Part shown: positions 1 to 64,000 of the stretch, piece by piece | Layout of the letters: each line of letters begins with the position of its first letter | How positions within the stretch are numbered: position 1 is the stretch's first letter | Program-made: the position numbers and the translations under genes | Notes under the pieces: model-generated | The model's input: only the letters and a program-made list of their open reading frames with translations | What the model was told of the DNA's origin: nothing | Database searches by the model: none | DNA from: Candolleomyces eurysporus | Lineage: Eukaryota; Basidiomycota; Agaricomycetes; Agaricales; Psathyrellaceae | Assembly: GCA_027579435.1 (NCBI GenBank) | Contig: JANBPK010001485.1 | Location: forward strand, 1 to 64,000 | Reading direction: 5' to 3' | Length of the DNA stretch: 64,000 nucleotides

Positions 1-2912
1 ACGACACCGGAATGAACAGCAACCGCGTCCCCAGGTTAGGACTGCCCGTGCTATGTCCCCTGTAAGGGCTAGACAGGGAGAGTCAAGCCTCACTCAGCGG
101 CGACGATCAGTAGACGCCCCACCTCAGCCAACACCAGCACCCAAGCCAACAGTCCACAAGCCCTTCTATCGTCCGCGGCCTCTTTGGTGGGTCGCCCTTC
201 TCTATTAGTTTACGAGGCCTGTTATTCATGTTTCATACAGGCTCGTCCCATTTGCGATCGTTGCAGCCCTTGTCGTAAGTGCCTCGTAATTTCATCTTTG
301 TAATTAGTGCGCTGAACAATTATGCAGCGCGGCATGACGCTGGCGCCTCGCGTCGAAGTCTACACCCAGCTTGCATGCTATTCGCTGCATGTACCACATG
401 AACCCCAATTCGACGCCTTGGATCTATCCCTACAGCGCATCGAATGGCACCCTTCGTCCGCCATCTCGCTCTACTCATCCCTTGACCCCCTCGGACCCCA
501 CCTCTTTCCCTCTCCTCTGGTCCAGCGCAATGCTTCTACTCCCGCTTTCGTTGCAACCTTGCCCGATCCACGCACTCTTCCTCCACGCCGTTGTCTCACC
601 GACCCTGCAGTGCAGGCCTCCGCTGCCCGTCTCCAAACTGTCATGACGACCACAATGGGCCTGCTCTCCGCGCTCACTACCTCCTTCTGGAACCGCTTCT
701 CCCAATCTCATGGTCGCACCAAAGTCCTTGCAATCTCAACTTTCGGTTTGTTCTTCACCGATCTCGTCTTTATCCTCACTTCGACTCCGACATTGCCATG
801 GCCGCTATCCCTCATCAGCTACGATGCTGCTTGGGACCGGCACAAGCACCATATTCTTATTGTCGGACCTATTGTGGAAGGACTTTTGGGAGGATGGACG
901 ACCTTGCAAAGTGCCACGAGTGCATATATCAGTGATTGCACGAGTGTCGGAAGTCGTGCCGGGATCTTCTCAAGGTTCACCGGCGTGTTCTATGTTGGGT
1001 TTAGCATCGGACCGATGATTGCTGGATGGATCGTGAGGCATCCCGAGCTATTAAATTTCCCCCCTTCACACAGCTCGAGTGGCGGATTCACCATGAAGAA
1101 GCCCGCGGACATCCAGAGTGTAACAGGGGTGTTTTGGATCGCCATCATTTGCAGCTTCGTCAACTTTTTGTTGGTGCTATTCGTCTTCCCGGAATCGTTG
1201 GACAAAGCGAAACAGCAGCAGGCGAGGGATTTGAAAGGCAAGGGTCGAGCAGAGGAGGACGAATCAGATCCTACTTCCCCTATCTTGCTCTCCGTGGAAG
1301 ATGTGGAAGGTGTTGGAGGTGGAGATGGGTTTGTGGATGTTGAAGAGCTTCGAAAGACGCCGATCTCTCCCTCGTCATCGTACAACGAATTGTCACGTCG
1401 CCCCTCGATCCAGAGCCAACCGGGTTCTTCATCCTCAGCTGTCTTCCCTGTCGAGCAGGAACCCCAGCAGCGAACCATCTTTTCGCATCTCACCCGTCCA
1501 TTCAGCGTTTTCTTCCCCGTGTACATCTACATGCCCACCCGGAATTCGCTTACTCTCAAACGCCGACCCGACTTTTCTATCACCTTCCTTGCGGTCGGCC
1601 TCTTCTTCTGGATGCTAAGCACTGGCGCGTACCAGATCAAGTATCTATACGCCGAGCATACGTATGGATGGGGTGCAGCGGAGCTGAGTTGGTACATCTC
1701 GTGGATGGGATTTGTCAGGGCGGTGGTTCTTTTGGCTGGAATCCCTTGGGTCATCAAGGTTTTCAAGCCCAAGATGACTCCCGAAGCTGAAGGAAGTTCG
1801 GAAGATGACGGAAAGGGAAAGCAGAGGGCCGATGAGGAGGGGCAAGTGAACGACGGAAAGAAGGCAGCGCCGACGCGGCTCCAGTTGGGCAAGACGATCC
1901 GGTTCGACCTCCGACTCGCGCGCGCTTCGCTCCTTGTGGATTTGATATCTAATATCCTTATTGCCGCCACGCCGTCGCCTTCGTACCGCATGAGCCTCAA
2001 GTACTACCTCGCTGGTCGCCATGGAAGTCCTATGAACAATCCTGATACGCACGCGCAGAGCCAGGCGCTGTTCGTCCTCGCCAGTTCGCTGAGCGCTTTG
2101 GGCGGTGGGCTTGTACCCGCTGTGCATAGTCTGGCACTCTGCATTGTCCAGGCGCGGAGCATCGCACCAGATTTCGGGATCAACGATTATGGGCTTCGCG
2201 ATTTGGATGATGTGCATTCGGCGGAGGATGGATATGGAAGTCTGAGAGACGAGTCGAGAGCGTCGAGTATCAGGTCGAGCGTTGGTTCTTCCACGTCGGC
2301 TACGACTCCGTTCGTACCGACACCAGCCCCACCCGTTGATTCGGGAACTCTGTTTGGGGCTTTTGCGCTCCTGCAGGCTCTTGCGCAGATGATCTTGGCC
2401 CCGATGCTCTTTGGTCTTGTCTACTCGTCGACTGTGTCCAACTACCCCAAGACGGTGTTCATCTTGTCCTCGGGGTTGCTGATGGTGAGCATCTTGTTGA
2501 TGCTGGTGGTGAAGAACCCGGTGGGGGAGGTCAGGGTCGAGAGGAGGGATAAGAGGTTTAGGAGGAGGATGGAGAGGGAGAGTATGACAGGATTGAGGGG
2601 GAAGGCGCTCCATTATCAGCACCAGCAACAACTTCTTCAACCCCAGCATGTTGGAGGGAAGAAGCTAGGCGGGGTTGTCAACGCAAAGATCAATGCGAAC
2701 CGTGCCAAGGCGATGATGGTGAAAGAGAGGGAGATCCAGAAGAGGTGGGAGGCGGATATCGAGAGGAGGGGGAGGTCGAGGAGGAATAAAGATTTGAGAG
2801 GAGGAGCTGTGCCTGTGTCGATTGCGTTCTNATGGTGATANGGGGACTGAGAGCGGGGGAAGGGAATGGGGGTTCGGTAGATGAGAGCGCGTTGGTTATG
2901 AGGTCGGCTTAA
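1..2912 (+). CDS. MFS transporter, 5' partial
   Basis: Membrane transporter of the major facilitator superfamily, substrate unknown. Reading is open from the left edge (codons start at position 2), so the true start may lie outside; the first in-window ATG in frame is at 53. Exons are <1-186, 241-274 and 328-2912. The splices join to an N-terminal helix ending in RGMTLAPRVEVYTQLAC, a pattern typical of fungal MFS proteins. Several hydrophobic helices follow, with SHGRTKVL in the loop after TM2, then a long Ser/Glu-rich central loop and a second helix block. The C-tail is long, basic and Gln-rich, with no helix. Two N characters at 2831 and 2841 break the frame near the end. Omitting both leads to a stop at 2910-2912 and matches the paralogous relic at 10.1-11.1 kb. 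The family call is firm; the transported compound is not known. Confidence 0.85.
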
Positions 2913-2934
2913 GGCGNTTTGGCGGAATTTGCGC

Positions 2935-3420
2935 AGTTGTCGGCCTGCCATCTGGAGTTGAGCACAATTCGCTGCCCGTTGGACAACCCCGAGGACCGAT
3001 CCGAGCGGTCAGGTGAACGCCCCTTCGGCATCCAGCCTCTCTCTTCCGACCTGAAGTGCGTCGTTTTTCGTTTTCATTCATTTCTTGTATTATTAGTAGT
3101 AGACATCATCATCCATTACATCCAATCATGCATTTGTCTCCCACCCACATTCATTTCTCATCCGTATATATATCTATTCGCTTTCTCCTTGTACTATTTT
3201 GTATACTAGCTACCCTACGCTCGTTTTTTTTTTTGCTATTGCTGCATAGTGCTTCATCCTCATCCTCATCATTTCTGAAGTTCGCCTAGAGTATCGTAAC
3301 TTAGCTTCGCTTTTGTTTACGCACCATCATCAATTTCACTCTTAATACAGTGCATATATGTTTCGGTAATAATTAGTGCGATCTGGTTTCTGGTTTCGAT
3401 TTAATAACTTGAACGTTGGA
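2935..3420. repeat. MFS 3'-flank sequence, present in several copies
   Basis: Non-coding sequence downstream of the MFS stop. Related copies lie at about 11155-11590 (long, colinear), 5895-6050 and 14220-14350 (short, diverged). The shared core includes a 'tggagttgag' block, a 'ccgagcgg' block and 'ccgacctgaag'. It marks segmental duplications of this region, and no transposon termini were seen at its ends. Confidence 0.65.
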
Positions 3421-3486
3421 CATTAAAGCCTGGGCCTTAAGTGGTCCTGAGGCCTGGGCACTGAGCGCCCTTTTCCATGTCGGGGA

Positions 3487-3520
3487 GGTTGTTTGGATCT
3501 CACACGTGATCCAAACAACC
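3487..3520. repeat. Perfect 13-bp inverted repeat (hairpin)
   Basis: Arms 3487-3499 (GGTTGTTTGGATC) and 3508-3520 are exact reverse complements around an 8-nt loop. The hairpin lies in a stretch (about 3425-3530) that aligns poorly with the paralogous segment near 11.6 kb, so it may be part of a small insertion. Function unknown. Confidence 0.6.
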
Positions 3521-3572
3521 GTCCGGCGCTAGCCCTCTGACCCACCCTCTTTGACTGCACCGCCGCTCCTTT

Positions 3573-4073
3573 TAGGGTTGCGTATATAAGTCGGATTTAT
3601 TTGCAACCATGTAATTTACAGTGTAATTTACATTAATGAGGCCTGAGGCCTGAGGTCTTGTAAATAATGTAAATAATTCACGGTCACATGTAATGTCTCA
3701 GCCTATGCGTCAATGGTGTATGCTGGTGAGGGGGACGGAAGCGAGGTCGATCTCGTGCGCGAGTGACGGAATTCAAGAGCTGCTTGCGGATTCACCACTG
3801 CCCTGCCAGCAGGAGGCCAGATTGGGGCAATCGAAGGCAGAGGTGGAGATGAAGGAGTCTGGCGGCACCTTCGATCTTGGGTCCTGAGCGTAGTGGAGGA
3901 ACATCGGTCGGTATTCGAGGGAGCTGCGAGCAAATCTGCACAGGGCCATGTGTCACGTGCCCGTGCTAACCCGAGTAAATTAATGTAAATTACAATTATT
4001 TACCGCGCCGGAAATTTTGGCCTGTTAAATTACACATTAATTTACACCCCGGGGACTTATATACGCAACCCTA
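3573..4073. mobile_element. hAT-like MITE, 501 bp, perfect 20-bp TIRs
   Basis: The terminal inverted repeats at 3573-3592 and 4054-4073 are exact reverse complements (TAGGGTTGCGTATATAAGTC). An identical 8-bp target site duplication, GCTCCTTT, flanks the element at 3565-3572 and 4074-4081. An 8-bp TSD and TIRs starting TAGGG are hallmarks of the hAT superfamily. The subterminal regions are also partly inverted and AT-rich, with repeated 'taatttaca' motifs. No transposase is encoded, so it must have moved in trans. The paralogous segment at 11691-11698 carries a single GCTCCTTT with no insertion, which gives an empty site. Intact TIRs and TSD suggest a fairly recent insertion, after the segmental duplication. 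Confidence 0.9.
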
Positions 4074-4081
4074 GCTCCTTT

Positions 4082-4640
4082 GCACCCATGGAGTTCTACT
4101 TCAAGCTAATTATGTCTCTGCATTGCTAGTAGTTACTACTATCGAGGTCGCTAAGCTATCAAAGCCAGCTCATTATCACTTTTACCAGCGGCACCTGTCA
4201 TCCGTCACCAGCGTCTTTCACTGGCAGACAACATGCTGGAGGCCTTGCTTTCGCTTACCACTGTCCCTCAACCCTGGTACCTTGCCCCAAGTGTCTTATC
4301 CCTGATTATATCATGTTCCTCGTTCTGAGCGCCTCCTTGTGGCTCGCATGAACCCGAGGCACGCGGATGAAACCAATCCTGAAGGGGATTAATTCGCTGA
4401 AGAAAACCTTCTTTCTATTTGGTCAATTCACCTGCTCCACGACGCGTCCCCCTGGGTAGCTACAATTGGCAAGATTGTAAATGTTTCACGCCGTCCCGTT
4501 GAACTGGTTCTGACTGTAGGCAGGTGCTAGACCGATGCCATGCGATGCTGATGAGGACGCCGCTTGACCTTCATCCCGAGAATCGAGGAATCACATTCAT
4601 TATGATTGAAATCGAGGAGGTTCATCACTATCGAAGTACC
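4082..4640. repeat. Non-coding duplicated segment next to the MITE
   Basis: No gene was recognised. About 4082-4300 is colinear with 11699-11900, sharing 'ggagttctacttcaagct' and a later 'catgctgga' block, and so extends the MFS-side duplication across the MITE. Sequence to about 4640 is more diverged. Confidence 0.5.
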
Positions 4641-4759
4641 CCCACCTACTAGAAAATACCATCATGCGCTCGTTTGATTTTGTCTGGCCGCCGTACCACT
4701 GGATACTCTCCATGAACCACTTCCGAGCCTCTCCCCGTCTACTAGCTATGCAATGCCCC

Positions 4760-5420
4760 TCTTGGGCCCAACCTCAATTTCTATCAGCTCACTTGAGCGG
4801 CTGCACGCATCGATTTGGCAAACCAGTCGCTAATAAATTTCTATTAAGCCTCAAGTTGATAACATTTTGGTCCCGTTCCCGGAAGCGCCCCACAACAAGC
4901 ACTTCTCGATCGTGCTTATACTCCTCTTGGAAGTCTCAGATGCCGACGATTAAATCCTCGCACACCATATTAAGCGTGCCCGGTCTGTCGACCCTGCAGG
5001 CTGTCTTCATTTGTTGTTTCTTCCGATTGAAAGGCGTTGGTCCGAGCCTTTAATCTTGTCTGCGTTGGTGGCAATACTCAGCATGTTTTCTTCCACTTGG
5101 GCCCTGTTTCTTGCGGTTTTTGCCCATTTTGTGTGCGAAGAAAAGAGATTTTAGAAGACACGCCGTAGCCTCTAGTAGACTTCCAACATACTAAACACGC
5201 CTCTAACATCCTTACAATTCTAGCTAACCAAATCAACAGGCTCCATTGCTGGGAAAGATATCGATGGATCCTAAGAAGGGCCTGCAAAATGATGAGAGCC
5301 CCGAGTTATTCAGGAAACCAATTAGATGCAAAGGTGAAATGGGACCCTCTTCTTCTCCGCCGCGATCCGGATATGTGGGCCATTCACGAGACTTGGATTG
5401 GGAATCAAATGTGCAGATAC
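4760..5420 (+). pseudogene. Relic of subtype-2 membrane protein gene (3' part)
   Basis: Decayed 3' half of the two-TM membrane protein family. It aligns with exon 3 of the intact genes at 12.4-14.0 and 17.1-18.8 kb from the 'LNF..L.RAAA.IDL..PA.NNFLL' region onward. Recognisable stretches are PGLSTLQAVFIC and the following FRLKGVG, then a frame-shifted last helix. A relic of the final exon follows at about 5222-5400. Stops and frameshifts break the reading frame, and no 5' exons were found upstream. The exon-4 relic resembles the subtype-2 tail (DPKKGLQNDES), so this was a subtype-2 copy. Homology runs on into the OPT relic downstream, as it does behind the intact subtype-2 gene at 17.1 kb. 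Confidence 0.75.
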
Positions 5421-5464
5421 GTGATCCCAATGCATAGGCAAAAATGGAGTAAAATACAAACACT

Positions 5465-5830
5465 TCAGTTAAGGACACGACGTGTCCACAGCCCTAATTT
5501 AATACTCCAACCCTGAAGGTTAACAGCGGATAACCTAGTACTCACGCACGAGGCGGACATCTTTTCCTCTACCTTCACCCTGTTTTGCATAGCGGGTCCG
5601 ATCGACAGGCTCTATAACGCCACCGACCCAAGGCGCGATAGAAATGATGGCGTGTTGAGGAGCCCGATGACGAGGGCGACACAGGATGGATTCCATTAGG
5701 CATAGCTAAGCTAGCGTCAAAAAGCGTAGATAGATCTTGATTCCTGAGCACCAAAGACAATGCTGAACCTCCAGGAAGAGGACCCTGTTCTCTGTTACTT
5801 GACCGCCACCTAAGATCAATTCGCAGATGA
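5465..5830 (-). pseudogene. Relic of OPT transporter 3' end
   Basis: This aligns, with many substitutions, to the last exon of the intact OPT gene (18856-19259): shared blocks include 'ttgttttgcatagcg', 'gatggattccatt' and the splice-site region 'gaccgccacct'. The reading frame is destroyed. It lies directly behind a subtype-2 relic in the same convergent arrangement as the intact pair, so it marks an older copy of that unit. Confidence 0.75.
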
Positions 5831-5894
5831 AGAAAGCCGTCATGACTCGCCAGCTGAAGTCAAGCACAAATTTGCCCACCATCGGTAATCCAGA

Positions 5895-6050
5895 GGGTCT
5901 GACTCGACCCGAGCGGTTGGCAGAAGAACGCGCCTCCTGCAAACTTTAACTTCCCCCTGTCGCGACATGCCTTATTTTCGTGATTTCTATTCTTTGCTTC
6001 GTTTCTTGTATTACTAACAGGCGTCGTCGTTATTTCTTCCTCAGTCAGAC
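5895..6050. repeat. Short diverged copy of MFS 3'-flank sequence
   Basis: Weak but colinear similarity to 2995-3120, including the 'cccgagcgg', 'gcctcctgc', 'tgcttcgtttcttgtatta' and 'gcgtcgtcgtt' blocks. It follows an OPT relic, as does the copy at 14220-14350. Confidence 0.45.
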
Positions 6051-6464
6051 CGCCAACATTAGCCATTGTGCAAATTTCCGACCAATGCCAGCATCGTACG
6101 AAGCGCCCGCAGTAGAGATCAAGATTTCGTGTGATCACAAAATTCTGCAGAACCCTAGGAAAACGGGTTTCTCTCTACACGGCACATTTCCTTCAGTGAC
6201 TTGAACCATTACATAGTGACGTGTGAAAAATTGAGTTCATAAATACTGAAACATGTAAATTTCTGCAACACTCTAATAGTGGTATAGCCAAATTACGAAC
6301 GCGCGCTAATCATTCGCCTCATTGGACTATTCTCGACAAACCAAAGCCCTGGATCGTTGGTTTGCGGAACTTGGACATGCCTGGAGGCAACCTAAAGGCA
6401 AATTCGAGGACTCTCTGGAAATTAGCCATCATTTCGCAGAAACCCACATGTTCTTTCGCGAAGA

Positions 6465-6470
6465 TATAAA
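6465..6470 (+). promoter_or_regulatory. TATA box of subtype-1 gene A
   Basis: TATAAA lies 50 nt upstream of the ATG at 6520. The other subtype-1 gene has TTAAAA at 15047-15052 in the same relative place. Confidence 0.5.
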
Positions 6471-6519
6471 GGCCTGAGCTCTGGTCGTACTCCGATCTCA
6501 CTCACTGCTCTCCCCCGAA

Positions 6520-9500
6520 ATGCGATTGCTAAGATACCTGCCTCCTCTCGAATACCCTATCACACGCCAATTCGAGTCTGTCTCGTGGGCAGCTTTCGCA
6601 TACGTCTGCGGACTATTGGGGGGTATCCTACTCTGTGTTATCAACAGTCAGTCAGAGATCTTGGGCTTACCTGCGGCAGCTGCTTGCTAACAACTGGTGA
6701 TTTGGTCGAACAGTTCCTTTGGTTGGCTACGACCCAATCACTGCCTTCCGCGGGGACTTCAATGTCACTCAACGATTCTGGTTCGACCGTTTAATCCCAA
6801 TCATGGCCCAAAAACCTGGCACTCGTTGCGACGACCATGTATTCAACGTCGGCGAGTCCCTTGTTACCAACGTCTCCCTCTTTGAATGGAAAGTCAAAGG
6901 AGTGTATAGGCCAAATGCAGGAGGATCGGGGTTCTCGTACAGAGGAGAGACCCTCGACAACTGCGACATCCATCAGGTAGCCCTGAACGGTGATCTCAGA
7001 ACATGGACGCTGGACGGGAGTATGTGGTTGTACTGCAATAGCTCATCTGAGTCGAGCAAAGGCCATAGTCAGCCACTGGAGCTGGCAGGCGTCGCAAGCT
7101 TCGGAGTGTCCGCACTTCCAGCCAGGCGGACGAATTTTCAGCGTATGGTCAGATCCCCTGCACAGGATAAACTTGCTCTTACGATCGAGAGACTGTGAGT
7201 CCCGTTTGCGTCCTTGTTCCGAGGCATTTTGACTCGGGTACATTGTACCTGGGTCAGAGGCGCCAAGCCGGTGCACTGCCGGTCGCATCACTTCGGCCGG
7301 GTTTTCCCGCTTTTCCTGTTTCTTTGCATCGGCCCGAGTTTCCGTTCTGCAGACGGTCGCTGTCGCACACCCACTTCACCGGTTCACCTGTTCCTCTGTA
7401 TTCAGAGCATGCCCTCGGCCTTTAATACAGCGTTCAACATGAGCATCAGTTAGTACTATATGTAAATATCAATGCCNAAAAAAAAGGAATGTGGAACTGT
7501 AGGTCGGTCAAGTCCTAAGTCACCCTCTACTCGAGTTTCACAGTGCGGCGGTCGCCATGCAGCGATGCCTGCCAAAGTAACCCCCCGGCATACCTTTCAT
7601 TGCAGGAGTGTACGTGCACATACCATCAACTGAGCGCATTTTTGAAGCCCTGACGTTTGCCGTTTCTGCTGTTTTCTCTCTCTTTCAGGAGCGTAGCCTC
7701 CACGTTCGTTCGAGGGACGTTGTTGACAGAGGCAGGTGCCCAGGTGTGTGTGTCAAATTTTCTATCGGTCTCCCGTTTACAGAGACGTATTACTATCAGG
7801 CGGCGTCTGTCACAGTCACTCAAGCCTTGTCCACTGTCATGCCCATGCTACTCGCTTCCACCAATACCGCCCAGACGAACACCATTTCCTCAAGCACTGT
7901 TTACTGCTACTACCCGAATTTGTGCTACAGTGCGGTTGGACTTCAATCAAACCTCGCACGGTACGTATTGCCGGTTCGGGACGATGCTCCTTTCAAGATC
8001 AGGAACGACAACCAGGGATGGGACGCTCGGTGTGGAGCGACATGCCCTTCACAATACAGAAAGACACAAAGCGATGTGGGAGTTGCATCGTTTAGGTGGA
8101 ATCCTGTTGTGACCGTCCCCGATTCTCGTCATTTGGCAACTGATTACTTGGTCGCAGAGACTCTCTGCAAGTGGCACTTGTCAAAAGCATGCCGGAACAA
8201 AAATTGTGCTCATTACAATCCGGATCCACGTCGTAGTAGGATGTGTTAATTAAATATTCATGATATAAGATGAAGAATTTTAATTTATTTACAACGCGCT
8301 CACCGGTTCAAGGGAGCCAATGAGAGGCAAAATGCCTCGGACAACCTGCCGCGCACAGCGACGGCCCACTTCCAATGTAAATGTGACTTTACTAACAACC
8401 GCCGTCGAAATCGGACAAAGACTTGCTTTGGCAGCTTCTGATTGGAGCACCAGATTCCATGAAGCCTACACCCGAGCACCCAATAATACGGGTGTCGTCG
8501 CTTACTCACTTCTTGCACGGTACCCCTTCTGTCCTGCATCCTTGGGCACCACGGATCCCTGTGCTACCAAACCTCCCACAAGTAACATCACTGTCTCTGC
8601 TGCCATCCTGGTAGATCAGACCTGTGGGAAGTGGCCGTTGCTTTGCACGGCAGTGGTCCGAGGCATTTTGCCTCCCCACTTATTGTGTGCTCAGACAGGG
8701 AAGCAAGAGGACCATGAGGAGACAGGCCAAGGTGAGCCCAAGAAAGGGAAGCGGGAAACGCCGACGGAAAACAGCGGTGCCGATGTTGGTTCCTGCACAT
8801 GCCGCGCGTCCATCTTGGCGCCTGGAAACTGCGTGTATGAACCCGAGTCAAAATGCCTCGGAACTATTCACCCTCCCGCAGCCCTCTCCTCCCATAGTCA
8901 TCATCGCATTAGCGATCCCACCATGGTATTCAACATGACGGATATTGCTCCTGTAATCAATTTCCTTCAGCTTGCTCGGGCGGCGGCACACATAGACCTG
9001 GGAAACCCAGCCCCAAACAATTTCCTGTTGAACCCTCAGTTTACGGATAATGTTCTGGCTTCAAGATTTCCAGAAAATCCCGTGACAAACGCATCCCAGT
9101 CGCGTCTTTATTCGGCATGGAAATCCCAAATTCACCCAACAAATGGTGAATCGTATCCACCGTTCATTGTAATAGGCCCCTCCACTTTGCAGGCCGTCTT
9201 CGTATGCCATCTATTCAAGTTGAAGAGCTTTGGGTCGCTGGTTGTCTCGGTCTTGGTGGCCACGCTGAGCATGTGGTCTACAGCGTGGGGTTTGGCAATG
9301 NTTTTTTGCTGCGTGCTATGTGAGGAAAAAAAAATGGAGATATTGGTGCGTCACCATTTCAACGAGACCCGATCTCGCCTTGGCTGAAATACTGATTCCT
9401 GTGGCGCAACTCTAGCGAACCAGTGTGAAGGTCACATGCAGGTTCAGGCGAACCCGATGGTTGGCGGCTCATCGGCAGGTTCTGGGTTACCCGCGGGCAC

Positions 9501-9546
9501 GGAACCTCTTCTAGGATACAGTTCCTCCAGCGCTCAGCAGTTGTAA
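6520..9546 (+). CDS. Two-TM membrane protein family, subtype 1, copy A (interrupted by two insertions)
   Basis: Function unknown. Exons are 6520-6646, 6714-7194, 8421-9345 and 9416-9546. A short N-terminus with LEYPITR is followed by a TM helix, an extracytoplasmic domain with six conserved cysteines and N-glycosylation sequons, a second TM helix near the C-terminus and a basic tail. Intron 2 is 1226 nt rather than about 55 nt because it contains an inserted element. Exon 3 carries a second related insertion (about 81 codons) that stays open and in frame. An N at 9301 and a poly-A run at 9326-9334 shift the frame just after the last helix. Omitting the N and one A would continue into the exon-4 frame seen in copy C; otherwise the protein ends a few residues later. 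It may be functional or newly decaying. It is closest to copy C (15.1 kb). Confidence 0.65.
7217..8377 (-). mobile_element. Insertion in intron 2 of copy A
   Basis: About 1.16 kb, absent from the 55-58 nt intron 2 of copies B, C and D. The left end starts TTCCGAGGCATTTTGACTC and the right end holds the inverse, GAGGCAAAATGCCTCGGA at 8333-8350, followed by about 27 nt of subterminal sequence. Both ends match the insertion in exon 3 (8622-8869) but in the opposite orientation, so they belong to one family. I see no transposase and no clear target duplication, so the superfamily is uncertain. An open frame at 7608-8249 inside it has no recognisable domain. Confidence 0.65.
8622..8869 (+). mobile_element. 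Insertion in exon 3 of copy A, open reading frame kept
   Basis: About 245 bp, absent from the corresponding place in copy C, where ILADN runs straight into TIQPP. The termini match those of the intron-2 element in reverse: GTCCGAGGCATTTTGCCTC-like near the left end and GAGTCAAAATGCCTCGGAA at the right. It adds about 81 Cys- and Lys-rich codons without a stop. A possible intron, 8624-8881 (GTGGGA...CCCGCAG, 258 nt, phase 1), would remove nearly all of it and also keep the frame. Confidence 0.7.
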
Positions 9547-9709
9547 ACGACTCGGACTGCACAATATGTAATCTATCTAGGTTCTAGGGTGTGGGGAATC
9601 TATTTAATCTCAGCCAACCTCAGTTGATTGCCGTCACGATTTTGTCGCTCCTGACCGTCCACCAGACTCTCTCCTGCCTCCTCCCGCCTACTGATCGCCA
9701 CAGCATATA

Positions 9710-10030
9710 TTTGACCGCTCATATCTGATTACGAACTCCTTAACAGGCTGTGGTGGATAATGTCACAATGGCACCACGCCAGAGGTCTGCCTGCTGTCGA
9801 CTCACAGAACACAACGGTGTGATATCATGGGGTTACATTCTCGGGGTTCTGAAAGTTGTCATTCTCGCCATCGCCAAGGTGTCAGCCAGTGTCGCTTCAG
9901 TCAGTATGCAGTGCGCTGACTGGTATCGTGCGCAGCTGCCTCGTTGGGGTACGAACCGACGACCGTATTCAAAGCCAACTTCAGTGCTACTCAACCCTTC
10001 TGACTTGACAACTTTGTGCCATTCACCACG
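9710..10030 (+). pseudogene. Relic of subtype-2 gene, 5' part
   Basis: Decayed promoter-proximal region, exon 1 and start of exon 2 of a subtype-2 family gene. The 5' flank (about 9710-9805) matches the flank of gene D (about 16930-17020), sharing 'aacaggctgtggtg'. The first helix (ILGVLKVVILAIAKV) and the exon-2 start (LVGYEPTTVFKANFSATQ) are recognisable, but the frame is lost. Similarity stops abruptly at a palindrome (10028-10062), where the duplicated MFS tail begins shortly after. Confidence 0.7.
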
Positions 10031-10077
10031 CCCGTACTCACATTAAATGTGAGTACGGGCGTCAAATGTGACATTTG
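10028..10077. repeat. Two adjacent palindromes at a duplication breakpoint
   Basis: Arms 10028-10043 and 10047-10062 (ACGCCCGTACTCACAT and its exact complement) surround a 3-nt loop. Immediately after, 10063-10077 (CAAATGTGACATTTG) forms a second palindrome with a 1-nt centre. They sit between the truncated family relic and the duplicated MFS tail that starts about 50 nt further on. Confidence 0.75.
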
Positions 10078-10126
10078 GCTGTTTGTTATGGTTTGTCTCT
10101 ATTTCTCTTCTAACCCTTTATCTCGA

Positions 10127-11133
10127 GGTTCGTTGTGGATTTGATATCCAATATTCTTCTTGCCTATACACCGTTGCTTTCGTATCTCATAGGCCTCAAG
10201 TATCTCGCTGGTCGTCATGGAAGTCCTATAGGTAGTCCCGACACGCACGCGCAGAGCAAGGCGCCGTTCGTCCTCGCCGGTTCGGTGAGCATTCTTGGGG
10301 GTGGGCTCGTACTCGCTGTGCACAGTCTATCACTCTGCATTGTCCAGGCGCGGAGCATCGCACCGGATTTCGGGATCAACGATTAATTGGACCCAGTCCG
10401 GCTTATGACTATGACTAAGACTATGGGCTTCGCGATTTGGATGATGTGCTTCGGCGGAGGATGGATATGGGAGTCTGAGAGACGAGTCGAGAGCGTCGAG
10501 TATCAAGTCCAGCGTTAGTTCTTCCACTTTCGCTACGACTCCATTCGTACCGACACCAGCCCCATTTGTTGATTCGGGAATTCTGTTTGGGGCTTTTGCG
10601 CTCCTGCAGGCTCTTGCGCAGTTGATCTTGGCACCGATGCTCTTTGGTCTTGTCTACTCGTCGACTGTCCAAGACGGTGTGCATTTTGTCCTCGGGACTG
10701 ATGGTGAGCATCCTTCTGATGCTGGTTGTGAAGAACCCGGTGGGAGAGGTTAGGGTTGAGAGGAGGGATAAGAGGTTTAGGAGAGGGAGAGCATGACAGA
10801 ATTGAAGGGGAAGGCGCTCCATTATCAGCGCCAGCACGTTCAGCAGCAACAATACCTTCAACCCCAGCATGTTGGAGGGAAGAAGCTAGGCGGGGTTGTC
10901 AGCACGAAGATCAATGCGAATCGAGCCAAGGCGATGATGATGAAAGAGAGGGAGACCCAGAGGAGGTGGGAGGCAGATATTGAGANGGGGGGGGGAGGTC
11001 GAGGAGGAATAAAGATTTGAGACGAGGAGCTGTGCCTGTGTCGATTGCATTCGACGGGGATAGGGGACTGAGAGCGGGGGAAGGGAGTGGGGGTTCGATG
11101 GATGAGAGCGCGTTGGTTACGAGGTCGGCTTAA
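10127..11133 (+). pseudogene. Truncated second copy of the MFS transporter (3' half)
   Basis: Homologous to about 1930-2912 of the intact MFS gene, from VDLISNIL through the C-terminal basic tail, ending at the equivalent TAA (11131-11133). It lacks the first half of the gene. Frame breaks occur at the 'ttaattggacccagtc' insertion after 10383 and at deletions near 10670, 10700 and 10785. An N at 10986 precedes a nine-G run. There is no promoter or start, so it is not expected to be functional. Homology continues through the 3' flank to about 11590. Confidence 0.85.
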
Positions 11134-11900
11134 GGCGTTTGGCGGAATTCGCGCAGTTGTCGGCCTGCCATCTGGAGTTGAGATCGCTGACCGCTCGACA
11201 GCCCCGACGATCGATCCGAGCGGTCAGGTGAGCGCCCCTCACTGCATCAAATTTCTCTACCGACCTGAAGTGCATGCGTTGTTTCGTGTTCTCTTATTTC
11301 TTGAATTATTAGTAGTAGACGTCATCCTCCATACATCCAACCATGCATTCATCCAACCCACATTCATTAATCATTTCTCATGTGTATATATATCTTATAT
11401 ATGAGCTACACTACGCTTGTTTTTGTTATTCAATTCGCTGCATGGTTGCTTCATCCTCATCCTCATCATCTTTGAAGTTCGCTTAGACTATCGTAACTTA
11501 GCTTCGGTTTTGTTTACGCAGCATTTCGGTTATGATTTCAATTAAGTTTAACAACGTGAACTTTGGACGTTGAAGTTTGAGTACCCAGGTTCATGTCGGG
11601 CCCCAAATTCCGAGATCGGTCATGACTCGGAGGAGCGCCAGCATTACGATTTAGTCAAACACAACGTACCTTGCCCGCTGCTGCACCGTGGCTCCTTTCC
11701 TCCGTGGAGTTCTACTTCAAGCTGGGAATGTCTCTCCATTGGTAGTCACTCCTATCGGCGTCGTTCAGCTATCGATGCTGGCGAGCGTTTCTGCCGCGTC
11801 TAGCGTCTTCCATTGACAGCCAGCATGCTGGAGGTGGTCTTATGATCCTCGTTCCCGCTTGCCACTCCCGCTCAACTCTCCAACCTCGCCTCGTGTACTA
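11134..11900. repeat. Duplicated MFS 3' flank with the MITE empty site
   Basis: Colinear with 2913-4300 minus the MITE. At 11691-11698 the single GCTCCTTT, flanked by 'ctgcaccg' on the left and 'ggagttctacttcaagct' on the right, corresponds exactly to the unoccupied target of the MITE at 3573-4073. The stretch around 3425-3530 is replaced here by unrelated sequence. No gene is visible. Confidence 0.75.
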
Positions 11901-12324
11901 CAAGCAGGCCCTGACTCGATGGTGTGCGGACACTGACTCAAGGCACTGCTTGGCTTCATTCCGAAGAATTGCGGTTGTATGTGCGATCGAAGTTCAGCCT
12001 CATATATGTACTCCCATCCACTCGATTCTCGAATACCTCTTCACGCGCCCCTTTGAGTCTCTCGGGCTCATCAAATCAGTTTGGAGCTTCTCCCGGCCTA
12101 GTCTTCACCACAATTGACGAATAACTATCCCGAAGGAGGCTGCTCATCTTTAATCCGGTGCATAGCATAGCCTTGCGGCTCTTTGACAGGCTATTGCATT
12201 CCGTCACTGTAATACAATTGACGCCAGGCCTGAGGCCTGATTCCTTGCCTGCTGTTGGCATAGTCATCGAAACAGCCGCTTAATAGATTGAACGCCACAG
12301 GAGCTCCGGCGATGCTCAGACTCA

Positions 12325-12330
12325 TTTATA
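12325..12330 (+). promoter_or_regulatory. TATA-like box of subtype-2 gene B
   Basis: TTTATA at 12325-12330, about 70 nt before the ATG, followed by a 'ccccgaggtctgctcag' block. Gene D has the same arrangement (17076-17081, then 'gcctcgaggtttgctca'), so the core promoter is conserved between the two subtype-2 genes. Confidence 0.5.
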
Positions 12331-12397
12331 GGACCCCGAGGTCTGCTCAGCACACGCATACATATCTACTGGCACTATCATCCCCTTTGGTGAAAAT

Positions 12398-13969
12398 ATG
12401 CCATTGAAGGTCCCTCCCCTCGAATACCCCATAACTCGTCAATTTGGCTCTGTATGGTTGACTTCCTTGGCCTATGTTCTCGGTTTTCTGGCAATTGCTA
12501 TCCTTGCGATTGCCAATGGTCAGTCGCTATCGCTTTGTGTCGACTGTGCGCTTATTCGTATGCCGGGTAGTCGCTCTGGTAGGGTACGACCCGACGACCG
12601 TCTTCCAAGCCAACTTCAATGCCACCCAAACCTTCTGGTTTGACCGCTTTATACCGTTTTTCGCTCAAACCCCAGGCACCCTCTGTGACACACACGTCTT
12701 CAATGTTGGCGAGTCTATGGTGACCAATAGCTCTCTTTTTGAGTGGAAGGTTCAGGCGGTATATCAACCTAATGCAGCGGAATCAGGGTTCTCGTACAGG
12801 GGAGAGACCCTGGACCACTGTGATGTTACGCAAGTGGCACTGAGCGGTGATATTAGGACGTGGACTATAGAAGGTAATATGTATCTCTATTGCAACGCTC
12901 AATCGCAGGGAGGAGGAAACAATCTGGAAATAGCCGGCGTTGCGAGCTTTGGCGTTTCAGCCCTTCCAGCAAGACAGACCAATTTCCAGAGAATGTCGAA
13001 ATCAGCTTCGCAGGACAGTGTTGCTGCTACTATTGAGACATTGTAGGTCACCCCCGTTTCTATTATCGAGTAAATCTAATGATTCGACTATCACTGGAAG
13101 ATTTTCCCTGGCCGCTATCGACCTGGGGACTCGAGTCTACGAAGCGTATATTCGAACAACACCCAACAACACAGGCCTTGTTGCCTTCTCCGTTCTTGCA
13201 AATTTTCTTTTCTGTCCCCCAACCCTTGCTGCAATGGATTCATGTGCTACTACCAACTCGAATCCTTTCATTGGGTTCAACGGTTCCTCAGCCATAACAG
13301 GGGAAAACATCATCCTACCCCTCAACGTTGTGACCGACATCGCCAATGTTACATGGCCGCTTCATTATGAACTGGGCGAAGAACTTCTCGGGCCAATCCT
13401 CAACTTCGCGCAGCTCACTCGAGCTGCCGCACACATCGATTTAGGCAATCCAGCCGCTAACAATTTTCTATTGAATCCTCAGATTGTTGATAACATCTTG
13501 GTCTCCTCATTCACGGAAACCCCCATAACAAGCGCTTCTCAATCGCGCTTATACTCGGCTTGGAAGTCTCAGATGAATCCCACGATTCGATCCCCGTACC
13601 CCAAACTAAATGTACCTGGCCCGTCAACCCTACAGGCAGTCTTCATTTGTCGTTTCTTCCGATTGAAAGGCATCGGGTCTTTGATCGTGTCTGTGTTGGT
13701 GGCAACACTCAGCATGTTTTCTTCTGCTTGGGCCCTGCTTCTTGCGGTTGCTGCCCATGTTGTGAAGAAGGGAGATAAAGAAGGTATGGTGTAATCTATA
13801 ACAGCTTTCTAAAGCCATGAGTCACGTTTCTGACATTCTTACGATTCTAGCTAACTGCTGCGAAGACCATCAACGAGGTCCATTGCTGGGAAGGATAGAT
13901 CCTAAGGAGGGCCTACAAGACGACAAGTCCACGAGTTCTTACCAACACTCAATGCAGATGCGAAGCTGA
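12398..13969 (+). CDS. Two-TM membrane protein family, subtype 2, copy B
   Basis: Function unknown. Exons 12398-12518, 12571-13042, 13101-13783 and 13851-13969 sum to 1395 nt (464 residues). A cytoplasmic N-terminus with PPLEYPITRQF leads into TM1 (about residues 22-42). A conserved extracytoplasmic domain starting VALVGYDPTTVF carries sequons such as NATQ and conserved cysteines in GTLCDTH, DHCDV, LYCNA, LFCPP and DSCATT. Then come a PGPSTLQAVF block, TM2 (about residues 380-410) and a charged tail. The intron-2 acceptor is placed at 13100 because it lies at the same place in all four copies, behind a CTAAT-like branch site. Closest to gene D. It may act with the subtype-1 protein encoded next to it, but this is inferred from gene order only. 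Confidence 0.8.
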
Positions 13970-14109
13970 CTTGAGTCCCTGTTCTTCTCCATCGTGATCC
14001 GAATATGTGAACTACTTACGAGAACTGGAAACGGAAATCGAATTCGCAAATATGTGATCCTGATGTACAGACAAATTTAAAAGGGACTAAACTACTTATG
14101 AACACTCTA

Positions 14110-14215
14110 GTTTCAGGCACGACTGTGACTAAGTCCCAAAAATGAGGTTGGATTCCGCCATGAAGAGAACATTGTTCTCTGTCAATTGGCCGTCACCTCA
14201 AATTGATTTTCAGGT
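14110..14215 (-). pseudogene. Short relic of OPT transporter
   Basis: A small fragment matching the OPT gene around 19220-19260: 'cgccatgaagagaacattgttctct...ggccgtcacct' here against 'tgccatgaagagggcactgttctcg...gaccgtcacct' there. It lies downstream of subtype-2 gene B, as the intact OPT lies downstream of gene D. The rest of the exon is deleted. Confidence 0.65.
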
Positions 14216-14219
14216 GAGA

Positions 14220-14390
14220 GGCGCAGTGTCAACGTGCCATTCTGGAGTTGAGTACAAATCCGCCAACCATCGACAACCGAGGAATCGACCTGAGCGGCCA
14301 TATGAACGCCCCTCCTGCGTCAAACCTTTTTCCCGACCTGAAGGACTCTCAGCAATTGTGAGAGACTCGGACTACACAATGTAAATTTAT
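14220..14390. repeat. Diverged copy of MFS 3'-flank sequence
   Basis: Colinear with 2938-3060: 'gccattctggagttgagtac', 'gacctgagcgg', 'gaacgcccctcctgc' and 'cccgacctgaag' all align. Its end ('gactcggactacacaatgtaa') also resembles 9548-9572. It follows an OPT relic, as at 5.9 kb. Confidence 0.6.
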
Positions 14391-14439
14391 TTTAGGGCGC
14401 GAAGAATTTCTTCAATACCACAGGTTGAAAGCGCCAATC

Positions 14440-15040
14440 AAACGACGTGGGAGAATTCAACTGATGCGTCAAGCGGCGTGGTTGCAGTTCTGAACAAACC
14501 CTCCATCATGCCACCTCGGGATCCTGCCTTTCCTCCTGCTTATCTGATCCTTACCACTCCTCTTGTCACTTGAATTAGTTCGGTAACTACTCTTTTGAAG
14601 GAAGCCGTTCATATCTGGTTCATTATCTCGGAATTCCTCAGTGACAAGCTCAGATGCCGTCACACAATTGAAGTACGGGTCCGTCCATCGACCAACTCAA
14701 CTGCCACAATGCCTATTTGTACGCGACAAGAGCTCAATATCTGGACTCACTAATACTGTGCTAGCCTGGGATCGTGCCTTCCACCTTGAAGTGTTTCTCC
14801 TCAGCTTAGCGGGCCTTGACGTTAACCCTCAAACGAGCATAGCCTGCACAGAAACGTTCTCGTCATTTACTCGTAAGCTTCATTAACCTGCTCCACAACA
14901 CTGCATATGGCTATATAACGAACTGTGCACCAATCATCGACATCGTCCTCGACTATTGTTGACAAGCCCCCGAATCGATGGTGTGCGGAACTCGAGGACG
15001 CCTTGGGTTTCATTCCGAAGAGGCCCGCATGTGCTTTCGT
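14440..15040. other. Non-coding stretch with diverged family-gene 5' flank
   Basis: No gene is supported. About 14470-14660 resembles the upstream flanks near 9640-9740 and 16840-16970, sharing 'gttcatatctg' and 'cggaattcct'. The rest, up to the subtype-1 promoter, holds nothing I recognise. Confidence 0.4.
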
Positions 15041-15098
15041 GAAGACTTAAAAGGTCTCATGGACGTACTCTCACTTTCCACCAAAACCAGTCGGGAAG

Positions 15099-16654
15099 AT
15101 GCTACTGCTGAAAAACCTACCTCCTCTCGAATACCCTATCACGCGCCCCTTTGAGTCTGTCCGGCTGACCGCGATTGGATACATAGGCGGCTTTTTCGGG
15201 ATTATATTGCTCTGTGTTATTAACAGTCGGTCGAGCTCCTGCGTCTATCTACTGCAGCTGTTTTTCTAACACCTGGTCGAATAGTTGCGCTGGTTGGCTA
15301 CGACCCAACCACCGTCTTCCATGCCAACTTCAATATCACTCAAGAATTCTGGTTTGACCGCTTTATTCCCTTCATTGCTCAAACACCTGGCACACTTTGC
15401 GATGCGCACGTATTTAATGTCGGCGAGTCCCTCGTTACCAACGTTTCCCTCTTCGAATGGAAAGTCGAAGGAGTATACAGGCCAAATGCAGGAGGATCAG
15501 GGTTCTCGTACCGTGGAGAGACACTCGACAACTGCGACATCCAGCAAGTGGCGCTTAACGGTGATATCAGGACATGGACGTTGGACGGGAGTATGTGGTT
15601 GTATTGCAATAGCTCATCGAGCGAGGGCAACGGTCAATCGTTGGAGTTGGCGGGCGTCGCAAGCTTTGGAGTTTCCGCACTTCCGGCCAGACAGACGAAT
15701 TTTCAGCGCATGACCAGGTCGCCGGCGCAAGACAGTCTTGCTATTACGATCGAGAGACTGTGAGCACCGTTTACATCCTTGTAAAAGTGATTTAACTGAC
15801 AAGATCGGACAAAGATTTGCATTGGCAGCCGTTGATATTGGCGCCAGAGTCTACGAAGCCTACGTCCGAACGCCCAATGACACTGCCCTCGTCTCTTATT
15901 CTCTTTTCGCGCGGTACCCTTTCTGCCCTGCATCCTTGGGGACCACGAATCCTTGTGCTTTCGACCCTCCCGCGGTTGATATCGCTGTCTCCACTGCCAT
16001 TCTGGCAGATAATACTATCCAACCTCCAGCAGCCGTCCTCCCTCACAACTACAACCGCATTAGCGACCACACTATTCTATACAACATGACGGATATTTCC
16101 CCTGTGATCAATTTCCTTCAGCTTGCTCGAGCAGCGGCTCTGATAGACCTGGGAAACCCAGCCCCAAACAACTTCCTGTTGAACCTTCAGTTTACGGATA
16201 ATGTTTTGGCTCCGAGATTTCCGGAGACACCCGTGACGTTTGCGTCTCAGTCGCGGTTGTATTCGGCGTGGAAGTCCCAAACCGACCCAGCGGACAATAG
16301 TTCGTATCCAGTGTTGAGGGTACCAGGCCCATCGACGCTTCAGGCTGTCTTCAACTGCCATTTATTCAAGTTGAAGGGCCCCGGGTCGTTGTTTGTCTCA
16401 GTGTTGGTGGCTACGCTGAGCATGTTTTCTTCAGCGTGGGGTCTGGCGCTCATTTTCGCTGCATACTTTGTGAAGAAAAGAGATGGAGATAGTGGTGCGT
16501 CACCACTTTAATCTTTAGTTTCGCCTTGCCTGATTCCTGTCGTCTAATTCTAGCGAACCAATGTCAAGGACACGTCCGGGCTCAGACGGGTTTGGAGAAG
16601 GAGAAAGAAGACGATTCAATGCTTCCTCGCTCATCGATAGATTACGGAACGTAG
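15099..16654 (+). CDS. Two-TM membrane protein family, subtype 1, copy C
   Basis: Function unknown. Exons 15099-15225, 15285-15759, 15815-16494 and 16554-16654 sum to 1383 nt (460 residues). It has the same plan as the other copies: LPPLEYPITR at the start, TM1, an extracytoplasmic domain with conserved cysteines, a PGPSTLQAVF block, TM2 and a charged tail rich in Glu and Lys in the last exon. Subtype-1 markers are YRPNAGGSGFSYRGETLDNC and SMWLYCNSSS, where subtype 2 has YQPNAAESGFSYRGETLDHC and MYLYCN. This is the cleanest subtype-1 copy, with no insertion or frame break, so it serves as reference for the damaged copy A. Gene D follows after about 490 nt on the same strand. Confidence 0.8.
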
Positions 16655-17075
16655 AGACAAAGATGAACTTGGAACCTCATCTCCCAGTGCGACACAGGTC
16701 CCCGACTCTCAGTAGCTGTGATCGAAGAAGCGATGTAAATCGGACGTGAAGAATGATATCTACTCAATATCAATGACACGAACACGGGAAAAAGCAGTTT
16801 CAGTCGGACGTTGTGGGAGAATACTATGCACAAACTCTCATCAAACCATGAGTCTCGCCAGGACAGCACCCCTTCTTGCCTCCCGATCGTCACCTTATCT
16901 CTTGACTGGGGATAGTTGCTCTCAAAGAGATTGTTCATATCTGACTCGGAATTCCTTGACAGGCTGTGGTGAATGTCGTCATGCAGTTGGCACCAGGTCA
17001 GAGGACTGCCCGCTGTCGACCTGTCATAGACATTGGATAGTGTTAATTTCACAAGAGCTCGGTACCTTGAGCACA

Positions 17076-17081
17076 TTTATA
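17076..17081 (+). promoter_or_regulatory. TATA-like box of subtype-2 gene D
   Basis: TTTATA, 67 nt before the ATG at 17148, with a following 'cctcgaggtttgctca' block shared with the promoter of gene B. Confidence 0.5.
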
Positions 17082-17147
17082 GTGCCTCGAGGTTTGCTCA
17101 CTGCGGCAATAAACATATCTTTTGGCACATCTGTCATTGTCGACTTC

Positions 17148-18763
17148 ATGCTGCTGAAATTACCTCCCCTCGAATATCCCATAACTCGTCAATTTGGCCG
17201 CGTATGGTTGACTTCCCTGGCCTATGTTCTCGGGTTTCTGGCAGTTGTTATCCTTGCCATCGCCAATGGTCAGTCGCTTTCGCTTCGTGTCGATTGTGCG
17301 CTTATCCGTAGATTGGGCAGTCGCTCTGGTAGGGTACGACCCAACGACCGTCTTCCGAGCCAACTTCAATGTCACTCAAACCTTCTGGTTTGACCGTTTT
17401 GTTCCTTCTATCGCCCAAACCCCAGGCAGTCTCTGTGATACGCGGGTCTTCAACGTCGGCGAGTCTATGGTGACCAACAGCTCTATTTTTGAGTGGAAGG
17501 TTCAGGCTGTCTATCAGCCTAACGCAGCGGAATCAGGGTTCTCGTACAGGGGAGAGACTCTGGACCACTGCGATGTTACACAAGTGGCACTGAGCGGCGA
17601 TTTAAGGACGTGGACGGTAGAAGGTGACATGTACCTTTATTGCAACGTTCAATCTCAGGGAGGGAGGGACAATTTGGAGATAGCGGGTGTTGCCAGCTTT
17701 GGAGTCTCAGCCCTTCCGGCGAGACAGACCAATTTCGGGAGAATGTCTAAATCAGCTTCGCAGGACAGCGTTTCTGTTACCGTTGAGAGACTGTACGTGG
17801 CCCCCATTCTAGTTATCGAGTAAATTTACTGATTCAAGTGTCCCTGGAAGATTTTCCCTGGCTGGCATCGACCTGGGGGCTCGAATCTACGAAGCATATA
17901 TTCGAACAACCCCCAACAACACAGGCCTTGTCGCCTTCTCCGTTCTTGCCAACTTTCTCTTCTGTCCCCCTTCTTTTTCAACCGTGCATTCATGTGCCAC
18001 CGCCAACTCGAATCCTTTCATCGGATTCAATTCTTCTTCAGCCATAACAGGAGGAAACATCCTCCTGCCCCCGGATATCATGACCAACGACGATAGTAAG
18101 ATCGTACCACCCCAGTACGAGCTAGACGATGTACTTCTCGGGCCCACCCTCAATTTCGTCCAGCTCGCTCGAGCTGCTGCACGCATCGATTTGGGAAACC
18201 CAGCCGCTAACAACTTTTTATTAAATCCTCAAGTCATTGATAACGTTTTGGTCGCCACATTCCCGGAAACGCCCATGACTAGTGCTTCTCGGCCGCGTTT
18301 GTACTCGGCTTGGAAGTCCCAGATAGACCCAACGACTAGATCCGCATACCCCACATTAAATGTACCTGGCCCATCGACCCTGCAGGCTGTCTTCATTTGT
18401 CAGTTCTTCAAATTGAAAGGCGTCGGGTCTTTGATTGTGTCTGTGTTGGTGGCAACACTCAGCATGTTTTCTTCCGCTTGGGCCCTGTTTCTTGCGGTTG
18501 CTACATGTTTTGTGAAGCAGAGAGATAAAGAAGGTACGATAGTTTTTCTAACAGCCTTCCGACACCGCGGACCATGTTTCTAACATTCTATGACTCCAGC
18601 TAACCTCTGCGAGGATCACCGGAGAGTTTTATTGCTGGGAACGGTAGATCCTGAGAAGGGCCTGCAACTCGATGATGAGAGCACCAAGCGCTCGCCAACA
18701 CCCAACGTAGATGCAAAGGCGAATTGGGACCCTCTTCTTCTCTATCACAATCCGAATATGTGA
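17148..18763 (+). CDS. Two-TM membrane protein family, subtype 2, copy D
   Basis: Function unknown. Exons 17148-17268, 17321-17792, 17851-18533 and 18600-18763 sum to 1440 nt (479 residues). Exons 1-3 have exactly the same lengths as in copy B. The last exon is longer and gives a hydrophilic tail ending about 45 nt further than in B. Conserved features are LEYPITRQF, TM1, VALVGYDPTTVF, the six-cysteine extracytoplasmic region, PGPSTLQAVF and TM2. It converges on the OPT gene, whose stop lies 92 nt beyond. The relic pairs at 4.8-5.8 kb and 13.9-14.2 kb show the same order, so subtype 2 and OPT were duplicated together. Confidence 0.8.
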
Positions 18764-18855
18764 GCTCCTTACGAGACCTGAAAATGGAAATGGAATGTGC
18801 AAATATGTAATCGTAATGTACAGGCAAGAATGGACTTGAATACGAATGCTCTAGT

Positions 18856-21303
18856 TTAAGACACAGTTGGGCATCCACCACACATTCCATGTCCACAGCC
18901 CCAACAACTCAATACTCCAACCCCGAAGGTCTTTAACAGCAACGAAATGATGCTGACCACACCTTCGCCTAGCACAAACCCACTCGCGACGACCACAAGG
19001 CGGATATCATTCCCTCTACCTCCATCTTGTTTTGCATAGCGCGTCCGATAGACATACTCAATGACACCACCGATCAAACGCGCGATGGAAAATGATGGTG
19101 TATTGAGGAATCCGATGGCGAAGGCGACGCCGGATGGAATCCATTGCGCGTAGCCGAGCTGACGCCGGGAGGCTTTCGTCTTGATCCCTGACAGAATTCC
19201 AAAGAAGAGGCTGAATCCTGCCATGAAGAGGGCACTGTTCTCGGGTAACTGACCGTCACCTGGAATAAATTTGAGCTGGATAAGAGACAGTGCATTGAAG
19301 ATATCGAGAAGTTGACTTACGGAGGAGTCTCGCGAGCCCCAACCATACATATGCTGTAGGTGCGGGGAATGATGGTCCTGGAATCTCGTAGGCTCGATTG
19401 TACAGGGTGAAGGCAGTCGTTGTAACAATGATGGAGACGGACGAGCCAATCAGTTGCCCATAGAATTGTGCGCGAGGAGAGGCATGGCACAGATGACCAG
19501 TTTTGAGGTCTTGCATCAGATCCCCAGCTCTAAGTTTCCGTTAGCAAGGAATGAGACGGCGAAAGAGCACAACATGACGCACTGTTGAGCACCCGCTTCG
19601 GCCACTCCTCCCGCTATGATATTGGCAACAATATTTCCCGGTTGCAGCCATGCAAAAAGCAGCTGGGAAACCTTTCCGAGCCCGGAAACAGGGTTGAGAT
19701 CTGTTTCTCCAAGTGCGCGTACTCTGCCGATAAATTAGTATCAAATCAAAGAGACGGCTAAGTAACGTACCCGATAATGCTCAATAAGCCTCCGAAAATA
19801 AACCCGATCACAGTCGCCCAAGGTTTAATGCCTTCGTGCCCGAAAACTACCCAGACAAGAATGGTTCCTAACACGATGCTGGCAAGAAGTCCACTTACAA
19901 CCCACGAGTAGGGCACGAGTCTATCTTCTGTTTCATCCTCGTGGCTTCGCTTGACAGGGCCATCTTCACCAATTCGAGTATACTGTTGCCTCAATGGCTT
20001 TACAACGTCGATCACAAATTCGCCGACGACTGGGAGGAGCGAGACCAAGCTGTCAGTGCACATAATGCCAAGTGCGACCCAAAGAATCCAGCCTCGTGCT
20101 CCACTCGACATATCACCCACCGGGCCTGGGGCCCAACCTGCGAGTTTTGACAATGGGGAGAGGACGGCCCAGCCGACAAACATGCCTAGGTTCATGCTGA
20201 CTGTGGTAGGGAATCCCATGATGATGCCCTGGCCGACATACGACAAGCTGGGTGTGAAGTACCACAGCCATTCTTTGGCGAGGTATGTTCCAAATAGGGG
20301 AATGGTGAAGACGGCAGGGAAGAAGTATGCGAAAAGCTAAACCGAAATGGTATGAATGTGCCTGTTCTATGAAAGCTCTATAGACGTACCGTTAGGGCAC
20401 CAGCTGATCCAAAGCTCCAGGCGAGGTCGTGCCACCCCTCATGCTGCACAATGTCTCTTTCATTGTCTTCCTCCGCAGTTTGCTGCTCCTGTGCGGGAAC
20501 TTCCGCAATTGCCTCGACAGCGTCCTCACTTTCTTCGTGGTCGACTTCTCGATACCCACGCCGGTGTCGAACAGTGTCCGGAGGCGGTAGTTGATGCAAT
20601 ACTGAGATGAGTTGTGCGGTTGCTGTTCCGGAAGGGAACGGTAACTCTTCCTCAATAATCTGTACGAGAGGGTTGGTGCATAACTGCGAACTAAGTAAGC
20701 GGCACGTACAACTTGCTTTCGCAGTGGTGGAGATAGGAAGACACTATGGAGGAGTCAGAGGAATTCGGGTTACAATCGAACTAACACTAACCCGAAGAAT
20801 GCTACGGCACAGGACCAGCCAACGGCAGACCACCATGTTAAATGGATTGGTGGTGTGCCATCTCGTTCTTCACTCAGCAATCCCAAGGCGGGCAGGATAC
20901 CGACGAAGCCAGCGGCAAGAGGCATAGTTCCAGTAGCCACGGCCGTTGTCTGTACTACAATGAGTTCCTGAGGAGAAAGCGGGGTCGGGAGCATCCTCGA
21001 AATTAGAAACCCAATAAGTGCGCTCTGAATTGACATCCTATTGAACGTTGAGAAACTAGAGTTACCGAGCAGTCCCAAGAGCTAACTCACATTGAAATCC
21101 ATCCTGATTGAAGCCCAAGACTTAGATTTGTGAAGCAAATCAAGCAGCCAATTGCTAGACCGATGAATACTGCTGTCAGAGTGAACTCTGGTTGCGCAGC
21201 GGAGAGATGACCATGGTTGGGGCCCAATGACCTGCAAATCATCAGGAATTTTCAGGAAGGGTCTCCATTGTTTGACGTACCTAAGCCAGCGCGTTATATA
21301 CAT
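18856..21303 (-). CDS. Oligopeptide transporter (OPT superfamily, YSL-like)
   Basis: Multi-pass membrane transporter of the OPT superfamily, for peptides or metal chelates. Nine exons (21281-21303, 21091-21231, 20792-21037, 20710-20743, 20390-20659, 19771-20336, 19583-19723, 19321-19529, 18856-19259) sum to 2034 nt (677 residues). Family signatures, in order: QSGWISMMSIQSALIGF, GTMPLAAGFVGILPALG, LPFPSGTATAQLI, PGNIVANIIAGGVAEAGAQQ, AGDLMQDLKTGH, then YEIPGPSFPAPTAYVWLGLA. The central loop is Glu-rich and hydrophilic. These motifs resemble the YSL-type fungal OPT proteins (S. cerevisiae YGL114W group) more than the peptide transporter OPT1 group. The N-terminus is short (about 20 residues before the first conserved block), so an upstream exon is possible. 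It is the only intact OPT here; two relics lie in the duplicated region. Confidence 0.88.
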
Positions 21304-21511
21304 GGTTGCAGTCACTGGGAAGGTGACATTAGCCGCTCGCAGTCGACCTCGAACTTATGATGACGATGACGGCGGTCGCGCCGGATGTTTGCCGGCCTCG
21401 CGTTGTTGATTCTTATTTGGTCGATCCCGGCGCCAAATTAGTGCTAGTGTGACTCCGGGTGCTTGTCCAGAGTCATCGATTCTCCGTCTTCACCCTCAGA
21501 AACCTCTCACC
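21304..21511. promoter_or_regulatory. Shared divergent promoter region, OPT / MetRS
   Basis: Only 208 bp separate the OPT start codon (-) from the methionyl-tRNA synthetase start codon (+). Both promoters and 5' UTRs must fit here. No clear TATA box is visible. Confidence 0.4.
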
Positions 21512-24266
21512 ATGGCCCAGAAGATACGCACAGGCCCAGATGTCCTGCGAGTGGTTCCCGCTCCTGGTGAAACTAAGCTGTACGTTCGTCTTGACCGTCG
21601 ATGATGAGCGGAGTTACTCAATCATAAGGTCAGATTACCCAAGGAAGGAGAGAAGAACGTCCTGATCACATCCGCATTGCCATACTGCAATAACGTTCCT
21701 CATCTTGGTATGTATCGAATGCATTTGGACAGGATTGAAATTCTCAAATCGTCTGTAAGGAAACATCATTGGAAGCACTCTAAGCGCAGACGTTTTCAGC
21801 CGGTAAGATGAGAGATGCTTCTCCCGATGGGCACGTCTTGAGCTAACGTATTTCTACCCAGATATAACCGTATGTTTTGAGATCTTGCTTTCTGGAGTGA
21901 GATACTCAAAGGACTCAAGGCGCGAGGAATCGTCGAACTCTCTATATCTGTGGTACCGACGAATATGGCACTGCGACGGAGACTCAAGCTTTGAAGGAGG
22001 GCATTACACCCCTTGAACTCTGCGACAAATACAATGCATTGCACGTTGAGACCTACAAGTGGTTTGACATTGGGTTAGCTTTCTCTCTCATGAACGAGCT
22101 CCTAGATGTTTACCTGTCTCACGCAGGTTTGATCATTTCGGGCGGACCTCCTCACCCCTGCACACCGAGTATGTCTACCCTGTTCCTGTTTTTAGATCAT
22201 GTTTTACCGCCATACCGTTTCTACTAGAATCTCTCAAGAAATTTTCTTGAATTTGGGTCGAAACGGTTACCTCGAACGCCAGGACAAGGAGCAGGTTTAT
22301 TGTGAAGGATGCCCTAAGTGCGCGATCGAATCAACTTTCTCTAACTGCATCCTTACATCTCCACCTGCAGGTTCTTGGCAGACCGATATGTCGAAGGAAT
22401 TTGCCCTCATTGTGGCTATGAAGATGCCCGCGGTGACCAATGTGATGGTTGCAGCAAGACTCTGGATGCCGTAGAGCTCGTCAAGCCTCGATGTCTGGTC
22501 AATCCCACTCACAAAGTCACGACCAAGTTGTCCTCGCACATGTACTTGAGGCTGAATGCTATCCAACCGCAGACGGAAGAGTGGATCAAGAAGTCCTGGA
22601 AGAAAGGCAAATGGTCGCCGAATGCGGTTGTGAACGCAGATGGTGACATCATCGACAGCCGACTGAAGAGTGGCCTGCAGCCTACCCCACTTACTCGTGA
22701 TCTGAAATGGGGTGTCCCTGTCCCCATTGAAGGAGAGGATGTTCATGGAATGGGAGGGAAGGTCCTTTGTAAGTATAAACTATTCGCTTTTTTCAACCGG
22801 TATTGATTGTTCTCTCAGATGTTTGGGTAAGCTCAATCTCGTGGATTCCAATGAACGCCCAGGTCTTGACTTTTAATCGAGTTCGATGCTCCTATTGGAT
22901 ACCCGAGTATAACAGCCAACTATCTTCCAGAGTGGAAGCAATGGTGGTTCAATCCGGAAAACGTCGACCTATACCAGTTCATGGGTAAAGATAATGTTTA
23001 TTTCCACACTGTCTATTGGCCTTCCGTCCAGATTGGAGATGGCCGCGACTGGACAAAACTGCACCATTTATCTACAACAGGTAATCAAAAATCTCCTCTA
23101 CAGTCACCCTAAACTAATTTTGGCGATAGAGTACCTTAATTACGAGGGAGGAAAATTCTCCAAAAGCAAAAATAGAGGTGTTTTTGGACCCGCAGCCAAA
23201 GACACTGGCATTCCGGCTTCAGTATGGCGCTATTACCTTTTGTCAACCAGGCCCGAAACAGCAGATGCCATGTTCTCTTGGGCTGACTGTGTAGGTACTC
23301 CGTCCCTTCTTATAGAATCCCGATTGACCTGCGTTGCCTAGATCGCTGCGAATAACAACATCCTGTTGAACAAGTATGTGGCTAAACTTCAAGATGCTCA
23401 ATTCTTGTGATTGACTAGTCCACTGTAGTTTCGGAAACTTCGTCAACCGCGCCCTCAAATTCGTAGCTTCGCAGTATAACAGTGTGATCCCGGATTCACA
23501 GGATCCCGCAGGTCCTTACTCTCCTAATGACCCCATTGATTCCGAATTTATCACCAACATAAACGGCCTCTTGAAAGAGTACATCGATGCCCTGGACGTC
23601 GTCAAGTTGCGCCTTGGATTGCAAATTGTCATGGCTATTTCCGCTCAAGGGAACAACTACCTGCAGTCATCCGGCCTCAACAAGGCACTTATGGCGGAGA
23701 ACCCAACGCGCTGTGCCCAGGTCGTCTCTCGCGCGGTCAACCTCATCTACGCCCTTGCTGCTATCATTTACCCTTACATGCCAGCTACCTCCGACTCGAT
23801 CCTCCAGCAGCTCAATGCCCCAGCTCGTGCGGTCCCCGAAGTGTTCTCCAACGACATTCTGGCTGGCCATACCATCGGCAAGCCTGAGCATCTTTTCAAG
23901 AAAATTGAAGAGACTATGGCCGAAGTCTGGAGGGCTAAGTTCGGTGGCAACGAGGCTGCTGCTGCATCCCCCGCAGCGGCGACGCCCGATCCATTGAAGG
24001 CTGCTCCTGGCCAATCCAAGAAGAAAGTTGCAGCGGCCTCGAAAAAGGGAGCCGCCACTCCAGTTTACACAGGACCCAAGTCGGAAGAGGCGCTGGCTTT
24101 GGAAGCAAAGATCACTGAGCAGGGCAATCTTGTTCGTGGTTTGAAGGGGGAAACAAAGACACCAGAGCTGGAAGAGAAGATCAAAGCGGCTGTTGATGTG
24201 TTGAAGACGTTGAAGGGTGAATTGGACGCTGAATTGCAGCGATTGGCAGCTACTCCAGCAAATTGA
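21512..24266 (+). CDS. MES1: Methionyl-tRNA synthetase, cytosolic
   Basis: Charges tRNA-Met for translation in the cytosol. Thirteen exons (21512-21579, 21634-21707, 21760-21802, 21862-21869, 21920-22073, 22127-22168, 22228-22317, 22371-22768, 22819-22826, 22882-23080, 23130-23290, 23342-23373, 23429-24266) sum to 2115 nt (704 residues). The class I HIGH-type motif is NVPHLGN and the KMSKS-type motif is [22 protein letters not shown], the zinc-binding region (CEGC...[17 protein letters not shown]) and the anticodon-binding helices are all in order. The C-terminus after an Ala/Lys linker ([17 protein letters not shown]...) looks like a WHEP-type helical tRNA-binding domain, which is common in eukaryotic synthetases. 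Two exons are only 8 nt long. No mitochondrial presequence is seen. Confidence 0.95.
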
Positions 24267-24551
24267 GCGATTGTCTGTGGTCCAGCTGGGGAGAAGATAA
24301 AGAAATTGTATAACAGCATTGATTATCGATATCCAGTCGCGTGTCCATGTTTTATAGTAGGTCAATGATAGCGAGTTGTAGTGAGCTCGAAACCCAGAAG
24401 CCTGAGCAACATCGCTTATTTGTGTCAATTTGGCTTGACCAAATCACAGTGCACTGCAGTCAGTTGCACTGCACCACGTTGAAAACACGTCAGCGAGCAG
24501 GCTCCATGTATTGGTCCATGCGATAACTCATACCTTTACCATTTCGTAGCG

Positions 24552-25614
24552 ATGTCGCGCGTGGAACTCGCAAAAATACCCTCCCTAACGTTCTACAAGG
24601 ACGCAGTAACGGCGGCACGTCGAACATCTCCCTGGCCTCAGGTCACCTGTGTTGGGAATGCATGCAAACTCTACCAACCGGAGGTTGTTAGATGTGTGAA
24701 CCTAGGGGGCTCTGGGACGGATATAGATTGGAAGGTGCGTCGGGTCTTTTCATTCCTGATTCCTGGGCTCGTTCTGAACTACTACTTGTTGCAATCTACA
24801 GTGTGAAGCCGATCTACCAGAGTCTCTCCGGTTTGGCAAAGTAGAGGTCAACTGTGAAGGGTGGTCACGTCCTGGAGATAGCTATGTTCTAAAGGGTAAG
24901 TGTCTATACTACCCGTGCATCATCTATTCAACTCATTTCCTGGTCAGGCTCTTGTGCTCTGGAGTATCGGCTAGTTCAAGTACCAGACGCCCTTCGCAAT
25001 GGTCGCACGGATTATCCGAACCTAGGCTCCATGAATTGTGGGTTCTCATCTCCTACCTGTTATTCGCAGCCAATAACAAACTCGTTGCTCCTCTAGCTGA
25101 TGACTGGTGGTCCACTATCTTCTGGATCGTCTGGCTTGGTATCCTCGCCTTCATCATCTACCGTTTCGTCGCGTCATTTTGGGCTGGAAACGGCGAGAGG
25201 GGTCAGGCGCCTAGACCAAACACCGGACGTCCTTCAGGGTATGGCGGCGGTGGTGGTTCCAACCATGGTTGGTTCCCTGGCGACCACCCAGACTATGGTG
25301 CCCCTCCACCTCCCTATTCCAAGGATCCTCCAGCACAGGAAGGATGGAGACCAGGATTCTGGACTGGCGCTATGGTTGGAGGACTTGCCAACCAGCTGTG
25401 GAATAGAAGGAACGACCAACCCCGAGAACCCGTGCAACCTGCCCAACCATGGGGTTGGGAACGTGCATGGAATCCTTTCTCCGCCCCTGGGGCACCCAAC
25501 CGTCAGGCGACATTCCAAAGGAGATATTTCGATGAAGGTGACAGAGGAGAAGGTTCATCAAATTTAGGTGCTATGAGAAGAAGCACTGGTATTGGAGGTT
25601 CGAACGTTCGGTGA
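24552..25614 (+). CDS. SARAF: SARAF-like (TMEM66) ER membrane protein
   Basis: In animals SARAF is an ER membrane protein that slows store-operated calcium entry; the role in fungi is not established. Exons 24552-24734, 24802-24895, 24948-25037 and 25097-25614 sum to 885 nt (294 residues). The lumenal Cys-rich domain shows the family pattern: VTCVGNACKLYQPEVVRC, DIDWKCEADLP, VNCEGWSRPGDSYVLKGSCALEY. A TM helix (FWIVWLGILAFIIYRFV) and a Gly/Pro-rich cytosolic tail with GFWTGAMVGG follow, as in SARAF. For intron 3 I chose 25038-25096 (59 nt); a nearer AG would give an intron of only 32 nt. With this ATG there is no signal peptide, which the family usually has, so a 5' exon may be missing. Confidence 0.8.
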
Positions 25615-26091
25615 AATGCTGTTGTGCACGGGCGATTGTAATTTGTAAGGGCTTTCTTGTATCATTAATTGCTATGCTACTCGTTGTATTTTAGCTACCT
25701 TGAATTTCACTGGGATGCTCACCTGAGCAAGATGGAATCTCCGGACGAGAGCGTAAAGAACCACTGCAGAGTTCGATCCTGTAGTCTCGACTGGGTTCGA
25801 CATCTGCTTGTGGCAGGCGCCATTCCTTATCCAGTACTCCCAACCGGTCACTTGAGACTGTCTCCATGGTGCTTCTCGCTCTCAGGTTACCTCCAAGAAC
25901 TTCATCCGCAACAGACGCTCGGGAAACCATCGGGATTCTCAACATTTTCGACGAGATGTGAATCGTACGTGGACACTACCTTGGTAGCCACATGTTTCTT
26001 CGGATAAACGGCGGTTGGAACAGTCTTTCCGGCTGCTATAAATTCACATTTTCTTGCCTGCGTTTTTCTTCAACTTTACCTCAGCACAGAG
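25615..26091. promoter_or_regulatory. Intergenic region with TATA box (26037-26043)
   Basis: No gene was found. TATAAAT at 26037-26043 lies 55 nt upstream of the GH5 start codon, within the usual distance for highly expressed fungal secreted enzymes. Confidence 0.5.
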
Positions 26092-27999
26092 ATGAAGTCC
26101 TTGGTCGCCTTGGCTATTGTAGCTTTCGCTACGAGGGCGTTTGCACTCGTCCCCACCCCAGTTGTGAAAGCTCGCTGTGAAGAAACGTCGACCACCACCT
26201 CGGCACCCACCCCAACTTCTGTATGCGAGAACGCGACCAAATTCAAGTTCTTTGGTGTCAACCAGGCTGGCGCTGAGTTCGGAAACAACGTCATTCCAGT
26301 ATGTTGGCTATCTTAATATTATGATATTTTGATGACGAATTCCTTGCCAGGGTTCTTTGGGAACACATTACATTTGGCCTGCGCCAAGGTGAGCAAAGGG
26401 GTGTCTACTTGTAGAGCAGTTCGCTAAAGTTGCCTTCGCAGTTCTATTGATTTCTTCGTCAAGGAAGGCTTCAACACCTTCCGTGTTCCCTTCCAACTGG
26501 AAAGGCTCAGTCCTCCGGAGACTGGCTTGACAGGCCCCTTCAATGAGGCCTACCTGAACGGACTCAAACAGGTTCGCTTATGTGTTTCGAGCCATTGATT
26601 ATCCGTTTCTAACTTCATGGTAACAGTCCGTCGATTATGTGACAAAAACCAAGGACGCGTATATCGTGATTGAACGTTCGTCATTTATAATTCTATTCAC
26701 CTGGAATCCGCCACCGAAAGTTATTTTCAAATTTAAACAGCACACAACTTCATGATCTATAATGGCAGCTTCATCACGGACAAGGACGCGTAAGTATAGT
26801 ATCTTAAGTGCCTGCTATCATCGTGTCGCTGAGCCTTCTTCCTTCAGGTTCGCCAAATGTATGATCTCCCTGAAGAGAAGACTTCATCTGGCTAACTTTT
26901 TCTTTTCTCTTAGGGTGGTTCAACCTCGCCACGGTATTCGTGAGTTTGCCATGTTCTCGCTACCTTGGTGTGTTTCCAAACTTTCACTGCAGAAAGATAA
27001 CGACAAGGTCATCTTCGGTGCGCGTTGCCAGACAAATTGTCTGCGGGTGGTTGACTGAACGAATACTTCAGACATCATGAATGAACCGCACACTTTGGAA
27101 GCCAAGGTTGTCTTCGATTTGGTGAGTTATCCAATATAGACTCTGCGAAGACACCCTAGCTCACCTATCCGCTAGAATCAAGCAGCATTGAACGCCATCC
27201 GTGAGACAGGTGCCACCCAACTTATCCTCGTGGAAGGTACGCCGTAATTTTGAATGCCATCGCATGAGGATGCTCACATTTAGCTTCTTAGGCACCGGTA
27301 TGTCGGACCTTGACCTAAAACTCTATCACACTTTATGAACTTGAACCCTTTCCCAGCGTGGACCGGTGCTTGGAGTAAGTTTGCACATGTACCTGAGCCA
27401 TTAAAGGCAGTCCTGACACCTTTTCTAGCGTGGACCGGATATAGCGGTAATAGCCTTGTATTCGGTGACATCTCAGATCCACTCAACAATACGGCCATCG
27501 GTGAGGCCACTCTTACTTTTACATATCGCCTTTGCCATTGCGGCGAACTGAAATTACCACCTTTTTAGAGATGCACCAGTACCTCGACTCAGATGGATCC
27601 GGTACCTCGACGGTCTGCGTTTCCAATACTATTGGGGCGGAACGTATTGCCGAAGCTACTAAGTGGCTGAAGGAACGCAATCTTAAGGGATTCCTTGGCG
27701 AGATGGGCGCTGGATCGAACCCTGACTGCATTGAAGCCGTCCGAGGTGCCCTCTGCCACCTTCAACAATCCGGTGTTTGGATCGGTAAGACAGGAGTTCT
27801 CTCTTTTTGCAGCGACTGACGAGAATGCGCGCAGGTTTTGCGTGGTGGTCCGCTGGCCCATGGTGGGGCAACGTGAGTGTGTCTGCTTGCTTTTCCTGTG
27901 CGTACTGACATTTTCTTTCAGTACTTCCAATCCATCGAGCCTCCCAATGGCCCCGCTCTTGCGGAGATGTATCCCCAAGCCATCAAGCCGTTCATCTAA
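26092..27999 (+). CDS. GH5 endoglucanase without CBM1
   Basis: Secreted endo-beta-1,4-glucanase of glycoside hydrolase family 5 (subfamily 5 type), for cellulose breakdown. Fourteen or so introns interrupt it. It starts at 26092 with a signal peptide (MKSLVALAIVAFATRAFA) and a short Thr/Pro/Ser-rich stretch, then the catalytic domain begins at KFKFFGVNQAGAEF. Conserved blocks are NTFRVPFQLERL, IVIEPHNFM, the acid/base Glu in DIMNEPH, EMHQYLDSDGSG, and the nucleophile Glu in GFLGEMGAG, then GFAWWSAGPWWG and a stop at 27997-27999. It lacks the CBM1 module of its tandem neighbour but keeps a linker-like segment. The WTGAWTWT region is split by two introns (about 27302-27356 and 27380-27429); the neighbour has only one intron near here. 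Probably induced by cellulose. Confidence 0.88.
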
Positions 28000-28192
28000 A
28001 GGCTACGGGACAGAGTACATTTCAAGATTTCTTTTTAGCAGGTAGATTCGTAGTGGAATGGAACCTATCTTGTCACGAGCCCAAGTATCAAGGATCATGA
28101 GAGTGGTGATCGACGAGCACAAGTGCAGCCGGTACCGATGTTCCACAAGCTTGCTTGTGGTATCGGGTGGGAACCTCAACCACCCTCAACCA

Positions 28193-28198
28193 CCCCGC
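28193..28198. promoter_or_regulatory. Possible CreA/Mig1-type repressor site
   Basis: CCCCGC matches the reverse of the SYGGRG consensus of fungal carbon catabolite repressors, about 390 nt before the CBM1-GH5 start. It sits in a short CAACCACCC-type repeat (28175-28197). Such a site occurs by chance quite often. Confidence 0.25.
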
Positions 28199-28587
28199 CA
28201 ACATGCTCCGGCATGGCTGCAAAAGAGTGAGAAGTCAAGGGCTATAAAAGCACCATGGCAATTAGGAGTTGGAAAATCCTCGGTATCCTCTAACCAACGT
28301 CGATCACGAGTGAAAGAAAGGTATGGCTTATAATAATTTATGGTTATAACATCCGCAGAAGAATCGAGAAAGTCGATCCGAGATTCGTTCATTGTGCACA
28401 GTTGCCAACCTGGAGGCCTCCTGTGACTACAACCCAGTTTCTCCGCATGCTGCTATGGAAGCGTCCCAAGATAATTTTAAAACGATCCGTTTGCAGTTGG
28501 GACGGAAAATTTACGGGAAATAGCCTGGTCATTTGGATATTGATATAAGGTGAGTTACGACTCGCCGTTGTAACCGACAGAACAAAA

Positions 28588-30535
28588 ATGAAAGCAATCT
28601 TCTCTCCACTATCGTCGGTCGTCGTTGCCGCTTTGGCCGTGCGTGTATTCGCAGTGCCGCCTTACGGTCAATGTGGAGTATGCACTACGTCTTCCTGCCC
28701 AAGCACACTTCTGAACCGATCACCGTTCTAGGGCTCAGGCCACACAGGTTCTACGGAATGTGATCCTGGCTACGTCTGCACGAAGGTGAATGATTGGTAC
28801 TCCCAATGCCTCCCTGGTCAGGCTACAACGCCTCCGCCTGCTACCACAACAACAAACCCACCCCCTACGCCTACGACCTCGAATTCCGCGAGTTCAACCG
28901 CATGCCCCGGAGCTGTCGCAAAATTCCGGTTCTTCGGTGTAAACCAATCTGGCGCTGAATTCGGCGAGAACGTGATTCCCGTAAGTGCTTGATCTCAGTG
29001 GACTCAGCCACCCTACTCGACTGTGCCCTAATGAAACTGCATAGGGAGTATTGGGAACACACTATACCTGGCCAAGCCCCAGGTCAGACTAGTTTCGCTA
29101 TCATTCAGGACGTAGCTGACACGGTTCATTTTGCGAAACTGCAGCTCAATCGACTACTTTACCAACCAAGGATTCAACACTTTCCGAATCCCCTTCAAGC
29201 TTGAACGGTTGAGCCCACCTGGTCGCGGCCTTGGTGGTGCTTTCGACCAGCCTTACCTCCAAGGGCTGAAGCAGGTGAGCATCGGTTGCCTGAACAACTT
29301 CCTCTAGCAGGACTTCTTGTAACAAACTCCCATAGATTGTCGACTACGTTACCAGAACCAAGAATGCTTTTGCTATTATTGAGCGTAGGCCAAACTTCTA
29401 CGGATTCGTCGTGTTGTTACTGATTCTTCGCGTCAGCTCACAACTACATGAGGTACAATGGTAGTGTCATCACTGACACCAATGCTTTCGCGAACTGTGA
29501 GTGAAGCTATTCTTTTCGAAGATTATCCGCTGACGATTTGTAGGGTGGAGGAGCCTTGCTACTGAATTCGTAAGGAGTTTTCGATTATTACACTTCGTAT
29601 GCAACCTGGACTAATGCACTGCAATCCTACAGAGAAGCAACGACAAGGTCATTTTCGGTGAGCATACCGACCGTTTGGCTTGTGATCTGGCATTTACCTG
29701 GCCCCCGCAGACATCATGAACGAGCCCCACACCATGGATGCCCAAGTCGTCTTCAACCTCGTGGGTTACATTCCTCCCAACGAATTCATTATGGAATGCT
29801 CATTGCTTTGGGTAGAACCAAGCCGCCGTTAATGCTATTCGAGCGGCTGGTGCAACCACTCAGCTTATCTTGGTCGAAGGAACATGTAAGTGTCTTCGAG
29901 AGCTCGATAACTACGATTTTCACCGTTGACATCATAAAATAGCATGGACCGGAGCGTGGACTTGGACAACCTCGAGCGGAAATGGCAACGTCTTTGGAGC
30001 AATCCGCGACCCCAACAACAACATCGCCGTTGGTACGTCGACTATTTGTCTGCATTTACTATCTCCTCTTATTGTCTCGTCTAGAAATGCACCAGTACCT
30101 TGATCAAGATGGCTCCGGCACAAGTCCAACCTGCGTCTCCTCCACGATCGGAGCGGAGCGTCTCTCGGCAGCCACTGACTGGCTGAAGAGGAACAACTTA
30201 AAGGGCTTCCTCGGTGAAATCGGAGCCGGTTCTAACGCAAACTGCATTGCCGCGGTTAGAGGTGCTATGTGCTCTATGCAGACTTCCGGCGTCTGGATCG
30301 GTGAGAATACTTAGCTTTTTAGCGATGCGAACACATCTGATATCTTTGCTCCTACTGCTCAGGCGTTGCATGGTGGGCAGCCGGCCCTTGGTGGGGAGAT
30401 GTAAGTCTTTCGATACCGATTCCCGACGAATGGTATATTGATTTCCCGGTCATCTAGTACTTCCAATCCATTGAGCCTCCCAATGGTGCTGCCATCTCTC
30501 AAATTCTCCCACAGGCCTTGAAGCCATTCCTTTAG
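28588..30535 (+). CDS. CBM1-GH5 endoglucanase
   Basis: Secreted cellulase with a cellulose-binding module. Fourteen exons (28588-28677, 28732-28980, 29045-29082, 29145-29274, 29336-29384, 29437-29496, 29544-29569, 29633-29657, 29711-29760, 29816-29885, 29943-30032, 30085-30300, 30363-30400, 30458-30535) sum to 1209 nt (402 residues). Order: signal peptide to about residue 22; CBM1 (PPYGQCGGSGHTG...CLP) at about 24-58; a Pro/Thr-rich linker; then the GH5 domain from [14 protein letters not shown]. Catalytic residues are the Glu of DIMNEPH (acid/base) and the Glu of GFLGEIGAG (nucleophile). The first intron splits the CBM1 at Gly-Gly. It is a tandem duplicate of the gene 590 bp upstream. A TATA-like 'gatataagg' lies at 28542-28550. 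Confidence 0.92.
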
Positions 30536-31629
30536 ATTCCCACTGCGCCCCGGCTCTAGCCTTTAAGCTTTGTGGATTGTGATTCGCTATAACCTGCTAT
30601 AACACACGAAATATGATGATGATTTCGAATTCTTCTCCCGACCCATCATGATGACGCCGTTCCATGTGCGTCCGATCAAACTAACCGAAAGACATGAGAG
30701 CCCCTCCTACATCGGCTCGGAGTTTTGAGCTTATTTGCCAACCCTCCCGTCAAAGTCTACAGTCGTACAGTTTCATGGCCCACAAAGACAGAACTGGGAA
30801 TCAACGTGCATCAAACTTTGTGAAGATGCTTATCCGATCCTGATAGCACAAAATATTCGGACCATTTCACCCTCCGATAGCTGACTTACAAGAAACGTTC
30901 AACGGGAAAGCCTCTGCAGCTTGGGGTTCTCTCATCGATATCAACAAATGCGATCCTTATCCGTTCCTTGAACTGACGGGATGCCCGAATTGAACACATA
31001 CAGGCTAGGTCCGGTCGTGCTTTGATGCGTGTTAACGAGGCGTGTTTCGTCCATTGCCGCCCTGGGTGAAGAATGCCTGCGTGAGTTTGCGTCGAGGAAC
31101 TCCATTCCAGTGCCACTGCCCAGGAAATGCCCAGCAATGCAAATCATTTTCTTAGCATTCGAGAACGACAAGTTAATTTCTCTTTTCGTCGTACTTGATC
31201 GAGGGCGTGAAAATTCCACGGGTGTTAACAGGAGGAAGCAAAACGAGGTATGAACGTGCGTGCAGATATTGACACTCGCCTCGAGGCCAGTGCAACTTAA
31301 AATTCCCAGTAGTTGAGCAGAGTTGGCTCCAGAAGGAGAGGAGTTACTTGGGTCGTCCCACTGGCACCGCCGGTTTGTGGCTGGGGACGGACTGATGGCA
31401 CCGCCCAAACTGCTGGATGAGCGCAGGTCTCTCACAACTGCCTGCACAGACAGAGAAGCGATCTCATGTCCCACATGTCAGTAAGTCCTTCTATCTCCTG
31501 ACCTGATAAAAATAATTATAACTCGAGAAGCATGATAGTTACCCTGGTAGAGCTTCTCGGCCCCCCATACTGCTTCGGTAGCCCGCCGGTTGTACTTCCA
31601 GGTGTAGAGCCAAAGTCTCCAGCTGCAGG
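30536..31629. other. Intergenic, 1.1 kb, no gene seen
   Basis: Open frames on both strands (for example 30941-31474 on the minus strand) have no recognisable domain and no convincing splice structure. I see no RNA gene or repeat. Confidence 0.4.
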
Positions 31630-34322
31630 ATGTCGACCACCAAGAAACCTTTCGGAGAGCGGCTGAAGAGTGTTTCTCTCATCTTCGCGTGAGTGCTCCC
31701 AGCTTCATGGCGTTATCAGCACCTTGAAATTCACATCTTTCCAGCTGTGGGACAGCCTTATTTTCCGATGGTACGATGGTGTCTTTGATGTTAAATCCAT
31801 GATACTTACATGGATCTGAACTTGAAGGTTATGCAAATGGAATCATTGGAAGCGGTATGTTGTCCCTCCTCGTAGACTCTGATTATGTTGCTAATGCGAG
31901 TGTTGAATTCCAACAGTTAATACTCGTGCGTCCTTCTGCCGCCTATGTGCAGCCCGTTGGACTCGTTTTCCGACCTCTGAACGTCGACAGTGTTAACAAG
32001 GATCTATGGAAGAGAAGCTCTAGACAATCACTCTTACAGCAGGACTTTGAGTAGTCTTGCATTTGCAGGAACTATTGTCGGAATGCTCTTGTTCGGTACG
32101 TTCATTTCCTCTGCTTACCGACATGGTTACAGGCTTAACCATCGGCTGTGACCAGGGTATCTCTCTGATAAAATCGGCCGGAAGTTTGGAATGGTAGAAG
32201 CAGTAGTTCTCTCTCCAAAACTGCTCGAAGTACTCATTACCTCCAGATGTCCGCCACTGCTATCGTCGTCGTTTTCTCCGGCCTTTCCGCTGCTTCGTCT
32301 GGGGCAAACGGGAGCCTTGGAGGAATGCTGGCTATGCTCAGCGCTATGAGGTTGGAGCTCTCATTTGTCATTCTGGTCCTTCACTGATGATCCTTCCAGG
32401 TTCCTTCTCGGTATTGGTGTCGGTGCAGAATATCCATGTGGCTCAGTCTCAGCCTCCGAGCAGTCTGAAGAATCGGGAATTAACAAGAACGCCCAGCATC
32501 GGTGGTTCACGTTGGCTACGAGTAAGATCTTCCCGGGCGACCTTCCCAGCATGTACTAAATTGCCTCTTAGATTCCATGATCGACTTTGGCTTCGTCGTT
32601 TCCGCGTTTGTTCCACTTGTGTTGTATTGGATGTGAGTCGAGGTCATTTTCACTATCCCAGTCGTTAACTATTGTTCTTTTCCAGCTTCGGCAACAACCA
32701 TTTACGCGCTGTTTGGCGTCTATCACTAGGCCTTGGAGTGATCCCAGCCGCAGCTGTGTTCCTCTGGCGTCTGAGGATGGAAGAACCAGCAAGGTACAGG
32801 AAGGACTCGATGAAACACGCTCGAATCCCATACTTGTTGATCCTTCGACGATACTGGGTCTCCCTTGCAGCCGTTTCATTTGTTTGGTGAGTACTCGTTT
32901 AGCTTCCTGCCAGTGTGATGTTCTAACAGTGTTGATCAGGTTCCTATACGATTTCATTGTGTGAGTATTCTTTATGTCTCTCGACATTCACGTCCCGACA
33001 TAGATTTTGCGACCCAGGTACCCAGTAAGTACTCCTCATAAACTATGCACTGTCTATGATTTACGGTTTTCTTCCATAGTTTGGACTCTACTCTTCTATT
33101 ATCGTGGACAAGTCAGTATTTCATCATCTCACCATATCGTGCACACTAAATGACCGATGCTACTCAGCATTACAGGCGGGTCCACTGACCTTGAGGTTGT
33201 GTTTGGATGGAACGTTGTTATCAAGTAGGTGATTTTGGCTGTTGATCCCACAACCGTTATTCATTCAATTCGTTAGCTTGTTCTACATGCCTGGAACCCT
33301 TGGTGGTGCATTCATTGTCGACTACCTGGGACCCAAATACACATTGGTAAGCTCACTACCTTGTTTGAATTTGCTACCATAATCCCTTATCCTCATTCTC
33401 CACTCTTAGATCACAGGATTGCTCTGTCAAGCGCTCGTTGGCTTTATCATGAGCGGTCTCTATAAGCAGTGCGTCGTCCATCATCTGGATCTGTCTGCGG
33501 CTGCTGTTTGACAAATATGCTCCTAGGCTGACCAGCAAGATTGCTGCGTTCGCTGTAAGAAAAGTCATCTCAAACTCGAGTCTATTAGCTCACCAAACTC
33601 CAGGTTGTCTATGGGATTTTCCTAAGCTTCGGTGAACTCGGTTCGTATCTTCCTCCCACTTCAACTTGCGGACGCCGTTGCCAAAGCTGATCGTCGCTGA
33701 TAGGACCTGGTAACTGTATGGGTCTGCTCGCCAGCAAGACTAGCCCAACGGCTATCCGAGGACAGTACTACGGACTGGCAGCAGCCATTGGAAAGGTTGG
33801 CGCCTTTGTTGGCACCTGGGGTCAGTAGAACGATTCATTACTTCTTGAATTTAGTCGCTGAAAGTCTCGCAGCGTTCCCACCTATCATCGAAGGTTAGCT
33901 CTCTACTACTCATCAAATATCTCAGAAGACTGAATGTCCCCCATCAGCGTTCGGAGGAGCATCCTCCACGCGAGGAAACACAGGGCCATTCTGGATCGCC
34001 AGTGGTGCGTAAGAAGAGTGGGTATAAATCGCGTCGAAGCTAACGTCGTTCCAGGACTTGCGATCCTGAGTGCCACTACAGCGTTCTTTTTCATTACTCC
34101 TCTGTCCCATGACGGTATGGAAAAAGAGGATCGTGCAGTAAGTGACTCGTCGACGTATCCGAAAGCAAGTTGGATTGATCATTGGGGCAGTTCCGAGAAT
34201 ATCTTGAAGCCAATGGATTCAACACTTCGACCATGGGTCTTCCTGAATACAGCTCAGACACTTCATCCGTCGACGTACAAATCGACGAGAAGAAGGCTGA
34301 GGCTAAGGTCGAAGAAGTCTAA
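31630..34322 (+). CDS. MFS permease, GIT1/PHO84-like
   Basis: Plasma-membrane symporter of the phosphate:H+ / glycerophosphoinositol (GIT1) branch of the major facilitator superfamily. It is split by many short introns. It starts [20 protein letters not shown] and then shows [15 protein letters not shown] (TM1), [24 protein letters not shown] with the loop 2-3 motif, [20 protein letters not shown], and in the C-half [38 protein letters not shown] and [14 protein letters not shown]. The tail is hydrophilic, ending near 34320. Early splices (31630-31688, 31745-31770, 31828-31854) are clean. The exon beginning about 31919 needs a weak GTCCTT donor, so that boundary is uncertain. The substrate could be phosphate or glycerophosphodiesters; the sequence does not decide. 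Confidence 0.85.
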
Positions 34323-34590
34323 AGTGAACAAGCCAGGGCTTTTGACTGGCTTGGCTTATGCCTTGATCATGATCTGCTTTCATATACGTCGCCTCTGATG
34401 ACCATCCATGCCTTTGATGTAATAACGACCCGTTTCTCTTATATACCAATGTTTCTTCTCTCTATCCTTGGCCACTGGCAGTTGAGAATATCCCGAGTGG
34501 CCGACAGGGGTGATAGTACCTTTTGCGGTCGAAATTTTTCCAAAACAGGATTGCCACCGTCTCGCAATCGCTTGTTTCTCAACCACCACG

Positions 34591-35006
34591 ATGTCCTCCG
34601 ATCAGAATAATTCGAAGTCGTCCTGGCACACCGCGTATGGCATTCCTAGCCAGTATTCCTCGGTATAATGCAAAACAACTGATCAATACGCTGTAGGACC
34701 ATCAAGGTGCCGTTTGCGTCTCCCAAACATGCCTTGATTGCGAAGCAGACCATCGAAGTCGACGCTGAGTTGCAACCTTCCGCCGTGAAGAGGACTATTA
34801 CGGTAGACGGGGAGAACTTGATTGCGTATGTAGAATTCGATAATCTCACCCTGTTCAGTGATTCAAAGTGCTACCGCAGTCGGTTCGACACAGCGACAAT
34901 CCGACTTGCACGTCTAACGACGAATGCGTTTCTCGAGAATGTAGATTTGGTTGTCAGGACTCTCGAAGAGTTCGGGGAAGATGCTGAAAACAAACCCAAA
35001 CCATGA
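34591..35006 (+). CDS. PCC1: EKC/KEOPS complex subunit Pcc1
   Basis: Small subunit of the KEOPS/EKC complex, which makes the t6A modification at position 37 of ANN-decoding tRNAs. Exons 34591-34634, 34697-34825 and 34880-35006 sum to 300 nt (99 residues), the usual size. Recognisable pattern: PFASPKHALIAKQTIEVDAEL, then DGENLIA, then TATIRLARLTTNAFLENVDLVVRTLEEFG, the Pcc1/LAGE3 signature in the C-terminal helix. It converges on the PA2G4-type gene, with 222 nt between the stops. Confidence 0.88.
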
Positions 35007-35228
35007 CACTCAAAACAACAGCTATAGAGCGAGCGGTATCAGAGAACGAGGCAAGATTCGACTATTTGCAATTGACTATTTCTGTCACCATTGTCCAAAA
35101 GTTCAAAGCATGGAATACATAGGCATAATGCGTCAATGGAAGGCCGTTTGATTGCTAACCGACGATGCCAAATTTGTTCTGCTCATATTCTACGTTCACC
35201 CTTTTCAATCACTATTCGTTCTATTCCT

Positions 35229-36904
35229 TCACTCGGCCTGGGTCTCGCCTTCAGCCTTCTTCGCGGCCTTCTTTTTGCTCTTCTTATTCTCTCGCAAGGC
35301 GCGCGTCAAAAGGGTCTTCAACTCTTCGTCTCCAACTTCCTTTTCAGTCTTAAGGAGCTCAGGCTTATACCAGACCGGGGGATGACTGATCAGAGATGGA
35401 CCACCAGACAAGAGGGCGATGGTGAAGTGGAACCCAGCGACGAATGTATTTCCTGGGGTATATCTATCAGGGGGGAAGACGTCAAACACAGGATAGATGG
35501 TATATGCTTGGAAGAAAGCTTACAAGACTTCGTATGGCTTGACAAGACTGTGTTGCACAGCTTCCTGTAAACCCATGCGGGATCTTTTCTCATCCTCGAG
35601 AACGCGGATGTTGAAGGGGAACGATCCAGCCTTCTTCTGGACCTCAGAGAAGATAGCTCGGGAATTTTTCATTTTCAGTTGATAGGTGACAGTGGAATCC
35701 CGCTGATAGATGGATGTCCGGGTGTCCTCCGAACGAGCCTAGAAAACAATAATGACGTTAGAATATCAAAGAAGAGCAAAGTGGTGACGCCAAGAATAAA
35801 GTTGGCTCCATGAAACTTACCTTCCCGTCTTCGCCGGTCGACACAAGGATGTCAATACCCCAGACTTCACCTTCCGCGAACGTAGCAGCCTCAAAGTCAC
35901 GCTTCTGGGCCTCGCTAGGGTTGAGGATAATGCGCTTCTTGCCATCGATCACGTTCTGGGTCTGCTGGCAGGAAAGCATACCTAAATTACGGCGCCAGGG
36001 GTAAGTTAAGAATGGGAGTATGATATTGCCGTTGGGCAGAATGTCACACCTTCAACAGGTTTGCAGTCCCACTGCGCTGCCGATCTACCCACGATCTCAG
36101 TAACACTCCAGTTCTTGTTGCCGACTTTTACGGTACGCATGGCGGCCTCTGCAGCAGTGTACGCGGCCTTGATGACATCGGCACGTCGACCAGTGACGGG
36201 ATTTGAAGCGTCAGCACCGACAACAATGGTTTCTGCGCTGATGGAGGCGAATCCATCGATATGTGCTCCAAGCTGGATCTTGACGACGTCATTTTTGGCC
36301 AAAACTTGAATGGCTTGGGGGTCGGAGCTATTGACCAACAAGATAATTCATAGGAAAAAAGGATTCTCAGGTTAAGGGACACAATGTCGGCTGAAAAAAG
36401 GCAGCATCGGACGTACGCGATGGGCGAAAAGTGGGCAACAGCATTGTTGACGGAAATGGAAGTCGGGAACGCGACACCTGGAAGACACGACGTTATTTTG
36501 ACCGTCTAAATGGTAGAACGCGATGACGCACCCTTGGGAACCTTGACACCCTTGACAGACTTGTTGTACACGGCGCTCGTGCCTTGCTCAATGAGCTTGT
36601 CACCCTCAATGCAGAGATCGATCACTTGGGCTCCTTCCACGGCCAATTCAATCAGCTTTTTGGTGACATTGTGCACGATGTCTGCCGCAGTCTATAGAGA
36701 AAGGCTGGTCAGCAATCCATTTGGTCCAGAGCCAAAGATTGGGTGACTTCGTTCGACGATGAAAAATGATGTTATCTGGATCTGTTGACAAGATCTCACC
36801 TTGTACTTCGTGACATCGGCCTCAGCGATAGCAGGCTTGGCCTCTGGCGCTGCCGCCGCGTCTGGTGCTGCGGAGGTGGTCGCTGGCTTGTCGGTGTCGG
36901 TCAT
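35229..36904 (-). CDS. PA2G4/Ebp1 - Cdb4 family protein (aminopeptidase-like fold)
   Basis: Homologue of human PA2G4 (Ebp1) and S. pombe Cdb4, methionine-aminopeptidase-fold proteins without peptidase activity that act in ribosome biogenesis and RNA/DNA binding. Exons 36800-36904, 36532-36691, 36417-36477, 36050-36327, 35821-35981, 35524-35738 and 35229-35463 sum to 1215 nt (404 residues). After an Ala-rich start come IVHNVTKKLIELAVEGAQV, GVAFPTSISVNN, KIQLGAHIDGFAS, the VWGIDILVSTGEDGKA strand, FNIRVLEDEKRSRMG, and a lysine-rich C-tail (ENKKSKKKAAKKAEGE). True aminopeptidases keep metal-binding Asp/His/Glu at set positions, and these look replaced here. Exon 1 is followed by a 108-nt intron, the longest in the gene. 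Confidence 0.88.
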
Positions 36905-37198
36905 GGCGTAGGTGGTAGTTGTGAGGGCAAAAGGAGGAAGGCTTGTGAGACTGGTTGGCCAGGCAGAAACTCTCTAGAATGATCAGACGTCAGTTTCCTT
37001 ATCGGGATGAAGCCCCTCTTGGAGGCAAGGAAGGAGACGGAAGAAAATAAAGCCAGATAATATGGGACATGTATGATGTAGTACAATATCCGTGAAAGCG
37101 AATAAGAAGGAGATAGCAAGATAACAACTAACAAGAGGCTGGTAAGATACAACAACAAGAAGATTTCTAAGATACAGCATGTTCAATCCAAAGGTCCG

Positions 37199-39125
37199 TT
37201 ACAAATCCTTCTTCGCAATGAAGACTCTCACAGAGCGACACAGGTCGCTGGGATCGTGTTGCATTTGTGGTGGGGGCCCTGTGTCTTGGGACGGGCGTTT
37301 ATCACGGTCAAACTCGTTTCGCCATTTGCGACATTCCGGACGGTCTCCAGGCGTTTCTGGCCACCCAATGGTCGTGCCCATCCTTTCTCGCATATTGATT
37401 CGGTCGGTCATATCACTGTAAGTCCGTTAGTCGGCGTTTGAAAAGCAAGAAGATGACAAGGATTCGCTTACTTGAGCCAGCTGTTCCAATCCCGGGCAAA
37501 CAGCTGTTGAAGGGTAATATCAGTTTGGGCAAACCGCTCCACATGGTCTTCATAGAACAGTTTCTGATATTCGCGCCAGATGGGATCCTTGCACGCAACT
37601 ATGGTATTGACAGTGCGGGACAGGTGCATTGTTGTCCACCGATGAGGTCCGCCAAGATTTTTAGCCGAATACATCGCTCGTAGCGAATTGTTGTCGGTGT
37701 TGAACGGCCGTGCCACGTTCGACAGGTTCAGCTCAAATGGCCGATCCACCCCTCCTCGACTTGAGGGTCGAAGTGATTCTGCAGAGTGTCGCAGTCGAAG
37801 ANGGGGGGAGTGTGTCACTGTTGGGAGGGAGGAAGACCTTGTACGGGGGATGTGTTTTGACGTCGGAGAAAAAGGTAGAAAGATAGAAAGGAAGGACGGA
37901 TAACAGATTTGCTGATAGAAAACGGCTAGACAGCATCGAATCCCAAGAGGCCTTGATCCGAGTATGGTCTTGGGGGTGTTTTTTAAGGAGCGAAGTCTCT
38001 CTATCCGAGCTAGAGCTCGAGTGCGATGTTTGAGAACTAATTGACGAGTCTGCCATGAGATTCGCGAACTGCGATTTCGAGACAGTTTTGTGCCGTGTAA
38101 GTTCTTGAATCTTTGTTCGCAGATGGGACGCAGATGGTCGCCGTCCGACTGTCTGTGGGGAAGATTCACGCAGAAATCCTAGGCTTGAGGAGGACGAGTC
38201 CCTGAATCCGTTCAGAGATAAGTCCAAGTCTTCAGTTTTGGGTGATAGTGGAGCTTCAGGAGGCATCGTGGTACACGGGAAGATCAAATCTTCTTCAATC
38301 AGCTGTGAAGGGAATTGTGCGTTAGATTCAAAAAAGTGATTGAGAAGCACACCGGTACCTCAAGTACTCCGCCGGGTTTCATGACCCTAGAAATCTCCTA
38401 GAACCAGGCCTTGTCAAAATGACCTAATCCATATCAGGATGGAAACGTACCTCCAAAACAAATTGCCACTAGATTATGACCTTGTTAGTAATGAGCTTGG
38501 CATGATTACACGTACTCACTTCATCCTCTGGAACTCCGAGCCCAATGTAAGCAATGCGAACGAAGTCAAATTGCGACGATGGGAAAGGAAGTCCATCCAA
38601 ACTACGGGTGTGTAAGCTTCAAGATGGATCTGCGAGTCATTGAAACTGCACTAACAGATTGCCGTGTGCCCATTTCACCCGCTCAGTCAGATGGCGATAG
38701 TGCTCCAGGTCCTGAAGATTCGGCTGGACGTTGGCGATATCAAAGCCGACGATGGTGCTGGACTGCTCCAAGGGTTAATATATCAGCAACCATTTCGCCG
38801 CCGAAAGATATCCGGGGACCCACTGTCCACTGTTTAGCGGCCTCAATCGACCAAAAGCCTCCTCCACAACCCAAATCCAGCACAACTTGCGGTGGCCGCT
38901 CGAATTGATGCATGGTGAGACCCCGACAAGAGCTGACAAGGAACATGTGCTCCCAGATATCACTGTAGCTTCATCGGTGAGAGCCGCGAAATTGAAGAAA
39001 CTATTTGCTCACAAATCTACCATGCCATTCGAATATTCAAATGGATAGGGTACTGCCCCTGGCTTCCGCCTGCAACGTCTGCTGCTCAGCAGCTGGTCTT
39101 GCACGTCCTTTTCTACGGCGGCCAT
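37199..39125 (-). CDS. SAM-dependent methyltransferase (class I fold)
   Basis: Probable S-adenosylmethionine-dependent methyltransferase, substrate unknown, of a type common in basidiomycetes. Exons 39013-39125, 38824-38968, 38656-38765, 38520-38601, 38451-38468, 38358-38396, 37472-38302 and 37199-37415 sum to 1554 nt (517 residues) once the N at 37802 is left out. The start is MAAVEKDVQDQLLSS. Motif I is VVLDLGCGGGFWSIEAA; later motifs are IVGFDIANVQPNL, LPFPSSQFDFVRIAYIGLG and VMKPGGVLELIEED. A Ser-rich linker follows, then a second conserved block with WREYQKLFYEDHVERF and a basic tail. Exon 5 is only 18 nt. Without the N the frame passes cleanly from the linker into the second block, so the break is probably a sequence error. 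Confidence 0.8.
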
Positions 39126-39474
39126 TGTCCAGGGCGCGGGACGGAGGAAACACGGGGGAACAGAAGGGTAAGTGGACAACCACCTAGCGACAGATATAAG
39201 GGACTGAAAGTGGCTGCTCTGCTTTTGAATGGTCTGCGCTTACCATGATGATGGCACGACAGTTCTGGAAAATGGAGTCCCTGCAAGGTATTTTGCCGTT
39301 AGGCGCTAAGGGTTTGCATCAATCTCACCGAGTATCCGCATCGAGCAATACGTTCCGTGTGACGGCACGTGCCATACTCTCGGTTTCGTTCCCACGCTTC
39401 ATACGGCTGTTCCGAGTTCTGTTCACGGCCAACCAGCCGTCACCAATTCCTTGTCGTCGCCATCGTTCTGCACG
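39126..39474. promoter_or_regulatory. Divergent promoter region, methyltransferase / NDUFB8
   Basis: 349 bp between two start codons on opposite strands. No clear TATA box is visible on the plus side. Confidence 0.35.
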
Positions 39475-40075
39475 ATGAGCTCACTAAACTTGATTCGCCA
39501 GGCCTCGTCCATTCGTGCTGCCTCAAGACTACTCGCCTCAGCACCTCCTCGAGCGGCGCTGGCCAGGTCATATGCTACCCCTCCCCAGGAAGTCGACCCT
39601 CAGATGGATGGCTATCCCCAACTTCCCTTCATCCAACGAGGCACCTTGCCAGCGAGGGGATGGGATGACATGCTCGAGCGACGAAACTTTGGCGAACCAG
39701 TGGGTCCACGTTCATTCGCTCAAACTCCATTGGCATTAACCATGCCTTTTTGACCACTTAGATCCACGAACAAGAGGAGCTTCTCTCCATGTGGGGACCA
39801 GACGTCCCAGTCGTAGACCCTAGCGTCGCTGCGCGTCAGTTCCTTATTGCCGTCACCGGCTTTGTCGCGTTTGGCTTCACAGTCAAATACGCTTTGGCCC
39901 AGGATCCTCCCGTCATTCGTCGCGAGTATCCTTATAATGGCCTCATCAAGGAACTCGGTGGGTTGGAAGAGAATAAAGTGAGTTGCTCAACTCCTCTGAG
40001 CGCGAATCTTTGCTGACTGTGCTTTGTGAAATTGATATCAAGGCAAGAACCGAAAGCCTTGATGATAGCGAGTGA
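39475..40075 (+). CDS. NDUFB8: Mitochondrial complex I subunit NDUFB8
   Basis: Accessory membrane-arm subunit of NADH:ubiquinone oxidoreductase, in the inner mitochondrial membrane. Exons 39475-39699, 39762-39977 and 40043-40075 sum to 474 nt (157 residues). The N-terminus is an Arg/Ala/Ser-rich presequence (MSSLNLIRQASSIRAASRLL...ARSYAT). Then come DGYPQLPFIQRG, RRNFGEPIHEQEELLSMWGPD, one TM helix (FLIAVTGFVAFGFTVKYAL) and REYPYNGLIKELGG. The 'YPYNxL.xExGG' end and the 'NxGEP.H' block match the NDUFB8 family. The last exon adds only ten codons. Confidence 0.82.
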
Positions 40076-42070
40076 ATGTTGCTCCCTGTAGTTGGGCTAG
40101 ATTAGACATACACCCAATGGACATCTGTTGCAGCCCTATCAGCGCCTCCGAGTCGCAATTCGGCAGACGATCGACCGGTTGGAGACCATAGAGCCACCGT
40201 CAAATTGTTTTCTAGACTTCCAAGGCACCGAATCTGGGTTGACAGGGTCCATGACAGACTGAACAGACTTTCGTCTTTCCTCGATTGGACGGCAATACAT
40301 TGAACTTATGTATTGAGCGCAATGCGAACCTGATACCTTGGTGTGATTCTCGGAACTCATTGGAGAGTGAGGGCACATGTCGACTTGAAAAAGACTAAGT
40401 CACGGAGCGCCACTTGCTGCGCTATATGAGCCCTTGTGCACAACTGGACGTACCTACTCGGATGTCACTTTAAGTGTGTTCCAGAATCGACAACGACTTG
40501 CTAAACACTGTCGGGTGCGAACATGGTACATGTAAGGACATATAGGATAAACGATAAATAAATTTGAAGGCAATTCCGCGAGACCCTTTACATCAAAGCA
40601 GGCACCACCAGTGTCAAATTGAAGACGGGTGGGTACCCCTTGTTCAATTTTGGATCCGCTCAGCGTGCTCACACCTTGCCAAGTCTGCCCGCCGGTTTTT
40701 GACAAATGATGAAAATATGGGTACCTGTTCACAGACCTTCGGGACGAGGGTCCGATTCCCGTCTGCTTGTGTGTCAGTGAGCGGCATTGTAGGTGGTGAC
40801 GCTCGCCCTCAATTTGCTTGTGGGCTGCGCAGAATGAATTGATTTCCTAATTGCAGTAGAAAGAAGCATGCCTAATATGCCTCTGGTTGTATGGCATAGG
40901 ATCTACAAGTCGCAATTGAACCAGATCCAATCAACCACGTCTCGGCGCTAACGACCAGTGGCAGAAGCGAGCGGAAACAAATCACTACGGCACCGCGAGC
41001 GTCGCTTCAAACAAGCTTCGTACCCAATGGCATCAAGGAAAGCAGAAACGACTCCGCGAACCAACCGCAAACTCGGGTCTCGGAATGGTTATTCTATAAA
41101 TGTCGTTAATAATTTCCAGGACGCCTGACACTCGGGCAAGCCTCGCGGCTACCCATCATAGCAACTTACCTTCTCTTGCATTTCGCAATTCGCGACTCGC
41201 TGCCTATTATCATAAGCAATTCCGCAAACGCCGAGCCTCACGACATAGGGCTATACTTGTCGCTTGCCACTGGCCTGAGCTATCCCAGTGTCTTGAACTA
41301 ATACAAACGACAAGGTTTGAATTATGTTGCCGCCGCTACTCCTACTATCATGGTCCGGGCGAAATGAGACTCCAAAGATAAGGGCTAGCCTGCGCGACGC
41401 CACAGCCAATAATCGCCTTCCCGTCCCACCAAAGAGAAGCGAAGGCCGAAAGCAAGTCGGGGCATAGAGCTACACCCGTCGAAGTATTCGCATATACCCG
41501 ATTCCGAGTCGTTACGTCTTGAGGCTCGACCCATCCTCGAGTCAAAGGATCCTCCGATGTCCGGCCGTGCACAAGCGTCGTAGGTATGCAGAATGAAGAC
41601 AATCAATAGTCAAGGGGTTCCAAATGTTGCAAGGAATATGTAGTCGCTTGGGGAGACCAATTGAAAGCTAAACGACCAGAATTTCAAGAGGCCGAGATTT
41701 CAGCAAATGAGTTCGCTTCGCGGCGGATTCCCGGTGAAACGAGTGGTTTGTGACAATTTCTAGACTTGAAGAAAACCAAAGGGCCACCCTAGATATGGCC
41801 TTTTTCCTAGAGCAGGGCTAGATATCGTTGGTCCAGGCTTCAAGAGACACTGGCAGAGTCGGATATGATCACTATCACCAAGGCATTACCAAAGCGGTTC
41901 GGTTCAGGGAAGTGCCATGGGGTGGGCCCTGAGGCTGAAGTGAACACCCAACGTTTCGTAAGGTGGAGACGCTGCCCAAGGTGTCGCTGGGAGGCTCCTG
42001 ACACTTCCTAGCAAAGGATAAACGCTGAAATGTATGGGCGGGAGCACGTGCAGAGAAGAGAGCTTGTTCA
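40076..42070. other. Intergenic, 2.0 kb, no gene supported
   Basis: Only short frames occur. A minus-strand frame at 41348-41602 (with EDPLTRGWVEPQDVTTRN) looks somewhat protein-like but has no recognisable domain and no clear splice partners. No RNA gene or repeat was seen. Confidence 0.4.
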
Positions 42071-42090
42071 TTGGCCATTTTCGTGCCAGT

Positions 42091-42098
42091 TATATAAA
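42091..42098 (+). promoter_or_regulatory. TATA box of the CAF120-like gene
   Basis: TATATAAA, 51 nt before the ATG at 42142. An inverted CCAAT core (ATTGG) lies about 20 nt further upstream, near 42070. Confidence 0.55.
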
Positions 42099-42141
42099 AC
42101 GTGGATGAGCTGAGCGTAACCAGTCTAAAACGGCGGTGATC

Positions 42142-45100
42142 ATGGCGCTCTCCACATCTTCGCCCAATACCACCGCCAATCAGCAGGACAAGCTCCAGTT
42201 CCCATCCCTGGAGCCTCAGCGTCGACAGCAGCAACCACAGCAGTCGCCTGCCATGTCCAGACCCGGAAGAACCAACTCTTTCTTCGCCGCTTTTCGGTCC
42301 AACAAGCAGCAGAATGGCGAGGGGGGCTCTCACGAGAGGACGGTCTCGCTGAGCAGCATTCCTACGTCAATGGGCGCATCAGCGCCCGGAGGCGCCGTGC
42401 AAACGGCAGGGTCAACGGGCGTTCAGAGACAACAAACACAACAACATCAACTTTCCCCTCGCGCTTCACCGGCTATGCCAACTTCAACCACCATGGCACA
42501 GCAGCAACAGTCGGCTGCTGCCGCCTACCAGCAGCCATTGCCCCCAACGCCCCCGGCAGGTGATGTCGGCGGGACGAACACTGGAAGCCCAAATACGACC
42601 GGGACAGTAGCTACGCCATTATCGTCAACCCCGGCATCATCACAACCAGTGAACAAGCCACAACCTGGAGCTCCTGGTCAAACGCCCTCATTGCATCCAG
42701 AGATTCGCTCCGTCGTGGGCCTAACTATCGCCCACGCTCACAAAATCTACTTCTCTGGACCTCTGGTGCGAAGAATCGAACGTCAAGCCGATGGGCAGCG
42801 CCCACACAAAGATGAGGGCTGGACGGAAGTTTGGGCCCAGCTTGGGGGGACCACTTTGAGCATTTGGGATATGAAGGAAGTTCAGGAAGCCAGTAGACAA
42901 GGGAAAGAGGTTCCACCTGCGTATGTCAACGTTACAGATGCGGTATGTGTCTTTGGTCTTCCGCTCCTCATTCCTCCTGTTGCTTTCCTATATCACATAT
43001 CCGCTGCCATCACCTCGTGCTAACATAAGCTTGCTTTCCCAGTTCATCCAGGTTCTAGGATCGGTGACGGTGCCGGCGACCGCGAACTCTCCTCCAAAGC
43101 GCTATACCAATGTTCTGACACTCAATACCGCCGGGTCCAATTTGCTCCTGTTTTCCTGTCCATCTACCGGAGCTCTCATTTCTTGGGCTTCTGCGCTCCG
43201 TTTATCTGCCTGGGAGAAATCCCGACTCGAAGAAATATACACGGCCCATCTTATCCGCGTCACTCTTTCGAGTGAGTATTTCACCTCGTGCCTTTTGTGC
43301 GAAATGCTGACCAGAATTTGTAGGTCGAGACTATCCGACAAGCCTCTTCCGAGGCAAACTTGAGGGATGGGCGCAGATCCGGATCGCTGGCCAGACCGAT
43401 TGGAAGAGGGTATGGGTTTCCATCAGCGAGGGAGCTTCGCCCGACTCCCGAAGTACGGGCTCTCCGACCCCGGCGCAGCAGGCACAAGTCCAAACCATCG
43501 GGGGCAAGAAAAGACGCATGTCGAGTCTGTTCACCAAAGAACACAACGAACCCCATTCTACCTTGCCTGACAGAGCAACCATTGCCATGTACTCTGGGAT
43601 GAAACCCAAGGAGAAGAAGAAGCCGTTGTTGACAATGACCAACGTGTCCCAGGCATTCGCCGTTTACCCCGAACGTCCAGAGCTCATTCCGAGAAGCAGT
43701 TTGATCAAACTCGAAGGCACCTTTGGCGACGAAGAACTGGCCATGTCGATGAAGTCCAGAGAGGGTTGGATTTTGATTATGCCTTCGATGGAGCAGCTCA
43801 ATCAACAGAGTACTCAAAGTAACGAAATGCTGAAATGGGTCATTGGTAAGGTCCACGTTTACATGAATTGATGAACTTACACTGAAATCCCTATCCTAGC
43901 CCTCCATGATGCATTCAAGCTCTACGGTCGACCGCAAGGTTGGACATGGGATCCTAGAGATCCAGCATCGCTCATGTTTGGTTACCCGGTTGGTCCTCAA
44001 AAAGAGGTAAATTTCATTACCTTGCTGCGGTTTCCAACTTTCCTGACCCCTCGAAAGCATCTTTTCCTTGACAGAGAGGTTGTCGAAAGCATGGATCCGA
44101 GGGATGATCGAACCTCCGTCATTCGGGGCCGTCTTCGTGAGACGCTCATAAATTTCATCAAGTCACCCAGCTCTCAAGGAAACGGTGCCGCACCTTCCTT
44201 ACCCCCGATATCTGGTCTCGGCGACGCTCAACCTCAAGGAAATGGTCACCAGCGCGGCCAATCTATTGGGTTTAACTCAGGTCCCCAGCTTCCGCCCTTA
44301 AGCTTTGGAGACTCTGAACGTTCACAAGGAGCCAGACCACTGACGCCAATCACAGAGCGAGACAGTATAATGACGCACAACATTGGCGAAAACCAACAAC
44401 AGAGCCCTCAATCCGCGTCATTCCCCAACTCACAACTTCATCCACAGCCGTCTTTAGGGGTGGTGCAAGAACAGACCACCCCATCAGAGGCCTCACCAGT
44501 TGACGAAGGACAGGCTACGTTAAGCCGCGACCTTTCCCATAGTCCCGCTCCGCTGAGCCCATCATCCCACCACACCAATCCTCCGGCCTCAAGCGGGCCT
44601 TCTGGCCCTTCCCCACTTACAGGAACCACTGTGTCCGGAAGCCCTTCTCAGGCATCCTTTGGTCCGAGCAAACTTGGTCAGCCTATCGGACGAGCATCAC
44701 TGGATAGTACCAGGACCAATGGAAGCATTGCTAGCCCTACTACCCCATTATCGCCGAACCGACGAGGTGGGAGCATTAGTAGCGGAGTCGGATCACCACA
44801 GTTGCAGCCTCGTTTACCAGCGCCTTTGAGCAAGGACAGCCAGTCAGAGCAACACGACGCTGCTTCGAACGCCCCAAGTGACAATGCCCTGTCTCTGAAG
44901 CAACCTCACCCTTCCGTTCCTCCTCATCCTGCCCCAGTTCTTCAGCCTTCCACCTCCAGCAGCAGCAGAAACGACTTTGTGAACGAGGCTGGCGCCCTGT
45001 TCTTCATGCAGCAAAATGGGGAGAACAATCACGCGAGCACGAGTGAGCAAGCACCTCGGCAAGAACCAGTCAGCTTCGATGACGATGACTCGGACGTCGA

Positions 45101-47497
45101 CGCATCCAAAGCTCCTTCAAGGCAGATCACCGCGTTCGGGTCGGATAGCATCTCCCTCAAATCATCCCAAGATAGCTCGCGTCATGCACCTATTCGTCAA
45201 AACACCCCTATGGCATTCACGGAACGGCCCTCAGCCAGCAACGCCGATGTGAACGACCTGCCGACCGCGAAGAGTGCGACCAATTCCCCTCAGCCTCCTC
45301 CGAGTAGTGGTTTGTTCGCGGAGTCTCGCTTAGGGAGTGATCGGGGCTATGCAAATCGTTCGACGCTCGGACGTAAGCCATCTGGTGCACGTGCACCCCA
45401 GCCCGTGTCGAAAGGCTTTAGCGGCCAGGTGGCTGGCTACGCTTCTTCCTCCCAGACCCAGCTTTTGCCCAGTCAGTACGAAGATTCCGAAGGCGAAGAC
45501 GCGGGCGATTCGTTCAATTCTCGACCAAAGAAGCAGCAGCAAAGTCCGGAAACGAAATCGAGCTCCAGTATGGCCCCTGCTGAGGTGTCAACGAAGCAGC
45601 CACTAGATGCCGGTTCAAGCTTTGATGATGGCAATGACGAAGTGCTTGCTGCCCTTGCCTACCTCGATGTCAATGAATCCGCCCAAAAGAGCGTTGCCGC
45701 ATCGGATTCCATCGGGTCCAATGGTGGGCCCCTCGAGAAAGCACAACCACCCCCTCCACCAGTCGCGATTACGGAATCGTCGTCTGGTTCAGCGTTCAAG
45801 TCATCCTTTGCCCCTTCGAAGCAAGCAGAGGAACGCAAAAAGAAGGCTCAGGCTCAGCAAGCTGCACTTCAAGCCGCGGTCAACAAGCCAGGAAGGGCGA
45901 ACGGCAAGAAGGGGAAGTCGCAGACAGCAGGTGGTTGGGCCGAAAGCTCTGACGAGGAGGAGGAGGAGGAAGAAGAGGAGGAAGACGATGAAGTTGATTC
46001 CGATGGTGAACCTGCTCAAGCCATCCCACCCCGTATGCAACAACAGCAGCAGCAGCAACAGCAACAAGCCGCAATTCAGGCCCAGCAACAGTCGTTTGTG
46101 GCTCCCCAGTCCAGTGTCTATCCATCCGTCGGCGGTGGAGACATGCAATCGGCTTATTCTCATCTCCGCCCACCCAGAACCTTGCCTCAACCACCCATGG
46201 GCTCCAGACCTAGTATGTCCCATTTCTTCTTACTCACTGATCATTTCGTTACTCACTTGTTCTATTAGGTCCAAACGATTTCGATGGCCAGCATGTACCC
46301 CGTCGACAGCCCTCTGATCAGTACCTTGACAATACACGCCGAACGTACTATGAGGAAGGTCCCCAGATCAGAAACAAACCCGAAGGCCCCGCGCCCGGCG
46401 CTGCTCGACAAACCGTCTGGAGTCAAGTGCTTGAAGCCGGTCGACCTGGTGCCAACTTCCATCCTCCCAATGAGCCCAGCCACCCAGTCCGCGATACGTT
46501 CGTTCAGTTGGAACCCTCCGAAACCATGACCAAGGCTTTCACCCCTCAAGGCCTACTCTCCGCTGGTATGCAAGATAAGCAAGACCGCTCTGCGAAGCGA
46601 CAAGAAGAGCTGGCTCGGGAGACCGGCGCATCCCTCATCAACGTCCCCAACAAGCCACCGCCACCGCAAACCGGCTTGCTCGGTGCTATCAGTGCCCATG
46701 AACGCGAACGGAAGCGCGAGGGAGGTGTCGGTGCCGCGCTCACCGAACGTGAACGTGAGAAGCGTGTTGCAGAAGAACGCCAGCGTCGGTTCGATGAACA
46801 ACAGCGCCAACAACTCGACCAGATGCAGCAAGGCGGGTCTATGTATGGCGCCCCATACGGTTTCAACCCTATGATGAATCCTATGATGATGGGCATGAAC
46901 CCAATGATGGGTATGGCGCCTATGATGACTGGCCAGCCTGGCATGAACCCGATGATGACTGGCGGCGGCCTGAACCCGATGATGACTGGTGGAGGGATGA
47001 ATCCGATGATGGGTTATGGGATGATGCCAGGCTTCAATCCACAGCACCTCTTCGCTGCTCAGCAGGCCGCCCAAGCATACCAAAACGCTATGATGGCGTT
47101 CTCAGTAGCCGGGTCTCAAGTGGGTGGCGATGGAGGTAATGGAGGTGGTGCAAACCCTCAGCAACCTATGAATCCCATGATGGGGCAGGGCAATATGGGC
47201 TTCGACCCCAGGATGTCGATGAACCTCATGGGCATGGGCATGATGGGCGGCATGGGTATGGGTCCTCCAATGATGAACCCTACTCCCTTGGGTGCTCAGA
47301 ATACCGGCATGTCTCAATTCGATCCTCGTGCTGGGGACCAGGGACAGTTGGGACTCACTCCTCCTGGTAACCAAAATCTCAGCACTCCCAATAGCCAGTT
47401 TGGCTCGGGCAACAACTCTCCTATCGGTCGTGGCTCCTCGCCTCTGAGGCAATCCGAAACCCCTCAAAGGTCTCGCCCCACGAGCCCAGGGGCGTAA
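42142..47497 (+). CDS. CAF120: CAF120/SKG3-type PH-domain protein (CCR4-NOT associated)
   Basis: Large PH-domain protein of the fungal Caf120/Skg3 type. In yeast, Caf120 is associated with the CCR4-NOT deadenylase complex. Exons 42142-42942, 43043-43271, 43324-43845, 43900-44006, 44058-46212 and 46269-47497 sum to 5043 nt (1680 residues). A Gln/Ser/Pro-rich start precedes a conserved region: SVVGLTIAHAHKIYFSGPLVRR, TEVWAQLGGTTLSIWDM, a split PH module (FIQVLGSVTVP, KLEGWAQIRIAGQTDWKRVWVSIS) and WVIALHDAFKLYGRP. More than 1000 residues of low complexity follow: an acidic run at about 45954-46000, a Gln run at about 46038-46070, and Met/Asn/Pro-rich MNPMM-type repeats (46873-47300). The GAARQTVWSQVLE segment before the Met-rich part looks conserved. 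No catalytic domain is seen. Confidence 0.82.
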
Positions 47498-47891
47498 AAG
47501 GCAACGGTTTATTCCTTTTCATTTACCCATACCCTTACGATGCTACGTTTGGCTCTCACGTTCCCTCTCTTTCCTGAATCTCTCTGTATCTCCCCTCTCC
47601 TTCTATGGACTATCGTATTATCTACATCTCGCCTCTCTCTATGTCTTCCGTTGCTAGATCTTTTTGGTCCTTGATCATCGTCGCTCCTTGCTTGCTTTTT
47701 GCTTACTGCACATATCATATTCCTATGGACGGTGTTAATCTTCTAATTATTGTACACATGTCGCGAGGCTGGACTGCACCTTTAAATATTCGCTGTCAAC
47801 CGTTTCGTCTGTGATTGCCCTGGGAACTTATTCCAATCCAAGGTTAGCAGCGACATATCTCAATCCTTTTATCAGTCGAACCACCGGTACC
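47498..47891. other. Intergenic, 394 bp
   Basis: 3' UTR of the CAF120-like gene and promoter of the F-box gene, rich in pyrimidines ('ctctcttt' runs). 'tttaaatatt' at 47781-47790 may act as a TATA element. Confidence 0.3.
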
Positions 47892-49515
47892 ATGAAAGAG
47901 CGTCTGAAAGCAAAGCTTTCTCGAATCTTCGGCGCACAGGAAGAACCTGCAACCACAGATTCACTTCCCCGTCCTAACAACTCGAAGGAATCCACACCCA
48001 TCGAAGTATTGCCAAATGAACTGCTCACTTCCATCTTCCTCTTCAATGCCGAGCGCACCCCTATGTCATTTTTGGACGTTCTTTCCATCTCACACGTCCG
48101 CTCCCAATGGAGAACGATCGCTTTAGGTTGCCCAGAGCTATGGAGACAGTACGCATTCCTGCATAACCAATATGGCTCCAGAGGGGAAGACTTTTCCGAT
48201 GCGTTGCTCAAGAGATGTGGAGATCTTACCGTCGACGTCGGATGGGAGCGACTCTCAAACGGATACATCGCATCGGTATCCAAGGCCAAACAGCACTTAA
48301 CTCTGGAGCTCGAATGCGACAACATCCACCGTTTTCGCTCATATTCTGCACTTGTCACCGCCTTCCATGTCGAAAAGATGACAGCCTTTCTCAAGAATGC
48401 CCCGCCCATCCAAAGCATCGAGGAGCTTACATTGGACACCGGCGACCGATTCTTGCGCAGGGATTTCCCCCACGAAATCTTCAGTAAAGAGGTTCCATTT
48501 TTGAGGATGGTCACTCTTCGTTCATGCTGGCTGGATCTCAGTTGGATGCGGATGGACAACCTCCAAACCCTCTCAGTTACGGTTGCACCCCACGCTTTAC
48601 CATGGTCCGCGAATGCATGGATGTCCTTCCTCAAGGGCTGCCCCAGTCTCGCTCGATTTCATCTGGTCATGCCAACACCTTTTACCGCCGATTCGGAATC
48701 CCTCCCTCCAGACTCCGATGCACCCAAAGATGTCATGCTCCCTTCACTTACCCATCTCGAACTCCACACCCCATTCTTTAGAATCTGCCACTTCATCATC
48801 CGCCTTTCCTTGCCCGCTGTGCAAAAGGTTCATCTGTCCATGAATATGTATACATCGTCCAGTGAAGGAATTGGCATCCAACTCATCGTCAAGCAGCTCA
48901 TCATCCCGTCATTATCCTGCAACGGGAACCGATTGTCTGTCCGTGTGTTGGACGGCACGAGGTTAATTGACATTGGATTCTCCCCTCTGCGGGACTACAC
49001 CCCTAGCAGGAATGACCTGCCAGATTTTATAAGTCTGGCAGTCACTGCACCGGAGGGTCGGCAAAGGCTGGGCGGGGTCACGCAATACCTCCCCGACATT
49101 TGGACGGAATTGACTGCGGTGGCGCCATCGATCACTTCCCTGCATGCGTCCATGCACCCTGAAGATAGTGGGTACCGAGAATTTGAAGCGTTCCTCGGCC
49201 AGTCAACCTCTCTCAGTACTCTCTTCGACCCGAGCATCATAATGCTGGTAAACTTGGCCAAGAGCAGAGNCCCCCCCTCTGCTGGCACTGGAGAAGGTGG
49301 TGTACTCGGCTCCCCATTCATTACATGTGAACTTGCGTTTCAAAGACACCATATTTGTAAGATCGCTGCGGGGTTTCGTACTGGAGAGAAGAGAAAGAGG
49401 ACATCCCATCAAGCCTGTAGAGATTCACCTTAAGAGGGAGCAGGAAGCTCAGTTGAGCAGCGAAGTGCGGGCATTTATCGATAATGACGGAATCGGGAAA
49501 GTTGTGTTTGACTGA
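47892..49515 (+). CDS. F-box protein
   Basis: Probable substrate adaptor of an SCF ubiquitin ligase, from the large F-box-like family of Agaricomycetes. It is a single exon starting MKERLKAKLSRIFG, with the F-box at about residues 35-80 (IEVLPNELLTSIFLFN ... LSISHVRSQWRTIALGCPELW). Leucine-rich, repeat-like C-terminal segments follow (LEELTLDTGDRF-type, LRMVTLRSCWLDLSW, LTHLELHTPFFR). An N at 49270 beside a seven-C run breaks the frame. Without it the reading continues to a stop at 49513-49515 and gives 540 residues; with it an unrelated tail ends at 49433. The longer form is more likely, since the downstream part keeps an LxxLxF pattern. The target is unknown. It converges on the GMC gene, 114 nt away. 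Confidence 0.78.
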
Positions 49516-49629
49516 CCTCTGTCACTCTTGCTTTATTGATCATTGTGGGTTCTGGCTGAGGGGGAATATACTTACAAATAAAACAGTTGAACATATGTAA
49601 CTAAGGAACTATTTATCTGAGCGAAAATA

Positions 49630-52249
49630 TCATTTCAGATGGTGCTCCGCCTTGATTTCGTCGGCCAATTTCTCAGCGATAGCAAAGCAACCACCAGCCT
49701 ATCAAAAGCGTGCCGTATGTCAACCACAGATTCCAATACAATCAAGCAACGAAAGACGTACCGTATGTCCAGAGATGATGTAAGGGAAGATGCTCGCATC
49801 ACACACCCTCAACCCATCCACCCCAAACACTCTCAATTTGTAGTCAACCACCCCACCCTTCTCATCTTCTCCGTCATGTGTACCCATCTTGCAGGTGGTA
49901 GCTGGATGGTACACGGTCTCGACGCGTTCCTTCACAAGATCCTCGATCTCTTTGTGAGAGAGCAGGTGGGTGCGGTGATCCAGGTCGGGGCGGGTGAACG
50001 TGGCCTCGAGGTGAGATGCCAGAGGCTCCGTTTGGGCGATTTTCAGCAAGATGCGAACCCCACGGACGAGCTTCTCCAGGTCCTCCGGAGTAGAAAGGTA
50101 GCTGATAGCGAGAAAAGCGATTGGTTAGGTGCGTTGAAAGGGACAAGAATACAAGATGAAACGGACTTGGGATTGACGCTGGGTAGATCGAATGGATTGG
50201 AGCTCTTGAGGAGAACGTGTCCGCTGCTTGTAGGTCTACGGAGAATCATGGTTGGACAGGGCTAAGAATCAGGACGACAGGTGTGACGGAATGCTTACCG
50301 CAACAAGTAACAGTGTAGCGCGAAGGTATGTACGTCGAACCCAACCAACCCGTGTTCCTTGTATGCGAACGGCGTGGAGAAGAGTTCCAAGTCAGGGCTA
50401 TCCTCGGCCGATGCACTGTCGACAATTTTCTGAGGGAACTCCTCTGGAGGGAAAAGCATGGGGTCGTCTGAGCGAATGAAAGCAGCGGATTCGCCAAACT
50501 ATCAAGGGATAGGATACGATTAGTAGGCGTCGCGAGCCGCTTAAGACCGTCGCTCACGTTCATGGCCAGCGCTGTGCCAGGCTGCCTGGCACGATACTTC
50601 CTCACTTCTTGGAGCAGCCGGATGAATTGGCGGAAATTCTTGGGTTTCAAGAAATTGGGGCTTTTGTTGTGCTTGTCCTTGAAGTACACGTCAATGACTG
50701 GATGGTCGACAAGATGAGCGCCGACGTGCGGATTATGCTTGACGACATGGATCCCATGTTTCTGGAGCTCTTCCCTGGGCCCGATTCCTGACAGCTTGAG
50801 GAGGTGGGGAGTGTGCACGGCACCTCCTCTGAGAGTAGGAGTGTGATTAAGTTAGCATAGAAGGATTATCATTTGGAGGATGAACTAACGAGAGAATGAC
50901 TTCTTTCCTAACGGTCGCCTTATATCGTCTCCCTGAGGGTCCTGTGGTGAACTCGACACCGACAGCTCGGGGTCGGGAGGAAGACCCGAGGGTAGTAGTA
51001 TCGAATAAGATTCGAGTTGCAGTAGCATTTGTGGCGACAGTCAAGTTCTTGCGCTTCAAAACGTCTGAAGTAAGATATGCAGTTTCTGAGGAAACCCTGT
51101 GGAATTTGCTGTCGACATAGGTCACTAGAAGAAAGCAAGATATCAATTCATATTTCTTTGAATCTCAAGCTGGAGACGATACTGACTTATCTGAAATGAA
51201 CATGATGTTAGGATGATTGGAAACCTATCAAGTATACAAGAATTGAACTGACCCTGCTAACACCCATGGTCCCATTTGGTCCATTGAAGTCGGGGGTGAA
51301 TGGAATTCCAACTCGAACGCAAGCTTGGATGAACGCTTTGCTTGGTGGTGTCACCGTGTTGAAATATCCCACATTGACAGGTCCCTGGGTGCCCTTGGTT
51401 GCAATGTCTACCAAAGGATATTCTGGATGAGGGTTGAACCTCTCAAACTTGCGGAAATAGTGTTGGAAATTCTTCCATGACCAAGAATCATCACCAACAT
51501 GAGTTGCCCATTGGTCGAAGTCTCCTGGAGCGCCGTAGTGTGCCCTGGAAACCGTCAGTTCGTGCGACCAGCTGGATGCGTTGTAAAAATACTTGCATTT
51601 GTGCATTGATAGATGAGCAACCACCGAGCATTTTTGCCCTAGGCCAGAAGCGTTGCTGACCACGAGCATATGTCTGTGGTTCTGTCCTGAGCTGGTGCAC
51701 ATGGTTTGACATCCAAAGGAGTTTTCCGAAGCCAGCTGGCGTTCTTGACTCGCGAAGAGCTTTTCCACTATCGCGAAAACCACGTTAGAGTTACAAAGGT
51801 AAGTGAGATAGATTCTGGACGTACCTTCCCCCCGCTTCAAGCAACAGAACCTTCAGGTTCTCATCTTCTGACAGACGCGCTGCAAGTGCGCAACCACTGG
51901 TGCCTCCACCAACCACGATCACATCATACTCCCATTCGCGTTCTCCTGGACCACCCTTGACCTGAGCTTCTGAAAGAGAGTCGCCGAGGACAGCAGCGTC
52001 TACATATTCTCCGCTGCCTCCTTTAGCGTTCTCCTTGGCCTGTCGAACATTCCTCTTTCTAGAGATGAACCGAAGGAGGAGTGCGAGTGCTGCACTGGAC
52101 GCAAGAAGCGCTCTGGCTGTGGGCGAAATGGCATCAATGACAGGTATGCCTAGTTTGCTCTCCGTAATCAGAGTCTGAAGCGCAGACAGAAGTGACAAGG
52201 CAGCTTGAGGGATTGGCAAACCGGGGTCGCTGAGAGATGTGGCTGACAT
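49630..52249 (-). CDS. GMC oxidoreductase, membrane-anchored
   Basis: FAD-dependent glucose-methanol-choline oxidoreductase; substrate probably an alcohol, not determined. Ten exons (51825-52249, 51597-51767, 51253-51544, 51187-51190, 50890-51124, 50558-50828, 50299-50498, 50167-50235, 49762-50101, 49630-49698) sum to 2076 nt (691 residues). A probable TM anchor (LLASSAALALLLRF) precedes the FAD-binding motif VVGGGTSGCALAARL. Then come the GMC signatures around GGCSSINA, RIMTYVDSK and SGGAVHTPHLLKLSGIGP, and at the end ETVYHPATTCKMGT with the active-site His, then DASIFPYIISGHTAGG with the second His. Two unusual splices are needed: a GC-AG intron (51545-51596, donor GCAAGT) and a 4-nt exon (51187-51190). 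Both give exact family sequence, which supports the model. An anchor of this type is unusual for secreted aryl-alcohol oxidases. Confidence 0.88.
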
Positions 52250-54168
52250 GTTCACAAGGATGATGCAGAGAATGGCCTCGCCTGTCAATGGTATATATCA
52301 TTCAGCAGCCGTGGCATCCACTAGTCCGGGTTGGTCACTTGCGCGAAGCCGTGTTGGAACATAGTATTATGTTACCCTAGTAATGAGGGGCGTACAAAGG
52401 GGCCCGAGCGCGTGCGATCACCTGGCCAAATCAACTGACCGCAGTGAATTTCAGCAGCTTGACTCGGGCAGTCACGTACAGAGATACCCATGCCCTCGTG
52501 GACTGTTGTCAACATTTATCGATGTCCCTCAACTGGTCGCTCTGAACAAGAATACTCTGGCTGGAGTCATCTAGATCATGGAGCTTCAGAGCCGAAGACT
52601 ATCGTCACGTTCCGATTCCATCGACCGCAATCGTCTCTTTCGACAGCTTGAAGTTGTTGAAATTGCAGCTCGAGTTCGCTCGGGAGTGAACTGGTTGGTG
52701 CTCTGCATGATAGACCGAGGTCGGTGTTCAAAGCTTATACAATTCACTTTGTTCTCTATTTAGGGCAAGTCCAGCGCGGGCAAAATAATTGAATCTTGGT
52801 CTTTCTTGGGTCTTTCAGCAACGAACGTGGACTAGGGCCACGTTTATGCCTCAATAGAGTCCAAGTCCTATCAGAGCACCCCTGTCAGCTGCCCTGGAAA
52901 ATCCTTTTCTTTATCTATCTTTTCATCTCTGGGCAACAATTGAAATGTTGACATTTGACGTCAGTCACTGAAATTGCTCTAGGCAACCCGGTGCACTGGC
53001 TTTAAGCGCGCGACGTCATACTATCTCGGACGATATCAGGGTCTCTTGTAGCAAGCAGGGATTATCGATAAGGTTGAATCATCGTGGAGGCAGCATCTCC
53101 CTGGGCTCTGGCGTTATTGAACTGTCTTTCAGCCGAACAGAAAATGGGGTTCAAAGATCGCAATGATTCGCATAGCTCTAAGGTACCCAATCACCTTCAA
53201 GTTTTTGACAGCCAAGGTGACGTCGCTCCGCGGAAGGCGGTTATGAATCGTACTTGCCAAGAGCCCCTCTGGCTATCCGACAAGCTGCACAGTCGCATTC
53301 GAAGTCTAGACGATATTTTACGTCTCGGTTAGCCATTCCCCGCACTCGGATTCCTCTTCACGGTGACCCTTAGGCGAGGTAACTAAGCGCAGATAACCAG
53401 AATGGTGGATGCATTGATCAATGTATTCACGCAATCAGTGTAACTCCGCCATTGTGCATAAAATAAATGGCGAGCGGAGTTATACCTTCACATGGGCCTG
53501 AAACCGAAGTCAATCTGTGGGGTCCTATGAGCCGAGAAATGAACGGTATGTAGAAGGGTGTGTGTACTTGGGACTTAAGGGGCAGCTTACATTTAGCGTT
53601 GACGGCAGAGTCACAGCTTGGTTAGGACTGCTGAGGGGCTGAAGGTGCTCAAATCTGTACCGGGACCGGGACTCAACGTATCAATTCAACTTGTGATAGT
53701 TCTGGAACGACAGAGATCCGTAGAGAAAGGCGACACGATTTCAAACGCAGCTTAAGCCCTTGGTTCGTTCGAGTTCGTCACATACCCCCCTACGTCAAGC
53801 CCTCCGAGTCCGGCCCCCTCAATCATCGAAATTGACGGTGCCACAATCGGTCTGCCACACTCAACTTCCGGTGGCCCAGCCCACGGGAAGCGAAAAGAGA
53901 AATTGATAAAACCAAACTTAACCCCTGGGTTGTGCAATCTTTCGCCTTCTCCCTCTTTTTGCTTCACTTAGCTTGCTGCAGCCCTTCGAACTTCCAGGCT
54001 GGCGTCGTCCTACTTTTGGCCATTCTTCGAAGTCAGCCATCCATCAGTCATTCATTAAGTTAGTCATTCACCCGGCGGCCCTGCTTGCTATTCGGTATTC
54101 ACCATTGACAGGATACGAATCAGCCTTAACAGTTAATTATCAACGCGACAACACAGCAAGGAATTACA
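52250..54168. other. Intergenic, 1.9 kb, divergent promoters
   Basis: Separates the GMC gene (-) from the Ser/Pro-rich gene (+). No coding pattern, RNA gene or repeat was recognised. It probably contains both promoters. Confidence 0.35.
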
Positions 54169-56361
54169 ATGGCGCTCGAAACCATCGTCCAGAGTTTACC
54201 GGTGGAGGGCTCGACACAAGCCATCGTACGTTCGCCACCACCACAGCCCTTTCCTGCGGCGTCCATCGCCGATGGCGTAACGGTTCTGCCCAACGAATCC
54301 AAGCAAACAGAATCCTCCACACCTCCTCGACCCTCGTCATCCCGGGCACGGCTCGCCGAAAGGTTCAATCTCCATCGACCATTTTCCTTATTCCTATCCG
54401 AAGACGCGCCAATCCAAGATCAAGAGAACGTCGGCGGAAAGAAGGGGGGCGAGGTTGCAGGAAGTCCAGATGCGACTATGACACTAGTGCCACGCAGGAA
54501 ATGGCGGAGGTCGACGGCGACAGGAGCATCAGAGGGGGACACCCGACGCGCAAGGAGGCTGTCAACCATCGACCCCAACGTCACGCCGACAAGACCGACG
54601 TTACCGATGTTTTTCTCGAGATCCCAACCACTTCCGTTATCGCTCGGGCAGGATCAGAGACCTGCGAGCAGCAGCAGCGGGAAGCTCGGGGCGAAGATTG
54701 GGGCGTTATTTCAGTTCTCGCGGTCGAGGTCGGTGTCTAGGAGTCAGGGGTCGTCCACCGAGCAGAACGGCCATCATTCGCGATCCCTTTCTGCGNCGCA
54801 GACCCTGCTGAACAGAAAAGTTGCTGAAGTCGACGGTTACTTCCAGGCCGGAAAAGAGGCTGCGGTTGCGTCGGAGGGTGTTGCGTCCGTCATTAACTCC
54901 ATCGGCGGCGTCGGGGAAAAGTGCGCAGCGGCGCCAGCATCACCAGAAAAGGCTAGTTTGGTGGAGGAGGAAGAAAACATTGCGGACAAGGAAAACAAGA
55001 GCGGAGTCAATACCTGCGGGACTGACTTTTACCACGCGGGAAACGCGCCGAGTCCGTCGTCGTCATCGTTCCCACCGGCGAGCTCACCATCAACGCAAGT
55101 CGACGTCGAAGACGCCAAGGTCGTTCTTCGCGGGGAGCATTTACCGTCTATCGAAGCTAATTCCAATCCAGCCTCAAGCGGCGCCGAATTGCTCAGCCCA
55201 ACAACTCCATTCTCGCCGTCACACAATCATCAATCAGTATTACTCGAATCGACAAACTTGGGAGACATCGTACAGCCTCGTCGACCTCATACGGATCGTG
55301 AATCTCCTTCGTGGACTCGGAACCCGAACCCTGCTGGGGGTGTCAGTGAACCCTTGAACACGCGTCCTTGTTTGGAACCTGGTGAGCGTCTTTGCCATTC
55401 TCTGCTATTGTTCTCCCTTTTCGACCTACACCTCGTGCTCCCCCCCCCCCATATTCCGGCATTTCGGGCTTCGTACTAGTGCACATATCATTACATTTAC
55501 CTTGACAAGCCGGCTATACAGTGCGCACGAGACTTTGCCTATTCCGTCCATTTGTCTATTTGCTTTTCGCATGCACAAGCCTTCTCGTTAACCACGACTA
55601 CCCTTGTCCTTTTACCGTTCTCAACAGACTCGACGACCGAAGGAACTGGTTCTGAAGGCGTAGGCCAGTTGCCAGAAGCATCGCCGCGAAGCCCTGGGTT
55701 TCATTACGACCCTTCGCTTCCACATCACCCTATTCCGTTTGTGCAGCAAACACCGACACAACACGAGGAAGGCGACAGTAGCACTTCGGGCAGCCGAGAC
55801 CAGCAACTTGAACTCACGCCAGCACTGCCCAAATCCAATTCTGGGATAGACGCAGCAACGGAAATTTCGGATCCTCCTGCTCGAATTGACAACTCGTTTC
55901 CTTCTCCCGCTACCATCATGCTCTCGTCGTCGCGCCAGTCATCATCAGTATCAGCAAACGGACATCCGCCGTACCCGTACGCGCATCTGTATCCCCAGGG
56001 CCAAGGCTCGTCGTCGATGGCACCTCAGCGTCAACAGCATTCGCATTCGCACCTTGGACACGGAAGTCAGGGAACAACATCATATCACCCGCAAACGCCA
56101 CAGCGGGCAGGGTCCCCGTATCAATATCAGCGTTCGGGGACGGGGACGACGACGACACCGAGGAGTGGGGTGAACACATTCGGGGGTGGAAGGCAGCAGC
56201 AGCAGCAGGCGTCAGGAAATCAAGGGCAGGGACATGCAGCCGCAAAGGCGAACCTGAGGGCGTGGTGGAACCAGTTCAACTTTGTGAAGGGGATGAAGAA
56301 GGATGTCGCGGCGAGTCAGGAAGACTACACGTATCGAGGTGAGCCTGGGTTTTTTGTTTGA
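54169..56361 (+). CDS. Ser/Pro-rich low-complexity protein next to RhoGAP gene
   Basis: Function unknown. Exons 54169-55381 and 55628-56361 sum to 1947 nt (648 residues), counting the N at 54796, which here must stand for a real base because the frame is good on both sides. The sequence is rich in Ser, Pro, Thr and Gln, with no folded domain except short basic blocks (ARLAERFNLHRPF, GAKIGALFQFSRSRSVSRS). Near the end is a basic-aromatic motif, LRAWWNQFNFVKGMKK. From memory of related fungal proteins, a similar motif sits just N-terminal of some RhoGAP domains, so this gene and the RhoGAP gene starting 625 bp downstream could be one locus with two promoters. I could not find an in-phase splice joining them, so they are listed apart. 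Confidence 0.55.
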
Positions 56362-56986
56362 TTGACTTTTCGTGTGCGGCTTCTGCTTCCTTCTCGAGTC
56401 TGCCTGCACCCTTTTCATATACGGCACCTGTCCGCTGGCAATGTGTCGAAGTCCACTGAAATTAGTGGGATTGATTGACGGGGAGGGGTAAAGTGCCTTT
56501 CGGGCTTCACGATGGGAATGAATCTGTTGCAACAATGTGTTGCAGACTCCCTTTCGGAAAATATTCGAGGTACTTGGGAAAAGAAGTTTGCGATGGTCGT
56601 CCGCCATTCAAACCAGCCTGCGATGGTCGTCAGGTTTGCGGTGGCCGTTTGCTGTGCAGACTCTGGCATCCCTCCTCGACGATGGGCATGGATGGGCCGA
56701 GGGATGGCTGGCAAGCTGCCCGGTTGCTAGGCTGCTGGCCTGCAGCTGCCGGGGTGAAATGATTTTCACCCATTTTCTGCTCCCTTTCTTTTTTCGTGCT
56801 AAAGTGGAGATCCGCACTGCGTCCGCAGGCTGCTTACGTGATCCGAGTCCTGGAGAGGCTACGGAACCATTTACGGTGCCTCTTAATCAGGTTGGCTCTT
56901 TGCTCCACTTTCGGCCTGTTCTTGTGCCCCTCTTTTTCTCCTCCTCTATTCTCCTCTCCGTCTCGATATCTTGCTGACCGGGCGCA

Positions 56987-59790
56987 ATGCCTACCATCGC
57001 CTCCCTCACGCGGTCGCTGACCCTGCCCCTCAACCGCAATCGGTCGAAACGTCATTCTGCCACCGTTACATCGTCCACCGTCACCACCCCCATCGACGAA
57101 CGCCCCGAACACCAACTCCCTTCCCTGGAAACGGTCCAACTCTCGGCGCCAACACCCCCTGCTATTCCTCGTCGCCAAAACTCGTTCCTCGGAATCAAAA
57201 CATCTACCAAAAACAACGGGGGGATCTTCAATGTCAACCTCGACGGCCTCTTGAATTCCAAACCCAACAACCCCAACATTCCGGCCTATGTAGCACCGAA
57301 CACCGCGTCTCCGCAGGATGTCGTATTTGGGAAGCCTCTCAAGGAGAGCCTGAAGTACGCCAGTGTGCAAATATCAACGGCCAACTCAGATGGGGAGTTG
57401 TACGTGTGGGGTTACATTCCTGTAGTTGTGGCCAAGTGGTGCGTCGCAGCCTGATAATGCCTTTGAACCAGCCCGTTGACAAGAAACCACTTTGTATAGC
57501 GGCCTTTACCTCAAAGAGAATGGTGGGTTGCCTGAATCTTTTCGCACAATGTGGGGCTGGGTCTGACGACAGTCCGGTTGTAGCCACGGAAGTGCCTGGA
57601 ACGTTCCGTGTAAATGGATCAAACCGAAGAATGCGAGAACTGCAAGCTGCGTTTGAGACTCCTCCAAGGGTACGTCGTCTTCTATCTTCTTGCCTTCTTT
57701 GTCTGTCGTCATCATTCATTCCACTGCAACTCCACCTTGGCGCTCAATTGTGCTGACACCCTCCTTCATTTAGTATGGCAAAAGCCTGGATTGGAAGCAA
57801 GAGAACTACACGACGCATGATGTTGCTAGTGTGTTTAGACGATACCTTACTCAGATGCCTGTGCGTGTCCCCTCAATCTGCTTTGTTTGGATTATCCTGA
57901 TGGAGTTTGTGCTTCGCAGGAGCCTGTGATACCTTATGACTTGTACCATCAGGTATTGTACCCCATCACATCCTCAATTCAATACAACTAACGCCTGGTC
58001 TGCCTCGATTGTGCGATTTTGGAAATGACAGTTCCGGGATGCTCTTGGTGCGTAGCCCCTTTCATATGATTCCCGTGGCTATTCGCTGACATCATCTTCC
58101 CCACATTTCTCCTTCCCCCGCTGCTCCCCTTCGTCGTCTTTTGCGTCGGTTGATGCTGTTGCTCACCCACTCCACTCACCTTCGACTTCGATGGGTTTCT
58201 CACGGTACCCCACCCCCTGCGTAACTTAACTGGGTCCTTCCGGTCTCGTGTTGCAATTCCTATCGGCACCGTCACCCGGTATCATGCAACTCATATCGAT
58301 CATGCTCCGGACTACCCCATGCACCTAATTTTAAATGTACGTGCTCCGGAACTGGCTTCGATTTCGGCACTGCATCCGTGCGATCTCCGAACTACAACGG
58401 CTTCTTGTACGGGGCGCCCGGGGACTACAGCGCGCGAACCCCATAACCAAGATGAAGTTATTCCAACCTACAAAGCTCTAATACGCCAAATGCCACGGTC
58501 AAACCAATATCTGCTGCTCTACGTCTTAGATTTGCTGTCTGTGTTTGCGAGGAAGAGCGACAAAAATTTGATGACGGCTACCAGTAAGTATTTCACCTAC
58601 CCATGAACTCTTCTCCCTGCAGTACTGAATTCCCGAACCCTTAGATCTTGCCGTGATTTTCCGGCCTGGCCTGATATCGCATCCTCAGCACGAGATGTCA
58701 CCTCAAGAGCATGCGCTGAGTCAGAAAGTTCTAGAATTCCTAATTGCGCATCAGGACTGGTTTATGTTGGACATCCCTCCTCCTCCAGCAAGGAAGGGTA
58801 GCACACAACCAGCTCCTCAAACGCAGCAAACGCAGCAAACGGTCTCAGGTCATGTTCATGAGAGGCGACCCAGTGATCCTCAGTCGCAACCGCCACCAAC
58901 ACAGCAATTTCTGCTCTCCTCTTCGCCGCCAACGCCTCTAGCATCGCCCATTCATGAGGCGTCCTTGCAACAACAATATCATGGGCAAGCGGCCAATATA
59001 TCGGGGATAGTCGGTGGGAGCAACATGGGTGGAGCACAGCAGGCGAACCCATCTCCGAATGTGAGTAGTAGTCATGGTGTTAGTGCGAGAAATGGCTCCC
59101 ACCCCAACCCACTGCCTCCTTCGTTCTCCTCCGCCCACCCACCTCCGCTTTCAGAAATCGGAAGTGACGCAACCGTGGATGATGTGATGGTCATTCCGAG
59201 GGGTGCGGCCAGGGAGGAGTTTTCGGAGATTGGCGGTGGTGGGTGGAAATTGGTGTCCAGAGTCGTGGGTGGTGCAAGGGAGAGCTCTAAAGAGAAGGAT
59301 CGGATAAAGATGCTGAGACGAAGGACGACGATGGACAGAAGTGGTTAGTTTCTGTCTGCTTGCCTTTGTCTGTCTAATTGTTTTCNTTTTATACCCCTTT
59401 TTTTTTGCGAGCATCGAGCTGACCTGTACCTTTTTTTTCTTTCTAGATCTGACTCGGGCAAGCATGTTGGCGGAAGACGACATGTCGCCTATGACCAGCC
59501 CCGATGACCCCATATTGAGCGGCACTGGACCCATTGGTAGCCATACCGTTACCGTTCAGCGGAGTAGAACAATGCCGTCAAGACGGAAGGACAGTGATGA
59601 TAGCACCCCGAGCGTCAACTTGATTCAATCATCCACCGGCAAGGAGAACGTCGGGCCACAGTCCTCTGACGGCCACGGAAAACAAGGAAAGGAAGGGAAA
59701 GAGAAGCGGACGGTGTTGGTCAAGAAGAGTCGAAGAGCGAGCAGTGCGGCGAATGTTGCTGAACGTGCTCGGGAGCAGCGGACTTCATAG
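56987..59790 (+). CDS. RhoGAP-domain protein
   Basis: GTPase-activating protein for Rho-type GTPases, acting in polarity, cell wall and actin control. Nine exons (56987-57438, 57500-57522, 57584-57669, 57774-57860, 57920-57952, 58032-58047, 58431-58583, 58645-59343, 59447-59790) sum to 1893 nt (630 residues). A basic N-terminus (MPTIASLTRSLTLPLNRNRS) precedes FGKPLKESLKYASVQIST. The GAP domain holds the arginine fin* region at GTFRVNGSNRRMRELQ, then YTTHDVASVFRRYLTQMPEPVIP, YLLLYVLDLLSVFARKSDKN and LMTATNLAVIFRPGLISHP. A Ser/Gln/Pro-rich tail with basic clusters follows. Exon 6 is 16 nt and intron 6 is 383 nt, long for this genome. (*The catalytic Arg finger is most likely the Arg in GTFRVNG.). 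Confidence 0.88.
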
Positions 59791-60159
59791 TTCTCTTTCT
59801 CTCTCTCTTTCCTTTCTTTTCTTTTTTCTCTCTTATTTATCTCTTCTTCCCGATACGAACACGGCCATGAACATGAAACCGCCTCTCCTTTCTCGACGGC
59901 TTGTTATTTTTCTTTCTATCCTGTCCCTTTGGATGTTTGTGTATAGTAAACCTACCCTCTCTCTCTCTTCCTTTTTGGTTCCTTTATGTATGACCCAGAT
60001 GACTGTTGGACATGTCTTTATGCCTCTTGTGGAATATGGTTGATATAATAGTTGTTTGATTACTACGTGTGTTCTGTTTTATTTTCCAGGCTCGAGCTCG
60101 GGTGAGCTGGGCGGATGATGAGCTTGGGGGATGAGCGTTGAATCTTGAACTTTAGATGG

Positions 60160-60965
60160 GTGCTGAATTCGTTTTTTTTACGCTTGGACGTTTGTTCCGA
60201 CTCTCGTACTAGTTGCTTCGTTTCTTACGATAGGACTATATAATATATCAAGTGTCTCCACGTTCGAAGCCTTCTATAATCGGTTGAGAGGTTTACGTCG
60301 AGGTTTGCTCGCTGTGGGTTGGCCGTTTGGTACTGCGGAGAAACGGTGGAGAAGCACGAGAAGATCGTTTGGATCTATATGCGGGCAAGGAGCCAACCCC
60401 AAACTGCGATCTGAGAAGTCCAAACGAAGTAAAAATACCAAAGCCGGTCAGGCCGTTGAACAAAAGGCCAGGCCGGAGAGTATGATGATGCCCTTATGCC
60501 GGAGGAGAAGGGCTCCCTTTCACTTCAGTAATTGTTCAGTGGAAGCCGAGCTGGAGCAGGAAACCTTTGCTGAATCCGTATACGCTTTGACGTTTGTTTC
60601 GACTCCGCAATTGTTTCGTTCCTTATGATAGGACGATATGGTATTTCGATTTCTCGCATTTGAAGTCTTCTAGGTCTATTTTGAGCTTTGCTCGCTCTGG
60701 GCTGGCCACTTCGTCTGCGGAGAAACGGTGGAAAAACAAAAGAAGAAGATTTGGATTTATATGAAGTATATACGAACAAAAAGCCGACCCCAAGCTGCGA
60801 TCTGAAACGAAGCGAGTCCAAACAAAAACATAGCACAAAATCACTACAGTTCAAGCCGTTAAATGAGAAGCCAAGCCAAATATTATCCTAATGCCCTTAT
60901 GCCGGAGCACAAGGGGCCTCCACTCCAGTAACCGTTTAGTGCAAGCCGAGCAGGAGCAGGATGAG
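60160..60965. repeat. Two-unit direct tandem repeat, about 400 bp each
   Basis: Unit 1 about 60160-60565, unit 2 about 60570-60965. Shared blocks occur in the same order: 'cgtttgtt.cgactc', 'gatagga.. atat', 'gagaaacggtgga', 'ccccaa.ctgcgatctga', 'atgcccttatgccggag' and 'gaagccgag..ggagcagga'. The end of unit 2 is the 3' end of the small secreted protein gene (last 25 or so codon bases), so unit 1 carries a dead copy of that gene end plus its 3' flank. Divergence suggests an old duplication. Confidence 0.75.
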
Positions 60966-61713
60966 AGCGAATCCCAATCCGGACAACAAGGTACCGACAA
61001 CCTTGAGCCTATTATTGTAAGGGAGTCACAGTAAGTGTGAAGAACTGCCGTTCAAAAATTGCAAACTACTTACAGAGCACCGACAAGCTTGACGACGCCA
61101 ATGAGGACGAGGTCGAGACCGATGAGGACCTTGAGGAGAGCAGCGTCAAGGCCGAACTTGGGAACGAGGGGCCAGTGGTGAGGCTTCTTGGTCTTGAGGT
61201 TGTCGAGACTCTTGGTGACGTCCTAATAGTAGTAGTAACCGATGCATGAGTGGCTGATTAGAGGCTGCATGACTGCGGAAAAAAAAGGACTGACAGAATA
61301 GACGGCGGCAGTCCTCTCAGCGACTTGCTCCCTGGTACCGCCGGAGGTCTCGTCAACTCGGCCGAGCTGGTTAAGGGAGACTGCGCTGGTATCGAAAGCG
61401 GAAGTCAACTGCTGGAGGAGAGGAGTCAAGTTTTCCTCAGTCGCAGTGTCGCTGTTGACGAGGGTGTCTGTTAGAATTGTCCCGGAAGAAATCGACGCGT
61501 TAGAACACTATAGGCGCGGGTAGGTCAAACTGCGACTGTACCAATTTGAGGCAAGATACCGCCAGTGGTAGACTGGAGGGTGCCGATGATAGCCAGAACG
61601 TCGGACACGTCGGCTGGGGCCTGACGCTTCTCAACGACGGCCGGAGCGGGCGAGGCGAGAACAGAGACGGCGCCAAAGGCGAAGAGAGCGGCGACAACGC
61701 GAGTGAAGATCAT
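60936..61713 (-). CDS. Small secreted hydrophobic protein
   Basis: Function unknown. Exons 61542-61713, 61295-61467, 61074-61222 and 60936-61008 sum to 567 nt (188 residues). A signal peptide (MIFTRVVAALFAFGAVSVLA) is followed by a possible Kex2-like site (EKR), a helical region (DVLAIIGTLQSTTGGILPQI...), a middle segment with KTKKPHHWPLVPKFG, and a very hydrophobic C-terminus rich in Leu, Val and Gly (VVGTLLSGLGFALILLLLGLH). The N-terminal half is loosely like HsbA-type surface-binding proteins, but no cysteine pattern supports a hydrophobin. A strong TATA box lies upstream. The 3' end overlaps the tandem repeat. Confidence 0.75.
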
Positions 61714-61808
61714 CTTGGAGTGAAGTAGCTGTTAGACTGAAAGCTGGAAGGCTTGTTGTTAGCTTGCTGCGAGTGCTGCTGCTGAAGTCTACCAGCAAAC
61801 GCGTCCCA

Positions 61809-61817
61809 CCTTTTATA
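61809..61817 (-). promoter_or_regulatory. TATA box of the small secreted protein gene
   Basis: TATAAAAGG on the minus strand, about 96 nt before the ATG at 61713. A perfect consensus box fits a highly expressed gene. Confidence 0.65.
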
Positions 61818-63485
61818 CCTCGAGAGAACCTGCTTCATAGGAATATGCGTAATAATTTTCTGTTTGATTACCCTGTACGATCTTCGCGTCTTCGAGCATC
61901 GATAAGGCGCAAGTGCAGCCAATGACGTCCTGTACGTAGCTTGATGCTCCATAGATCGCGTCGTTTCGACTTCTGGTGTCATTTTTTGCTACCCAGCGCC
62001 CAGAGTCAACCTGTCTCAAAATGGAAAGAATTACGACAAAAGAGGGAACACCTCGTCGGTGCACTACAGCGCGGACCAACTTTCGGACATTCCGTCTCCA
62101 CTTTATGGCACACGTTCTCTCGTGTATGGGAAGAGATGCGCACCTAATGAATGTCTAAACCGATGCTTGACAGGAATCTCTGCTTCGTTCTGTCAAGCAC
62201 GCCTTGCCAAGGTTACGACATTTTGTCAAGAAAAAAAAATTGTGGTTATCTCTTGCTCCACTGAGCATGCAGTTCAGACATAACACACAGACAGTACAGC
62301 CGGAGAAGTGAGTGCTGCTACTCCAAATTTCTGTTTTTGGTTGCGACGATCCTATAGACTCGGCGGCTTCGCTCGTTCGGATGTCAATCCCAGCCAAATT
62401 CTCACAGGTGAGAGTGGTCTGATAGACGCTTCGTATGACGCGGTTACAGAGAACTGGGTCTCGAGGAATAATATCACCAGCCTTCTTATTTCCGCGTTGG
62501 CAGTGTCTTTGGCACTCATCCCAACTCCAACCTCTTATCGAGCTGGATATGCTGTATTAGACGAGTTCTGCTTGCTTGCAGCGTCGCGGCACGATAGATC
62601 AGCGCTCCTCCAAATTCACAAGACAATTTCGGGAGTTAAAGGAGGCTTCTCAAAATATCCCTGAGTATGTTGAATATCACCGCGACACAATAAATGTCGC
62701 GAGGGTGGAGCATGTCGTCTTCTCTGCCGCGATGCAACAAGAATCAGGGTCGTTCTGATATAGTTCCCCGACTGCCGAGTTTTTCGTGTCTTTACTTGCT
62801 GAACCACTGACGAAATAGATGATACAGCCTATGTCAATTTGTACCGGCTCGTGTCTTGTTCTCGGAGAATTGGCTGTTTAGAATCGATTGGGGGAAAGAA
62901 TACGCCGTTTGGTAAGGAAGGATTTGTCGTTGGTCTTGACGATACTGTGGCCGCACCCCGAAAAATGCTGCGACAATGCGGTGCAGAAAATGAAAATAGA
63001 ACGTCTAAAAGAAATGACACAATGAAACGTGGGCGTGCTGCCTTTCGCCATTGGAACCCTTGGTTGTCTACACCGTCTGGTCGGCCTGTTCAGTTTACGA
63101 AGTGCTTTGTCAGTGATTGATCCAGACAACCTTGGAAGGCGGAATTTGTCTATGATCCCCATCGAACCGCCATCTGGTAGTCGATATCTCGATAGTCGAG
63201 CGCCTCATTGACCTTCACTGTCAGCTGTACTGGCTGTCCAGAAGACATACTAGTGTCATTCAAACGGCCTCGGCACCACTTAATCGGCGGAATTGGGATT
63301 TGCAGTTAATTATAATGAAACATAAAATAAAAGAAGAGCTCAGTGGGAACTCTGAGCAAAGCCTCCGGTGCTTCTATTTCCCACGAGCAACGGCCAAACG
63401 GTCTCCCTGCTGTCTTGACCGCGTTTCCTTGCACACAATATCGATGTTTTTGCGCAAATAACACTCATTAATACTCACATTCGTT
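61818..63485. other. Intergenic, 1.7 kb, no gene supported
   Basis: Short frames only. The plus-strand frame at 62308-62664 contains a hydrophobic stretch (NITSLLISALAVSLALIP) and could be a relic or an exon of an unseen gene, but I cannot assign it. Confidence 0.35.
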
Positions 63486-64000
63486 ATGCTACTGCCGTAT
63501 ACCCTCCTCTCTGCTATACTCTTCCTCTGCTCGCTACTCCCAACACCAATCCATGGGGCCTTCTCGATCTCAGTTACCTCGGGCAACGACACGAGTGTCA
63601 TCGAGCAAAACAGCGCAGGGACCTGGTGCTACTACCCAGCGCCTCGCGCAAACCGCACTATACCACTGGACCGCGAATGTACGGGGGCCAACGCGGATTT
63701 CCGGGCAGTGATGGCGGCCCACTTGGAACAGACCGCTTCGATATCCTACTACAACGCCGGCCTTGACAGGCTTGGAGGCCCCGAATACCCAGTCAGAACC
63801 TCACCAGGCAAAACCTATCTTTGCATTAGCGGGCGCGCCACCGACGGACTTTACGAGACGTCTTGCGAACAAGCGACGAGGGATAACCAGTTTGGTCGGG
63901 GACCTTTTGGTAACCGGACGGTTTGTGCTGTGGGGGTGTCTCAAGCAGCCGTGTCCGATGGATGCTACGCCCCCGGGGACGCGTCGCCGGAGAACGAGTC
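63486..64000 (+). CDS. Secreted protein, 3' partial (cut by window end)
   Basis: Open from the ATG at 63486 to the right edge with no stop (171 codons). A clear signal peptide (MLLPYTLLSAILFLCSLLP) is followed by an extracellular-type sequence with sequons (NDTS, NRTI, NRTV) and several cysteines (TWCYYP, RECTG, YLCISG, TSCEQ, TVCAVG, DGCYAP). No domain was recognised. Even cysteine spacing suggests a disulfide-rich fold. Introns and the C-terminus lie beyond the window. Confidence 0.65.
   Translation, partial: MLLPYTLLSAILFLCSLLPTPIHGAFSISVTSGNDTSVIEQNSAGTWCYYPAPRANRTIPLDRECTGANADFRAVMAAHLEQTASISYYNAGLDRLGGPEYPVRTSPGKTYLCISGRATDGLYETSCEQATRDNQFGRGPFGNRTVCAVGVSQAAVSDGCYAPGDASPENE

Follow-up and report, generated by a model that had tools for sequence, protein, structure and literature searches.

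A probable Helitron2-type transposon within a coding exon of a tandem gene copy in Candolleomyces eurysporus, with the reading frame left open

The window analyzed here, a stretch of 64,000 nt from the start of Candolleomyces eurysporus contig JANBPK010001485.1, carries a small tandem gene family. Copy A occupies positions 6520 to 9300, copies B, C, and D start at 12398, 15099, and 17148, and a fragment of the family lies at about 4740 to 5134. Copy C (15099 to 16508, plus strand) is intact and lacks both of the mobile elements found in copy A, so that it preserves their empty sites. A second cluster of the family, comprising copies F, G, and a third, is carried by contig C838. A protein search with a frame of copy B showed that the family is similar to transmembrane proteins from agaric mushrooms, with the top match in Ephemerocybe angulata (49% identity, 81% query coverage). 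A Pfam search of five frames (one from copy A, two from the element in its intron 2, and two from copy B) returned no families. Compared with the other copies, copy F (L066, about 782 to 905, contig C838) has a disrupted frame in exon 1, so it is either a pseudogene or affected by an assembly error.

Copy A lies on the plus strand and is composed of exon 1 (6520 to 6646), intron 1 (6647 to 6713; 67 nt, GTCAGT..CAG, with a CTAAC motif), exon 2 (6714 to 7194), intron 2 (7195 to 8420), and exon 3 (8421 to 9300). Intron 2 retains the donor GTGAGT, the branch motif CTAAC, and the acceptor AAG. It is 1,226 nt long, versus 55 to 65 nt in copies B, C, D, F, and G, because a mobile element (element 1) sits inside it. 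A second element of the same family (element 2) lies within exon 3. The C-terminal frame of copy A past 9301 is uncertain because an N interrupts a run of T at that position.

Element 2 spans 8621 to 8863 on the minus strand, as delimited by repeats in its own genome, aligned boundaries, and empty sites. Its 5' end is at 8863 and its 3' end at 8621, with a host A (8620) and a host C (8864) on either side. Copy A reads GATCAGA, the insert, and then CTATTC, whereas the sequence is GATAATACTATCC in copy C and GACAATACTATTC in copies F and G; one A (a T at the 5' start on the element strand) can be assigned to either host or element. Copies B, C, D, and G align across the site without the insert, as does copy F, and the insert has no counterpart in any of these five. 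The net insert of 243 bp (81 × 3) interrupts an ACT codon between its first and second bases and adds exactly 81 codons to a frame, 8320 to 9387, that is open across the insert. The first-pass annotation had proposed that an element of about 245 bp interrupts this exon and adds about 81 open codons; comparison with the empty sites of copies C, F, and G bears out both statements, with the size adjusted to 243 bp. The family copies vary in the part of the protein where the insert lies, and the 81-residue segment drew three candidates from a protein database, none at E ≤ 10.

Searches of the whole assembly (65.85 Mb, 1,296 contigs) place the insert within a dispersed repeat family. It is one of at least 40 places in its own genome (41 matching segments, two of which belong to one copy), and the 39 others match it at 77 to 91% identity, some of them only in part. 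The family ends are TTCCGAGGCATTTTGACTC on one side and, usually, CCACTTCCCACAGG on the other. At two mismatches or fewer, the left-end pattern has 132 genome matches and the right-end pattern 263, with none for either reversed control; the figure of 263 is not a copy number because, on our reading, two mismatches allow the right-end pattern to match the internal repeat as well. From 100 of the 132 left ends and 100 of the 263 right ends, at least 30 same-strand pairs can be formed within 15 kb, 26 of them spaced at 185 to 263 bp and four at 1,953 to 2,827 bp; the pairs of 2,088 and 2,281 bp each share one end with a short pair. A variant 3' end, ACCTGTGTGAAGTGGCCGATGC, accounts for 15 of the 100 left-end matches listed genome-wide and points to further subfamilies of the same element. 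Elsewhere, in L078 (742 to 1863), a short copy of the element and a further element end flank an open frame of 373 codons that includes hydrophobic segments. Pfam returned nothing for this frame or for the others taken from two longer stretches of the family (three frames in all), and a third such stretch (L079) holds no frame of 110 codons.

Element 1 (7217 to 8377, plus strand; 1,161 bp) is inserted in the orientation opposite to that of element 2. It has the same plan and ends, except that its 3' tail is CCACTTCCAATG and not the usual CCACTTCCCACAGG, and two further near-full copies at about 98% identity are present in the genome. It carries a 213-codon frame (7608 to 8249) that has no Pfam match and for which a protein database search returned 139 candidates, none at E ≤ 0.001. 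This frame is possibly a captured fragment.

The ends of the two elements share a distinctive anatomy. On its own (minus) strand, element 2 starts with TTCCGAGGCATTTTGACTCGG; its 5' inverted repeat, TTCCGAGGCATTTTG, lies at 8843 to 8863 (pattern match at 8845 to 8863) together with a predicted hairpin, CCGAG..CTCGG. The second copy of the repeat, CAAAATGCCTCGGA on the element strand, is an exact match to TCCGAGGCATTTTG on the plus strand at 8657 to 8670, 36 bp inside the 3' terminus. Because the 5' copy is terminal and the 3' copy internal, the inverted repeats are asymmetric, and this holds for both elements. The last 36 bases of element 2 consist of a hairpin and the tail CCACTTCCCACAGG, with the subterminal hairpin predicted at 8634 to 8651 on the minus strand, 13 nt before the terminus. 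In single-strand folding, the 5' hairpins have z scores of −4.36 (element 2, 8830 to 8863) and −3.76 (element 1), and the 3' hairpins have z scores of −2.66 (element 2, 8621 to 8682) and −2.77 (element 1). Three of 30 copies have the paired changes CCAAG/CTTGG in the 5' hairpin; these can be explained by CpG decay, and we do not claim covariation.

Insertion leaves the target unduplicated. Among 25 of the 30 copies (L005, L020, L021, L022, and L030 were set aside as duplicated or truncated), identity between the flanks was 0.23 to 0.27, compared with shuffled means of 0.24 to 0.28, for duplication lengths of 2 to 6, 8, and 9 evaluated at one boundary. A retroposed SINE was rejected as an explanation, as there is neither a target duplication nor, by eye, a tail. 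The paralogous empty sites of elements 1 and 2 are both at G^T in element orientation; in 22 of the 25 copies a purine precedes the element, and T follows. The targets of these 25 copies are not the TT or T-rich sites of HINEs, and we therefore call the element Helitron2-type, HINE-like, rather than HINE. Nor does it resemble a canonical Helitron (Helitron1), as CAGG, not CTRR, forms the 3' terminus of 25 of the 30 copies and an inverted repeat is present; depending on the ambiguous T, the 5' start may be TC.

Excerpts of published accounts allow comparison with known systems. In FoHeli and FoHeliNA, Helitron2 elements of Fusarium oxysporum, an asymmetric terminal inverted repeat lies in hairpins, with the 3' repeat about 20 to 40 bp inside the terminus (PMC5148889). 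The family described here likewise has an asymmetric, hairpin-forming repeat and non-autonomous members, but its end sequences are different, and element 2 is only 243 bp long, while the smaller of the two FoHeli non-autonomous types measures 830 bp. Its insertion site is before T and after a purine, whereas FoHeli1 and FoHeli2 are described at TNAT followed by T or A (PMC5148889). In HINE (DINE-1) elements, the non-autonomous Helentrons of arthropods, the subterminal repeats are about 2 to 4 nt from the 5' end and 38 to 60 bp from the 3' end, compared with 1 and 36 here, and the 3' palindrome is 8 to 35 bp from the end, compared with 12 to 13 here (PMC4067079). Targets are unmodified in both; the differences are the lack of a T-rich or TT target and a fungal rather than an arthropod host (PMC4067079). 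HELPO1 and HELPO2 of Pleurotus ostreatus are also basidiomycete elements with a subterminal 3' hairpin, but their ends are T[C/G] and CTRR or CTTG and their targets AT (PMC4289320); the family here has an asymmetric inverted repeat and, in 25 of its 30 copies, CAGG at the 3' end. Among the titles and opening parts of abstracts listed from the open-licence literature, we found no report of this element or of this case.

The genome contains 56 matches to the Helitron_like_N profile, so rolling-circle enzymes are present. Fourteen Rep-bearing stretches (L031 to L044) were examined for family ends. None was found at two mismatches or fewer in L031 to L042, with flanks of up to about 1.5 kb; L043 holds one short element and L044 two copies of the repeat, and the family ends there do not frame the Rep match. 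Likewise, in a hand comparison, no Rep match was framed by a pair drawn from 100 of the 132 and 100 of the 263 listed ends.

We consider it very likely that the insert is a probably young, non-autonomous transposon of the Helitron2 type, HINE-like in its ends, that left its target unduplicated, has an open frame by chance, and would most probably be retained in any transcript. Element 2 would have entered exon 3 on the minus strand, between a host A and a host C and with no duplication of the target, and the open frame would be a coincidence of its length and sequence; any transcript of copy A would most likely yield a product with the 81 extra codons. The terminal anatomy is what suggests rolling-circle movement. 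We infer both retention of the insert in mRNA and the absence of a selected function. Besides the few private substitutions in element 2 (2 of 243), the roughly 98% identity of element 1 to two other copies speaks for youth. Against the Helitron2-type reading stand the failure to find a Rep or helicase gene framed by these ends in the stretches and end pairs examined, a target unlike the T-rich one of HINEs, the deviating 3' tail of element 1, and the distance of the insert from its nearest relatives (91% identity). The insertion is real, and it is probably a recent and fairly ordinary event involving a known kind of mobile DNA. The locus thus offers a well-bounded, probable rolling-circle insertion into a coding exon, and sister genes preserve its empty site. 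It documents as well a short, high-copy family with Helitron2-like anatomy in an agaric-like fungus, two members of which, lying in one gene, reveal the ends.

Compatible with a young Helitron2-type insertion, and not exclusive of it, is a second reading that we regard as possible, with the balance somewhat against it: copy A may be a dying gene in which both insertions cut expression, making the state of the frame irrelevant. The 1.2-kb intron 2, so much longer than the 55 to 65 nt of the five other copies, may hinder expression. A one-base difference between copy A and copy G next to the N at 9301 could be a frame break, but it falls on an uncertain base within a homopolymer run, and copy A has intact splice sites and an unbroken frame as far as 9300. 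With the insert removed, Ka/Ks is 0.24 for copy A versus copy C and 0.27 for copy A versus copy G, compared with 0.19 for copy C versus copy G; a three-way split assigns 0.31 to the branch of copy A, the highest of the three, 0.16 to that of copy C, and 0.21 to that of copy G. Rates for copy F are void because its exon 1 frame break left only 22 codons. These values indicate that copy A has been constrained for most of its history and is perhaps somewhat relaxed.

Whether the 81 codons have been exonised, translated, and kept by selection as something useful is a separate matter, and we think it unlikely. The wholly open frame, the constraint on the rest of copy A (Ka/Ks of 0.24 and 0.27, as above), and the location of the insert in a region that varies among copies all speak for this reading. 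However, only 2 of the 243 positions of the insert carry private substitutions, which would leave no time for selection to show, and its terminal branch in a FastTree tree is 0.025; both values suggest that the insert is young and that its open frame was inherited. The nearest relatives are at most 91% identical, so the direct source is not among the copies found and the insert may be older than the number of private bases suggests. The tree neighbors of the insert, L010 and L012, differ from it in length. The highest branch Ka/Ks of the three falls on copy A, and the segment has no scoring match in the protein database; both argue against a selected product. Across 28 of the 30 element copies (L022 and L030 were excluded, as they were from the tree), the 168 frames include 41 that are open, 17 of them with a length that is also a multiple of three. 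About one insertion in ten would therefore look like this one.

A cut-and-paste MITE in place of a rolling-circle element is less probable still. The element is short, is present in many copies, and has inverted repeats (TCCGAGGCATTTTG), as a MITE would. However, the repeats are asymmetric, with 36 bp lying outside one of them; this outer 3' end is kept in 29 of 30 copies (it is absent in L022), and none of the 25 copies tested has a target duplication.

The first-pass annotation had raised a further possibility, that the element was being exonised or was turning into an intron, and had taken a structure that is in frame whether retained or spliced as the telling sign. The presence of an element in the exon, in frame when it is retained, is borne out; its conversion to an intron is not supported. 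The proposed intron (8624 to 8881, plus strand, GTGGGA..CAG) exists as letters, with GT..CAG boundaries, a length of 258 nt, and its phase preserved, and Introners, in an excerpted account, can carry one splice site and borrow the other from the host (PMC9860276). The element resembles Introners in being a repeated, non-autonomous sequence that could supply one splice site, but it differs from them in its weak donor, in the absence of a branch motif, and in having no visible pattern of copies as introns (PMC9860276). The donor GTGGGA scores 2.6 bits, below every real donor of the family (5.5 to 9.6 bits, on a matrix built from the same 12 family introns, with six donor types, and thus favoring them), and a stronger donor-like site, GTGAGC at 8732 (6.1 bits), lies inside the element. 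No CTRAY motif occurs in 8501 to 9000, whereas 10 of the 12 real family introns have one within their last 60 nt. The 11 family introns without an insertion are 52 to 70 nt long, far shorter than the candidate. On our reading, splicing at 8624 and 8881 would also drop about five host codons and would not restore the protein of the empty site. With splice signals this weak, we judged an Introner unlikely.

Being in frame either way can also be expected by chance at an appreciable rate: among the 30 GT/YAG pairs that span most of the insert, 9 preserve the frame, a count to be set beside the 17 of 168 element frames that are open with a length divisible by three. Only 1 of 30 element copies, element 2 itself, lies in a frame open for more than 100 codons on both sides, so the copies reveal no pattern of gene targeting, as far as a test based on frames can tell when fungal exons are short. 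Intron birth, with the element-end donor at 8624 spliced to the host acceptor at 8881 and the element removed from the mRNA, is accordingly the most doubtful of the readings. In that case a functional 5' splice site would come from the 3' end of a Helitron2-type element lying antisense to the gene and would pair with a host acceptor, with the unspliced form still encoding 81 residues; we regard this as highly improbable. The case shows how readily a structure that is in frame either way arises by chance, and such a structure is weak evidence on intron birth.

Three minor observations concern the surroundings of copy A. The window contains ten single Ns (e.g., at 7477, 9301, and 10986), several of them adjoining homopolymer runs. 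An exon 2 fragment of the gene family at 9929 to 10033 adjoins an inverted repeat at 10029 to 10061 that, by eye, is perfect, with two 16-base arms and a one-base spacer. Finally, a stretch of about 1.4 kb at 1931 to 3327 recurs at 10130 to 11524 as eight repeated pieces with 81 to 95% identity and a spacing of about 8.2 kb, which suggests a segmental duplication together with the gene cluster.
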